DNA of 46,773 nt from Candidatus Bathyarchaeota archaeon B26-2 (GTDB taxonomy: Archaea > Thermoproteota > Bathyarchaeia > Bathyarchaeales > B26-1). The stretch covers positions 1 through 46,773 of the forward strand of contig LUCE01000025.1 in the NCBI GenBank assembly GCA_001593935.1, written 5' to 3'. A program made the position numbers and the translations under genes. Below the pieces are notes generated by a model, which ran no database searches, had not been told where the DNA came from, and saw only the letters and a list, made by a program, of their open reading frames with translations. Of the stretch, positions 1 to 46,773 are shown in pieces. Position 1 is the stretch's first letter, and every line of letters begins with the position of its first letter.

Positions 1-197
1 TCTCTCTCCAGCATCTCGTCGAGGCTCGTGTAGGCTCCGGCGCCATGAATTCTAGCCTCTTCCCTTATGCGTGACTCATCCAGATCGCAGAGAGCCTTGA
101 TCGAGGCGGCCTCGAACTTGCTGGCGACCTTCAAGTGTCTCAAGCCTCTTCGTCCTAGACCGATGAAACCAAACTTAACTATGCCTTTTTTACTCAT
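1..197 (-). CDS. Gfo/Idh/MocA-family NAD(P)-dependent dehydrogenase, N-terminal part only
   Basis: Reading leftward from the ATG at 197, 65 codons are open to the window edge. The protein starts MSKKGIVKFGFIGLGRRG, a Rossmann beta-alpha-beta with a G-x-G-x-x-G dinucleotide motif, followed by LCDLDESRI at the end of the second strand, where the acidic residue usually contacts the NAD(P) ribose. This is the usual N-terminus of the Gfo/Idh/MocA oxidoreductases, which act on sugars, inositols and related polyols. It lies 75 bases downstream of the sulfatase-like gene on the same strand, so the two are probably co-transcribed. The substrate cannot be told, and the catalytic EKP region lies outside the window. 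A second, unrelated-looking member of the family is at 17039-18220. Confidence 0.85.
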   Translation of the reverse strand, partial: MSKKGIVKFGFIGLGRRGLRHLKVASKFEAASIKALCDLDESRIREEARIHGAGAYTSLDEMLER

Positions 198-272
198 GGT
201 GGGTACACACTCCCCGCGAGGTTGTCTGTGCTACTGGCAAATAATCTTAGTGGTGGAGAAACGATTCGGTCT

Positions 273-1676
273 TTATTTGGTGAATGAGACTCCTGTCTGT
301 TCACGTATCCCAACCTTCTCGGGTAAGGTCGAGCCCCTACGGATTCTCATGATCGTGTTCTTCGCCGACTCGATTCCCATAGAGGAGATGGGTTGGGTGA
401 GAAAGGGGTTCGTTTTCTCCCACTTGGAGATCTGTCTTTGAGTCCACTCCTCGAGTAGACCCTCCAGTTCCGCCGCGACCTCAGGCCATACATCGACCAC
501 GTTCTTGAGCTCTTCGGGGTCGTCCCGCAGGTTGTACAGCTCGAAGAGAGCGCGGCCCTTTGAGAGTCCGATCGATGCGTGTTCTATTCTGAGGAACTTC
601 CATTCTCTTGTGCGCACACCCCTCTTCGCTTGGTATGTATGTTCGCTTAATTCGATCCAGTCTCTTGTCTCTTCTCTCTCCCCATCGATTATGGGGAGTA
701 GGTTTATACCTTCTAGCTCGTATTTTGTGGGAGGCTCCTCCTCTAGGATGGCGAGTATAGTGGGTAGGACGTCTACGTGCTGTACGAGAGGCTTCAGAAC
801 TTTTCCTCTTGGAAGGCGTGAAGGATGGTACAGTATGAAGGGTGTTCTGAGAACGTTATCGTAGAGGTCTAGGTGGCAGAAGCGTACCGGTTGACCTAGG
901 AATGTGCAGTTGGGTTCGTTCATTATTTCACCGTGGTCGGAGAGCAGCACCACGAGAGTCTCGTCAGATATGTCTAGCTCCTCGAGTTTCTCTAAGAGTC
1001 TGCCGACGCTTGCGTCGCATCGGTGAACCTCACCCTCGTAGAGGGATATTATGCGGTCTGCATCTGTTATTTCGGGTCTGTAAGTTCTTCCCATGAAGTA
1101 GCTGCTGCGCCAAGCCTTGAGGCTTCTATTGGATGGGTCCTTTGAATCTTCTTCAGTTCCTTGATAAAACTTGTCATGCTCTGGCGGTGGAAGATAAGGC
1201 TGATGCGGGTCCCAATAGTGAACGAAGAGGAAGAAGTCTTCATGTCTATATTCTTCGAGTAGAGCCATTGCTATCCTCTCTACATCCTCTGCAGCCGCCC
1301 TTGCCGGGCTCGTCTCTGGATCTGTAGGACTACGGTACTCGTCGTATCCACGTCCAAGCCACGGCCGCATATGTTTGAGGTTGTCAGCCGCCAAGGTCTT
1401 GTAACCGAGTCTCTTGAAGATTTCCGGAGCGGTCAGCAATCCGCTTTGGATAGGAACCGGGGGATCGTGGGCGATAACGTCATGGGTTATGGAGTACATC
1501 CCGGTCATGATCGTTGTAAATCCGGGTAATGTGCAGTTTGTGTGGCTGAAGGAGTTGGCGAAACGGATTCCCCTCTCGGCAAGTTCGTCTATATTCGGGC
1601 TAGTAGGCTTCGAGTGTCCGTAGCACCCTAGATAATCGGACCGTAGAGTATCAAGAGCGATTAACATGACGTTCAA
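273..1676 (-). CDS. Alkaline phosphatase-superfamily (sulfatase-like) hydrolase with Thr at the nucleophile position
   Basis: The protein has the sulfatase/phosphodiesterase fold signature: VMLIALDTLRSDYLG with the first metal-binding Asp, ELAERGIRFANSFS, then TLPGFTTIMTG, and later VVLLSDHGE with the second metal pair. In true sulfatases the nucleophile motif is C/S-x-P-x-R followed by TG. Here the aligned residue is Thr (T-L-P-G-F...TG), directly preceded by a Cys, and the motif Arg is Phe. Formylglycine formation is therefore not expected, and a phosphodiesterase, phosphonate or phosphoglycerol hydrolase is as likely as a sulfatase. Start: the frame is open to an ATG at 1727, but that ATG sits inside the TATA element GGTATAAATG (1725-1734). 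A TTG at 1676 (GGGAGA upstream) or an ATG at 1667 fits the promoter better. No signal peptide is seen, so it is probably cytoplasmic. It leads a Gfo/Idh gene. Confidence 0.85.
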   Translation of the reverse strand: MNVMLIALDTLRSDYLGCYGHSKPTSPNIDELAERGIRFANSFSHTNCTLPGFTTIMTGMYSITHDVIAHDPPVPIQSGLLTAPEIFKRLGYKTLAADNLKHMRPWLGRGYDEYRSPTDPETSPARAAAEDVERIAMALLEEYRHEDFFLFVHYWDPHQPYLPPPEHDKFYQGTEEDSKDPSNRSLKAWRSSYFMGRTYRPEITDADRIISLYEGEVHRCDASVGRLLEKLEELDISDETLVVLLSDHGEIMNEPNCTFLGQPVRFCHLDLYDNVLRTPFILYHPSRLPRGKVLKPLVQHVDVLPTILAILEEEPPTKYELEGINLLPIIDGEREETRDWIELSEHTYQAKRGVRTREWKFLRIEHASIGLSKGRALFELYNLRDDPEELKNVVDVWPEVAAELEGLLEEWTQRQISKWEKTNPFLTQPISSMGIESAKNTIMRIRRGSTLPEKVGIREQTGVSFTK

Positions 1677-1724
1677 TTCTGGTCTCCCTTCGACAATCTT
1701 TAAACCTATCAGTAACGAGACGCG

Positions 1725-1792
1725 CATTTATACCTTACATGTGCGTTTCCATGCCGGCTATATCACTCGCATGTCCTAACAACTTTTATATT
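1725..1792. promoter_or_regulatory. Divergent promoter pair between the sulfatase-like gene and the LEA2 gene
   Basis: On the minus strand a TATA-like GGTATAAATG (1725-1734) faces the sulfatase-like gene. On the plus strand CTTTTATATTA (about 1783-1793) faces the LEA2 gene. The spacing argues that the most upstream in-frame ATG of each gene lies at or before the transcription start, so both true starts are probably internal (TTG 1676 or ATG 1667; GTG 1829). Confidence 0.5.
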
Positions 1793-1828
1793 AAGTGCGG
1801 GATGTTAGATTTATGGTCGTGTGACACC

Positions 1829-2746
1829 GTGTTCTCTCGAAGGCTGATAATAGGGTTAATCCTTATTGGGGTAGCCTTTGTAGGCATCTCTCTAGCTGGG
1901 CTTTTAGCGTCTATCTCGGTCAGCGAGGTTAATCTTAGCTGGGGTAAGATAACGGCGCAGACAAGCGAGGTGAAGGGTGTAGTATCGATCTATAATCCGG
2001 GACCCTTAAGCATAACCTCCTCCAACATCGTGGTGAGTTATAGGATGTCGATGAACGGTATAGTCATGGCTGAAGGGTCGAGGAGGGGGATCCAAGTGGG
2101 GAGAGGACACTCTACGATGAACTTCTCCGTATTCTTTGATAACACAAAGATTCCCCAGTGGTGGGTCTCACATGTCAGGAATGATGAAAAGACAACTGTA
2201 GAGATTGATGTCAACTTCATCCTCGACCTCGGCTTCACCCAGATAACCTTGGCAACCGAGAGTCGTAGGTTCACGGTTGAGACGAATATGCTTGCTAAGA
2301 TGAATACCAACGAACCCGTGGACGTAACCATAGTCAAGCCCTTCCACATAATCATAAAGTCCATCTCAACTCGGTGGGGCGACATAAGTGACGAAACCAC
2401 CGAGATAAAATCTGAGATCGTAACCTACAATCCGCATATGATACCGATCACCATAACCCAGCTGGGCTTCGAAATCCAGATGAACAACGTGTCCATAGGC
2501 GAGGGGGAAACTTCGTCCCTCATAATTCTCAAGGCTAAGACTGAGACCACGATAAACTTCACTACCGAGATATTCAACAAGAAACTTGACGATTGGTTCG
2601 TCACCCACTTAAAGAACGGAGAGAGAACTGTTCTGAAGATCAGAATGTTCTCCATTCTTAGGGTGGGAGACTTGAAGGTCAAGGTCTATCTCGGAACTTA
2701 TGAAGATGAGATCCGAACAGATCTCTTATCCTTCTCTCAGTCGTGA
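1829..2746 (+). CDS. Membrane-anchored protein with two LEA14/WHy-like domains
   Basis: The N-terminus is RRLIIGLILIGVAFVGISLAG, a single hydrophobic anchor after two arginines. Two similar beta-sandwich repeats follow. The first begins SVSEVNLSWGKITAQTSEVK, the second FHIIIKSISTRWGDISDETT. Each has a strand-rich 'YNP' turn (SIYNPGPLSI and VTYNPHMIPI), a WW/DDWFVTHLKNGE segment, and a closing beta strand. This is the layout of LEA type 2/WHy domains, which in archaea usually sit outside the membrane and are linked to desiccation or stress, though the molecular role is unknown. An ATG at 1802 is in frame but only about 14 bases from the TATA centre, so GTG 1829 is preferred (305 aa). Tandem LEA2 repeats on one anchor suggest a cell-surface protein. 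Confidence 0.75.
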   Translation: MFSRRLIIGLILIGVAFVGISLAGLLASISVSEVNLSWGKITAQTSEVKGVVSIYNPGPLSITSSNIVVSYRMSMNGIVMAEGSRRGIQVGRGHSTMNFSVFFDNTKIPQWWVSHVRNDEKTTVEIDVNFILDLGFTQITLATESRRFTVETNMLAKMNTNEPVDVTIVKPFHIIIKSISTRWGDISDETTEIKSEIVTYNPHMIPITITQLGFEIQMNNVSIGEGETSSLIILKAKTETTINFTTEIFNKKLDDWFVTHLKNGERTVLKIRMFSILRVGDLKVKVYLGTYEDEIRTDLLSFSQS

Positions 2747-2819
2747 TTCGGGGAGAATATCTTCGGGGTCAACTCCGAGAAAAGCTTGCATGAACTTTAT
2801 AGACAAGGGAGAGGAGTGT

Positions 2820-3000
2820 TTGCCGGATGCTGGACATAAGAGTTCAGAACTCAGTTAAGTATGTTTCATAGACCTCGAGGATAGTGAACTTCAATTCTGT
2901 AACGGCTAAAATCGTTGGAGACGTATCAACCTCATCGAGTTAGGCTTCGAGTACGTCTGCACCTACACCATATTATGCTGTTTAGGAAGAGAAGTAATGT
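2820..3000 (+). pseudogene. Relic of an archaeal tyrosine recombinase (C-terminal end, frameshifted)
   Basis: No open gene lies between 2747 and 3090, but pieces of the C-terminus typical of archaeal XerC/D-like recombinases can be read in changing frames: AGHKS (2829-2843), then one base shifted VQNSVKYVS (2842-2868), then INLIELGFEYVC (ending 2960), then LFRKR (2978-2992). Intact family members read roughly GHKSxQNTLKYxx...LIExGFEYVCD...KLFRKRK in one frame. At least three shifts and a stop separate the pieces, so the gene is dead. The N-terminal and core catalytic parts are not visible. This points to a past integrated element at this locus. Confidence 0.6.
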
Positions 3001-3090
3001 CAAAGCTAAGGTTAATGGTTGTAGAATTAATGAAAACGAATATTAACCTTGTTTCATAGGTTAAAAGAAAAAGGATTTACTCTTGGTAGT

Positions 3091-3846
3091 TCATGTTCTA
3101 GAACGGGTAATCTCTTGGTATATCTTTACGTCCTCTTCAAGCTCTTCTATAGTTCTTATTCCTAGACAGACCGAGTGGACAAAGGGTAGGCTTAACGCGT
3201 ACTCTAGGCCCTCTCTAACCGTTAGGCCTCCGTAGGCCAAAATCTTTATGTTCACTATGCCCTTCCCTTCTTCGTAGGCTCTCTTCACAGCCTTCAGCAT
3301 ATCCTCCAATGGACAGTCCATCTTCCCGATCTTATTAAATTTGACCATGAGGACCTCTATCTCCGGGTGATCGAGAGTCTTCTCTACGACGTTACTCCAG
3401 TGGGTAGAGACACCTATATGTCTAACCAACCCCTCCTTCTTCGCTTCTTTGAAGGCTTCTATTGCTCCTCTCCTCTTTTCCAGATCATCGGGGGAACGTA
3501 CATAGTGCAAGTAGTATATGTCGAGATATTCCGTGCCGAGCTCTTCTAGAGTTTTCTTCAATGCGGCTTTGGCTCCCTCGTAACTCGTCTGTGTAGTCTT
3601 GGTTGATAAGACTACGCTCTTCCTCTGGACGAGCTTCAGGCCCTCCCTTATATGTGGATGGCTTCTGTAACCTTCAGCGGTGTCCCAGAAGTTCAAGCCC
3701 AGCTCATGGGCCCTCTTAAGGACCTTACCAGCCTCCTCCGGTGCAACGTAAGGGTCCTTCCTCCAACCCTTCCCCCCGAAGGGTATGGTGCCGAAACAGA
3801 GCCGAGAGACCTCCAAGCCTGTACAGCCCAAAATACACTTATCCAA
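3091..3846 (-). CDS. Aldo/keto reductase
   Basis: A 251-aa TIM-barrel oxidoreductase. The catalytic tetrad is intact: Asp55 and Tyr60 in FWDTAEGY, Lys83 in LSTKT, and His114 in YYLHYVR. The N-terminus GLEVSRLCFGTIPFGG is the usual first strand of the bacterial/archaeal AKR group that uses NADPH. The start is a TTG at 3846. It is shorter than the common 280-330 aa because the C-terminal loops that fix substrate choice are short, so the substrate is not predictable. It stands alone between an AT-rich gap holding a recombinase relic and an orphan gene on the same strand. Confidence 0.9.
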   Translation of the reverse strand: MDKCILGCTGLEVSRLCFGTIPFGGKGWRKDPYVAPEEAGKVLKRAHELGLNFWDTAEGYRSHPHIREGLKLVQRKSVVLSTKTTQTSYEGAKAALKKTLEELGTEYLDIYYLHYVRSPDDLEKRRGAIEAFKEAKKEGLVRHIGVSTHWSNVVEKTLDHPEIEVLMVKFNKIGKMDCPLEDMLKAVKRAYEEGKGIVNIKILAYGGLTVREGLEYALSLPFVHSVCLGIRTIEELEEDVKIYQEITRSRT

Positions 3847-3957
3847 TAGGTCTCACCGACCGTTAATAGCGTGCCAGCGAAGTTTAAATTTTATGCAGCA
3901 ACCGCTCTGAAGGTCTCCGCGGTCTCGCTTCAACGCGACCCTTTTAAAATAGACAGT

Positions 3958-4527
3958 TCAGCTAACCGTGGCGATCGGATGGTGTGAACCCGTGATGGCT
4001 TCGAGTCTGTGCTCATAACTGTAGTGGAGGACTAGACGTCGGATGACGTTGACCGTCTTGCGAATCTGCTGTTCGTGTCTCCCCACAGCTGCGCCTAACA
4101 TCGTTCGCGATATCAATCGGAATGTATAGTGGTGGGGACCGCTCTTCACCGGAACTAAACGGTTCAATGTATGAACCCTATGCTGGCTCCAGCGGTGGTC
4201 GAAGTAGAGGGTGATCTCTGGGGGCTCGTGCCCAGTTATGTATACCCCTTCAAACCATTCATGGGAGGCTTCGGGTTGAGCGTAGTTCTGAAGCCTCTCC
4301 TTCATGTAGAGGAAGAAGTCGATGACGTCCTTCCCGTGAACCTCGAGAGGTATCTCGATTACCAAAGGTTCTCCCGATGCTCGAGGCCTCCTCCACGTAA
4401 ATCTCTCCATCCTCCATCTTCTAATCAAGGAGGGAGTGGCGATCATCGAGGCCTTTGCGGCCGGTATGAGAGAGCCGAGAATAGACGCCGAGATGTTCAA
4501 GGGCTCTTCGGCATCTTCACAGCCCAT
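3958..4527 (-). CDS. Conserved-looking protein of unknown function
   Basis: The frame encodes 189 aa. I do not recognise the family. Residues after about 40 look like a real globular protein: VIEIPLEVHGKDVIDFFLYM, ITLYFDHRWSQHRVH, then YTFRLISRTMLGAAVGRHE and a long basic helix with RKTVNVIRRLVLHYSYEHRLE. It is rich in His and aromatic residues. No signal peptide or membrane segment is evident after residue 40. The first 39 residues are weaker. An ATG at 4410 (MERFTWRRPR, overlapping GGAGG) is an alternative start, while a TATA-like AGATTAAAT just upstream of 4527 would allow a leaderless long form. It is divergent from the Lrp gene, which may regulate it. Confidence 0.55.
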   Translation of the reverse strand: MGCEDAEEPLNISASILGSLIPAAKASMIATPSLIRRWRMERFTWRRPRASGEPLVIEIPLEVHGKDVIDFFLYMKERLQNYAQPEASHEWFEGVYITGHEPPEITLYFDHRWSQHRVHTLNRLVPVKSGPHHYTFRLISRTMLGAAVGRHEQQIRKTVNVIRRLVLHYSYEHRLEAITGSHHPIATVS

Positions 4528-4651
4528 TTAATTCAAAAGCGATTTAATCTCTATTTTTCATCAAATAGAAGCCGGATGCTCCCAACATTTTAATCCTTGG
4601 ATTCCATACTTATTGTGGGTGCTCGTGTTGGGAGACCCAGATGAGAGGACG

Positions 4652-5095
4652 ATGGACGGGATCGACCTCAAGATAATCGGTCTACTCCAAGAGGACGCCC
4701 GGATGAGCTTCAGCCGGATAGCTGGTAAGCTCGGGATCTCCGTTGGTACAGCCTACAACCGTATTAGAAGTTTGGAGGAGAGCGGTGTACTTAAGGGGTA
4801 CACGGCTATCGTCGACCCGGCTAAGCTCGGCCAGACTTTGACCGCGATAGTCCTGATCCAAGCGGACGGTAAACACCTCGTCGAGGTGGAGAGGGAGGTC
4901 TCCAAGATCGATAACGTCATCTGCGTTTATGATATAACCGGAGACTACGACATAGCCGTTATCGCGAGGTTCAAGGATAGGTTCAGCCTGAACGCTTTCA
5001 TCAAGAATCTCTTGAAGATACCTCATGTCAAGAGGACGGTTACGAACGTGGTCCTCAACGTGGTTAAGGAGGACTTCAGAGTTAGACCCCTCTAA
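4652..5095 (+). CDS. Lrp/AsnC-family transcriptional regulator
   Basis: From the chosen ATG the protein begins MDGIDLKIIGLLQEDARMSF, the standard opening of the Lrp/AsnC winged helix-turn-helix, with recognition helix ISVGTAYNRIRSLEESGVL. It continues into a RAM ligand-binding/oligomerisation domain (TAIVLIQADGK, VCVYDITGDYDIAV-type strand, VKRTVTNVVLNVVKED). This is the usual about 147-aa size. The frame stays open upstream to TTG 4613 (160 aa), and a TATA-like TTTTAATCC at 4588 could place transcription start near 4617, so a longer leaderless form is possible. Such proteins bind DNA as dimers/octamers and respond to amino acids. Its divergent neighbour (3958-4527) and downstream adenine deaminase are candidate targets, but the sequence does not prove this. 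Confidence 0.93.
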   Translation: MDGIDLKIIGLLQEDARMSFSRIAGKLGISVGTAYNRIRSLEESGVLKGYTAIVDPAKLGQTLTAIVLIQADGKHLVEVEREVSKIDNVICVYDITGDYDIAVIARFKDRFSLNAFIKNLLKIPHVKRTVTNVVLNVVKEDFRVRPL

Positions 5096-5160
5096 GACTG
5101 TTCCATCTCCCTATAGATTTAACTCTTTTAACTCACCATTACTTCTAATGGTGTCTCCTG

Positions 5161-6879
5161 ATGGAGAGCCTACTCGAGGCTTCTCTAGGCCTGTCTCCCG
5201 TCGACCTCCTTGTACACGGGAACGTCGTCGACGTCTATAGAGGCGAAGTCTCCGACCTCTATGTAGGCGTAAAGGGTGGCCGCATCGTTTACTTGGGCGA
5301 GAGGCCCATCCCCTCTAGGGCCAGACTCGAAGCCCGTTCTGGCTATGTCCTCCCAGCCTACATCGACGGCCACACCCACATAGAGAGTTCGCTCCTAACC
5401 CCAAGCCGGTACGCCGCCACCGTAGTCCCGAGGGGAACATGCTGTGTAGTCACAGACCCCCACGAGATAGCCAACGTGACCGGAGTTGAAGGTGTAAAGT
5501 TCATGATCGAGGACTCAGCGAGGACCCCGCTCAGAGTCTACTTCACGATACCGTCATGTGTCCCCGCGACCAACCTCGAGACATCTGGGGCAACGATCGG
5601 TCTTGAGGAGATCAAGGAGCTCAAGAGCCTCAAAAGGGTGATCGGCCTCGGAGAGGTCATGAACTTCACTGGAGTGATCCGTGGAGAGAAAAGCATCTTA
5701 GAGAAGATAAAGGCGTGTGAAGGGATGACCATCGATGGGCATGCCCCCGGCTTGAGGGGACCTGAACTCTGCGCCTACATCTCAGCAGGGATAAAGTCAG
5801 ACCATGAGTCTACAACCCTCGACGAGGCGTCTGAGAAGCTCTCCATGGGGATGTGGATAATGATCCGTGAAGGGTCTACATCCAAGAACCTTCACGACCT
5901 CGCCCCAATAGTCTCGAAGGGAAGTCCCGAACGCGTCATGCTTGTAACCGACGACACGCACGCCGAAGACCTCCTAGAGGAAGGACACATGGACCACCTG
6001 CTCAGGAGGGCGGTCGAGGAGGGCATAGACCCCATCGACGCTGTGAGGATGGTAACGATGAAACCCGCCGAGTACTTCGGGTTGAAGTCTCTGGGCGGTA
6101 TCGCCCCGGGGAAGTGGGCCGACCTCGTCGTAGTAGACGATCTGAGAGACTTCGAGGCGAAGACTGTCTTGATAGGAGGCAAGGTTGTTGCTGAGGAAGG
6201 CATATACCTCGCCGGATTCGAGGAACCATCCCCCAAAGCCGCCCTAAAGAACACCATGAACCTTAAGGAGGTCAAGCCTCGAGACCTCTCGATAAAGTAT
6301 AACCTAGGAGATGAGGCAACGGTTAGGGCGATCGGGCTCGTTGAGGGGCAACTCTACACGGAGCATTTAAAGGTCCGGATGGGGGTGGTCGACGGCGAGG
6401 TTGAGGCGGACCCGACCCGAGACTTGTTGAAGGTCTGCGTTGTGGAGAGGCATAAGCGTACGGGTAGAGTTGGTAAAGGCTTCTTGAAGGGGTTCGGCCT
6501 CGAGGAGGGCGCCGTAGCCTCCTCAATCGCCCACGACTCCCATAACGTGGTCGCGGTAGGCGTAAATGACATCGATATCTGCGTCGCCGTCAATAGGCTG
6601 AAGGCGATCGGGGGAGGCTTCGCGGTCGCGCTTAGAAGCAAGGTCTTGAGCGACCTACCTCTCCCAGTAGCCGGCCTCATGTCCATGAAGACAGCTGAGG
6701 AGGTCTCTACGCGTATGAAGAGACTACATGATGTGGTGGCCTCTCTGGGTTGTGAGGTTAAATCTCCCTTCATGGCCCTCTCGTTCTTGACCTTACCAGT
6801 CATACCGGAGCTTAAGATAACGGACCTCGGGCTCATAGACGTCGAGAAGTTCGAGGTTGTAGACCTCTTTGTCAGATGA
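5161..6879 (+). CDS. ade: Adenine deaminase
   Basis: A 572-aa amidohydrolase that converts adenine to hypoxanthine and ammonia for purine salvage. The metal motif D-G-H-T-H-I-E-S-S lies at residues 69-77. It is followed by VTDPHEIANVTG, the YFTIPSCVPAT strand, LGEVMN, DGHAPGL with another His ligand, SDHESTT, and VTDDTHAEDL with the catalytic Asp. The C-terminal half has the domain specific to the Ade family (IAHDSHNVVAVGVND, GGGFAVALRSKVL). Full length for the family. The ATG at 5161 has only a weak ribosome-binding site. It is convergent with rps7. The purSLQ genes at 25.1-28.6 kb concern the other, de novo, route. Confidence 0.97.
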   Translation: MESLLEASLGLSPVDLLVHGNVVDVYRGEVSDLYVGVKGGRIVYLGERPIPSRARLEARSGYVLPAYIDGHTHIESSLLTPSRYAATVVPRGTCCVVTDPHEIANVTGVEGVKFMIEDSARTPLRVYFTIPSCVPATNLETSGATIGLEEIKELKSLKRVIGLGEVMNFTGVIRGEKSILEKIKACEGMTIDGHAPGLRGPELCAYISAGIKSDHESTTLDEASEKLSMGMWIMIREGSTSKNLHDLAPIVSKGSPERVMLVTDDTHAEDLLEEGHMDHLLRRAVEEGIDPIDAVRMVTMKPAEYFGLKSLGGIAPGKWADLVVVDDLRDFEAKTVLIGGKVVAEEGIYLAGFEEPSPKAALKNTMNLKEVKPRDLSIKYNLGDEATVRAIGLVEGQLYTEHLKVRMGVVDGEVEADPTRDLLKVCVVERHKRTGRVGKGFLKGFGLEEGAVASSIAHDSHNVVAVGVNDIDICVAVNRLKAIGGGFAVALRSKVLSDLPLPVAGLMSMKTAEEVSTRMKRLHDVVASLGCEVKSPFMALSFLTLPVIPELKITDLGLIDVEKFEVVDLFVR

Positions 6880-6938
6880 AGCCGCAAAGCCCAAGAGAAG
6901 AGTCTGGAGAAAACATGAGGTGTGGCGGAGCGTCCTCC

Positions 6939-7514
6939 TTAACGGGCGTGGAGGGCCATCCTCTCCATCTCATTCCGTTTCTGGACGGCGTGGCTCCTAA
7001 TGTCCCTATTCGCGGCCAAGATCAGTTCTTCGGCGAGGCACTCCTCTAATGTGCGGGGATTCCCGAAGGAGGCCGCCCTGGCCCCTTCAGTCAAGAAGCG
7101 TAAGGCCAAGTCCACTCTCCTCTGAGGAGATATGTCGACGGCTTGGTGGTAGACTATCCCACCGTAACCTATACGGGTCGTATCCTCGCAGGGCGCGGTG
7201 TTCTCGATTGCGCGGACCAGAACCTCTATAGGGTTCCTGCCCGTACGTAAGTGGATTATCTCGAAGGCGTTTCTCACAACGTTTATCGCCCTAGCCTTCT
7301 TACCAGCGTTCTTACCAGGCCTCATAAGGTTGTTGACAAGCCTCTCCACGATATTCACTTTACTCTTATGAAAACGGCTGTGCTCATGGCGACCCATACT
7401 GTGAGGTATGTAAACGGGGTTAAGCGATATGTACCGTTTGAGGCCCATATCCTTTACTTCTATCCCCTCAAAGCTCCACTTACCGAAGAGCTTTATCTCC
7501 TCTTTCTCACCCAT
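6939..7514 (-). CDS. rps7: 30S ribosomal protein S7 (uS7)
   Basis: The protein contains the uS7 core: KSKVNIVERLVNNLMRPGKN, AFEIIHLRTGRNPIEVLVRAIENTAP, RIGYGGIVYHQAVDISPQRRVDLALR, and the C-terminal LAEELILAANRDIRSHAVQKR. It binds the 3' major domain of 16S rRNA in the small-subunit head. The frame is open from TTG 7526, but an ATG at 7514 preceded by GGTGGAG is the better start (191 aa, normal for archaeal S7). It follows rps12 on the same strand but is separated from it by a PHP-domain gene, whereas in most archaea the two are adjacent. No elongation-factor gene follows. The next gene is convergent. Confidence 0.96.
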   Translation of the reverse strand: MGEKEEIKLFGKWSFEGIEVKDMGLKRYISLNPVYIPHSMGRHEHSRFHKSKVNIVERLVNNLMRPGKNAGKKARAINVVRNAFEIIHLRTGRNPIEVLVRAIENTAPCEDTTRIGYGGIVYHQAVDISPQRRVDLALRFLTEGARAASFGNPRTLEECLAEELILAANRDIRSHAVQKRNEMERMALHAR

Positions 7515-7686
7515 AAACTCCACCAAACCGCTGAGAGATAATTTGAATCCAGTACGTTTATTTAAGGGTTATGAAAACTGTGCGCGGTGTCAGCTCGTTA
7601 TAAAAAATAAACGGGGGCAGGGCTAAGGCTGTTCTTTACGCATTCATCTAACGTCCGAGTTGAAGAGACGTACCGCATGAGAAGGA

Positions 7687-9615
7687 TTACATGTTCCCAC
7701 GTTCTTCTAGGCGCCATCGGAAGCCCATCTCATCAACTGCGGCCGGATAGACCGCTAGGAATCTCCACCCGTCTTCTGGAGAGGTTAATGTCCTCCTTCC
7801 TCCAGCCCTTAAGGTTCCAACCTCCAGCACCCGACCCTCCGATACTCTGCAGAGATGAACCTTAAAGGGAAAATCCTCCACCAGCCTTGACCCCAAGAAA
7901 GCCTCGCCTAGGGGCCTCTCCCCATCCACAAAGGTGTCTACGACTGCATACGCGTCCTCCATAAGCGTTAACCGAACATGAAAGTCGAGACCCTTCACAT
8001 CGTGGACATCGAGCCTATTCAAGCGTGAGCTGGGCGTGATGTCCCACTCAACCATCCCCCTATAGTTGTCCCTGAAGAGGTCGCCTCCATACTTCAAGGA
8101 GGCGAAGCCGACCGGGTCAACCCTGTACTCCTCTACTCCTCTTAACTTGAGGAACCCTCTAAAGTTAGATGGTCTCCCTGAACTCTTGAACCTAAGCCTC
8201 AAGACGAGGTCATATAGGCCGTTAGCCTTCTCAATCCAGAGAAAGAACCCTCTCCCCCGAGTCTTAATCACATCTGGGCCGTCGGTCTTCGCGAGCGGAT
8301 GCGTCTTGAAGAAGGCAACCTTCACACGTTTGAAGTCTATTCTCCCACGGTTATGAAGTAACAGACCTGAGCGGAAGGTTTCAGGCTTCACTTCACCCAA
8401 CTCCTTATAAGAGACCCAGATGGGGCTCGACCAAGCTCTGGCGCCGTCCCTCTGGACGACGCGGACATAATAGTAATTGTATAATCGTCTCGGCTCCTCC
8501 TCGTCGATAAACTTCGTTGAGACCGTGTTACTGGTCCCGTAGACTCTGTGTACGGCCCTCCCGTTCTTCACGATCTCCAGTGTGTCTATACGCCCCTCTC
8601 CCTCGGCGTCCGCTCGCACCTCTATGGGTTCGCTCGGATCGTCTAGGGTCAACTCCCCGCCCATCAAGCGGCCGTTCAAAGCGAATCTCAGCCTTATCTT
8701 GGCGCCTACCACCGCGTACGCCCTTTTGGAGTGGAGGGCCTCGAAGATAGATTCCCTCGTGTTCTCGGTGGCGTAGACTCCGGCAACTCCGGCTCCCAAA
8801 GGGTTGTGGAGGAAGTACCTAGTGTACCCTGTCGAGAGGGAGTTCACCATCATCTTCCCCCAGACGTTCTTCTTCATAAGGGCCCTGAACTTGGAGCCCG
8901 GGAAGCAGTCGTGGGTGTCTCCTCCCCCTATGAAGCCCAACTTGTAGCCTCTCTCGAGAGCGTCGACGGCGAAGAACCTAGCGATGTTGTCGGAGGTTAT
9001 GCACTGGAAGGGGTTCCCATAATGCTCAAAGACCCCCCATATGGAGACGATCTCGACCAACCTATCGAACTTCTCGTTGAAGAAGTTCCAGTCGACTGGG
9101 AACTGTGTTAAGGAGGGGTGGTGAGGTATGGTTATAGCCTCAACTTCTGCCTTTTCCAGGTTTCTCCAGAGGTCTCGGGGAGTCATCCCCCTCTCGAAGC
9201 TGGGTCTACTCCCGTAGTCTACACATCTGAAGAGGGGAGGGTCGTCCTCAAGGAAGTATACGTTACGGTGTCCGTAGGCTAGGGAGGTCCACTCGTAGGC
9301 TTGGAGAGTTGTGAACTTGCCTGGAGAGTACCATTCTGAAGTCCTCTCCTTTAGGAAGTTCCACATCTCGTCGCTCATCGAGAAGTCATGATCGGTCAAG
9401 GCTGCGAAGTCTAAGTCGAGTTCATTCTTCGCCCTGTAATAGAAGAGGTCCACGCTCTCTTCAGGTCTCTCCGCTTTGGAGTAGTCGCTTATCACGCTCG
9501 TGTGTACGTAGCAGTCTACGCCCCTGAGGTCTCTGCCCCTGCAGACTCCACAGAGAGAGTAGTTTGAGTGGCCATGTATATCCCCGAAGAGGAGCTTAAA
9601 CTCCGAGTAGGACAT
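7687..9615 (-). CDS. PHP-domain (DUF3604-like) metal-dependent phosphoesterase embedded between rps12 and rps7
   Basis: A 642-aa protein. The PHP metal motifs are clear: GDIHGHSNYS (residues 11-20), ALTDHDF (about 72-78), a central IPHHPSL, and IGGGDTHD. An unusual Cys-containing insert (CGVCRGRDLRGVDC) follows the first motif. After the hydrolase part come FALNGRLMGG and Ig-like strands ending YYYVRVVQRDGARAWSSPIWV, then a further beta-rich C-terminal domain of about 240 aa with no family I recognise. PHP proteins hydrolyse phosphomono- or diesters at a two- or three-metal site. The substrate here is unknown, and no signal peptide is seen. The gene is co-directional with S12 upstream (73-base gap) and S7 downstream (172-base gap). 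It is a paralogue of the C-terminal half of the gene at 34332-36632, sharing for example 'FIFEALxSxRAYA' and 'AWSSPxWV' segments. Confidence 0.85.
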   Translation of the reverse strand: MSYSEFKLLFGDIHGHSNYSLCGVCRGRDLRGVDCYVHTSVISDYSKAERPEESVDLFYYRAKNELDLDFAALTDHDFSMSDEMWNFLKERTSEWYSPGKFTTLQAYEWTSLAYGHRNVYFLEDDPPLFRCVDYGSRPSFERGMTPRDLWRNLEKAEVEAITIPHHPSLTQFPVDWNFFNEKFDRLVEIVSIWGVFEHYGNPFQCITSDNIARFFAVDALERGYKLGFIGGGDTHDCFPGSKFRALMKKNVWGKMMVNSLSTGYTRYFLHNPLGAGVAGVYATENTRESIFEALHSKRAYAVVGAKIRLRFALNGRLMGGELTLDDPSEPIEVRADAEGEGRIDTLEIVKNGRAVHRVYGTSNTVSTKFIDEEEPRRLYNYYYVRVVQRDGARAWSSPIWVSYKELGEVKPETFRSGLLLHNRGRIDFKRVKVAFFKTHPLAKTDGPDVIKTRGRGFFLWIEKANGLYDLVLRLRFKSSGRPSNFRGFLKLRGVEEYRVDPVGFASLKYGGDLFRDNYRGMVEWDITPSSRLNRLDVHDVKGLDFHVRLTLMEDAYAVVDTFVDGERPLGEAFLGSRLVEDFPFKVHLCRVSEGRVLEVGTLRAGGRRTLTSPEDGWRFLAVYPAAVDEMGFRWRLEERGNM

Positions 9616-9688
9616 ACTGCTTCTTCCCTAAACTGCCTTAGAGACCCTTCCTCAGGAGGAAACCAAAACACTGTTCACAACCGATTTT

Positions 9689-10129
9689 TTACCGTAGAGG
9701 CTTCTCCTTCTTGCCGAGGACGAGGTCCTTTAAGGAGATTCCGTTGACGGTCTCTACTTTCCATCTGACGCCGGGGATGTCACCCATCGACCTTCCTCTT
9801 GAGCCTCCTATCCCAGAGATCACGACTTCGTCATGTTCGTCGACTACGTTTAGGGCGCCGTCTCCAGGTAGGAAGGCGGTTACGACCTTTCCGTTCTTTA
9901 TGAGCTGGACTCTGACGCACTTTCGGATGGCGCTGTTCGGCTGTTTGCTTTCTCTACCGACCTTCTCGAGCACTATGCCCTTGGCCATGGGGGCGCCCTC
10001 TAAGGGGTCTGATTTAACGTCTAGCCTAAGCATCCGCCTCTTGTAGTAGCGGTCGCTCCATCTGAACTTCTTCCTCTTAGCTCGCATCTTCCTAGCTGCG
10101 AATTCTCCCCTCGGCGACTTCTTACTCAT
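9689..10129 (-). CDS. rps12: 30S ribosomal protein S12 (uS12)
   Basis: The protein carries the uS12 hallmarks [20 protein letters not shown] and [20 protein letters not shown], ending [27 protein letters not shown], with the archaeal N-terminus [20 protein letters not shown]. It sits at the decoding centre of the small subunit and affects accuracy. The frame is open to 10162, but the ATG at 10129 with GAGGATGGG just upstream gives 146 aa, the normal archaeal size, so it is chosen. A TATA box GTATAAAACTTAAA lies about 60 bases upstream. The expected next gene, rps7, is displaced by a PHP-domain gene. Confidence 0.97.
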
Positions 10130-10162
10130 TTCCCATCCTCGCTGCGTTAACCATCTTATCAC

Positions 10163-10266
10163 ACAGTCTTTGAGATATTTAAGTTTTATACGCCGCCCAA
10201 TTGTAATTTCGCCGTCGAATAATTATATTAGAAAGATACGCGACTATTGAGTTTAGGGGAGAAGGT
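10163..10266. promoter_or_regulatory. Divergent promoter region of rps12 and the MNT-HEPN gene
   Basis: The 104-base gap holds two outward TATA-like boxes. On the minus strand GTATAAAACTTAAA (about 10182-10195) faces rps12. On the plus strand AATAATTATATT (about 10217-10229) faces the nucleotidyltransferase, with GGGGAGAAGG as its ribosome-binding site before TTG 10267. Confidence 0.5.
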
Positions 10267-11388
10267 TTGGTTAGGCTGCCTAAAAGGATCAGCAGCGTCC
10301 TAGACACGCTCATCAAGGACTTGAGGTCCCGCGAGTCGATCTCGGGGGTTGGGCTCTTCGGGAGCTGGAGCCGTGGCGACGCCGTCCTCAGCAGCGACGT
10401 CGACCTCCTCATAGTGGACAGAAGAGACTTCGAGTACGAGTATACCGAACGCCTAGAACTTGACGATATACTCATAGACCTAGACTACGTACCAGAGAAG
10501 TGGATCGTTAAAGGGGTACCGCCGGAGATCGACCAGAAACTCTATGAGATACAGATACTGTACGACCGAAACTGGATTCTGGCAAACACTAGAGAGTGGA
10601 TGGCCAAGACTTACTGGAGACATGAACGTGTCGATATAAGGACGGAGAATTACCTCATAGAGGCTGACACGTATCTCACTCGGGCGGCCTCAGCGCGCTA
10701 TAGAGGTGATCTCCGGAGCGCAACCCTCTACACTTGGGTTGGACTCGAGTCGATCCTCAAGATTCTCATCGAGGCCAGCATGTTACCGATCTCCAACAGC
10801 CACTTCATCGAGGCCTTGGGCGAGTCAGCCCGGAGACTGGGCATGTTGAGGGTCTTCGACGAGTATCTGGCGATTGCGGGCCTATCAGGTCTCACCACGG
10901 AGGACGTTGAGGGTAGGCTTGGAGCGTTGGAGGACCTGTGGAACGGGGCGATGTCCTTCATAAGGGACCACGAGACGAACCTTAAGACCCTACACGTCAA
11001 GGTTAGGAACACTTTGAATTATTATGGGAAACCGGGATTCTTGAAGGGTATGCTCCTCCGGTCGAGGGCTCTCCTAGACTCGGAGATGCCCATGGAGGCG
11101 GCCCATTACATCTCGCGGACGTCCATCGATTTCCTTGAGAGTTACATGTGGTTGAAGTCCGCGGTCGAGGGAACGCAGTTTGACTATACAACGCTGATCA
11201 AAGCTCTCAGAGGAGGTAAGGACGTGGCTCCGGAGGTCTATGACAGCGGCGTCAAGGTTTTAGGTTTAGAGGAGCCGCCTAAAGAAGAGAGGCTTAACGA
11301 TTTCGTAGCTAGGGCTAGGGAGATTACCCTCAATATAAGGAGGCGGAGGAAGGCTCTCATCAGAGAGAACGTCACTCCGGCCCAGTGA
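10267..11388 (+). CDS. Fused MNT nucleotidyltransferase and HEPN-like protein
   Basis: 373 aa. The N-terminus is a minimal nucleotidyltransferase (pol beta-type): GLFGSWSRGDAVLSSDVDLLIV gives the G-S motif at 32-33 and metal Asp44 and Asp46, and ILIDLDYVP supplies the third acidic residue. A helical part follows (about residues 130-230: NYLIEADTYLTRAASARYRGDLRSATLYTW...), like a HEPN four-helix domain, and a second helical stretch (about 260-330: GMLLRSRALLDSEMPMEAAHYISRTSIDFLES) looks like another HEPN-like bundle. Separate MNT and HEPN proteins form toxin-antitoxin pairs; fused forms are known in archaea, but their role is poorly defined. The RX4-6H RNase motif is not obvious. The start is a TTG with a good GGGGAGAAGG site. 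Confidence 0.75.
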   Translation: MVRLPKRISSVLDTLIKDLRSRESISGVGLFGSWSRGDAVLSSDVDLLIVDRRDFEYEYTERLELDDILIDLDYVPEKWIVKGVPPEIDQKLYEIQILYDRNWILANTREWMAKTYWRHERVDIRTENYLIEADTYLTRAASARYRGDLRSATLYTWVGLESILKILIEASMLPISNSHFIEALGESARRLGMLRVFDEYLAIAGLSGLTTEDVEGRLGALEDLWNGAMSFIRDHETNLKTLHVKVRNTLNYYGKPGFLKGMLLRSRALLDSEMPMEAAHYISRTSIDFLESYMWLKSAVEGTQFDYTTLIKALRGGKDVAPEVYDSGVKVLGLEEPPKEERLNDFVARAREITLNIRRRRKALIRENVTPAQ

Positions 11389-11452
11389 CGGATGCCGAGC
11401 GTATACGTAAGGCTCATATATGGGAGTTCTTTCTCCTCTTCTGGAGTGAAAC

Positions 11453-11911
11453 GTGTTGGGTGAGGCGGCGATAGAGTACACCAAGGTGGGCAACCTAAAA
11501 CCGAACTTCGTAGACGTCAACGCGATCGTGAAAGTTGTTAGCGTAGGTTCGCCGAGAACCGTGGTCTCTAGGAGGAGCGGGAGGGAACACAGGATCGCTG
11601 AAGCCTTGGTTGGGGACGAGACGGGCTCGGTCGTCCTAACGCTCAGGGACGAGATGACAAATATGCTTGGAGCCGACGAAGTGATCGAGATCAGGGGTGG
11701 ATACACAACTCTCTACAAGGGATCGCTCAGGCTCAACGTAGGGAGAGACGGAGACATAAGGAAGGTCGACGTAGAGATCGCAAACGTAAACACCAAGAAT
11801 AACCTCTCCCAGATAACCCACATACAGATACCTTGGAAATCGTATGAGACCGGGCCCTTCAGAAAGAAACGACGCCGAGGAACATCCATCAAACGAAGGA
11901 GAAGACGCTGA
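11453..11911 (+). CDS. Single-OB-fold, SSB/RPA-like nucleic acid-binding protein
   Basis: 152 aa. Residues 12-110 form an OB-fold: GNLKPNFVDVNAIVKVVSVG, EHRIAEALVGDETGSVVLTL, VIEIRGGYTTLYKGSLRLNVGRDGDI. This is the pattern of the short single-OB ssDNA-binding proteins of TACK archaea (Sulfolobus SSB type). Instead of an acidic flexible tail it ends in a strongly basic stretch (KKRRRGTSIKRRRRR), which suggests RNA or non-specific nucleic acid binding and is unlike the usual SSB tail. The start is GTG 11453, about 30 bases after a TATA-like CATATATGG. The gene ends 31 bases before tRNA-Gln on the same strand. Confidence 0.8.
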   Translation: MLGEAAIEYTKVGNLKPNFVDVNAIVKVVSVGSPRTVVSRRSGREHRIAEALVGDETGSVVLTLRDEMTNMLGADEVIEIRGGYTTLYKGSLRLNVGRDGDIRKVDVEIANVNTKNNLSQITHIQIPWKSYETGPFRKKRRRGTSIKRRRRR

Positions 11912-11942
11912 AAGGTACCTAATACGAGAAAAGTCTTGATGG

Positions 11943-12018
11943 AGCCCGGTGGTGTAGCGGTCAAGCATGGCGGGCTCTGGACCCGCTGACGGGAGTTCGA
12001 ATCTCCCCCGGGCTACCA
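11943..12018 (+). tRNA. tRNA-Gln (anticodon CTG), CCA encoded
   Basis: The acceptor stem AGCCCGG pairs with CCGGGCT, the anticodon stem GCGGG/CCCGC encloses the loop CTCTGGA with anticodon CTG, and the T arm GGGAG-TTCGAAT-CTCCC is perfect. Discriminator A (12015) and the CCA tail (12016-12018) are in the DNA. No intron is seen. The last 11 bases of the gene plus flank (12010-12020) recur at 13366-13376, which makes this gene the likely integration target of the segment that follows. Confidence 0.97.
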
Positions 12019-12512
12019 AATTCTCTTTAACCTGTTTTCTGGGTTCTTTTACGGAAAACATCCGTATTTAAGTCTGGATTAGTTTATGGGCTTCTGTGAG
12101 GTGTTATTAGCGGAATACGAATCCTTGAATAGGTAATTTAACAGGAAATCTGTGAACTTTTCTCATCTTTCTATGTCTTGTATCACTAAAAGCCTCAACT
12201 AGCTATAAGAAGTCTGAGATCAGCTTATTGTTGATTCCATAGGTTTACAAGGTGAAAGATTCAAATCTCCTCTTATGCAAACTCCTTATCTTTTCCTTTA
12301 ACTCTTCGCACCTTTCAACTTAGAATTCCCTATTGGACTGCCACAAAATACTGGTCTACTAGAATCCTTTGAACACGATGTCTTCATAGCCGACAACCTT
12401 TTTCTAATGATCTCCTATGAATCTGAGAAGTTACATTTTTCCATGCGATTGTGCTCCGGGGAGGTTGATAGTTTATTTATACTTTAGGGTTTATACTTAT
12501 TGAGGGACGTTT
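12019..12512. other. AT-rich intergenic stretch, left side of the tRNA-Gln island
   Basis: About 490 bases, clearly more AT-rich than the surrounding genes, with no credible gene. On the minus strand a 22-codon open stretch (VERCEELKEKIRSLHKRRF and on) ends near 12250 but follows a stop codon. It may be a relic or chance. Near the right end, TTTATTTATACTTTAG and TTTATACTTATTG (12473-12500) are TATA-like and precede GAGGG and the mntA start. Confidence 0.5.
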
Positions 12513-12794
12513 ATGAACGTGATAGAGACCCTGAAGAAGCATGAGAGGGAGATAAAGGAAAAGTATGGCGTGAGGAGGATAGGTGTATTCGGCTCTTATG
12601 TGAGGGGAGGCCAAGGAGAGGAGAGTGACATCGATATACTCGTTGAGTTCGATGAGCCGACCTTCGACAACTTCATGAACCTCTCCTTCTATCTTGAAGG
12701 GTTATTTAGGAGAAAAGTGGACCTCGTCACCACAAAGGGCTTAAGCCCATATATAAGCCCAATTGTCGAGAAAGAGGTAGTCTGGTGTGAGTAG
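12513..12794 (+). CDS. mntA: MntA-type minimal nucleotidyltransferase (antitoxin)
   Basis: 93 aa. GVFGSYVRGGQGEESDIDILVEF contains the G-S motif (27-28) and the paired Asp39 and Asp41; RKVDLVT supplies the third acidic residue. This is the size and motif set of MNT-domain antitoxins, which AMPylate the conserved Tyr of the HepT RNase toxin and so silence it. Its stop overlaps the GTG start of the downstream HepT gene by 8 bases, as is typical for the pair. A GAGGG ribosome-binding site precedes the ATG. The pair lies in an AT-rich segment between tRNA-Gln and a degenerate copy of its 3' end. Confidence 0.93.
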   Translation: MNVIETLKKHEREIKEKYGVRRIGVFGSYVRGGQGEESDIDILVEFDEPTFDNFMNLSFYLEGLFRRKVDLVTTKGLSPYISPIVEKEVVWCE

Positions 12795-13125
12795 AGACAA
12801 AGCATTTTTAAGGCATATACTCGATGAGGTCAAGTTCTTGAACAACCAATTTAAAGGACTGGAACTTCACGAATTGATGGAGGATGAAGTTCTAAAAAGG
12901 GCGTGTGTCAGGAGCCTCGAAGTCATCGGCGAGGCCGTCAAGAACCTATCCGAAACCTTCAAGAGAGGGCATCCCGAGATTGAGTGGAGGAAGATCGCTG
13001 GCCTAAGAGACAAACTTATCCATCACTATTTTGGAGTGGACTGGGACATTGTATGGGATATCATAAGGAATAAGATCCCAGATTTAGAGGAGAAGATAAG
13101 AAGACTGATTGAAGAAGAGTTTTAG
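12787..13125 (+). CDS. hepT: HepT-type HEPN ribonuclease toxin (DUF86)
   Basis: 112 aa, all helical. The catalytic and target motif RX4HXY is intact: R74-DKLI-H79-H80-Y81. Other family marks are RACVRSLEVIGEAVKNLSE and the ending WDIVWDIIRNKIPDLEEKI. HepT dimers cleave RNA, and the Tyr of the motif is the residue AMPylated by the partner MNT protein. The start is GTG 12787, inside the end of mntA. An intact active site means the pair is probably functional, not a relic. Confidence 0.93.
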   Translation: MSRDKAFLRHILDEVKFLNNQFKGLELHELMEDEVLKRACVRSLEVIGEAVKNLSETFKRGHPEIEWRKIAGLRDKLIHHYFGVDWDIVWDIIRNKIPDLEEKIRRLIEEEF

Positions 13126-13574
13126 GTTATTGAATGATTTAGATGTCTTATTGATCTCCTTCTGGCTTATAATGTTGATTATTCGGTTCCTCTCATCATA
13201 AAAAGGTTTAAGGGGCCACTTTGACTCGGTGTATCTCCCTCACTTGCATCTTCAGATTCGGCAAATCTGTAGCCAAACAAGACATAAAGCATAGCTGAAC
13301 TCACTATAATTCGGATCAAAAACTGCTTTTTGCAAGTGTTCGAACATAGAATTTGAATCTACTTTGGGCTACCAAAACTTCTTGCAGAATTATTTTAAGT
13401 AAACAATTGTTATCATCCCGGCGAACGCTCCGGTATAATCTACGAAATTCGTAATAAAAAACCGAAAAAAATAAATATGAAAGGCCTGAAATCCTTGGGA
13501 GGCCACACTCTAAGGGGGCGAACACAGCCGCCTTCGATAGTGTTATAAAAGGCCTAGTAACCGTCACTTGAGGG
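13126..13574. other. AT-rich intergenic region with the end of the tRNA-Gln island and the pckG promoter
   Basis: No supported gene. Up to about 13380 the base composition resembles the toxin-antitoxin segment. A minus-strand open stretch (about 13170-13320, containing AMLYVLFGYRFAESED) has no recognisable family and no good start. The degenerate tRNA-Gln 3' copy lies at 13352-13377. A TATA box TTATAAAA at 13543-13550 sits about 30 bases before the PEPCK start. Confidence 0.5.
13352..13377 (+). repeat. Degenerate direct repeat of the tRNA-Gln 3' end (attachment-site-like)
   Basis: TTTGAATCTACTTTGGGCTA followed by CCAAAA matches the T-loop-to-CCA end of tRNA-Gln (11996-12021) at 20 of 26 positions in the same orientation, including the exact 11-mer GGGCTACCAAA. 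Archaeal integrating elements usually duplicate the 3' part of their target tRNA. The 1.35 kb enclosed carries mntA/hepT. Confidence 0.55.
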
Positions 13575-13580
13575 TTGAAG

Positions 13581-15461
13581 ATGAACCGGTACCTCGACGC
13601 TCTGAGGCCGAGACTGAGCGAACGTGAATACCAGAAGATACGGGCGATAGCCAACTCCCGAGTCCACAGATTCATCGCTGAGGCAGCTGACCTCTGCAAT
13701 CCCAAGCGGATCTTCATCTGCTCCGACTCCGCCGAGGACCTAGCCTACATTCGACAGCAGGCCATCGAGACCGGTGAGGAGAAGAGGCTGAGGACCCCAG
13801 GCCACACGGTTCACTTCGATGGCGTACGTGACCAAGGACGAGACCGGCAGGCCACGAAATACCTAGTGCCGAAGGGAGAAACCTTAAGCAAAGTCCTCAA
13901 CCAAGTCGAACGGGAGGAGGGGTTGGCGGAGATAAGACGCCTACTCAGAAACTCCATGGATGGACGGACGATGATCGTGCGCTTCGTCTCTCTGGGGCCT
14001 CCCAACTCGGTATTCACGATCCTCGGCCTCCAGTGCACCGACTCCTGGTATGTAGCCCACTCCGAGAGCCTCCTCTTTAGGCCTGGTTACGAGGTGTTCC
14101 GCCGAGCAGACCCGGAGAAGGGTTTCTTACGTGTCCTACATTCAGCCGGGAGATTGGACGAGAATATGGTCAGCGTAGATCACGATAAGAAACGCATTTA
14201 CATCGATTATACCGAGGACACAATCTATAGTGTCAACACCCAATATGCGGGTAACTCCGTGGGTTTCAAGAAACTTGCCTTCCGTCTCGCGATTAGGAAG
14301 GCGAATAGTGAGGGGTGGTTGGCTGAGCACATGATGATAACGGGGGTTCACGGTCCTGGAGGAAGGAAGACTTACTTCGCCGCTGCCTTCCCAAGCGCGT
14401 GCGGTAAGACCTCCACGGCGATGCTTCCGGGAGAAACTATACTCGGCGACGATATTGCCTACATTCGCAACATCAACTCGGTTGCACGTGCGGTGAACGT
14501 CGAGTGCGGGATATTCGGCATCCTTCAAGGCATCAACCCAAAGGACGACCCCATACTCTTCAAGGTACTTACCAGCCCCGGCGAGATAATCTTCTCGAAC
14601 GTGCTGGTTAAGGACGGCAGACCCTACTGGCTGGGCATGGGCTGCGACCTCCCAAAGGACGGCGTAAATTATACGGGTTACTGGTGGGAGGGGAAGACCG
14701 ATGAGAATGGTAACGTAATTCCGCCGGCCCACAAGAACGCCCGTTACACGGTGTCCCTTAGGGCCTTGGAGAACTGTGACCCGGAGCTGGATAATCCCTT
14801 AGGGGTGGAGCTGGGCGGGATAATTTATGGAGGCCGGGACTCCAAGGCTTATGTGCCCGTCCAGCAGAGCTTCAGTTGGGAGCATGGGATAATCGCTTAT
14901 GGGGCGTCGCTCGAGACAGAGACAACCTTCGCCACGGTCGATGAGGAGGGGATACCCGAGATAAACATGATGAGCATCCAAGACTTTATCTCTATTCCTC
15001 TCGGCCAGAACATCCGTAACAATCTAGAGTTCGGAAGAAAACTGAAGAGAGCGCCCATCGTCTTCGGAGTCAACTACTTCCTGCGCGACCTCGAGACAGG
15101 CGAGTACCTAAACGCTCCTAGAGACAAGCATGTATGGATAAAGTGGATGGAGCTACGCGTGCACGGCGAAGCCGGAGCGATAAAGTCCCCAACTGGCTAC
15201 ATTCCAGAGTATGGAGACCTACGCTGTCTCTTTAGACAAGTTCTGGGCAAAGACTACAAAAAGGAAGACTACATCGAACAGTTCACCATCCGGGTTCCTG
15301 AGAACCTAGCCAAGATCGAGCGGGTGGAGAGGTTTTACAGAGAGAGAGTGACCGACACCCCAGCGGAACTCTTCACGATACTGAACCAGCAACGAGAACG
15401 TCTAATTAAAGCGAGGGAGAGGTTCGGCGACTACATCTCGCCAGAGAGCTTCGAAGAGTAG
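13581..15461 (+). CDS. pckG: Phosphoenolpyruvate carboxykinase (GTP)
   Basis: 626 aa from the chosen ATG; a TTG two codons upstream (13575) is also possible. The protein interconverts oxaloacetate plus GTP with PEP, CO2 and GDP, at the start of gluconeogenesis or as an anaplerotic step. The GTP-type kinase motif FPSACGKTS (about 270-280), the metal site GDDIAYI, the substrate-binding YGGRDS and the HxxKxARYTVSLRALENCDP stretch are all present, as is the FGVNYFLRDLETGEYLN C-terminal region. Length is normal for the family (about 600-640). TATA box at 13543-13550. The gene immediately follows the end of the tRNA-Gln island. Confidence 0.97.
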   Translation: MNRYLDALRPRLSEREYQKIRAIANSRVHRFIAEAADLCNPKRIFICSDSAEDLAYIRQQAIETGEEKRLRTPGHTVHFDGVRDQGRDRQATKYLVPKGETLSKVLNQVEREEGLAEIRRLLRNSMDGRTMIVRFVSLGPPNSVFTILGLQCTDSWYVAHSESLLFRPGYEVFRRADPEKGFLRVLHSAGRLDENMVSVDHDKKRIYIDYTEDTIYSVNTQYAGNSVGFKKLAFRLAIRKANSEGWLAEHMMITGVHGPGGRKTYFAAAFPSACGKTSTAMLPGETILGDDIAYIRNINSVARAVNVECGIFGILQGINPKDDPILFKVLTSPGEIIFSNVLVKDGRPYWLGMGCDLPKDGVNYTGYWWEGKTDENGNVIPPAHKNARYTVSLRALENCDPELDNPLGVELGGIIYGGRDSKAYVPVQQSFSWEHGIIAYGASLETETTFATVDEEGIPEINMMSIQDFISIPLGQNIRNNLEFGRKLKRAPIVFGVNYFLRDLETGEYLNAPRDKHVWIKWMELRVHGEAGAIKSPTGYIPEYGDLRCLFRQVLGKDYKKEDYIEQFTIRVPENLAKIERVERFYRERVTDTPAELFTILNQQRERLIKARERFGDYISPESFEE

Positions 15462-15556
15462 CCGAGGCCTAAGCCCGTATTAACTCGATCAATAAAGGAA
15501 GAGGCGGTTCTGAAGCGTCCTATCTGGTAACCTACATTTATCCTTGGGAAGGTCGA

Positions 15557-15931
15557 TCACCAGAATAGGATAGATTTTGGGGTGGCCTCGATTACGCAGC
15601 GGACTCTCCTATCGAAGGGAGGTATCCCTAATGAGTTTCGCCCGTGATCGTCGAGTTGAAGTCGATACTTGTCGACGTGGTCCTGAGTTCTCCTACGAAA
15701 TTCTTGGTGGTCTTCGACTACACGGCCTTTCCCTCTTATGACGACCGCTTCTTCTCCTCTATAGACGGCGACAGCTACGTTGTTGTTCCTCGAGAGATTG
15801 CGCACCTTGACGGAGTTCTTATCAGTTTGGACGTAAACCCTGCCGTTTTCATAGGTGAAGAAGACGGGAACGACGTGAGGCCTACAATCCGAGTCTACAG
15901 TTGCGAAGCTAGCTAACCTTTCTTTATCCAT
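15557..15931 (-). CDS. PPOX-class (pyridoxamine 5'-phosphate oxidase-like) flavin-binding protein
   Basis: 124 aa split-barrel protein: LASFATVDSDCRPHVVPVFF, then YVQTDKNSVKVRNLSRNNNVAVAVYRG, VIRGKGRVVED, and CVIEATPKSILFW at the C-terminus. This is the pattern of small PPOX-fold proteins that bind FMN, F420 or haem. True PdxH-specific residues are not evident, and F420-dependent reductases of this fold are common in archaea and actinobacteria, so the cofactor is open. It is convergent with pckG and stands alone. Confidence 0.85.
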   Translation of the reverse strand: MDKERLASFATVDSDCRPHVVPVFFTYENGRVYVQTDKNSVKVRNLSRNNNVAVAVYRGEEAVVIRGKGRVVEDHQEFRRRTQDHVDKYRLQLDDHGRNSLGIPPFDRRVRCVIEATPKSILFW

Positions 15932-16111
15932 AAAACTTTGAACCTAGGCTCTGAGGCATAGCCATCCCCCATTCAATTATGATCCCGTCGTATATCATCT
16001 TTTCAGGATGCAACCGAAGGGCAAGAGTAGGAGTAAATACCATTGGATATATAGACAACTGAGTCTCGAGCCTCAAGATTTGACTGGATAAAAAGGTCTC
16101 AGGTGGCTGCC

Positions 16112-16915
16112 TCAACGGTCTTTCGCTTGCGGTTCGGGTCTACTCAGTTGATTGTTGAACTCCTTAAGCCTCTCGAGTACCTTCTCGTCTGCTTTTATCC
16201 TCCTTATGAGGTCGATCAGCTTCTCGACATGCGCCTCTACGATTCGCTTTCCTTTCTCGGCGCTTGCCGGCTTCGCGTCTCCGACGTACGCGTTGGGGTA
16301 GGCTGCGTACCAGTCGATCGAGGTTGAGGCCGGCGAGACGTCGTAGTCTCTCTTTGAGCTTGAGAACTCTTTTGGAACCTTGTCCATCTTGCAGAGTTCG
16401 GGGAATAGATACAATGAGATGCTGGTCTCTATCTCGCCTGCGTGCCCCGTCTCGGGTGTCTCCTTTACCTCCCTCACAACCTCGGGAGCGAGGAAGATCG
16501 GTGGGAGGTAGACGGCGTACTCCTTCCCTTTGTCGACGACGTGTTGGAGGAAAACCCTAAGTATGTTCGAGTTGCCTCCGTGGAAGTTGAGGAGGATGAT
16601 CTTCCTAAATCCGTTCCTCGCAACCTCGTCGCAGAGGTTCTCAAGGAATGAGAGCAAGACATCCGTCTCTAGAGAGATCGCTCCGGTGAGGTTCTTCATC
16701 TCCTTCGTGTAGGTGAAGTAGATTGGGGGTAGGACGACGGCGGGCTCCTCCTCAGCCGCCATCAACGCCACCTTATGGGCTATGAGGGCGTCGTTCCCCA
16801 AGGGCAAGTGTTCACCATGCTTCTCGAGGCTCCCTATCGGTATAATGCAGACCTCCTCCCTGATCATCTCGTAAAGTTCCCTTGATGTAACCCTCTCCCA
16901 CTGCATACCAGACAT
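16112..16915 (-). CDS. Creatininase-family (creatinine amidohydrolase/formamide hydrolase-like) protein
   Basis: 267 aa. The metal-binding motifs of the family are intact: IPIGSLEKHGEHLPLGND (Glu31, His36, Asp42), LLNFHGGNSN, and TGHAGEIETSISLYLFP with the His and Glu ligands. Members hydrolyse cyclic amides or act in cofactor pathways (creatininase, ArfB, which removes formyl in the F420/riboflavin route, and MftE peptidase). The sequence alone does not choose between them. ArfB is a reasonable candidate because archaea need it, but no riboflavin or F420 gene is nearby. ATG 16915 is near a second ATG (16906). Confidence 0.88.
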   Translation of the reverse strand: MSGMQWERVTSRELYEMIREEVCIIPIGSLEKHGEHLPLGNDALIAHKVALMAAEEEPAVVLPPIYFTYTKEMKNLTGAISLETDVLLSFLENLCDEVARNGFRKIILLNFHGGNSNILRVFLQHVVDKGKEYAVYLPPIFLAPEVVREVKETPETGHAGEIETSISLYLFPELCKMDKVPKEFSSSKRDYDVSPASTSIDWYAAYPNAYVGDAKPASAEKGKRIVEAHVEKLIDLIRRIKADEKVLERLKEFNNQLSRPEPQAKDR

Positions 16916-17038
16916 CCCCCAACCAGACTATTAAAGCCTTTCAATTTAAGATTTGTCTCCTCAACGATCCGATGAAAAATTATTAAGCGAGGAAACCCGT
17001 GAGTGATTGTGTATCCGTCCACAATTTGAGGTGCTTGT

Positions 17039-18220
17039 TTGGATAGGCTTAAGTTGGCTGTGGTTGGGGCTGGTGCCGGGCGTGGGCAAGCTTGGCTTTC
17101 TACCGTGAAAAAGATGTCCGCCCTCTACGAGTTGTGCGCCATCTGCGACGCTGATAAGGTGAGAGCCAAAGAGAACGCCTCAAAGTGGGGATGCCAACCA
17201 TACACGAACCTTCTCGAGATGCTAAAGAAAGTGGGCCTCGACGTTGTCCTCTGCACAACTCCCCCAGACGCAAACCACGCCGTCGCTTGTATAGCCGCCG
17301 AACACGGGGTCAACGTCATAGTCGAGATTCCCGTCGCTCCAACCCTCCCTTTAGCAAACATGATGGCCAAGGCCGCGGAGAGGAACCACGTTAAGATCGA
17401 GGTCGCTGAGAACGTCTATAGGTGGGCAACTGAGTGTTTGAAGAGGAAAATAATAGGGTTAGGCCTTATAGGCGAGGTTATTCACGTTCGCCTTTGGTAC
17501 ACGTCTGGACCCTACCACGGGTTTAATGCTATCCGTAAAATTCTCAAGAGTGAAGCCGAGCGTGTCCTCGGCTACGCCGGAGTGATAAAGGCTCCGTGGT
17601 TCGTCGATTACCTCGGAAGGACGGTGGAGACTCGCATGTGGGAGAATGGAGTAATCGAGTTTAAGAGCGGAGTCGTCTGTCTCTACGAGATGCCGCCGCA
17701 TGGTCATAGAGGAAACCTATGGGAGGTTGAGGGAACAGAGGGACAGATAGTTGGAAACAACCTCTACCTCGGAAGTGGCGGAAGAAGGCGTCCATACCCC
17801 TTCAATTTCGAGTACACTACGGTTCGAGAAGGACATGTTCTAGACCGCGTATATGTTGAGACGGAGCCTCCTGTGATCTACGAGAACCCGTACAAGGACC
17901 GCGGTGCAAGCGACAACGACGAGGTTGCAAGGATGCGCATCCTTGACAGATTCTACAAGGCTGTTACAGAGGACGCGGAGCCAGAGTACGGAGTCGAAGA
18001 AGGAAGCCGCGACCAAGAACTCTGCATCTCCGTCAGAGAAAGCGCCTTGAGGGGGAGCTCATGGGTCAGCCTACCCCTAAAAGATGTCACGGAGGTCGAG
18101 AAGAGGATGCACGAGGAGTACGTTAAGCTCTATGGGCATAAGCCCGAAGAGATATACGAGCTGATCAAGGTTTCCTTCCCTAGGGGCGGGGTCCGCTGGG
18201 CCGTTGCTCAATGGCTCTAA
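17039..18220 (+). CDS. Gfo/Idh/MocA-family oxidoreductase lacking the EKP lysine
   Basis: 393 aa. N-terminal Rossmann fold with VVGAGAGRGQAW (8-19) and AICDADK, then TTPPDANHAVA and the strand VNVIVEIPVAP. In the family that strand ends E-K-P, whose Lys helps position the substrate and nicotinamide. Here it reads E-I-P (96-98), so Ile replaces Lys. The C-terminal alpha/beta substrate domain follows (VIHVRLWYTSGPYHG, EVEGTEGQIVG). NAD(P)-linked sugar/polyol oxidation is the family role; the altered motif may mean a different reaction. The start is TTG with GAGGTG upstream. It is convergent with a surface-protein gene (2-base gap). Confidence 0.85.
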   Translation: MDRLKLAVVGAGAGRGQAWLSTVKKMSALYELCAICDADKVRAKENASKWGCQPYTNLLEMLKKVGLDVVLCTTPPDANHAVACIAAEHGVNVIVEIPVAPTLPLANMMAKAAERNHVKIEVAENVYRWATECLKRKIIGLGLIGEVIHVRLWYTSGPYHGFNAIRKILKSEAERVLGYAGVIKAPWFVDYLGRTVETRMWENGVIEFKSGVVCLYEMPPHGHRGNLWEVEGTEGQIVGNNLYLGSGGRRRPYPFNFEYTTVREGHVLDRVYVETEPPVIYENPYKDRGASDNDEVARMRILDRFYKAVTEDAEPEYGVEEGSRDQELCISVRESALRGSSWVSLPLKDVTEVEKRMHEEYVKLYGHKPEEIYELIKVSFPRGGVRWAVAQWL

Positions 18221-18222
18221 GA

Positions 18223-20142
18223 TCATTCTCTCCGACGGTAGAGGATGAAGCCTACGGCTGACGCGACTCCTCCCGCTGAGATTATTATGTAGATCTTGTA
18301 CTCGTCTATGAACGCGAGGAGAGTATTTATCCAAGTGTCGTTCACTTGGAAGGTTTCGTAATCGCTCTCCGCTGGGTTATGGAGGTCGTCGCCGAGAATT
18401 TTCGCTTGGACACGCCATGACCCCACAAGGTCCGGCTTGAAGTCGAGGCTGAAACCCCCATCAGAACCTGTATAGAGGTATCTCTTGACTATTGATCCAT
18501 CTGGTCTCTGGAGGGTTAGGACCACTTTCATGCTCTCTATGGCGGGCTCAACCGAGCCTTTTATGCTCACTTTCTCCCCTATGGTTATAGCCTCCTTGTC
18601 TATGCTGTAGGTCACCGATGTTGGAGCCTTCGTGACCGTGAAGTTCTTGTAGCCGCTGAAGGCCTCAAAGTAGGTCTCGTTGCCGGGCCAGCTCGCCGAA
18701 ACAGTCCAGTTCCCAGTCCTGTCCGGGGTGTACTCGTCACTGAAGAAGCCAGTGGTGTTGGCGGTCACCATTCTTAAGACCGTTACGTCTCCACATGTGT
18801 AGTTCAGTGTCACCTCGATTCCGTTGGGGGAGACCCAACCCGTCACAGTGACGTTTTCACCACCGTAAACTACGGACTCTGATAGGCTGATCGTAATCTC
18901 TGCGGGGTTCTTCACCACGTAGCTGCCCTCCACTTCCGCTACGTTCTCCGCCGTATCAGAAGCCGTGATGATATACTTGACCGTACTGCCTGCTTTCTGC
19001 CCCGGTATCGTCCCCACGTATCTCTGGCCTCCGTAGGCAGACATCTCGAGGGAGGACCATGTCCTCCAGTCGTCGGTTGTGTAATTCAACAGAACATGCT
19101 TCAACGTGGACCCTTCGTCGTACACGTCGACTGTTATCACCGTCTCGTTATCAGAGTAGGCCCTCTCAATCGGGTCTACAATACTTAGCATGGGAGCCTC
19201 GAAGTCCGTCTTAACCATGAAGTTGAGGATACCCGTCCCATTCTCGCCGATCAAGACGAGATGGTAAAGCGTCTCTCCTTCGTATGGGGACGTGTAGTTG
19301 ATCAACATGTCCTGTCCCGGATATTCACAACTCGCAGTGGCGTCCGGACGTTTGAAGCCCCTACTGTCGAGGTTATACCCGCCGTAGAAGGCTGAAGAAT
19401 CGATCTCCCCGTAGAGCCCGGGTTCCCAAGCCAAGGGAACACCGTTCAGGAGGGTTCCGACACCCTTTGAGGGGTTCGCCATCATGTAGAGTCTAGCCTC
19501 GTACATGTCCAAAGTGTCAGGAACCTCTATCCAAACCTCGATCCGCTTAGATGACGTAACGAACTCGTAGGCCCACGCTGTCTCCATAACGGGCATATTA
19601 TTCACCTTTCCCTCTAACCGCCGTTGGTTCCATTCGTTACACTCCAAGTGCTCGATCACCATCAAGGTTGCAGCCTCTGCACCATGACTCTCCCGTGGGT
19701 CGTTAACTATGAGGAAACTGTAGTTACCTGAGTATCGCGGTGTGAAGTAGGGTTCCTCGACCGTGTTTCCTAAATGTTCAGGCAGCCCAGCCGCTTCCGT
19801 ATGTATCGACTCAAGCTCGCCGAGGGGATTGAAGACATAAATGTCGTAGTCGGTCTCGGAGCCGATCCAGTCTCCATAAAAATAGATGTGATACGAAGTG
19901 CCGCTCTTGAGCGTGTAGACGAACGTCCAGTTAGCGCCCACCGGTATCTGTGAAGCATTTATCTTCACAGGGTAGACTGGCTTACTGACGTAAGTCCAGT
20001 TTCCGAGGATGTAGGGAACATTCGGCTGAGCTGAGACCTCGTGAACCGCCGTTGGTGGAATCTGCGCTACAGAGACGACTAGAATAAACGTTAGTAGAAT
20101 CGATGTTATGCTCAGTTTCCAGTACAATTGCCGTCCTTTCAA
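18223..20142 (-). CDS. Secreted, membrane-anchored surface protein with Ig-like domains
   Basis: 639 aa. It has an N-terminal signal peptide (about 12-38: LSITSILLTFILVVSVAQIP), a large beta-rich outer part, and a C-terminal membrane span (about 614-633, YIIISAGGVASAVGFILY) followed by the basic tail RRRE, so most of the protein lies outside the cell. About fifteen N-x-S/T sites suggest heavy N-glycosylation. Domains in order: a pre-peptidase C-terminal-like domain (SYHIYFYGDWIGSETDYDIYV, PRYSGNYSFLIVNDP), then Ig/bacterial Ig-like repeats (APMLSIVDPIERAYSDNETV..., EITISLSESVVYGGENVTVTG, SVTYSIDKEAITIGEKVSIKG). The last two resemble archaeal surface adhesin or S-layer-associated repeats. No catalytic motif is seen. 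Confidence 0.8.
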   Translation of the reverse strand: MKGRQLYWKLSITSILLTFILVVSVAQIPPTAVHEVSAQPNVPYILGNWTYVSKPVYPVKINASQIPVGANWTFVYTLKSGTSYHIYFYGDWIGSETDYDIYVFNPLGELESIHTEAAGLPEHLGNTVEEPYFTPRYSGNYSFLIVNDPRESHGAEAATLMVIEHLECNEWNQRRLEGKVNNMPVMETAWAYEFVTSSKRIEVWIEVPDTLDMYEARLYMMANPSKGVGTLLNGVPLAWEPGLYGEIDSSAFYGGYNLDSRGFKRPDATASCEYPGQDMLINYTSPYEGETLYHLVLIGENGTGILNFMVKTDFEAPMLSIVDPIERAYSDNETVITVDVYDEGSTLKHVLLNYTTDDWRTWSSLEMSAYGGQRYVGTIPGQKAGSTVKYIITASDTAENVAEVEGSYVVKNPAEITISLSESVVYGGENVTVTGWVSPNGIEVTLNYTCGDVTVLRMVTANTTGFFSDEYTPDRTGNWTVSASWPGNETYFEAFSGYKNFTVTKAPTSVTYSIDKEAITIGEKVSIKGSVEPAIESMKVVLTLQRPDGSIVKRYLYTGSDGGFSLDFKPDLVGSWRVQAKILGDDLHNPAESDYETFQVNDTWINTLLAFIDEYKIYIIISAGGVASAVGFILYRRRE

Positions 20143-20291
20143 GTATCACTTGTAGATAAAAAATCGGTTGTGAAAGGGGAGTCGGGACCTCAGATACGTA
20201 TCCAGACGTCATCCTTGAGGCTTATTTCACATCCTAACCCTAATTGGTTCTTTAGGTTATCAGGCGGAGAATCAAAGGAGCGGCGACGAAG

Positions 20292-21047
20292 TTACCGCAT
20301 GATCTCCCTCAAGTTGTCTATGCAGCGTCTAACGCATTCGAGCGGTGGGTAGGCGTAACTCTCCTGCTCAACGATGTACCATTTTGTGCCGCCTATAGTC
20401 TCGCATAACGAGAAGAACTCCTTCCACTTCATCTCTCCCTCTCCTATCAGCGCCCTCTCGTTCGTGGACGAGAACTCCTTGAGGTGCACAGTGACGGCTC
20501 GTCCTGGATAGCGCCTCAGAATCTCCAGTACCCCGTCTGGGCTGACTCCCCCGCGCATCGCGTTTCCGGTATCCAACTGCATAACCACCTCGGGAACAGT
20601 TGCCCCGAAGAATATGTCCCATGGTAGTTCTCCGTCCAACGGCTGGAACTCAACCGCGTGGTTATGATAACCGACACGCATCTCCTCAAGACGCTCAGCG
20701 ATCTCGTTCATCAGGCGGGCGGTCTTGAGCCACGCAGCCTTCGAGTTCCTCATCTCCTCCGGCAGCCCAGGCACTATTAGAAACCGGTTTCCAAGGGTTC
20801 GGTTGAACTCGACGGTTCGCTCCAGCTCGTCTCCAAGTAGGCTGCCGATACCGATGTGTGTACCGGCTACCTCCAATCCTAGGTCATCCAGCATCCTCCT
20901 CAACTCCTCGGCGCTCCGACCGTAATACCCGGCGAACTCGACGCCTTCGTATCCCATATCTGCCACCGCCTCTAGAGTTCCGGGAAGGTCGCGAGCGCAA
21001 TCCTCTCGGACAGAATAAAGCTGCAACGCGATAGGTATCTTCACCAT
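20292..21047 (-). CDS. Sugar phosphate isomerase/epimerase (xylose isomerase-like TIM barrel)
   Basis: 251 aa: IALQLYSVREDCARDLPGTLEAVADMGYEGVEFAGYYG at the N-terminus is the IolE/hydroxypyruvate isomerase/AP-endonuclease 2 type barrel. Metal ligands are expected at VGYHNHAVEF, VVMQLDTGNAM (Asp), VTVHLKEFS (His), and ...GEGEMKW / YIVEQESY (Glu). These enzymes isomerise or epimerise keto-sugars or inosose; the substrate is not predictable. It lies 56 bases downstream of the ThyX-like gene on the same strand and probably forms a transcription unit with it. Confidence 0.9.
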   Translation of the reverse strand: MVKIPIALQLYSVREDCARDLPGTLEAVADMGYEGVEFAGYYGRSAEELRRMLDDLGLEVAGTHIGIGSLLGDELERTVEFNRTLGNRFLIVPGLPEEMRNSKAAWLKTARLMNEIAERLEEMRVGYHNHAVEFQPLDGELPWDIFFGATVPEVVMQLDTGNAMRGGVSPDGVLEILRRYPGRAVTVHLKEFSSTNERALIGEGEMKWKEFFSLCETIGGTKWYIVEQESYAYPPLECVRRCIDNLREIMR

Positions 21048-21103
21048 TCGGATACCCCACCTCGCATAGTTTTCTCTCCCATAAATATTTGATCCTACAC
21101 CCT

Positions 21104-22357
21104 TTAGGCCTTGATCTTTCCGATTACATAACGGCTATAGAGTGGACACTGCTCTTTCTGGGGTTCGAAGCATTCTCCTTCAGTTTCGCATCTAGCTCCG
21201 AGTTTCCCTGGGAAATCCCCTTTGATGCTCTCAGCTATAAGCCTATACTGGTTCCTAATCTCGAGTTGAGCCCTCATGCAGGCTCTAAGCCTCACGGTCT
21301 CGTAGATGTTTCTGTTGCCGTAGATTGCGCAGTAAAGGTCCATGATCTTCCCTAAGGGAGTGGAGTAGACGGCTAGCTGATGGTTTCCTTGGGGGAGGAG
21401 GTTGTGGGAGCCTTTGGGGGGGGGGTTAAAATGTTTTCTCAAACTTGTGGGTATGTGGGGCGGCGTGTAGAAGTCCTTCTCCCGTATGACCGACTCCCAG
21501 GAGGGCCACCAGAAGTATACCTGCCTGTTCCTCACGTCTTGGTGGAAGCTTGCGATCGACCTTCTGGAGTTCCAGACTAGGGCCTGTGTATACGGGTTAT
21601 AGTAGATTCCCCTCGGCTTCTCGGCTAGGAACTCTTTGAGGAGGCCTCTCTGGGGGTCCTCGTCCTCTGAGAGTAGAGGCATCCTTGAGGCCGGCATCTC
21701 GGTGGATGGCATGGAGAAGCCGTTCTCCTCCTCGTTCCACTTTGATAGGGCTTCGCCGACGGCTCTAGCCTCCTCGAAAGGTTCGTTTCTGAGGTAGTTC
21801 GCCCACTTGGCTAGGTCTCTACCGAGCTGTATGTGAACTATCTCCTCGGTCACCGTTGATAGGGGAAGTATGCACCTAGCATCCTCCTTCGCGGTCTTCG
21901 CATCCCTCAACATGCGATAGAGGTTCATAGAGTCTTCCTCAACCTTCTTTAGAATCCTGTCTTGATGGGTGATGAAGCCCCTGTGTTCGACGTATCTGAG
22001 GGAGAGCTCCGTTCCTACGCCTTTGATCCCTCTATTCGCGCCTATCGGTATCCAGCTCAAGAACGTAAAGAGCCTAGAGACCGACTTTATGTAGAAGCCG
22101 TACCTCTCCATCTCCCCGACATCGCCGTGATGATACTGCAACACCTTCCTCACGTAAGGCTTGGAGACTTCGGGATGCCTATTCACGTACGCGATGAACT
22201 CCTCTATTGTTCTTATAGGTTCGCTGACGACGCCCTTCATAGCCTTCTGCACAGAGACGAAGATTCTGACCGCCGGTATGTCGTAAGGCCGATCAGATTG
22301 AAGATAGTATATCTCCCCGCCGAAGGGGGTCTTCCCAAGCAGAACCTCCTCAATCAC
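21104..22357 (-). CDS. Divergent, enlarged ThyX-like (flavin-dependent thymidylate synthase superfamily) protein
   Basis: 417 aa against 220-260 for usual ThyX. The fold is recognisable in order: VRKVLQYHHGDVGEMERYGF and KSVSRLFTFLSWIP (ThyX: ...GHxSxxEH..ftF.ieg.SR...), then RGIKGVGTELSLRY at 109-122, which aligns with the ThyX motif RHRxxSxNExSxRY (first Arg, Glu, Ser, Arg and Tyr kept; His, second Arg, Ser and Asn changed). Next AKEDARCILPLSTVTEEIVHIQLGRDLAKWANYLRN matches the 'ARxxLPxxxxT' helix, and the C-terminus (LRACMRAQLEIRNQYRLIAE... ARCETEGECFEP) matches the ThyX tail with its 'AQxEIR' and Cys-rich end. A large extra segment (about 215-345) separates the last two blocks. Thymidylate synthesis is doubtful because of the changed active site. 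No other thymidylate synthase is in the window. Confidence 0.7.
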   Translation of the reverse strand: MIEEVLLGKTPFGGEIYYLQSDRPYDIPAVRIFVSVQKAMKGVVSEPIRTIEEFIAYVNRHPEVSKPYVRKVLQYHHGDVGEMERYGFYIKSVSRLFTFLSWIPIGANRGIKGVGTELSLRYVEHRGFITHQDRILKKVEEDSMNLYRMLRDAKTAKEDARCILPLSTVTEEIVHIQLGRDLAKWANYLRNEPFEEARAVGEALSKWNEEENGFSMPSTEMPASRMPLLSEDEDPQRGLLKEFLAEKPRGIYYNPYTQALVWNSRRSIASFHQDVRNRQVYFWWPSWESVIREKDFYTPPHIPTSLRKHFNPPPKGSHNLLPQGNHQLAVYSTPLGKIMDLYCAIYGNRNIYETVRLRACMRAQLEIRNQYRLIAESIKGDFPGKLGARCETEGECFEPQKEQCPLYSRYVIGKIKA

Positions 22358-22744
22358 AGAAGTCCCTCTCCTTCGCCCACATTCAACCAGACTTACTCAA
22401 CCTTAAATCAGTAAGGGTATTAGTATTTTCCCTTTCCTTTCACTCTACTTAAACCCTAGATGTTCCATCGATCGTTGTTGAACCGTAGATTTTGTTCGTA
22501 ACGTTTAAGTTTTCCTGCTAACCCTTGCAGGAATTCTGGTTTATACGTCATATCGGAAGCAGTCTCTGATCATGCTAGAGTGTTGAGGGTGAAGGGTGAT
22601 CACGGAAGACGTGCACCTTAAGGCTACGCCTAAAAAACTCTATGGTCAGGTTGGCCCACCGCACAACTCATATCTATAACTTGGAGGAAAGAACTATCTA
22701 GGCTTAAAATAGAGCAGCTCCTCTTGGAGGGTGCCGTAGACGAT
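22358..22744. other. Intergenic region with a possible 27-aa open frame
   Basis: About 370 bases between divergent genes. The only notable item is a short frame at 22596-22679 (GTG start after GAGGGTGAAGG; it contains KKLYGQVGPPHNSYL) of 27 aa. It has a plausible ribosome-binding site but no recognised family, and I do not call it as a gene. Upstream, TTTATACGTCATA (about 22540) is TATA-like. The next gene could also start at TTG 22724. Confidence 0.4.
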
Positions 22745-23812
22745 ATGAACTTGAGAGAGAATTACCTGCGAACCGTAGAGATGGGAGGCCCTGAGTGGAT
22801 ACCTTGTCAAGTCGCCTTAACCCCGCTCATATGGCATACGTATAGAGAGCGCCTAGAGGACTTGGTGATTGAGCATCCGAGGGTCTTCGGTGAGTATAGA
22901 CGAGGAAGCAGGGACTTTGACGACTTCGGTATAAGGCGTAAGGGAAACATCTACGGAGATGAGTGGGGCTGCGTCTGGTACTTCCTAAGAGACGGGTTGC
23001 AAGGCCAAGTTATTAAGCATCCCTTAGAAGACTGGAGGGCTCTAGAGTCTTATAGGCCTCCGGACCCTCTCTCCTACGGCGCCTTCCCGAGGGAGGGAGG
23101 ACCTTTTCACCTGAGGTTCGAGGACGCTCGCCGTCAGCTCCTCGAGGCTAGGAGGACGGGGAGGCTTGCCGTAGGCTCCTGTCCTCACGGTTTCCTGTTC
23201 CAGAGGCTCTACTACCTGAGAGGGTTCGAGAATCTCATGATGGACTTCGTTAGGGAGCCTCCTGAACTCGAACTCCTCATAGATATGGTCGTCGAGTACA
23301 ACCTGAAGATCGTCCGTAAATGGTTGGAGCTCGGACCCTTAGACGTCATCTTCTTCGGGGACGACTTGGGAACCCAGACTAGGCTCCCTATAAGTCCAAA
23401 GACCTTCCGGAAGTACCTCTTTCCAGCCTACTCAAGAATCTTCGGGACTGTCAGGGATGAGGGCGTCCACGTTCGCCTCCACAGCGACGGCCACAACATC
23501 GAGGTCGCAGAGGACCTCATGGAGGCCGGTGTAACTATACTTAACATACAAGACCTAGTGAACGGGATAGAGAACATCCAGAAGACCTGTAAAGGCAAGG
23601 TCTGCATAGACCTCGACGTCGACAGGCAGAGGATAATCCCCTTCGGGAAACCCAAAGACGTCAAGGCCCACATAGAACGGGTTGTGAAGATGCTGAACTC
23701 TCCAGATGGAGGCCTCATGCTCACGATCGAGATTAACCCTCCGACCCCGCTTGAGAACATCGAGGCGGTCTGTCAGGCCTTGGAAGAGCTTGGGTGCGGA
23801 CCAAAATATTAA
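22745..23812 (+). CDS. URO-D/methyltransferase-superfamily protein
   Basis: 355 aa from ATG 22745 (the frame is open from TTG 22724). It is a TIM-barrel protein of the uroporphyrinogen decarboxylase/MtaA-CmuA superfamily: RENYLRTVEMGGPEWIP at the N-terminus, PLEDWRALESYRPPDP, the VDVIFFGDDLGTQTRLPISP-type strand, FRKYLFPAYSRIF, and RLHSDGHNIEVAEDLMEAGVTILNIQ, which supplies the typical His-Ser-Asp-Gly active strand. The family holds haem-pathway decarboxylases and corrinoid-linked methyltransferases. No haem or corrinoid gene is nearby, and the URO-D catalytic FxxxPxxRQ-type N-terminus is absent, so a methyltransferase-like role is more likely. The isolated position fits an accessory metabolic gene. 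Confidence 0.85.
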   Translation: MNLRENYLRTVEMGGPEWIPCQVALTPLIWHTYRERLEDLVIEHPRVFGEYRRGSRDFDDFGIRRKGNIYGDEWGCVWYFLRDGLQGQVIKHPLEDWRALESYRPPDPLSYGAFPREGGPFHLRFEDARRQLLEARRTGRLAVGSCPHGFLFQRLYYLRGFENLMMDFVREPPELELLIDMVVEYNLKIVRKWLELGPLDVIFFGDDLGTQTRLPISPKTFRKYLFPAYSRIFGTVRDEGVHVRLHSDGHNIEVAEDLMEAGVTILNIQDLVNGIENIQKTCKGKVCIDLDVDRQRIIPFGKPKDVKAHIERVVKMLNSPDGGLMLTIEINPPTPLENIEAVCQALEELGCGPKY

Positions 23813-23995
23813 AATCACTTTTGTGTACACGAAGAAGCAAGGTCCTATACACCCCTCGGAAGGCTTCTGAGGGTCTCTTTCGGTTCCCGCCCCAAAAGTT
23901 AGGTCTTCTACACTATGTTATGTCACTAATAAAGTTTATGCGTTATCGAAAAGGTTTTTATCAAAGATGAGGATAACAAATCGTCTTGTTAAGCC

Positions 23996-24715
23996 ATGTC
24001 CACGATGCTCGAGAGAATGTCCCATCTGCTAGAGGATTTTGTTCAACAAGAAGGTCAGAAAGAAGGGGTTGTCGGGATACTTGTCTTCGGCAGCTTCGTT
24101 AGAGGGGATGTACGGGAGACGAGCGACCTCGACATCCTTGTCTTAAGGGAAGACGCTGAAGAGTACTCCAGGATGAGGCGAAGAGAGGATGGAGTTCTTC
24201 TGGAGATTCACGTGTGGCCTCTCAAGCTCTTCTGTGGACCATTCCTCGGCAAGATGGGAGACCCCTTCTCGGATGCTTTCCGTCTCGGTGTGATGAGAGT
24301 TGGGAGAATCCTTTACGATCCGAGAGGAATACTCCAAAAGTTCAAGGATCAAGCGAAGACCCACCGTTTTCCACTCTCGCATATCAGGTCGATCGCGGAG
24401 AGGGCTCACAGGGGCCTACGGTTGGCAGAGGAACTTCTCACAAGAAGAGAACTGGAGGGCGCTGAACTGGAGATAAGGAGGGCTGCTGAGGACTTGGCGA
24501 GGGCAGTACTACTCGAAAGGGACGTATTGGAGATAATTCAACCCAAGAGTTATCTACCGCACCTACGAGAGGAGGCTCCAGAGTTCTACAGCGCTTTCCG
24601 CACGATTCACAACCTTGAGAACATCCGCAGAGAGACGATCGCGGCAACCCTTCAGCTAATCTCGGAGTGGCGGGAGAGAACCGTTGAGTCAGGGAGGGCA
24701 AGAAAGACTGGTTGA
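23996..24715 (+). CDS. MNT nucleotidyltransferase with C-terminal HEPN-like domain
   Basis: 239 aa. VGILVFGSFVRGDVRETSDLDILVL gives G-S at 32-33 and Asp44/Asp46; LLEIHVWP holds the third acidic position. From about 120 on the protein is helical (IAERAHRGLRLAEELLTRRELEGAELEIRRAAEDLARAVLL), like a HEPN bundle. Its stop overlaps the TTG start of the next gene by 4 bases (TTGA). A TATA-like GTTTTTATC is near 23955. It is the second MNT/HEPN locus in the window, distinct in size from mntA at 12513, and looks like a toxin-antitoxin or nucleotidylating module. Confidence 0.8.
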   Translation: MSTMLERMSHLLEDFVQQEGQKEGVVGILVFGSFVRGDVRETSDLDILVLREDAEEYSRMRRREDGVLLEIHVWPLKLFCGPFLGKMGDPFSDAFRLGVMRVGRILYDPRGILQKFKDQAKTHRFPLSHIRSIAERAHRGLRLAEELLTRRELEGAELEIRRAAEDLARAVLLERDVLEIIQPKSYLPHLREEAPEFYSAFRTIHNLENIRRETIAATLQLISEWRERTVESGRARKTG

Positions 24716-25020
24716 GGTTAGGAACCGCGATTAGGGGCGCCCAGACCGAGTTATCTAACGCTCGGGACTGTCTGGAGAGCGGAGACCTTGAAGCAGCCGT
24801 TTTACAAGCGAGGTACTCAGCGGTACTCGTTGCGTCTCCGATCTTTAGATTGCTGCGAGGAAAACCCGCCGATACTCGAAGCGACCTATACGTGGAACTC
24901 CGTCAAACTGGTCACCCTTATGTGGAGGTTATAAGGTCCGTGATGGAGTTCTCATGCGACGAACGGAGATTGAGGGATCATCTTGCGATTTTGAAGGATG
25001 TCGCGCGAAGATACAGGTGA
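24712..25020 (+). CDS. Small HEPN-like helical protein, partner of the MNT protein
   Basis: 102 aa, helical: ELSNARDCLESGDLEAAVLQARYSAVLVASPIFRLLRGK is close to the HEPN helix-hairpin pattern (two helices with 'GDxxxAVxxAxYA'). A classic RX4-6H motif is not obvious (the candidate after 'QARYS' lacks His at the right place), so RNase activity is uncertain. The start is TTG 24712, overlapping the MNT stop, which implies translational coupling as in MntA/HepT pairs. Confidence 0.65.
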   Translation: MRLGTAIRGAQTELSNARDCLESGDLEAAVLQARYSAVLVASPIFRLLRGKPADTRSDLYVELRQTGHPYVEVIRSVMEFSCDERRLRDHLAILKDVARRYR

Positions 25021-25078
25021 AATGTTCATTAAGGCTATGCCCTGCTCCGAATCCTCTCGATCCGTCCGACTCATAAGG

Positions 25079-25085
25079 TTTTAAT
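25079..25085 (+). promoter_or_regulatory. TATA box for purS (leaderless transcript)
   Basis: TTTTAAT centred about 27 bases before the purS ATG at 25109. That distance puts transcription start at or next to the ATG, so a leaderless mRNA for the purSLQ operon is likely. Confidence 0.5.
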
Positions 25086-25108
25086 CTCCCCTCGTCTGTC
25101 AATAAACT

Positions 25109-25360
25109 ATGGAGTACATCGCGCGAGTTGAGGTCAGTCTCAAGCCGGGCCACTCAGACCCGGAGGGCGAGACTACAAAGAATTCCCTAAAGGAGTTGAA
25201 CTATCCCGTTAGGGATGTTAGAGTAAGCAAGGTCTATCTGATCCGTCTTGAGGCCTCCTCAGTTGAGGAGGCTGAAAGCTTAGTGGACGAGATGTGTCGG
25301 AGGCTTCTGGCGAACCCCGTCAAGGACGACTACAAATTCAAGGTTGAGGAGAAGCCATGA
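25109..25360 (+). CDS. purS: Phosphoribosylformylglycinamidine synthase, PurS subunit
   Basis: 83 aa. YIARVEVSLKPGHSDPEGET and VRDVRVSKVYLIRL are the standard PurS strands, ending VKDDYKFKVEE. PurS dimers bridge PurL and PurQ and help the ammonia channel in the fourth step of de novo purine synthesis (FGAR to FGAM). The stop overlaps the purL ATG (ATGA, 25357-25360), so the two are translationally coupled. Confidence 0.95.
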   Translation: MEYIARVEVSLKPGHSDPEGETTKNSLKELNYPVRDVRVSKVYLIRLEASSVEEAESLVDEMCRRLLANPVKDDYKFKVEEKP

Positions 25361-27738
25361 GCCGGAGGCTCTACGTTAGGAGGAGCCTACCCTTCGACCT
25401 CTACGAGGTTAAGATACTTGAGGCCGACAACCGTGATCTCCTGCGGATAAGCGAGGAGATGGGTCTAGCCCTAAACCTCCAAGAGATGAGGAGCGTAAAG
25501 GAATACTTCTCTAAGGTCGGCCGTAACCCTACCGACGTCGAGCTCCAGACAATCGGCCAGACATGGTCCGAGCACTGCTACCACAAGACCTTCAAAGGAA
25601 CAATAGAGACGCCTGAGGGAAAGGAAGTCCGCAGCCTACTGAAGACCTACATCATCAAGGCTACGAAGGAGATCAACGCCCCCTGGTGCATCTCTGTCTT
25701 CGAGGACAACGCCGGCATAGTTCACTTCGACGGCGACTACGCCATAGCCGCGAAGGTCGAGACACACAACCATCCCTCGGCGATAGAGCCCTTCGGCGGA
25801 GCTGCGACGGGTGTGGGCGGAGTCATACGAGACGTGCTAGGTGTCTGGGCCGACCCCATAGCGTGCACCGACGTCCTCGGCTTCGGCCCCCTAGACTATG
25901 ACCAAAAGAGGTTGCCTCCTGGGGTTAAACACCCGAAGTACATCTTCAGAGGGGTCGTCGCAGGGATAGGCCACTACGGGAACAACATGGGCATACCGAC
26001 CGTGAACGGGTCCATATACTTCGACGAGAGCTATACCGGAAACGTCGTTGTGTACTGCGGGTGCGTCGGGATTCTACCGGTCGAGAGGTACGTCAAAGAT
26101 GCTAAGCCCGGGGACTTCATAATCTTGGCTGGGGGGAGAACGGGTAGGGATGGAATCCACGGCGTCACCTTCGCCTCGCTTGAGCTGACAGAAGAATCGG
26201 AGACCGTCTCGAGGCCAGCTGTCCAGATAGCGAACCCTATCGAGGAGGAGAAACTGAAGAGGGCCATCATCACCGTGAGGGATATGGGTCTAGGTACATC
26301 GATAACTGACCTCGGAGGGGGCGGCCTCTCGAGCGCAGTCGGGGAGACCGCTCACAAGTTTGGGTGTGGAGCCTACCTAGAACTTGAGAGGGTTCCGCTG
26401 AAGTACCTTGGGATAGCCCCATGGGAGATATATATCTCCGAGTCTCAGGAGAGGATGCTCCTAACGGTCCGAGAGAGAGACCTAGAGAAGGTCTTAGAAG
26501 TATTCCGAGACGAGGAGGTTGAGGCTACACCTATAGGTAGACTCACCGTGGATGGAAGGCTGAGGATAAAGTACCAAGGCTACATGGTAGCCGATCTAGA
26601 CGTCGGCTTCCTCTTCTCGCCGCCCCAGGTTAGGAGGGCGGCTGAGTGGGTTAGGCCCCAGCTCACTGAGCCGAGGTTTCCTGAACCCCAAGACTTGACC
26701 GGTGATCTCCTCAAGATTCTGGCCTCTCCAAACGTAGCGAGTAAGGAGAGGGTTGTGAGGACTTACGATCACGAGGTTAAAGGGAACACGGTCCTCAAAC
26801 CTTTCTGCGGTAAGTACGACGGCCCAAGCGACGCAGCAGTCCTCAAACCCTTAGACACCTCGTGGAGGGGCCTCGTAATCTCCTGTGGAATGAACCCCCG
26901 ATACGGGAAGATCGATCCCTACTGGATGGCTGCCTCAGCCATTGACGAGGCTATAAGGAATAACACGGCTGTGGGTGGTAGGAGGATATCTCTCCTCGAT
27001 AACTTCGTCTGGGGAAACCCGGAGAAGCCTGACAGGCTTGGCTCGCTGCTTAGAGCATGTAGGGCTTGCTACAAGTTCGCTAAGGGCTTCGGCGCACCGT
27101 TCATCTCAGGAAAGGACAGCCTCTATAACGAGTCTCCCCTCGGCCCAGTGACGCCGACCCTCCTCATAACGGCGATAGGCGTAATACCTGATGTTAGGAG
27201 AACGGTCTCCATGGACCTTAAAGAGCCTGGGAGCCTCCTCTACTTGGTCGGGAGAACCTACCCGGAGCTGGGAGGCTCAGAGTATTACAAGTTGAGAGGA
27301 CTCATCGGCCGGTCAGTCCCCAAAGTTAGGGTGGAGGAGGCCGCGAAGACGATGAAGGCGGTTATTAGAGCCATCGACTCCGGGTACGTTAAGGCGTGCC
27401 ACGACCTCTCTGAAGGGGGCTTAGGCGTCGCCGCGGCTGAGATGGCGTTCTCCGGAGGCCTAGGCTTAGAGATAAACCTCTCTAGAGTCAAAGTCTCAAG
27501 CGAACTCTCTAGGAGCGATTATGTCCTCTTCTCAGAGTCGAACAGCAGATTCCTCATCGAGGTTCCAGAGAGGTTTAGGGATGAGTTCGAGGCCTTGATG
27601 GAGGGTTCACCATTCTCTCTGATCGGGAGGGTTAGGGCGGAGGACTGGTTCTCGATCTACGGCTTAGACGGTTCGAGGGTTGTAGACGTTAGCGTAAGGG
27701 AGCTGAGGGCTGCTTGGAAGAGCACTTTCGGCGGGTGA
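25357..27738 (+). CDS. purL: Phosphoribosylformylglycinamidine synthase, PurL subunit
   Basis: 793 aa, the ATP-dependent synthase subunit. The N-terminal motif IGQTWSEHCYHKTF (66-79) holds the catalytic His, and KVETHNHPSAIEPFGGAATGVGG the metal and phosphate loop. Later GGGGLSSAVGE and the second half (ISGKDSL, GGLGVAAAEMA) repeat the two PurM-like domains. Length is slightly above the usual archaeal PurL (about 720-760). It sits between purS and purQ with a 4-base overlap upstream and a 6-base gap downstream, which fits one complex made from one operon. Confidence 0.97.
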   Translation: MSRRLYVRRSLPFDLYEVKILEADNRDLLRISEEMGLALNLQEMRSVKEYFSKVGRNPTDVELQTIGQTWSEHCYHKTFKGTIETPEGKEVRSLLKTYIIKATKEINAPWCISVFEDNAGIVHFDGDYAIAAKVETHNHPSAIEPFGGAATGVGGVIRDVLGVWADPIACTDVLGFGPLDYDQKRLPPGVKHPKYIFRGVVAGIGHYGNNMGIPTVNGSIYFDESYTGNVVVYCGCVGILPVERYVKDAKPGDFIILAGGRTGRDGIHGVTFASLELTEESETVSRPAVQIANPIEEEKLKRAIITVRDMGLGTSITDLGGGGLSSAVGETAHKFGCGAYLELERVPLKYLGIAPWEIYISESQERMLLTVRERDLEKVLEVFRDEEVEATPIGRLTVDGRLRIKYQGYMVADLDVGFLFSPPQVRRAAEWVRPQLTEPRFPEPQDLTGDLLKILASPNVASKERVVRTYDHEVKGNTVLKPFCGKYDGPSDAAVLKPLDTSWRGLVISCGMNPRYGKIDPYWMAASAIDEAIRNNTAVGGRRISLLDNFVWGNPEKPDRLGSLLRACRACYKFAKGFGAPFISGKDSLYNESPLGPVTPTLLITAIGVIPDVRRTVSMDLKEPGSLLYLVGRTYPELGGSEYYKLRGLIGRSVPKVRVEEAAKTMKAVIRAIDSGYVKACHDLSEGGLGVAAAEMAFSGGLGLEINLSRVKVSSELSRSDYVLFSESNSRFLIEVPERFRDEFEALMEGSPFSLIGRVRAEDWFSIYGLDGSRVVDVSVRELRAAWKSTFGG

Positions 27739-27744
27739 CCAGCC

Positions 27745-28563
27745 ATGAAGAAAGAGGATGTTAGAGTCTGTATACTCCGCGTCGGAGGGACGAACTGCGA
27801 CGTCGAGACCAAGAGGGCCTTCACAGAGTTAGGTGTGAGAGCGAAGGTCTACCACATAAACCAGGTTCTCAAGCAGAGAGTTCTCCAGAACAGTGAGGCG
27901 CTTGTCATACCCGGAGGCTTCTCATACGGAGACTACGTCAGAGCCGGAGCCATACTGGCCAAGGGGCTCCTAGCAAAACTCGGGAAAGACTTGGAGAGGT
28001 TCATCGATGAAGGGAAACCGGTGCTCGGCATATGCAACGGTTTTCAAGTCCTCGTTGAGGCTGGGCTGCTTCCAGGTTTTAATGGGATGGGGAGCCACCC
28101 GGAGGCAGCCTTGGCGACGAATATCCCTGTAGGGTATAGGTGCCGTTGGGTCTACCTCAGACACGAGAACCGTGGGAACTGCGTCTTCACAAGCAAAGTC
28201 TCGAGGGGGGCCGTCCTCAAGATCCCTATAGCCCACGCCGAGGGCAGATTCATCTTCCCGCGGGATAAGGAACGCAGATATCTGGAGAAACTCTACGAGA
28301 ACGACCAGCTCGTCTTCAGGTACTGCGACGAGGATGGAGAATACGCAGAAGGCAGATACCCTATCAACCCGAACGGCTCCTTCCACGATATAGCCGGAAT
28401 CTGCAGCCCAACGGGGACGATCTTCGGGTTGATGCCCCATCCGGAGAGGGCTTACTATGGCTGGCAGCTACCAGACTGGACTCGTATGGGAAGCCCACCA
28501 ACCTACGGCGATGGAAGACTCATCTTTGAGTCGATGGTCGACTACGTGGTGAAGAGTTTCTAG
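27745..28563 (+). CDS. purQ: Phosphoribosylformylglycinamidine synthase, PurQ glutaminase subunit
   Basis: 272 aa class I glutamine amidotransferase that frees ammonia from glutamine for PurL. The nucleophile is Cys97 in LGICNGFQ, and His232/Glu234 in MPHPERA complete the triad. VRVCILRVGGTNCDVET and VIPGGFSYGDYVRAGAILAK are family-typical, as is IPIAHAEGRFIF. The size matches archaeal PurQ (the bacterial form is about 230). It closes the purSLQ operon. Confidence 0.97.
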   Translation: MKKEDVRVCILRVGGTNCDVETKRAFTELGVRAKVYHINQVLKQRVLQNSEALVIPGGFSYGDYVRAGAILAKGLLAKLGKDLERFIDEGKPVLGICNGFQVLVEAGLLPGFNGMGSHPEAALATNIPVGYRCRWVYLRHENRGNCVFTSKVSRGAVLKIPIAHAEGRFIFPRDKERRYLEKLYENDQLVFRYCDEDGEYAEGRYPINPNGSFHDIAGICSPTGTIFGLMPHPERAYYGWQLPDWTRMGSPPTYGDGRLIFESMVDYVVKSF

Positions 28564-28678
28564 CGTGCTTACGTAAGCCTCGACCTCGTGTCCTAAACGG
28601 GCAAGGTTCAATCATATCTGTTAGAGAATAAGCAAAAATGTTAAATAATCCTTCTCGTTAGGTGGTTCGGGATGCAAA

Positions 28679-29056
28679 ATGATTAAGGTTGCATTTGCGT
28701 CTGAGGAGAACATGGGATTAGAGAGCCGTTTAGCCTACCATTTTGGGAGATGCCCCTACTATGTATTCGTCGAGGTCGAGGATGGCGAAATTAAAGGCGT
28801 AGAGGTTAAGGAGAACCCTTTCTTCGGCAGCCATGTACCCGGAGCGGTTCCCCAGTTCATAGCCGATGAGGGCGCGAAGGTGATAATCGCCGGAGGAATG
28901 GGTCCCAGAGCCCTAGACTTATTCCGAAGGCTTAACGTCCAACCCATCACAGGGGTCACCGGAAGGGTCAAGGATATACTCGAAGATTATTTGGCTGGTA
29001 AGCTGGGAGGCGCGGAACCCTGCGACGACCATAAAGGCTCCGGCCGTCGGATTTGA
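28679..29056 (+). CDS. NifX/NifB-like (dinitrogenase iron-molybdenum cofactor-binding family) protein
   Basis: 125 aa: VAFASEENMGLESRLAYHFGRCPYYVFVEVEDGEI, then GAVPQFIADEGAKVIIAGGMGPRALDLFRRLNVQPITG. This is the COG1433 family, a ribonuclease-H-like fold that binds iron-molybdenum or iron-sulfur precursors in nitrogenase maturation. Many archaea without nitrogenase carry it, and no nif gene is here, so the role is probably general Fe-S or metal cluster handling. A MoeA gene lies convergent just downstream. Confidence 0.9.
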   Translation: MIKVAFASEENMGLESRLAYHFGRCPYYVFVEVEDGEIKGVEVKENPFFGSHVPGAVPQFIADEGAKVIIAGGMGPRALDLFRRLNVQPITGVTGRVKDILEDYLAGKLGGAEPCDDHKGSGRRI

Positions 29057-29115
29057 GATTAAAATCTTCTTGACTTCTGTCTAATTCATCCCTAAAGGTG
29101 TGAGGGGAAAAGGGA

Positions 29116-30333
29116 CTATTCAAAGAGGGTTACGGTGACCTCCTCTCCCTCATCTATTACGTCTAGGTTTAAGGGTAAGATCATGTATCCGTCGGCATCT
29201 GCTAGGCTCGTTATGTCTCCGGACTTCTTGAAGACCGGGTGGGCTTCTCCGTCTATCAGCTTCACTGGGAGAAACTGCTCTCTACCGGAGGCCGAGACGA
29301 CTCTTTTAGCCATCCTAGCCTTAACTGTCCTCGGTTCTCTTGGGGGAAGCCTCGCCATCTTGCGGACGACCGGAACCAAGAAGATGTATGCGTTGCTTAG
29401 GCAGGATGTAGGATACCCGGGCATCCCGAAGACGGGTTTCCCTTCTACGAGGCCGAAGAGGGTCGGTTTTCCCGGTTTTATCTGGACTCCGTGGAAGAGA
29501 ACCCTCCCAGCCTCCTCTATGACTTTGACTAGGAGGTCCTTCTCGCCCACGGAGCTTCCGCCCGAGAACACGATGAGGTCGTGATCTAGGAAACGTTTGA
29601 GGGCTGACCTCAACCCCTCAAAGGAGTCTGGGATTATGGGCGCCTTTGTCACTAAGGCTCCATTCTCTCGGAGAACGGTTGACAGCGTGTAAGAGTTCAC
29701 GTCGTAAACTTGGCCTTCCTTGAGTTCGGAACCAACCTCGCAGACCTCAATCCCGGTTGGGATGACTGCGACCCGTGGTTTCCGGTATACCAATGCTTTT
29801 CTCCGACCTAAAGCTGCCAAGACTCCGATCTTCGCGGGGGTTAGGGCTGTTCCTTTTTCCAAGACGATCTCGCCCTTCTTTATGTCTTCCCCTCTCTGGG
29901 CGATGTTGGCTCCCGGGTAGACGGCTCTGTACACGGAGACTCGGCCTTCGTTCTCTTCTGTGAACTCCACCATGACCACGGCGTCCGCGCCCGGCGGGAT
30001 TGGGCAGCCGGTGGCTATGCGGATGCATTCACCACGGTTTATGGGGGTATCGGTTGATTCTCCGGCATGCAACACTCCTGTGAGCTTCAGGGTTTTCGGC
30101 GTGAGATCGGAGGCTCCGTAAGTGTCTTCGGCTTTTACGGCGTAGCCATCCATAGCGGCTCTATCGAAGGGTGGGACGTCCTTATCCGATGTTACGTCCT
30201 CAGCCAAGACTCTATGTAAAGATTCTTCGATCGGAATTAGTTCGGTTTCCTCTATGGGCTTCACCGAACTCAAAGATGTCCTTAAGGCTTCTTCACGAGA
30301 TATGAGTGTCTTGAAAGGGCTCATCTCGCTCAT
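29116..30333 (-). CDS. moeA: Molybdopterin molybdenumtransferase MoeA
   Basis: Inserts molybdate or tungstate into molybdopterin-AMP to make Moco/Wco. The frame is open to ATG 30357, but ATG 30333 (MSEMSPFKTLISREEAL, GGAGG upstream) is preferred (about 405 aa). Domains in order: FKTLISREEALRTSL, the domain I/II DVPPFDRAAMDGYAV motif, the TGCPIPPGADAVVMVE motif, then the MogA-like domain III (VAVIPTGIEV, VYDVNSYTLSTVL, VFSGGSSVGEKD, GVQIKPGKPTLFG, FGMPGYPTSCLSNAYIF) and the beta-barrel domain IV. All are intact. In thermophilic archaea the metal may be tungsten. No other moa/moe gene is in the window. Confidence 0.96.
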   Translation of the reverse strand: MSEMSPFKTLISREEALRTSLSSVKPIEETELIPIEESLHRVLAEDVTSDKDVPPFDRAAMDGYAVKAEDTYGASDLTPKTLKLTGVLHAGESTDTPINRGECIRIATGCPIPPGADAVVMVEFTEENEGRVSVYRAVYPGANIAQRGEDIKKGEIVLEKGTALTPAKIGVLAALGRRKALVYRKPRVAVIPTGIEVCEVGSELKEGQVYDVNSYTLSTVLRENGALVTKAPIIPDSFEGLRSALKRFLDHDLIVFSGGSSVGEKDLLVKVIEEAGRVLFHGVQIKPGKPTLFGLVEGKPVFGMPGYPTSCLSNAYIFLVPVVRKMARLPPREPRTVKARMAKRVVSASGREQFLPVKLIDGEAHPVFKKSGDITSLADADGYMILPLNLDVIDEGEEVTVTLFE

Positions 30334-30495
30334 CTGAAAGGGCCTCCGTCCGTTCATCTCCTTCTCAGTTGCACGCTATATACTTATCCCAAACAGTTAC
30401 CTATATCGTTCATTATCTGGCTTGGGTTGCACCTAAGTTTACCGTGTACAGCTCATCTTGTTAGATATGACGACGTCTAGAACGGCTACTTTACG

Positions 30496-30511
30496 GATTA
30501 ACGGGTTAATC
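30496..30511. promoter_or_regulatory. Perfect palindrome upstream of DUF211/VIT genes, candidate operator
   Basis: GATTAAC-GG-GTTAATC is a 7-bp perfect inverted repeat with a 2-bp centre. It abuts the TATA-like ATAAAGCTTATTAG (30512-30525). GGGTTAAT occurs again at 30535-30542. Position and symmetry fit a dimeric regulator site; the regulator is unknown. Confidence 0.45.
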
Positions 30512-30565
30512 ATAAAGCTTATTAGCACGATCTTGGGTTAATGGAGTATGGAGGATTCATAGAAG

Positions 30566-30838
30566 GTGCAACATGGCATAAGGCGGATAGTATTAGATGT
30601 TCTGAAACTCCGCGATCCGCCCTTACCTGAACTGGCCATGCATTTGAGCTCCATGCCGAACATTGAAGGAGTGAATATCTCCTTAGTTGAGATCGACCAG
30701 AACACCGAGAGCGTCAAGATAGCGATCGAGGGCAATGATATCAATATAAAACAGATTCAAGAGTTGATGAAAGATCATGGAGCGGTAATCCATAGCATAG
30801 ACGAGGTGGCCGTAGGGAAGAAGATCGTCACGATTTGA
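30566..30838 (+). CDS. DUF211 family protein
   Basis: 90 aa: RRIVLDVLKLRDPPLPELAMHLSSMPNIEGVNISLVEIDQNTESVKIAIEGNDINIKQIQ... matches the DUF211 pattern, a small ferredoxin-like alpha/beta protein of unknown function found mainly in archaea. The start is GTG 30566 with GGAGG a little upstream. It is followed 52 bases later by a VIT-family transporter on the same strand, a pairing that suggests a shared role in metal handling. A 16-bp palindrome lies in its promoter. Confidence 0.9.
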   Translation: MQHGIRRIVLDVLKLRDPPLPELAMHLSSMPNIEGVNISLVEIDQNTESVKIAIEGNDINIKQIQELMKDHGAVIHSIDEVAVGKKIVTI

Positions 30839-30890
30839 GGACGTTATCTTCTTGGAGGGAGACAAGTTCTCCTGAGCGTGCTAACAGCGT

Positions 30891-31487
30891 ATGGAAATAA
30901 TGAGAGAGTTCTTGGGTAAAGTCAGGCTCTACTTGCAGATTACCCACATCGGCGGTATAGTTAGGAGATACTTTGTCATGAACGGATTTGACGGTTCGAT
31001 GACCGCTTTAGGAGTTATATTGGGGGCGTGGATCGTCGGCGTTGAGAACCCGAACATAGTCGTCATGACCGGTCTTGGGGCCTGCCTAGCCTTGGGGGTT
31101 TCAGGCTTCTTCGGAGCCTACATAACCGAGAAGGCTGAGCGGAGAAGGCATCTGAAGAACCTTGAGGATGCGATACTCACCAACTTGGAGGACTCTCTCC
31201 ATAAAGACGCAACCACATTCGCTCCAGCCTTCGCATCTCTTATAAACGGGCTTTCCCCCGTTCTGATGGCGATAACCTCCTTGTCTCCATTCCTGCTGGC
31301 GATGGCTGGACTGGTTCCTATATGGACCTCTTATACTGCGTCTTTAGCCTTGACCTTGGCGACGCTCTTCATGTTGGGCGTATATTTGGGAAGGGTGGCC
31401 CAAGAAAACGTACTTCTATACGGCATCCAGATGCTTACAGCCGGCGTTGTTATAGCAGTGATTGTATTTATACTCGGAGGAGCCTAA
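30891..31487 (+). CDS. VIT-family (CCC1-like) iron/manganese transporter
   Basis: 198 aa membrane protein with about five helices: YFVMNGFDGSMTALGVILGAWIVG, NIVVMTGLGACLALGVSGFFGAYITEKAERRRHLK, then VLMAITSLSPFLLAMAGLVP, YTASLALTLATLFMLGVYLG and YGIQMLTAGVVIAVIVFILGG. VIT proteins export Fe2+ or Mn2+ against protons. The first helix carries the family FDG segment. It is shorter than eukaryotic VIT1, as is usual for archaeal members. It follows DUF211 and is convergent with the Ca2+ ATPase. Confidence 0.85.
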   Translation: MEIMREFLGKVRLYLQITHIGGIVRRYFVMNGFDGSMTALGVILGAWIVGVENPNIVVMTGLGACLALGVSGFFGAYITEKAERRRHLKNLEDAILTNLEDSLHKDATTFAPAFASLINGLSPVLMAITSLSPFLLAMAGLVPIWTSYTASLALTLATLFMLGVYLGRVAQENVLLYGIQMLTAGVVIAVIVFILGGA

Positions 31488-31507
31488 AGAGGCTTCTGAC
31501 ATCTCCC

Positions 31508-34255
31508 TCAGACCCACTTGAAGACCTTCCTCTCGTAGAGGTACTCAGGCATCCATAAGAACCCTAGGGACGCTATCGACCCTATTAGAAGCCACTCATA
31601 TATTCCTAACGGAACTGTTCCGAACATCATCTGCAGAATCGGTACATACACTATTATGATGGACGAGGCTAGAGAGGTGATCTCGGCGACGAGCAGAAAC
31701 TTGTTGGAGGTCCAGCTCAGCTTAAAAGCCGATTTAGTCTCCGAACGACAGTTCCAGACGACCACGAGCTCACGTAGAGTCGCTTGGATGAAGCATATGG
31801 TCTGAGCCTTCATAAGCCTCTCGGGCTCTGACAACCCCCAAGCGAAGAACCCATACTCATAGACGAGGAGGAAGACAAAGGTCGTTCCGAGATACTGGGA
31901 TATGAAGGAGACTATGATCTGTAGAAGCCTTCCGTAGAGGATGCCTTGTTTCGGGTCCCTTGGGGGACGGGCCATGACGTCGTCTGTCGGGGGGTCCATG
32001 CTCAAAGCCGTCGCTGGGCCACCGTCGGTGACTAGGTTGATCCAGAGGATCATCGGCGCGGTCAGTGGAAGGGGCATTCCCAGAATGGCGAAGGTCGCTA
32101 TGACCGCTAACTCGTCGAAGTTGCAACGCAGTAAGAAGAATGCGAATTTTCTTATGTTGTCGTAGATTATGCGGCCGTGCTTGACGGCGTTGACGATGGT
32201 AGCGAAGTTGTCGTCCATGAGGATCATGTCGGAGGCCTCCTTGGTCACGTCGGTCCCGGTTATACCCATGGCGACCCCGATGTCCGCGTTCTTCAAGGCA
32301 GGTGCGTCGTTAACGCCGTCCCCGGTCATAGCGACGATGTGGCCTTTCTTCTTCAGGGCTCTGACTATACGGAGCTTATGCTCGGGAGAGACCCTTGCGT
32401 ATACCTTTACGTCCTCAACGATCTCCTCAAACTCTTCATCGCTCAGCTTGTTGAGTTCTTCACCTGTTAGGATTAGGCCCTCGTTCTCCAACATCCCGAT
32501 CTCCCTAGCCACGGCGACGGCGGTCAGCTTGTGGTCACCGGTTATCATAACCGGCCTTATCCCCGCTTTCTTGCAGAGGTGGATCGCCTCCTTGACCTCC
32601 TCCCTAGGCGGGTCGATCATACCCATCAGCCCGACGAAGACGAGGTCGTTCTCAATCTTCTCGGTGTACCTATCCTTCTGGACGTCGAGCCTTCTGTAGG
32701 CCATCCCGAGGACCCTCAAGGCGTTCTCTGCGAACTTCTCGTTGACCTTTAGGATCGCCTTTCTCTTCTCGGCGGTGAGTCTCCTCTCAACTCCGTCCTC
32801 TAAGATTCTGCTGCAACGTTCTAGGATAACTTCCGGGGCTCCTTTGACGTAGGCGTGAACCTCTCCTTCCGGGGTCTTATGCACAGTCGTCATCCGTTTC
32901 CTCTCGGAGCTGAAGGTGATCTCGGCTATGCGCGGATAGATCTTTTCGAGCTCCTCTTGAGCCATGCCTGCCTTCGCAGCGGCAACTATCAAGGCTCCCT
33001 CGGTTGGGTCTCCAGTTACGCTCCATCCGTCTTCATCATTGTTTAGACGTGAGTTGTTGCAGAGTGCTCCTATTCTCAGGAGTAGCGCTAGGTCCTCGTC
33101 CACTTCCGGGTTGACGGGCTTCGAGTTTAAGACGAACTCTCCTGTCGGTTCGTAGCCCGAACCGGTGACTTCATAAGTTTTCCCGGCGCAGTACGCTCTG
33201 CGAACAGTCATCTCACCCTTCGTTAGGGTTCCAGTCTTATCTGAGCAGATAACAGTTGTTGAACCCAGCGTCTCGGCGGCCGCGAGTTTCCTGATCACGG
33301 CGTTGTGTCTGGCGAGTTCCCTCGCGCCGAGGGCCAACCCAATGGTTACGATGGCGGGTAAACCCTCCGGGACGGCTGAGACGGCTAAGGCGATGGAGAT
33401 CATGAAGAACTTAAGGAGATCCGTACTTTCCGGGTTTCTAAGGACCTCCAATACGAAGATGAGTGCAACTACGAGAATTATGAATTTTGAGAGTTTCTTC
33501 GCGAAGTTGTTCAGTTTCTCCTTGAGCGGAGGAGTCTTCTCCTCGACCTCTTGGATCATCCCCGCGATCTTCCCGAACTCCGTCTTCATGCCGGTCGCGG
33601 TTATGACCGCTCTCCCCCGCCCGTAGATTGTGTGGGTTCCCATGAAGACCATGCATTTTCTATCGCCTATGGGCGCGTCCGGCCTAACGGGCTCCGTGTC
33701 CTTCTCGACAGGGGTCGACTCCCCGGTTAGGGCTGCCTCGTTGGTCCTCAAGTCTATCGCCTCTATCAGTCTGCCGTCCGCCGGTATCCTATCCCCGCTC
33801 TCGAGGAGAACGATGTCTCCGGGAACCACCTCGACGGCCGGTATGACGATTTCTCTGCCGTCCCTCAGAACTCTAGCCCTCGGGGCGGTCAGCCTCCTTA
33901 AGGCCTCCATCGCCTTCTCGGACCTGTACTCTTGGACGAAGCCAACGATAGAGTTAAGGACCACTATGGCTCCTATCGTGATGGCGTCCGCATACTCTTC
34001 TAGAGAGGGTTCACCAGGTTCAATATGTGCGCTTATAAGCGAGAAGGCTATCGCGAAGAGCAGCATCAAGACGAAGATGTCCTTAAACTGGTTTAGGAAG
34101 ACCTTTAGGGCGCTGACCCCTTCACTCTCCACGAGCTTGTTGGGTCCATATTCTATAAGTCTCCGCTGAGCCTCCTCACTACTCAATCCTTCAGGAGAAG
34201 TCTTCAGAGCCTCTAAGACCTCTCTGACGCTCTTGGTATGCCAACGCTCGCTCAA
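31508..34255 (-). CDS. P2A-type cation-transporting (probable Ca2+) ATPase
   Basis: 915 aa with about ten membrane helices. Core motifs: actuator TGES (177-180), M4 PEGLP (296-300), phosphorylation DKTGT (339-343), KGAPE nucleotide loop, MITGDHKLTA, and the hinge MTGDGVNDAPAL. The residues that bind Ca2+ in SERCA are mostly kept: Glu of PEGLP, Asn and Glu in M5 (CNFDE), and Asn, Thr and Asp in M6 (WINLVTDGGPATAL). This favours Ca2+ over H+ or Na+/K+. The N-terminus VREVLEALKTSPEGLSSEEAQRRLIEYGPN is the cation-ATPase N-domain. Full length for the type. It is the first gene beyond the PHP cassette, on the same strand, with a 76-base gap. Confidence 0.95.
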   Translation of the reverse strand: MSERWHTKSVREVLEALKTSPEGLSSEEAQRRLIEYGPNKLVESEGVSALKVFLNQFKDIFVLMLLFAIAFSLISAHIEPGEPSLEEYADAITIGAIVVLNSIVGFVQEYRSEKAMEALRRLTAPRARVLRDGREIVIPAVEVVPGDIVLLESGDRIPADGRLIEAIDLRTNEAALTGESTPVEKDTEPVRPDAPIGDRKCMVFMGTHTIYGRGRAVITATGMKTEFGKIAGMIQEVEEKTPPLKEKLNNFAKKLSKFIILVVALIFVLEVLRNPESTDLLKFFMISIALAVSAVPEGLPAIVTIGLALGARELARHNAVIRKLAAAETLGSTTVICSDKTGTLTKGEMTVRRAYCAGKTYEVTGSGYEPTGEFVLNSKPVNPEVDEDLALLLRIGALCNNSRLNNDEDGWSVTGDPTEGALIVAAAKAGMAQEELEKIYPRIAEITFSSERKRMTTVHKTPEGEVHAYVKGAPEVILERCSRILEDGVERRLTAEKRKAILKVNEKFAENALRVLGMAYRRLDVQKDRYTEKIENDLVFVGLMGMIDPPREEVKEAIHLCKKAGIRPVMITGDHKLTAVAVAREIGMLENEGLILTGEELNKLSDEEFEEIVEDVKVYARVSPEHKLRIVRALKKKGHIVAMTGDGVNDAPALKNADIGVAMGITGTDVTKEASDMILMDDNFATIVNAVKHGRIIYDNIRKFAFFLLRCNFDELAVIATFAILGMPLPLTAPMILWINLVTDGGPATALSMDPPTDDVMARPPRDPKQGILYGRLLQIIVSFISQYLGTTFVFLLVYEYGFFAWGLSEPERLMKAQTICFIQATLRELVVVWNCRSETKSAFKLSWTSNKFLLVAEITSLASSIIIVYVPILQMMFGTVPLGIYEWLLIGSIASLGFLWMPEYLYERKVFKWV

Positions 34256-34331
34256 GGTGAAATCCTATAACTACAAAGAACGTAAATTTATTAATCTTTC
34301 TCAGTTATGAGCGAAGTTGAGAGCCGAAGAT

Positions 34332-36632
34332 TTACCTATAAACCCACACGGGACTGGACCAAGCTCGGTTCCCCTTGGCCACGGCCACGTTGGACGGATA
34401 ACTGGGAACCTTACAACCCTGCGCAACCTTAACGTAGTAGTATGACCACCCTCGAGGGCACTCCCCATCGACGTAGCGGAGGCTAATCTCCCTACCAGAA
34501 GACTTCACGGTATGGATGGTCTCCCCGTTTCTGACTACTTCAAGGCTGATGGGGCGTTTGGTTCCCTCAGCTTGAACCCTTATTTTCGGTGCTCCTCTCG
34601 AACGGCACTCCTCCCCCATGAAGGCGTCGTCAACCCTAAAGTCTAAGAATATTCTGGAGCCGTTGGTGGCGTAGGCACGTCTACTCTTAAGTGCTTCGAA
34701 GATAGCCTCGCGTGTGAAGGCTCGAGCGAAGACCCCAGTAAGTGAGCCGCAGAGACCGGGGTTTCTCCTGTGAGAGTCTCCTCCGCCAACAAACCCGAAC
34801 CTGTAACCCTCCGCTAAGTGTCTATGTATCCACTCCGGCTCATCGATGTAGACCGCCCAGCCTGAGCAGACCTCGACGTTACGTTCCCGTTCGGAGGCGC
34901 TCAGCCTCCACTTCTGATGGTGAGGCTGCATCATCCCGTTGGTGCCCTCGATGCACCGGCTTAACCCCTCTATCCTCCTTGAGGGAGGCTCAGTCCACCT
35001 GAAGATCGGTTGATCGTCCGTCTGGTAAAGGATGGTCCTATGGTTGTATGGTAGGCCGTCCCCGTTCCTCTTCGTCCACTCGTAGCCGCTGAAGACGATG
35101 AATCGGCCCGGAGAGTTGAACCTCATGCTGTAATGCTGTGAGAGGAACCAGTCTGAGTTAGACATTGGCATTAGGTAACAGTCGTTATCCGTAATTGCGC
35201 AGAAGTCTAAGCCAGCCTTATCCCGAGCGTAGAAGAGGAGCTCATCCAGTTCACCCTCCGCATCGGCGGAGAGCACAGAGTGGCAGTGGAGGTCACCCCA
35301 ATACAGCCTATACTTGACCCCGCGAACCACAACGGTGCGGCGCCTAACACTCTCCCTAAACCCAACAAGGTCCAAAGGGAACCAGCCCGACCACTCACCC
35401 AAACGGAACCTTGGACAACCCTCAGGGATAGGCCACTCAGTTGAGAGGATGTGGATATCCCCAAGCGTCTCCTCGAGCGCTCCCCTTGTACAGATCCACA
35501 TCTTTTCATCTAACACTGATCCGCTGTTCGGAGTTGAGTAGAAGAGATGCCCTCTGTGCAGGATCACTTCGGGAGACCATGTGTGGCCGTCGAAGAGTCT
35601 GCCGCAGAGTAGACCTGTCGTCTTCGTCGTCGAGCCGTCGTGGGCCTCCTTCCTCTCCCATAGGAGCCAGACTCCTCCGGAGCCGTCGGGCATAAGCATG
35701 GGTCTCCTCCTCCTGCCGAGGTAGCCCCAGACACCTGTCTTGACCGGGTGAACCTTCGGGAGTAGGCCGTGACAGAGAGCCGCCAAGTCTAGGCCCCCGT
35801 CGCGGTCCGGCATTTGGCTCCATCCCACGCCGTCAAAACGGGCGCATCGAACCGTGGGCCACTGGTCCACAACCCCGTCCACGTTGGCGACGTCGGCTGA
35901 GCGGAGCCAAGCCGCCCAAGCTCTCTGGTAGGCGTCTAGGGTCAGTGCGGGTATGAACTCCCACTCTGAGTCGGAGCTCACCCTCATGATGTCTGTCCAT
36001 TCTCCACCTATTCTGCTTCTGGAGTAGATGTTGTAGGTGCCATTAGAGTAGGAGTCCCAGACTATGTGTACGTCGCCGTTTCTCCCAACGGCTACGACGG
36101 GCCTGAAGTTATGTCTCATACGTCCAGAGACCCTTACTTCTCGAAGCCACCTTCCGTCTCGGAAGGCTCTAGTCTTTATGGCGCTGCCCCCACCTCTATG
36201 TGCCTCCCAGACCACCCAGACGTTCCCTCTAAGGTCGGTTCCGATCGATGGTGAAAGGGCGTCCTCGTCTTCTCGGCTGATCCTGTACTCCTCAGACCAC
36301 TCCTCTCCATCGAATAGACTGCAGTATAGGCCCCAGCCTCCGCCTCTCTTAGAAGACCAGACCGTGAAGGCATCCCCCTCCGGACCGGATGCCACTTGAG
36401 GCCTGTAACATGATGAGGAGACACTTAGACGGTGTGGATGTGAAAGTTCCTCCTCGTCCCACAGTTGGGCTACGATCGCCTCCCTCCGGTCCGTGAAGAG
36501 GTCCCAGACCACCCAGACGCGGCCTTCACAGTCCCGGGTAAAGGAGAAGCCTCCAACGTGGCCCTCCCTCCCCGTGTGCAGGTTCACGCTCTCCCACCTC
36601 AAGCCTTTGAGGTTCACTTCGGCCTCCTCCAT
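34332..36632 (-). CDS. Beta-propeller fused to a PHP/DUF3604-type phosphoesterase
   Basis: 766 aa. Residues 1-400 have repeated strands of the type 'D..G.vwvvWd..' (for example GRVWVVWDLF, GDAFTVWSSK, GNVWVVWEAH, GDVHIVWDSY, QRAWAAWLRS, GGVWLLWERK), spaced about 50 aa with Asp/Gly-rich turns, as in sialidase/BNR-like propellers. At 440 a PHP-type hydrolase begins: YWGDLHCHSVLS (444-455), FCAITDNDCY (about 478-486), QPHHQKW and FVGGGDSHRRNP. The second motif reads TDND where TDHD is usual, so one metal His is Asn. A C-terminal Ig-like tail (YYYVKVAQ...AWSSPVWVYR) matches the tail of the PHP protein at 7687-9615. No signal peptide is seen. Its start overlaps the end of the secreted protein gene upstream by 19 bases, so they are coupled. 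Confidence 0.8.
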   Translation of the reverse strand: MEEAEVNLKGLRWESVNLHTGREGHVGGFSFTRDCEGRVWVVWDLFTDRREAIVAQLWDEEELSHPHRLSVSSSCYRPQVASGPEGDAFTVWSSKRGGGWGLYCSLFDGEEWSEEYRISREDEDALSPSIGTDLRGNVWVVWEAHRGGGSAIKTRAFRDGRWLREVRVSGRMRHNFRPVVAVGRNGDVHIVWDSYSNGTYNIYSRSRIGGEWTDIMRVSSDSEWEFIPALTLDAYQRAWAAWLRSADVANVDGVVDQWPTVRCARFDGVGWSQMPDRDGGLDLAALCHGLLPKVHPVKTGVWGYLGRRRRPMLMPDGSGGVWLLWERKEAHDGSTTKTTGLLCGRLFDGHTWSPEVILHRGHLFYSTPNSGSVLDEKMWICTRGALEETLGDIHILSTEWPIPEGCPRFRLGEWSGWFPLDLVGFRESVRRRTVVVRGVKYRLYWGDLHCHSVLSADAEGELDELLFYARDKAGLDFCAITDNDCYLMPMSNSDWFLSQHYSMRFNSPGRFIVFSGYEWTKRNGDGLPYNHRTILYQTDDQPIFRWTEPPSRRIEGLSRCIEGTNGMMQPHHQKWRLSASERERNVEVCSGWAVYIDEPEWIHRHLAEGYRFGFVGGGDSHRRNPGLCGSLTGVFARAFTREAIFEALKSRRAYATNGSRIFLDFRVDDAFMGEECRSRGAPKIRVQAEGTKRPISLEVVRNGETIHTVKSSGREISLRYVDGECPRGWSYYYVKVAQGCKVPSYPSNVAVAKGNRAWSSPVWVYR

Positions 36633-38668
36633 CGCCTAAGAAACCGTATCAATAAGAAGGCCGCCGCGAAGGCGGCTGCGCCTAAGCCTGCTCCCAAGAT
36701 GATCTTCCTCAACCTCTCGAAGTGATGGACGTCGAGGAGGGCCGCCTCGTTGACGAGATTCAGAGCCTCCTCAAGGTTCTCCCTCGCCTCTTCTAAACGT
36801 TCTTCTCTGAAGGCCCTCTGGGCCTCTTCTAGGCGCTTTAAGGCTTGGGAGATCGCCTCCTTCGCCTCGGGTGAGACGAACCGGTTCCGTTCCTCGTCTG
36901 TTAGGAGTGGAGCTGGCAAGAGGTTCCGCGGCGTCCTCATGGACGTAACTCTCGGGTCTGAGGGTTCCTTCGGGAACATGATCAACGCCATAGTCTCGAT
37001 GAAACTCGTAGAGTTAACCTCCATGTTATACCTCGGCTGCTGGGTGGTTGCCACCCTCTCCGCGGTTCCAACCCTTATGGTTGAAGGCTCAACGGTGAAG
37101 TCGGATGCCTTCGGCTTCAAGGGTCCATACTCGACCCGGTAGATTCCGTAGACGCTCGGGTTCTCGAGGAGGTCGACCCCCCGGGCCAGTTCCCCGGCTT
37201 CTATAGGTCGCTTCCATACTTCACGCCAGCCTCCATCCTCTAGCTCATATAGTCTAAGAGTCAGGTTGGAGGGATCATACTCGAAGGTGGCGCTCGACAC
37301 CCTGTCGTAGAACCGGACCTTCGGAGCGTCCTCTAACCTGACTTGGAAGAGGGTTGAGAAGTAGAGCTCTCTGCCAACCTCTGGTTTCGAGGTGGACATG
37401 AGCTTGTATGCTGTGATGAGGTCGTTCGGTGAGGCTGGTTCTGGTTTCGGTTTGGTCGGTACGCGATGTAGTGTGTAGAACTTGATGGCTGGCTCCAGCC
37501 CTTCGATCAGGTGGTTGACGTCCATCCCTGCCTTGTAGAGGTAGAGTAGGGCGGTCATGCTGTCTGAGACGCAGACTAGCTCGTGTGATGAGACCTTCCT
37601 CTCAGCCAGAGGGTTGTCCGGTCCATCGTAGTACCACCTGCCGTCGATCTCGAACGATCTGCAGAGGTACCAGAGGAGTCCTCTGGCCAGTTCCATCATC
37701 CTTCCGTCCCGTTTATGGTAGGCTGCGGAGGCTAGGCCCTTGGCTACTAATGCCTGGATGTTATTCGTTACGTCTTGGGCTGGTGGGAGTTCCCTCCTGT
37801 TCGGGAAGGATGGGTATCCGGGGTCATATCCGGTCCAGTAGTATGGGATTCCTTTCCATAAGCCCTTATGGAACCCAAATCTGGGAACTTGGTAGTAGAG
37901 GAAGTTGTATGCGGCGTCTAGGTACTTCTCCTCCCCCGTCAGCTCATACCATTTGACGAGCCAGAAGACTGGGCTTCCGGCTAGGACGTGATGGTCAGGC
38001 TCGAACCTTATCCATGAGTATCCGTAGGCGTCGGTCCAGGTCTCCATCATCCAGTCGGGCCATCCGTACCTCCACTTGGTGACGTTCTTCCTCTCTTGGA
38101 CGGCCTCCCACTCCTCCCGGTAGAAGTCCTCGAGGAACCTGTTGCGACCCACGTCGTCGTATTGAGCGTAGAGAGCGAAGTCGGCCAGTTCCTGTGCTCT
38201 ATAATAGAAGAGGAAGGACCTGTGGCTGAAGATGTACGGGTAATACCTGCTCATGTAGCCTAAGCCGCTCCAGCGGGGAAAGAGCCCCTGGTCTCCGTAT
38301 CTGGCATGGTAACTGTTGGATGAGACAACCGGGTGGTAGGGAATATCTAGGGCTATATATGCCTCGTTCTCCGTGTAGCCTTCGAGGCCCACAGTCTTCT
38401 TCAGCCTCTTAGTCTTCTCGAAGGTTATAGTCGATGAGGAGTCGAAGGAGAAGGGGCATCCCTTGAAGAAGTAGTATCGAACCAAGGGTATGCTCCAAGG
38501 GTCTCCACCGTTCCACGTCAAGTTAACGTCTGGTAAGAGGCTCCAGAACGCCTCGGGCTCCAGCTCGTCGACTATGTCTACGGTCTGGGCTCCATTCAGT
38601 TCAGCCCGATTTGAGATTCCCAAGAGGGCCACCAACAATATAGCCTTAAACGTTAGGTTACTCATCAT
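36614..38668 (-). CDS. Secreted, membrane-anchored protein with probable (alpha/alpha)-barrel domain
   Basis: 684 aa. Signal peptide at 1-28 (LTFKAILLVALLGISNRAEL), a C-terminal membrane span (about 655-677, IILGAGLGAAAFAAAFLLIRFL) and basic tail, preceded by a coiled-coil stalk (about 610-650, ALKRLEEAQRAFREERLEEARENLEEALN). The outer part holds Trp/Tyr-rich repeats such as DAAYNFLYYQVPRFGFHKGLWKG and LVAKGLASAAYHKRDGRMMELARGLLWYL that resemble the helical barrels of glycoside hydrolases and lyases. I do not recognise the family or the catalytic acids. A beta-strand region (about 440-570) follows. Function is inferred to act on extracellular polymers. Middle gene of a leftward three-gene unit, 59 bases after the M19-like gene. 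Confidence 0.7.
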   Translation of the reverse strand: MMSNLTFKAILLVALLGISNRAELNGAQTVDIVDELEPEAFWSLLPDVNLTWNGGDPWSIPLVRYYFFKGCPFSFDSSSTITFEKTKRLKKTVGLEGYTENEAYIALDIPYHPVVSSNSYHARYGDQGLFPRWSGLGYMSRYYPYIFSHRSFLFYYRAQELADFALYAQYDDVGRNRFLEDFYREEWEAVQERKNVTKWRYGWPDWMMETWTDAYGYSWIRFEPDHHVLAGSPVFWLVKWYELTGEEKYLDAAYNFLYYQVPRFGFHKGLWKGIPYYWTGYDPGYPSFPNRRELPPAQDVTNNIQALVAKGLASAAYHKRDGRMMELARGLLWYLCRSFEIDGRWYYDGPDNPLAERKVSSHELVCVSDSMTALLYLYKAGMDVNHLIEGLEPAIKFYTLHRVPTKPKPEPASPNDLITAYKLMSTSKPEVGRELYFSTLFQVRLEDAPKVRFYDRVSSATFEYDPSNLTLRLYELEDGGWREVWKRPIEAGELARGVDLLENPSVYGIYRVEYGPLKPKASDFTVEPSTIRVGTAERVATTQQPRYNMEVNSTSFIETMALIMFPKEPSDPRVTSMRTPRNLLPAPLLTDEERNRFVSPEAKEAISQALKRLEEAQRAFREERLEEARENLEEALNLVNEAALLDVHHFERLRKIILGAGLGAAAFAAAFLLIRFLRRWRRPK

Positions 38669-38727
38669 AAGGTTGGTGCCTCAACTGGTGTGGGTTGAAG
38701 AAGGTTTCTTCCCGACGTCATCGTTCC

Positions 38728-39879
38728 TCATCCCACAACCCTCTTGAAGACTCTCAGATAGTTGCCGCCTAGAATCTTCTTTATCTCCTTCTTTGAGTAG
38801 CCTCGGCTCATGAGGCCCTCAGTGATCTTCGGGAGCTCGATGGGAGTACGTATCATCGTGTAGTATCCGTCTGAACCCCAGCCGACGTGGTCCACGCCCG
38901 CAACCTCCACGAGGCGGTCGCAGTGGTCCAGCCACTTCTGGAACCTAGGGTCATCGATGCTCCATCCTCTCCCATCCCGATACTTTGGACCCGGACCTAT
39001 GAAGACGGTCATCAAGCCTATGAGGCCGCCCTTCTCGGCCAGAGCCTTAGCCTGATCATCTGTTAGGTTTCTCGGATGGTTGAATATGGCTCTTGAGTTG
39101 GAGTGGGAGCAGATAACTGGGTCTTTTGAGACCTCTAAGACGTCGTAGAAGCATCTCTCGCTGGTGTGGGAGAGGTCTATGAGCATGCCGATTCTGTTCA
39201 GTTCCCTTACGACGGCGACGCCGAAAGGTGTCAACCTACTATCAGCTCGGGTTTGAACCCAGCTATCGACGACGAGGTTACGACCCCACCTGGCCAAGAG
39301 CATATCGCGGTATCCAAGCCTGTAGAGAACCCTCAAGAGCTCCAGCGAGTCCTCTATGATCTGGACGCAGTTGCAGTCCAGTACGACGCCGACTTTTCCT
39401 TCCCTCTTAACCCGCAAGAGGTCGTCGTAGGTCCTTATGAGGGTGAGCCTCTCGGGGTTGGCCTCTATCTCCTTCATAACCACGTCGTAGTAGACGAGAG
39501 CGTAGGTCAGATGGTTCCTCGGCGAGTCTCTCGACCTGTAACGGCCGTGAGGCTCGGGAGGCCAAGCGAAATCGTACCAGTCTTGGGGCCATTCTTCAAG
39601 CCAGTCTAGGTCCGCCGACTCACCGGCCTTCACGAACCAGCTCACATTCGAGTAGGAGAAGCCGTCGGGCATATCGATCCCGAAGACGTCTAAGCCTCCG
39701 GCGATAACCTTCGGGAGGTCGAATATCGATTCACTTCTCCTCGAGAACCACCCCGGCTTCGCCGAGGTTCCAGCCGCCCTCAAGGCTGAGGCGAAGCTTG
39801 TGGTGTACATATCTACAACCAACGTTTCTCTGGTGAAGGCTACTGCCTCGTCTCTAATATCCTTGGAAAAGCCGCTCAT
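38728..39879 (-). CDS. Peptidase M19 (renal dipeptidase)-like protein lacking several metal ligands
   Basis: 383 aa from the preferred ATG 39879 (GGTGGGGGT upstream; GTG 39897 also in frame). Retained M19 marks: LIDLSHTSERCFYDVLEVSKDPVICSHSNSRAI with two His ligands, HPRNLTDD with the substrate-binding Arg, and VGWGSDGY with the final Asp. Lost marks: the N-terminal H-x-D (VVDMYTTS in place of DGHND), the bridging Glu (Asn in LDCNCVQIIEDSL) and the TH of the catalytic loop (AR). The first metal site is therefore gone, and the usual dinuclear zinc dipeptidase chemistry is doubtful. No signal peptide. It is the first gene of the cassette with the secreted barrel and the propeller-PHP protein. 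Confidence 0.8.
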   Translation of the reverse strand: MSGFSKDIRDEAVAFTRETLVVDMYTTSFASALRAAGTSAKPGWFSRRSESIFDLPKVIAGGLDVFGIDMPDGFSYSNVSWFVKAGESADLDWLEEWPQDWYDFAWPPEPHGRYRSRDSPRNHLTYALVYYDVVMKEIEANPERLTLIRTYDDLLRVKREGKVGVVLDCNCVQIIEDSLELLRVLYRLGYRDMLLARWGRNLVVDSWVQTRADSRLTPFGVAVVRELNRIGMLIDLSHTSERCFYDVLEVSKDPVICSHSNSRAIFNHPRNLTDDQAKALAEKGGLIGLMTVFIGPGPKYRDGRGWSIDDPRFQKWLDHCDRLVEVAGVDHVGWGSDGYYTMIRTPIELPKITEGLMSRGYSKKEIKKILGGNYLRVFKRVVG

Positions 39880-39918
39880 AGACAGAGTTACCCCCACCGG
39901 AGTTTGACGCCTTAATAT

Positions 39919-40086
39919 TTAATTCTTGTGGGTCCCATCTGAGCAGCAAGTCTGCTCATAAGAGGGGGGCGGCGAGGCCTCCTCCCCGTGGGTCGGCTGC
40001 AAATTCAACCACGCCGTCTCGTATCCGAACCCGCAGACTTCGCAGAGGTAGATGTCTCTCCCATCCTTCCTACTCTTCTTGACCAA
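39919..40086 (-). CDS. Small CxxC zinc-binding protein (hypothetical)
   Basis: 55 aa from TTG 40086 (GGTGGGG upstream; TTG 40089 or GTG 40095 also possible). The N-terminus MVKKSRKDGRDIYLCEVCGFGYE has the start of the small archaeal zinc-finger family that reads CxxCGxGYxxxxxAxxCexxC. After this the match ends and the rest is low complexity with a CC pair (QTCCSDGTHKN). It may be a truncated or frame-disturbed member, or a variant with CxxC...CC ligands. A TATA-like GCTTTTATAGTG (40139-40150) sits about 55 bases upstream. Confidence 0.5.
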   Translation of the reverse strand: MVKKSRKDGRDIYLCEVCGFGYETAWLNLQPTHGEEASPPPSYEQTCCSDGTHKN

Positions 40087-40095
40087 CAACCCCAC

Positions 40096-40407
40096 CTATC
40101 CGCGAGACCTTCTCTAACCCCAAGAATAACGATCTACACTATAAAAGCGACGCCTCACGAACAGCACGTGCACCAGACTCGTGGAAACCTCAAAAAGTAT
40201 GGAATGCGAAGGGTTCGAAGCCTTACGTCGCCCGCCTCGATCTCCTCTGATTTGTCTAACAATCAGTTTTTACTTTTGTTTAACAAAAGAGTCGGGTGCG
40301 TCTAGAGGAGTAAGCCGACCCTCCCGATAGACCTCACCCTCCAATTTAATTACCAATTGGGAAAAATTTTGAGATCCACGATTTCCGAGGATAATCCCCA
40401 CAATTTG
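40096..40407. other. Intergenic region between the small zinc protein and tRNA-Leu
   Basis: About 310 bases without a supported gene; a plus-strand open stretch (39988-40305) has no family likeness and overlaps the zinc protein. It contains the palindromes at 40252-40262 and 40273-40289 (separate entry), a TATA-like element at 40139-40150, and CCACAATTTGTGG (40398-40410) directly at the tRNA-Leu 3' end, a 6-bp inverted repeat whose last three bases are the tRNA CCA. Confidence 0.5.
40252..40289. promoter_or_regulatory. Two similar palindromes (TTGTYTAACAA), possible operator or terminator
   Basis: CTTTTGTT-T-AACAAAAG (40273-40289) is a perfect 8-bp inverted repeat with one central base. A shorter relative, TTGTCTAACAA (40252-40262), lies with its centre 24 bases away. 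Two related dyads at about two helical turns suggest paired protein sites; a terminator for the upstream leftward tRNA is also possible. Confidence 0.4.
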
Positions 40408-40495
40408 TGGTGCGGGGAGTGGGATTTGAACCCACGAACCCCTACGGGACAGGCTCCTGAAGCCTGCGCCTTTAACCTGGCTTGGCTATCCCCGC
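40408..40495 (-). tRNA. tRNA-Leu (anticodon CAG), CCA encoded
   Basis: On the minus strand GCGGGGA pairs with TCCCCGC, the D stem is GCC/GGC, and the anticodon stem CAGGC/GCCTG encloses TTCAGGA with anticodon CAG. A long variable arm (TCCCGTAGGGGTTC) marks it as a class II tRNA, and the T arm is GTGGG-TTCAAAT-CCCAC. Discriminator A at 40411, CCA at 40408-40410. No intron is seen. Confidence 0.96.
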
Positions 40496-40547
40496 CATCC
40501 TCTCTACTATTAGGGAGGAAATCTTAAAATTAACTTTTATGAGTGGT

Positions 40548-43500
40548 TTAGGCTTTTACGGGCTGTGAGGCTTCTTTGAATGTTGTAGAGATTACGTGGG
40601 AAGTTCCGTCACGCATGTAGACCCCGTAGACCTTGTCAGCCTTGTTGATCATCTCAGGTTTTAGGGTTATGACGATGAATTGAGAATTGAATGTTTCGTC
40701 GTTGAGAAAGTCTCCGAGCTTCTCGACGTAGAAGGGGTCGAGGTGCGCGTCGATCTCGTCGAAGATGTAGAAGGATGCGGGTGTGAACTCTTGGAGGGCT
40801 AAGAGGAAGGCAACGGTCGCCACCGACCTCTCCCCGCTGCTCGCCCCACTTATCAGGATCTGGGGCTTACCCCTGAACTCAACGGTCATGTCGACCCCTC
40901 CGGCGAAGGGGTTCTCGGGGTTCTCCAGCCTCAACGTGGCTTTCCCCCCGTCCGTGAGTCTGGAGAAGTACCGTTCCAACCTCTCGTTTATCTCCCTGAA
41001 GGCGCGCATGAAGGCCTCAGTCTTCTTCCGTTCTATCTCCTCGATGAAGTTTATGATGGCTTGCCTCTCCCTCTCGAGCTCGTTCATCCTTAACGAGAGC
41101 TCCTTATACCTCGAGACCTGTTCGATGTAATGGACGTCCGCCAACTGGTTGACGGCTCCTATGCGTTCCAGCTCCAACCTCATGGTTCTCAGGAGCGAGT
41201 CGACCTCTGCCAGACGTTCCTTAGAGACCCGTACAGGCTTGCTGTAGCCCAGCTCCTCAAGCCTCTGCCTATACTGTTCCATCCTCAGCTGGAGGGTCTG
41301 GAGGTCGAGCCTCACCCTGTTCAAGAGGTTGCTAGCCTGCTCATACTCTTCGTCTAGAACCCTCAGCTTCCTATCGATGCTGTCGATCTCAGCCGTGAAC
41401 TTCTCAGCATCCTCCCTAGCGCTCAACAGGGATTCTTGAAGTCTCCCCTTCTCCTCCTCTAGGCTTCTGATCTTCTCCTCGACGAGCGTCCTCTCTCTAA
41501 CGGAGTTCTCAATCTCCTCCTCTAGGCTCCTCATCTGCTGCAGAACCTTCGAGAGTTGGGCCTCAGCGTTCTTTAGGGAGGGGTTGAGCACCCTCTCCAG
41601 CTTCGACTTAAAAGTCGAGAGGTCGACGTCGACCGCGCTAAGCCTACGCCTAACGTCCTCAACCTCGTATCCCAAACTCTCCCTCTGAGCCTCAAGCCTC
41701 CTAATCTCGGAGAGGTTGACCTTCCTCCTAAGTTCAGCAATCTCCCTCCTCAGAGACCTATCTTTGCTCAGAATCTCCGCTCGCCGAGTCTTGTACCGTT
41801 CCATCTGGGCCTTCTCTCTCTCAACAAGGTCCCTTATCCTCTTCAAGTTCTCGTCGGCCCGCAAGAGGTTCTCGTTGGCCCTCTCGATGCTTCTGCCAAC
41901 CCTCTCTATCTCGCCATCAAGCCTAGCCATGGCCTCGGTCAGCCGGGCGGCCTCCTCCCTGATCTCGGGAATCTCCTCCTCTATCTCCTCTATCTCGTTC
42001 TTCCTACGCTCCAAGTGTTTTTGGAGGGCTCTAACAGCCTCGTCTAGGCTCTTTATCGCGGTCTCACTCGGGACGATGGATGAGAGGTCTATAGGAGCCC
42101 TGTAGTATCCGCTCTCAACCCCACCTCCAGCCTCGTAGAGTTCTCCGTCGACCGTGACGACCCTGTAACCCTTAAGAGAGGACTCCAAGGCTGCTTTCCT
42201 ATTCAAAGCAAGGAAAGTGTCCCCGAAGACGAAGAGGACGGCTGGCCTAAGCCTCTTCGGACACTTTATTATGGAGGAGACGCTTCCACCCAGACCCTCG
42301 ATCTCTGAGGGAGCCTCCATCTGGGTTGGAGAGATTCCCTTTAGAGGGATTATCTTCACCCTGCCGAGTTTGAGGCGCCTCAAGGTCTCGCTGCACGTGA
42401 AGGCGACGTCGAAGTCTTGTACGACTATGGAGTCGAGCCAACCGGAGGCCGCCGCCTCGACAGCCTTCTCATATCTCTTCTCCACCCTTATGAGTCTCCT
42501 AAGCCGCCCGTATATGCCCTGTATTGCTCCTAGCTCACCCATCTCCTCTAGGCTTCTCAAGGCTTCCTCTTCAGCTCTAACCTTCTCGACGACCTCCCTC
42601 TGAGCCGAGAACTCTATGACCGCGTCTTTGGCGGCCTCGGCTATCCTCCCAGCCTCTATAATCTCTCTCTTGGCGGCCTCCCTCTGCCTCGAACGGCGTT
42701 CAAGGGCCTCCTGAAGAGACTTGAGGCGTTCCTCCTGTTCCTCGCGGACCTTCATCAAGTCGTTGAGAGACTCCTTAAGCCTCTTCAGAGAGGCTGAGAA
42801 CTCCCTCCTTCTGGACTCCATGTCTCTAAGCCTTTGGGTGTATATTGAGACTATGGAGCGGCTCTTAGCGTGGTTACTGCGGACGATCACGAGTTCCCGG
42901 CTGAGTTCGTTGAGCTGCTTCTCTAGATCTCTAACTCTCTTCCGGTTCTTGTCGAGGTTCTCCTTTATCTCCGCCAACTCCTTCGAGAACCTCTCATATT
43001 CGCTCTGCTTGGCCTCCATCTCCTCCGCTATCTTCTTGCGTCTGGACATAATCTCTTGAACCTTGAGGTTGGTTTCCTCTATCTCCCTCCTTATGGCTTC
43101 GATCTGCTGCCTGCTGTTCTCGCGGACTCTCCTCAACCCCTCGAGGCTCGATCTACAAGAGTTTATCTTCGTGGTCAGTTCTGTCAGCCTCGACCTTAGG
43201 TCTCCCATCTGAACTTGAACCTTCAAGAGGCTTGTCTGCCCCTCTTCGGAGCTGAGCCTTCTCCACTCAGCCTCTATCTCGCGCCGTTTTGTCCTCAGCT
43301 CCTCGCGGCTCTTCCTAAGGCTTTCAACCCTCTCCTCGAGTTCCTTCTCTCTCAAACTTAACTCGTTTACCCTCTCTTCGGCCTCAAGTAAGTTCTGGGA
43401 GACCTTGACGGCCTCCAGCCGTCTAATCTGAGACTGGATGAACCTATGTCTAAGTAGGTCGTTCCTCTCCCTCTCTAAATCTTCAACCCTCTTCTGAACC

Positions 43501-44075
43501 TCGCCAACCCGGCCCATGGCCGTCCGTATGGCTATCTCGGCCGCTTTGAGTTTTCCTTCAGCCTCCGCCTTCTCAGAGTCGTACTGGGCGATGCCGATCA
43601 TGTCCTCGATCATCCTCCGCCTCTCGTTAGAGGTTATCTCGGCCAACCGCGTGATCGTCCCTTGGAGAACGATGTTGTGTCCATGGTGCCCGATCCCCGC
43701 CATCGAGAGTATCTCCATAAGGTTTGTCCTCGAGATTCTCCTCCCGTTTAGCCTAAAGACGCTTTGGCCCTTCCGGTTTATCTCTCGCGAGATAGTTACG
43801 GTGCTCGTCTCGACGGGGATACGCTGATCCGAGTTGTCGAACTGGATGAGGACCTTAGCCGACCTGCTCCGAGGCCCTATCAGGCTTGGGAGGCTCTCAG
43901 CTCTAAGCCTCTTAGCGCTGAGGTCGCCCAGACAGAATAGAACAGCGTCGATGAGGTTACTCTTCCCACTCCCGTTCGGCCCAGTTATTACAGTTAATCC
44001 CTTAGAGAGCGTGATCGTCGTCTTTAGGTTGAAGGTCTTGAAGCCCTTGATCTCTATCTTCTTCAGATACGGCAA
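40548..44075 (-). CDS. smc: Chromosome segregation protein SMC
   Basis: 1175 aa, full length. Walker A GPNGSGKSN at 32-40, a long coiled coil, a hinge (about 510-650, with AIQGIYGRL, GWLDSIVVQDFDVAF, YRVVTVDGELYEAGGGVESG), a second coiled coil, then the C-terminal ATPase half. The signature motif reads ISGASSGERSVATVAF where most SMCs have LSGGEKSLTALA, so it is enlarged and altered. Walker B FYIFDEIDAHLD is normal. The dimer folds chromosomal DNA using ATP. The start is TTG 44075, with a TATA box TTATATAG at 44090-44097. No ScpA or ScpB gene is in the window. It follows DUF2096 on the same strand. Confidence 0.96.
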   Translation of the reverse strand: MPYLKKIEIKGFKTFNLKTTITLSKGLTVITGPNGSGKSNLIDAVLFCLGDLSAKRLRAESLPSLIGPRSRSAKVLIQFDNSDQRIPVETSTVTISREINRKGQSVFRLNGRRISRTNLMEILSMAGIGHHGHNIVLQGTITRLAEITSNERRRMIEDMIGIAQYDSEKAEAEGKLKAAEIAIRTAMGRVGEVQKRVEDLERERNDLLRHRFIQSQIRRLEAVKVSQNLLEAEERVNELSLREKELEERVESLRKSREELRTKRREIEAEWRRLSSEEGQTSLLKVQVQMGDLRSRLTELTTKINSCRSSLEGLRRVRENSRQQIEAIRREIEETNLKVQEIMSRRKKIAEEMEAKQSEYERFSKELAEIKENLDKNRKRVRDLEKQLNELSRELVIVRSNHAKSRSIVSIYTQRLRDMESRRREFSASLKRLKESLNDLMKVREEQEERLKSLQEALERRSRQREAAKREIIEAGRIAEAAKDAVIEFSAQREVVEKVRAEEEALRSLEEMGELGAIQGIYGRLRRLIRVEKRYEKAVEAAASGWLDSIVVQDFDVAFTCSETLRRLKLGRVKIIPLKGISPTQMEAPSEIEGLGGSVSSIIKCPKRLRPAVLFVFGDTFLALNRKAALESSLKGYRVVTVDGELYEAGGGVESGYYRAPIDLSSIVPSETAIKSLDEAVRALQKHLERRKNEIEEIEEEIPEIREEAARLTEAMARLDGEIERVGRSIERANENLLRADENLKRIRDLVEREKAQMERYKTRRAEILSKDRSLRREIAELRRKVNLSEIRRLEAQRESLGYEVEDVRRRLSAVDVDLSTFKSKLERVLNPSLKNAEAQLSKVLQQMRSLEEEIENSVRERTLVEEKIRSLEEEKGRLQESLLSAREDAEKFTAEIDSIDRKLRVLDEEYEQASNLLNRVRLDLQTLQLRMEQYRQRLEELGYSKPVRVSKERLAEVDSLLRTMRLELERIGAVNQLADVHYIEQVSRYKELSLRMNELERERQAIINFIEEIERKKTEAFMRAFREINERLERYFSRLTDGGKATLRLENPENPFAGGVDMTVEFRGKPQILISGASSGERSVATVAFLLALQEFTPASFYIFDEIDAHLDPFYVEKLGDFLNDETFNSQFIVITLKPEMINKADKVYGVYMRDGTSHVISTTFKEASQPVKA

Positions 44076-44193
44076 CTCAGACCGCCCGAACTATATAACA
44101 CCGCTATGAGTACTTGGAACGGCCTTCCACCAACCCTTCGGCTCGGAGTAGACGTCCCTTTTATACTGGTTGTAAATATTAAGCCTACAACTT

Positions 44194-44715
44194 TTATTCT
44201 TTACGAAAGGAATGAGCCATCTTCTTCACGAAGTCCTTTATCTCCCTCTCATCTCCAGAGACGAGCATATATCCGTCCTCTTGGAGCGTAACCTGGAGAT
44301 TCATCTCTCCAGCTAGGCGCTCAACCTTCTCGCGGGGGATGTCCTCCGAGACCTTAAGCCTCACCCAGTGTCTATCCCTCGGTAGGCCTGGAACGAACCT
44401 TCTAGGAGCCTTGGGTGTCTCCTGAGAGGCTCCTCTCCTGATCTCAGCCATCCTCCTCATCCAAGCCTCGGCGTACTCGTCTCCGAGCTTTCCTTGGGCT
44501 GTGGAGATGAGATAGGCCTCCACGCTTCCCAAGTACTCCTCTATCCTCGCTACGCTCTCTGAGGGGTCTTCAACCATATTGAGGAGCTCGATCATCGTCT
44601 TAGCTGCCCTCAAGTTTTCCATCACGTGGGCTGGAACCTTCTCCCCCCGCTTCCGGAGCTCGGTGACCAAGTCTGCTAAAACCTTCCAAACAGCCCTGTA
44701 GACTTCATATTCCAT
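44194..44715 (-). CDS. DUF2096-like archaeal protein
   Basis: 173 aa. YRAVWKVLADLVTELRKRGEKVPAHVMENLRAAKTMIELLNMVEDP and LGDEYAEAWMRRMAEIRRG are the helical N-terminal pattern of the archaeal DUF2096 family; the C-terminus (RHWVRLKVSEDIPREKVERLAGEMNLQVTLQEDGYMLVSG) is an alpha/beta domain. Function unknown. It sits between a coiled-coil gene and smc on the same strand (118-base gap to smc), so a link to chromosome maintenance can be considered but is not shown. Confidence 0.7.
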   Translation of the reverse strand: MEYEVYRAVWKVLADLVTELRKRGEKVPAHVMENLRAAKTMIELLNMVEDPSESVARIEEYLGSVEAYLISTAQGKLGDEYAEAWMRRMAEIRRGASQETPKAPRRFVPGLPRDRHWVRLKVSEDIPREKVERLAGEMNLQVTLQEDGYMLVSGDEREIKDFVKKMAHSFRKE

Positions 44716-44928
44716 GTTATCCCTTCACCCTCTAAAAGGGAATCCTGTAGATATACCATATTAGACCTAGGAGATAAAGATTAGGTTCTTCTCTGTTCGA
44801 TAATAGGTTTTTAAGCTTTAGATTTGTTGCGGAAGGACCGTTTTCGGTTGGGTTCCTAGGTTTTAACCGCAACGTAGACGCTGCGCTGCCATGTAAAAAG
44901 GGTGTCCAAAAATTAGGGTTTGGAGAGT

Positions 44929-45291
44929 TCAGGACGGCGGTTTCTCTACTATGAACTTGACCTCTTTGGGCTTAAGGAACTCTATCCTCTTGTCTATACG
45001 TACCAAGTCTTCACGGTATCCTCGAATCCGTCTTTCAGTCTCAGCCTTGAGGTTCTCGATCTCCCTCCTAGACCTGGAGACGACGTTCAGCCTCATCTCG
45101 ATTCTGTTGTATCCGTAGAGGTCCCCGCTGGACCTGTACTTCCTCAGCTCCTCGTAGAGGCGTCTCTCCTCTTTGAGGATAGACGAGTACCTCTCCTCGA
45201 CCTCCTTCAGCTGGGCTTCTAGCTTCTTAAGGTCCTCTTCGACCTTCTTGCGCTTCTCCTTTAACTCTGCTAGGGTTAATGCTTGTGACAT
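44929..45291 (-). CDS. Small coiled-coil protein
   Basis: 120 aa from ATG 45291. Nearly all heptad-rich helix: LAELKEKRKKVEEDLKKLEAQLKEVEERYSSILKEERRLYEELRKYR, then YGYNRIEMRLNVVSRSRREIENLKAETERRIRG, ending KEVKFIVEKPPS. The frame remains open far upstream, but that part is antisense to the thermosome gene and not coding. TATA-like CTTATTAATG lies upstream on the minus strand. The size and two-helix plan recall prefoldin-like proteins, which would fit the divergent thermosome gene, but family-specific residues were not recognised. Confidence 0.6.
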   Translation of the reverse strand: MSQALTLAELKEKRKKVEEDLKKLEAQLKEVEERYSSILKEERRLYEELRKYRSSGDLYGYNRIEMRLNVVSRSRREIENLKAETERRIRGYREDLVRIDKRIEFLKPKEVKFIVEKPPS

Positions 45292-45368
45292 GGTAGAGAA
45301 AATAACTATACTCATTAATAAGTTTGATTCTTCCTTGGGGCGAGCCTCCACTTTTCTGAGTCTTCGTA

Positions 45369-45428
45369 GACGGTTTAAAGAAGATTTGGGGTAAAAGTTA
45401 TATTCAAGATACGGTTCTTTAAACCGTC
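45369..45428 (+). promoter_or_regulatory. Thermosome promoter bracketed by a perfect 14-bp inverted repeat
   Basis: GACGGTTTAAAGAA (45369-45382) and its exact reverse complement TTCTTTAAACCGTC (45415-45428) are 32 bases apart. The TATA element AAAGTTATATT (45394-45404) lies between them, and the thermosome ATG follows at 45455. The downstream arm also lies within ACGGTT-CTTTA-AACCGT (45411-45427). This looks like a paired operator, likely for a stress regulator; the protein is unknown. Confidence 0.6.
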
Positions 45429-45454
45429 CAAAATCGAGTTGGAGTTGGTTAGAG

Positions 45455-46773
45455 ATGGCATGGTCCAAGCCTTCCGCGGTACCTGTCTTAATCCTGAAGG
45501 AAGGCTCCAGTCGTTCACGGGGAAGAGACGCGCAGCACTCGAATATCATGGCAGCTAGGATCGTGGCTGAGACCGTTAAGAGCGCCCTAGGCCCAAAGGG
45601 CATGGATAAGATGCTGGTGGACAGTCTGGGCGACGTCACGATAACGAGTGACGGACGGACGATCCTCGACGAGATGGAAGTCGAACACCCGGCTGCGAAG
45701 ATGATGGTCGAGGTGGCGAAGACCCAAGACGAGGAGGTTGGGGACGGAACAACGACCTCGGTCATCGTAGCCGGAGAACTCCTAGGAAAAGCCGAAGACC
45801 TGATCAACAAGAACATCCACCCCTCAGTGATAATCGAAGGATACGGAAAAGCGGCGGAGAAGGCCCTCGAGACCCTTGAAAAGATCGCGATCCCGGTTGA
45901 GCCCACCGACAAGGAGTTCCTGAAGAAGGTCGCCATGACATCCATGGCTAGCAAGATAGTCTCCGAGAACAAGGAGCAGCTCGCCGAGATAGCTGTAGAG
46001 GCTGTCTTAAACGTGGCGCAGAAGGTTGGAGACGAGTACAGAGTCGACCTAGACGACATCATGGTGGAGAAGAAGCCCGGCGAATCCATAACCGACACTA
46101 AGCCATCAAGGGCATAGTCCTCGACAAGGAGGTCGTCCACTCAGGCATGCCCAAACGGGTGAGGAACGCCAAGATAGCACTACTTGAGAGCGCACTCGAG
46201 GTCAAAAAGACAGAGTTCGACGCAAAGATAAACATAGACCACCCTGAACAGATGGAGGCCTTCCTCCGAGAAGAGGAGCAGATGCTAAGGGAGATGGTTG
46301 AGAAGGTCGCTGCGACAGGAGCAAACGTCGTCATCTGCCAGAAAGGAATCGACGACATGGCCCAACACTTCATGGCTAGAAAGGGAATCCTAGCCGTTAG
46401 ACGCGCTAAGAAATCCGACATGGAGAAACTCTCCAAAGCCACAGGCGGCAAGATTGCCACAAACCTAGAAGACCTCTCCAAAGAGGACTTGGGTTACGCC
46501 GAACTCGTGGAAGAACGCAAAATCGGCGACGACAAGATGGTCTTCATCGAGGGGTGCAAGAACCCGAGGTCTGTAGCAATCTTAATTCGCGGAGGAACCG
46601 AAAGGATAGTGGACGAGGCTGAGAGGTCCCTTCACGACGCCCTCTGCGTCGTCAGAGACGTAATTCGAGAACCAAAGGTACTTGTCGGTGGAGGAGCACC
46701 TGAACTCGAGATAGCCAGAGTCTTAAGGGACTACGCCGAGTCCCTACCAGGACGAGAGCAACTCGCAGTCCAG
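45455..46773 (+). CDS. Thermosome (group II chaperonin) subunit, frameshifted and cut by the window edge
   Basis: The N-terminal frame (45455-46117) gives [44 protein letters not shown] (96-101) with the ATP-binding loop, and stops soon after ITDTKPSRA. From 46105 a second frame carries on without a stop to 46773: [28 protein letters not shown] ... [24 protein letters not shown] ... [30 protein letters not shown]. Both halves are typical of archaeal CCT-type chaperonins and join at 46103-46104, where one base seems missing (K-L-I-K-G expected). The hexadecamer (or similar ring) folds proteins with ATP. Either a sequence error or a real inactivating shift. C-terminus not in view. Divergent from the coiled-coil gene. 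Confidence 0.93.

Follow-up and report, generated by a model that had tools for sequence, protein, structure and literature searches.

The 46,773-nucleotide window analysed here (positions 1 to 46,773 of contig LUCE01000025.1, Candidatus Bathyarchaeota archaeon B26-2) contains a three-gene cassette that we interpret as a lineage-specific accessory operon, built largely from families expanded in this genome, and not as a conserved system. The genes encode an M19-fold protein with a depleted metal site, an orphan surface protein and a fusion of a beta-propeller with a PHP metallohydrolase. Tentatively, we propose that the operon serves the uptake and breakdown of a sugar polymer or sugar conjugate present outside the cell. 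This one-off, unusual combination consists for the most part of familiar components; its new parts are the orphan barrel protein family and the propeller-PHP fusion, whereas the M19 loss and the DUF3604 enzymes belong to known kinds.

Organization of the cassette

In the ORF list of the window, all three genes are on the minus strand (Table 1). The propeller-PHP gene and the barrel gene overlap by 19 nt (36614-36632), and a 59-nt gap (38669-38727) separates the barrel gene from the M19 gene, in exact agreement with the arrangement of three leftward genes given in a preliminary description made from the letters of the window. Because the genes share a strand and overlap or lie close together, we read them as an operon. 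Third-position GC is host-like across all three (0.68-0.71), and the codon-usage distance is 0.34-0.40 in the annotated frames compared with at least 0.57 in the other frames and antisense. Codon use and third-position GC resemble those of the rest of the window, and all three genes are coding. The cassette sits between a P-type ATPase gene and a tRNA-Leu gene. A short frame on the minus strand between the tRNA-Leu and the M19 gene (about 39920-40095), with a CxxC zinc-ribbon-like start (YLCEVCGFGYE), is perhaps a truncated gene.

Table 1. Coordinates of the cassette genes, their flanks and a related gene in the window.
Feature	Position	Strand	Basis
766-aa fusion: sialidase/lectin-like beta-propeller (~25-435) and CehA/McbA-type DUF3604 PHP metallohydrolase (436-766), predicted cytosolic	34332-36632	-	
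Orphan protein, 684 aa: signal sequence, likely alpha/alpha-barrel (~95-400), C-terminal helical stalk, transmembrane anchor with basic tail	36614-38668	-	
M19-fold (membrane dipeptidase family) protein, 389 aa, without signal peptide	38728-39897	-	PF01244, residue mapping, tree
P-type cation ATPase, flank outside the cassette	31508-34255	-	Matching position in sister genome G001 (L089 7752-10715)
tRNA-Leu (CAG), upstream boundary of the cassette	40408-40495	-	ARAGORN; identical site in sister genome
SMC ATPase, flank outside the cassette	40548-44075	-	85% identical protein in G001
DUF3604 paralogue without propeller	7687-9615	-	PF12228, 91 bits; 77.6% identical copy in G001

An M19-fold protein with a depleted metal site

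The M19 protein belongs to the M19 fold family, as indicated by its match to PF01244 (E 5e-72, 243 bits against a cut-off of 26). We aligned it to the genome's own normal dipeptidase (contig C66), taking the metal and substrate roles of the positions to be those of renal dipeptidase. The HxD motif is replaced by Y31/T33 (YxT), the bridging Glu by N176 and the substrate-binding His by R203. H244, H265, R276 and D343 are retained. An active dipeptidase carries a dinuclear zinc site formed by HxD, the bridging Glu and two further His, of which only H244 and H265 are left, and the protein is thus predicted to be unable to form the normal dinuclear site. The first metal site had already been described as missing; the loss is wider and takes in the bridging Glu and also the substrate His. 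Canonical membrane dipeptidases (C66; PDB 3id7 and 1itq) have the same fold, and C66 is the closest sequence (42-47% identity), but C66 retains HxD, Glu and His whereas the window protein lacks all four residues and carries an insertion of about 45 residues ahead of its NHLTYAL stretch.

Metal-depleted M19 proteins are already a known kind. Non-canonical M19 amidohydrolases such as PDB 2i5g have likewise lost HxD and the bridging Glu and kept the second-site histidines, and a family in related archaea without HxD and Glu has this trait in common with 2i5g. The window protein, in contrast, falls outside that clade: in the tree it groups with C66 and L093 (support 90/91) and not with C1, L024 and L025 (98/96). 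We therefore rejected its assignment to the 2i5g-type clade in favour of a place among the canonical dipeptidases, but its branch next to canonical C66 is long (1.3) and the placement is not firm. On sequence grounds, we regard it as a diverged relative of the normal dipeptidase C66.

The genome has a second metal-depleted M19, on contig C1, which clusters with the 2i5g-like group. Since the window copy clusters with the canonical dipeptidases and the C1 copy with the 2i5g-like group, the two losses of the metal site look independent, although both branches are long and call for caution. If so, this is a case of an M19 dipeptidase losing its catalytic metal site separately from the known non-canonical clade. 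The C1 gene row (L014 1542-6008) begins with an M24 peptidase gene of the creatinase/prolidase type, followed by the genes for a 361-aa alpha/alpha-barrel-like protein with weak matches to pectate lyase, GH88 and GH127 and for the second M19 without HxD/Glu, and by further small unassigned ORFs. A metal-depleted M19 beside a barrel-like gene is thus found twice in the genome, in a comparison made after the fact. No homology over the fold is detectable between the window barrel and its barrel-like counterpart on C1, and nothing beyond a 30-residue helix motif was supported when their homology was considered. Two other non-canonical M19 genes of the 2i5g-like type (L079 and L080), both in genome G028, are clustered with genes of the amidohydrolase and Gfo/Idh types (named by eye), and these clusters may help to assign a function to the 2i5g-like clade.

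An orphan surface protein

The barrel protein has two hydrophobic stretches in hydropathy analysis, residues 1-19 and about 655-680, and is the only product of the cassette that looks exported; the M19 protein and the fusion have no signal. No Pfam or NCBIfam family matches it. Matches to GH127 (E 0.05-0.17) and AprG (E 0.24) were weak, and the structure model, made from two sequences, was too poor for use (mean pLDDT 35.5). The top Foldseek matches of this low-confidence model were mostly alpha/alpha toroids at E 0.05 or worse, with sugar epimerases, GH88/GH105 and a polysaccharide lyase among them. The preliminary description had proposed a membrane-anchored extracellular protein with a probable alpha/alpha barrel: hydropathy supports the anchor and adds an N-terminal signal, and the fold is plausible, though its matches are weak and the model poor. 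The (alpha/alpha)6 sugar enzymes (cellobiose 2-epimerase/AGE, GH88, GH105, GH127) share weak sequence and fold hints with the barrel protein; unlike them it has a membrane anchor and motifs of its own (WRYGWP, WTDAYGY, EPxHH and GLWxG), and none of them gives a significant match.

Its sole relative, a 456-aa protein about 40% identical over the core, is encoded in the same genome on contig C29. The gene of this paralogue and a PL22-like oligogalacturonate lyase gene are arranged tail-to-tail, with a URO-D family gene nearby (L015 7447-9977). No member of the family was found in the other 162 of 163 genomes of the order, in the other 397 of 398 phylum genomes sampled, or on the plasmids and viral contigs searched. 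Two pattern scans of 84,980 species genomes gave no relative either, the patterns being tight enough to detect close relatives only.

The propeller-PHP fusion

The third protein passes the curated cut-offs of both PF12228 (DUF3604; 60.2 bits against 20.4) and NF038032 (CehA_McbA; 86.9 against 80), and is thus a member of the CehA/McbA (DUF3604) family. Among the 50-residue blades of its propeller, three are strong and two weaker, the latter still scoring higher than 200 shuffles. The propeller is also seen in the structure model, in which the PHP part is mostly above pLDDT 85, and in Foldseek its closest solved folds are sugar-binding lectins, sialidases, BT3686 and ulvan lyase PL25. The cut-offs, repeats, model and fold matches together bear out the initial description of a beta-propeller joined to a DUF3604/PHP hydrolase.

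The PHP ligand-motif residues H449, H451, E518, H571, D619 and H621 are present, and the His of motif II is Asn (TDND). H449, E518, H571 and D619 are invariant in 16 relatives and H621 nearly so; all five are kept in the fusion. Several histidines are required for catalysis in CehA and McbA (PMC8292978). This requirement and the retention of the invariant residues favour the metal-dependent hydrolysis proposed below. The C-terminal 330 residues share the PHP fold and the ligand motifs with the CehA/McbA family (NF038032; PF12228), but the sialidase/lectin-like propeller replaces the other N-terminal domain of the family paralogues, and TDND replaces TDHD in motif II. In other genomes the relatives of the propeller match the propeller alone and those of the PHP part match that part alone, so the fusion is seen in this genome only.

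Eight DUF3604 genes are present in this 1.9 Mb genome. Besides the fusion there are seven others (window 7687-9615 and contigs C9, C20, C29, C59, C61 and C64), which, as far as they were read, have a different N-terminal domain or none. Several of the paralogues read GDLHGQ where motif I has HxH, which means that the family is variable at its metal site.

Conservation and history of the locus

In the same-genus genome G001, a single contig carries the ATPase, a 174-aa YdjM-like ORF, the tRNA-Leu and the SMC gene, and the cassette is absent. This sister genome has the same flanks and tRNA without the cassette, in support of an accessory operon. G001, which is 84% complete, has neither the barrel nor a window-type M19 elsewhere, and a gain in the B26-2 lineage is a simpler reading than a loss in its sister. 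The neighbourhood is not conserved in other genomes, and the genes do not co-occur in any of the 398 phylum genomes. The preliminary description had named the lack of a conserved neighbourhood in other archaea as a result that would speak against it, and this is the result obtained. A conserved archaeal cassette was accordingly rejected, the barrel being confined to one genome (163 order and 398 phylum genomes) and the closest sequenced relative having the same flanks with nothing of the cassette between them. The suggested co-occurrence of the 7687-9615 paralogue with the cassette did not hold either: this gene has relatives in other genomes and a 77.6% identical copy in cassette-free G001, and so does not travel with the cassette.

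Three other origins were considered and rejected. For an integrative element at the tRNA, there was no integrase ORF nearby, and the tRNA 3' end matched only the tRNA itself, giving no att repeat. Recent foreign DNA was rejected on the host-like codon use and GC, and a contaminant contig because the flanking SMC shows 85% identity and synteny with its counterpart in G001. The gene content is archaeal, with thermosome-like genes and genes of the proteasome (named by eye).

Possible function of the cassette

In the proposed sugar operon, the anchored alpha/alpha-barrel protein would bind, cut or epimerise the substrate at the cell surface, and the fusion would hold imported fragments with its propeller. 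The PHP domain, through its metal centre, would hydrolyse an ester, phosphoester or carbamate bond on these fragments, and the M19 protein might act on a non-peptide fragment with its reduced metal site or serve as a binding subunit. Several observations favour a sugar substrate: the barrel paralogue adjoins the PL22-like gene, the family being confined to this genome; the closest folds of the propeller are those of lectins, sialidases, BT3686 and PL25; and the top matches of the low-confidence barrel model are sugar enzymes (E at least 0.05). The seven further DUF3604 genes, the window sulfatase with its SGSH_C domain, and the second metal-depleted M19, whose barrel-like neighbour weakly matches pectate lyase and GH88, point the same way. 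The lectin-like and sialidase-like propellers, however, also have non-sugar roles, the barrel model has a very low pLDDT, the barrels adjoining the two metal-depleted M19s show no fold-wide homology, and characterised CehA/McbA enzymes cleave carbamates and not glycans. The cassette, moreover, contains no transporter or other sugar gene. It resembles polysaccharide utilisation loci in combining a surface protein and an intracellular hydrolase in a single strain-variable operon, but differs from them in having no transporter, SusC/D-like pair, known CAZyme or regulator. Of the pathway on an extracellular polymer proposed in the preliminary description, the shared pathway is weakened by the missing neighbourhood conservation, and an extracellular glycan is still suggested by the propeller and by the PL22-like neighbour of the barrel paralogue. 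Its statement that no named system has these three parts holds within the searches made.

It is also conceivable, though unlikely, that the cassette serves the catabolism of a small molecule, in which the PHP domain would hydrolyse a carbamate or ester as CehA and McbA do, the M19 variant would be an amidohydrolase acting on the product and the barrel a surface binding protein. The PHP part is above the CehA/McbA cut-off and the named members are carbamate hydrolases (PMC8292978); the M24 creatinase/prolidase-type gene that starts the C1 row and the amidohydrolase and Gfo/Idh-type genes (named by eye) near the non-canonical M19s of G028 fit as well. Carbamate cleavage, however, is established for CehA and McbA themselves alone, a family whose cut-off the fusion just passes, and a propeller and an anchored barrel favour a large substrate.

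Since no neighbourhood is conserved anywhere, co-function rests on the operon layout of a single genome, and the genes might share no pathway at all, three independent acquisitions or duplications having become adjacent by chance and the M19 being a duplicated dipeptidase that drifts after loss of its metal site. The zero co-occurrence in the phylum genomes and the long M19 branch beside canonical C66 agree with this. We nevertheless give it a low probability: the overlap, the short gap and the host-like coding signal suggest co-expressed, maintained genes, and the M19 gene has an unbroken frame of 389 codons with H, H, R and D of its second half retained.

Surface glycan genes are often strain-specific, and a modification of the cell's own envelope (S-layer glycans or lipid-linked sugars, not food) would suit the strain-specific, predicted membrane-anchored barrel with its helical stalk and the variable tRNA-side locus, but it is quite improbable for a cassette that has no glycosyltransferase, flippase or oligosaccharyltransferase and whose other two products look cytosolic.

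If the sugar operon is real, this archaeon has a private breakdown operon made from duplicated hydrolase families and an orphan surface protein, and one of the many uncharacterised DUF3604 enzymes is linked to a plausible sugar substrate; its reach is limited because the cassette is not widespread. A bolder form, which we consider very improbable, is that the barrel protein is the founder of a new family of carbohydrate-active enzymes anchored at the cell surface and, in addition, that in this lineage M19s stripped of their dinuclear site have repeatedly been recruited as neighbours of alpha/alpha-barrel enzymes, to use a different chemistry on the sugar products of these enzymes.

Other genes of the window

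The sulfatase at 273-1727 has a match to the N-sulphoglucosamine sulphohydrolase C-terminal domain (SGSH_C) and may point to the use of sulfated glycans. At 21104-22357, the window encodes a 417-aa protein with a match to ThyX (flavin thymidylate synthase), longer than the usual ThyX.
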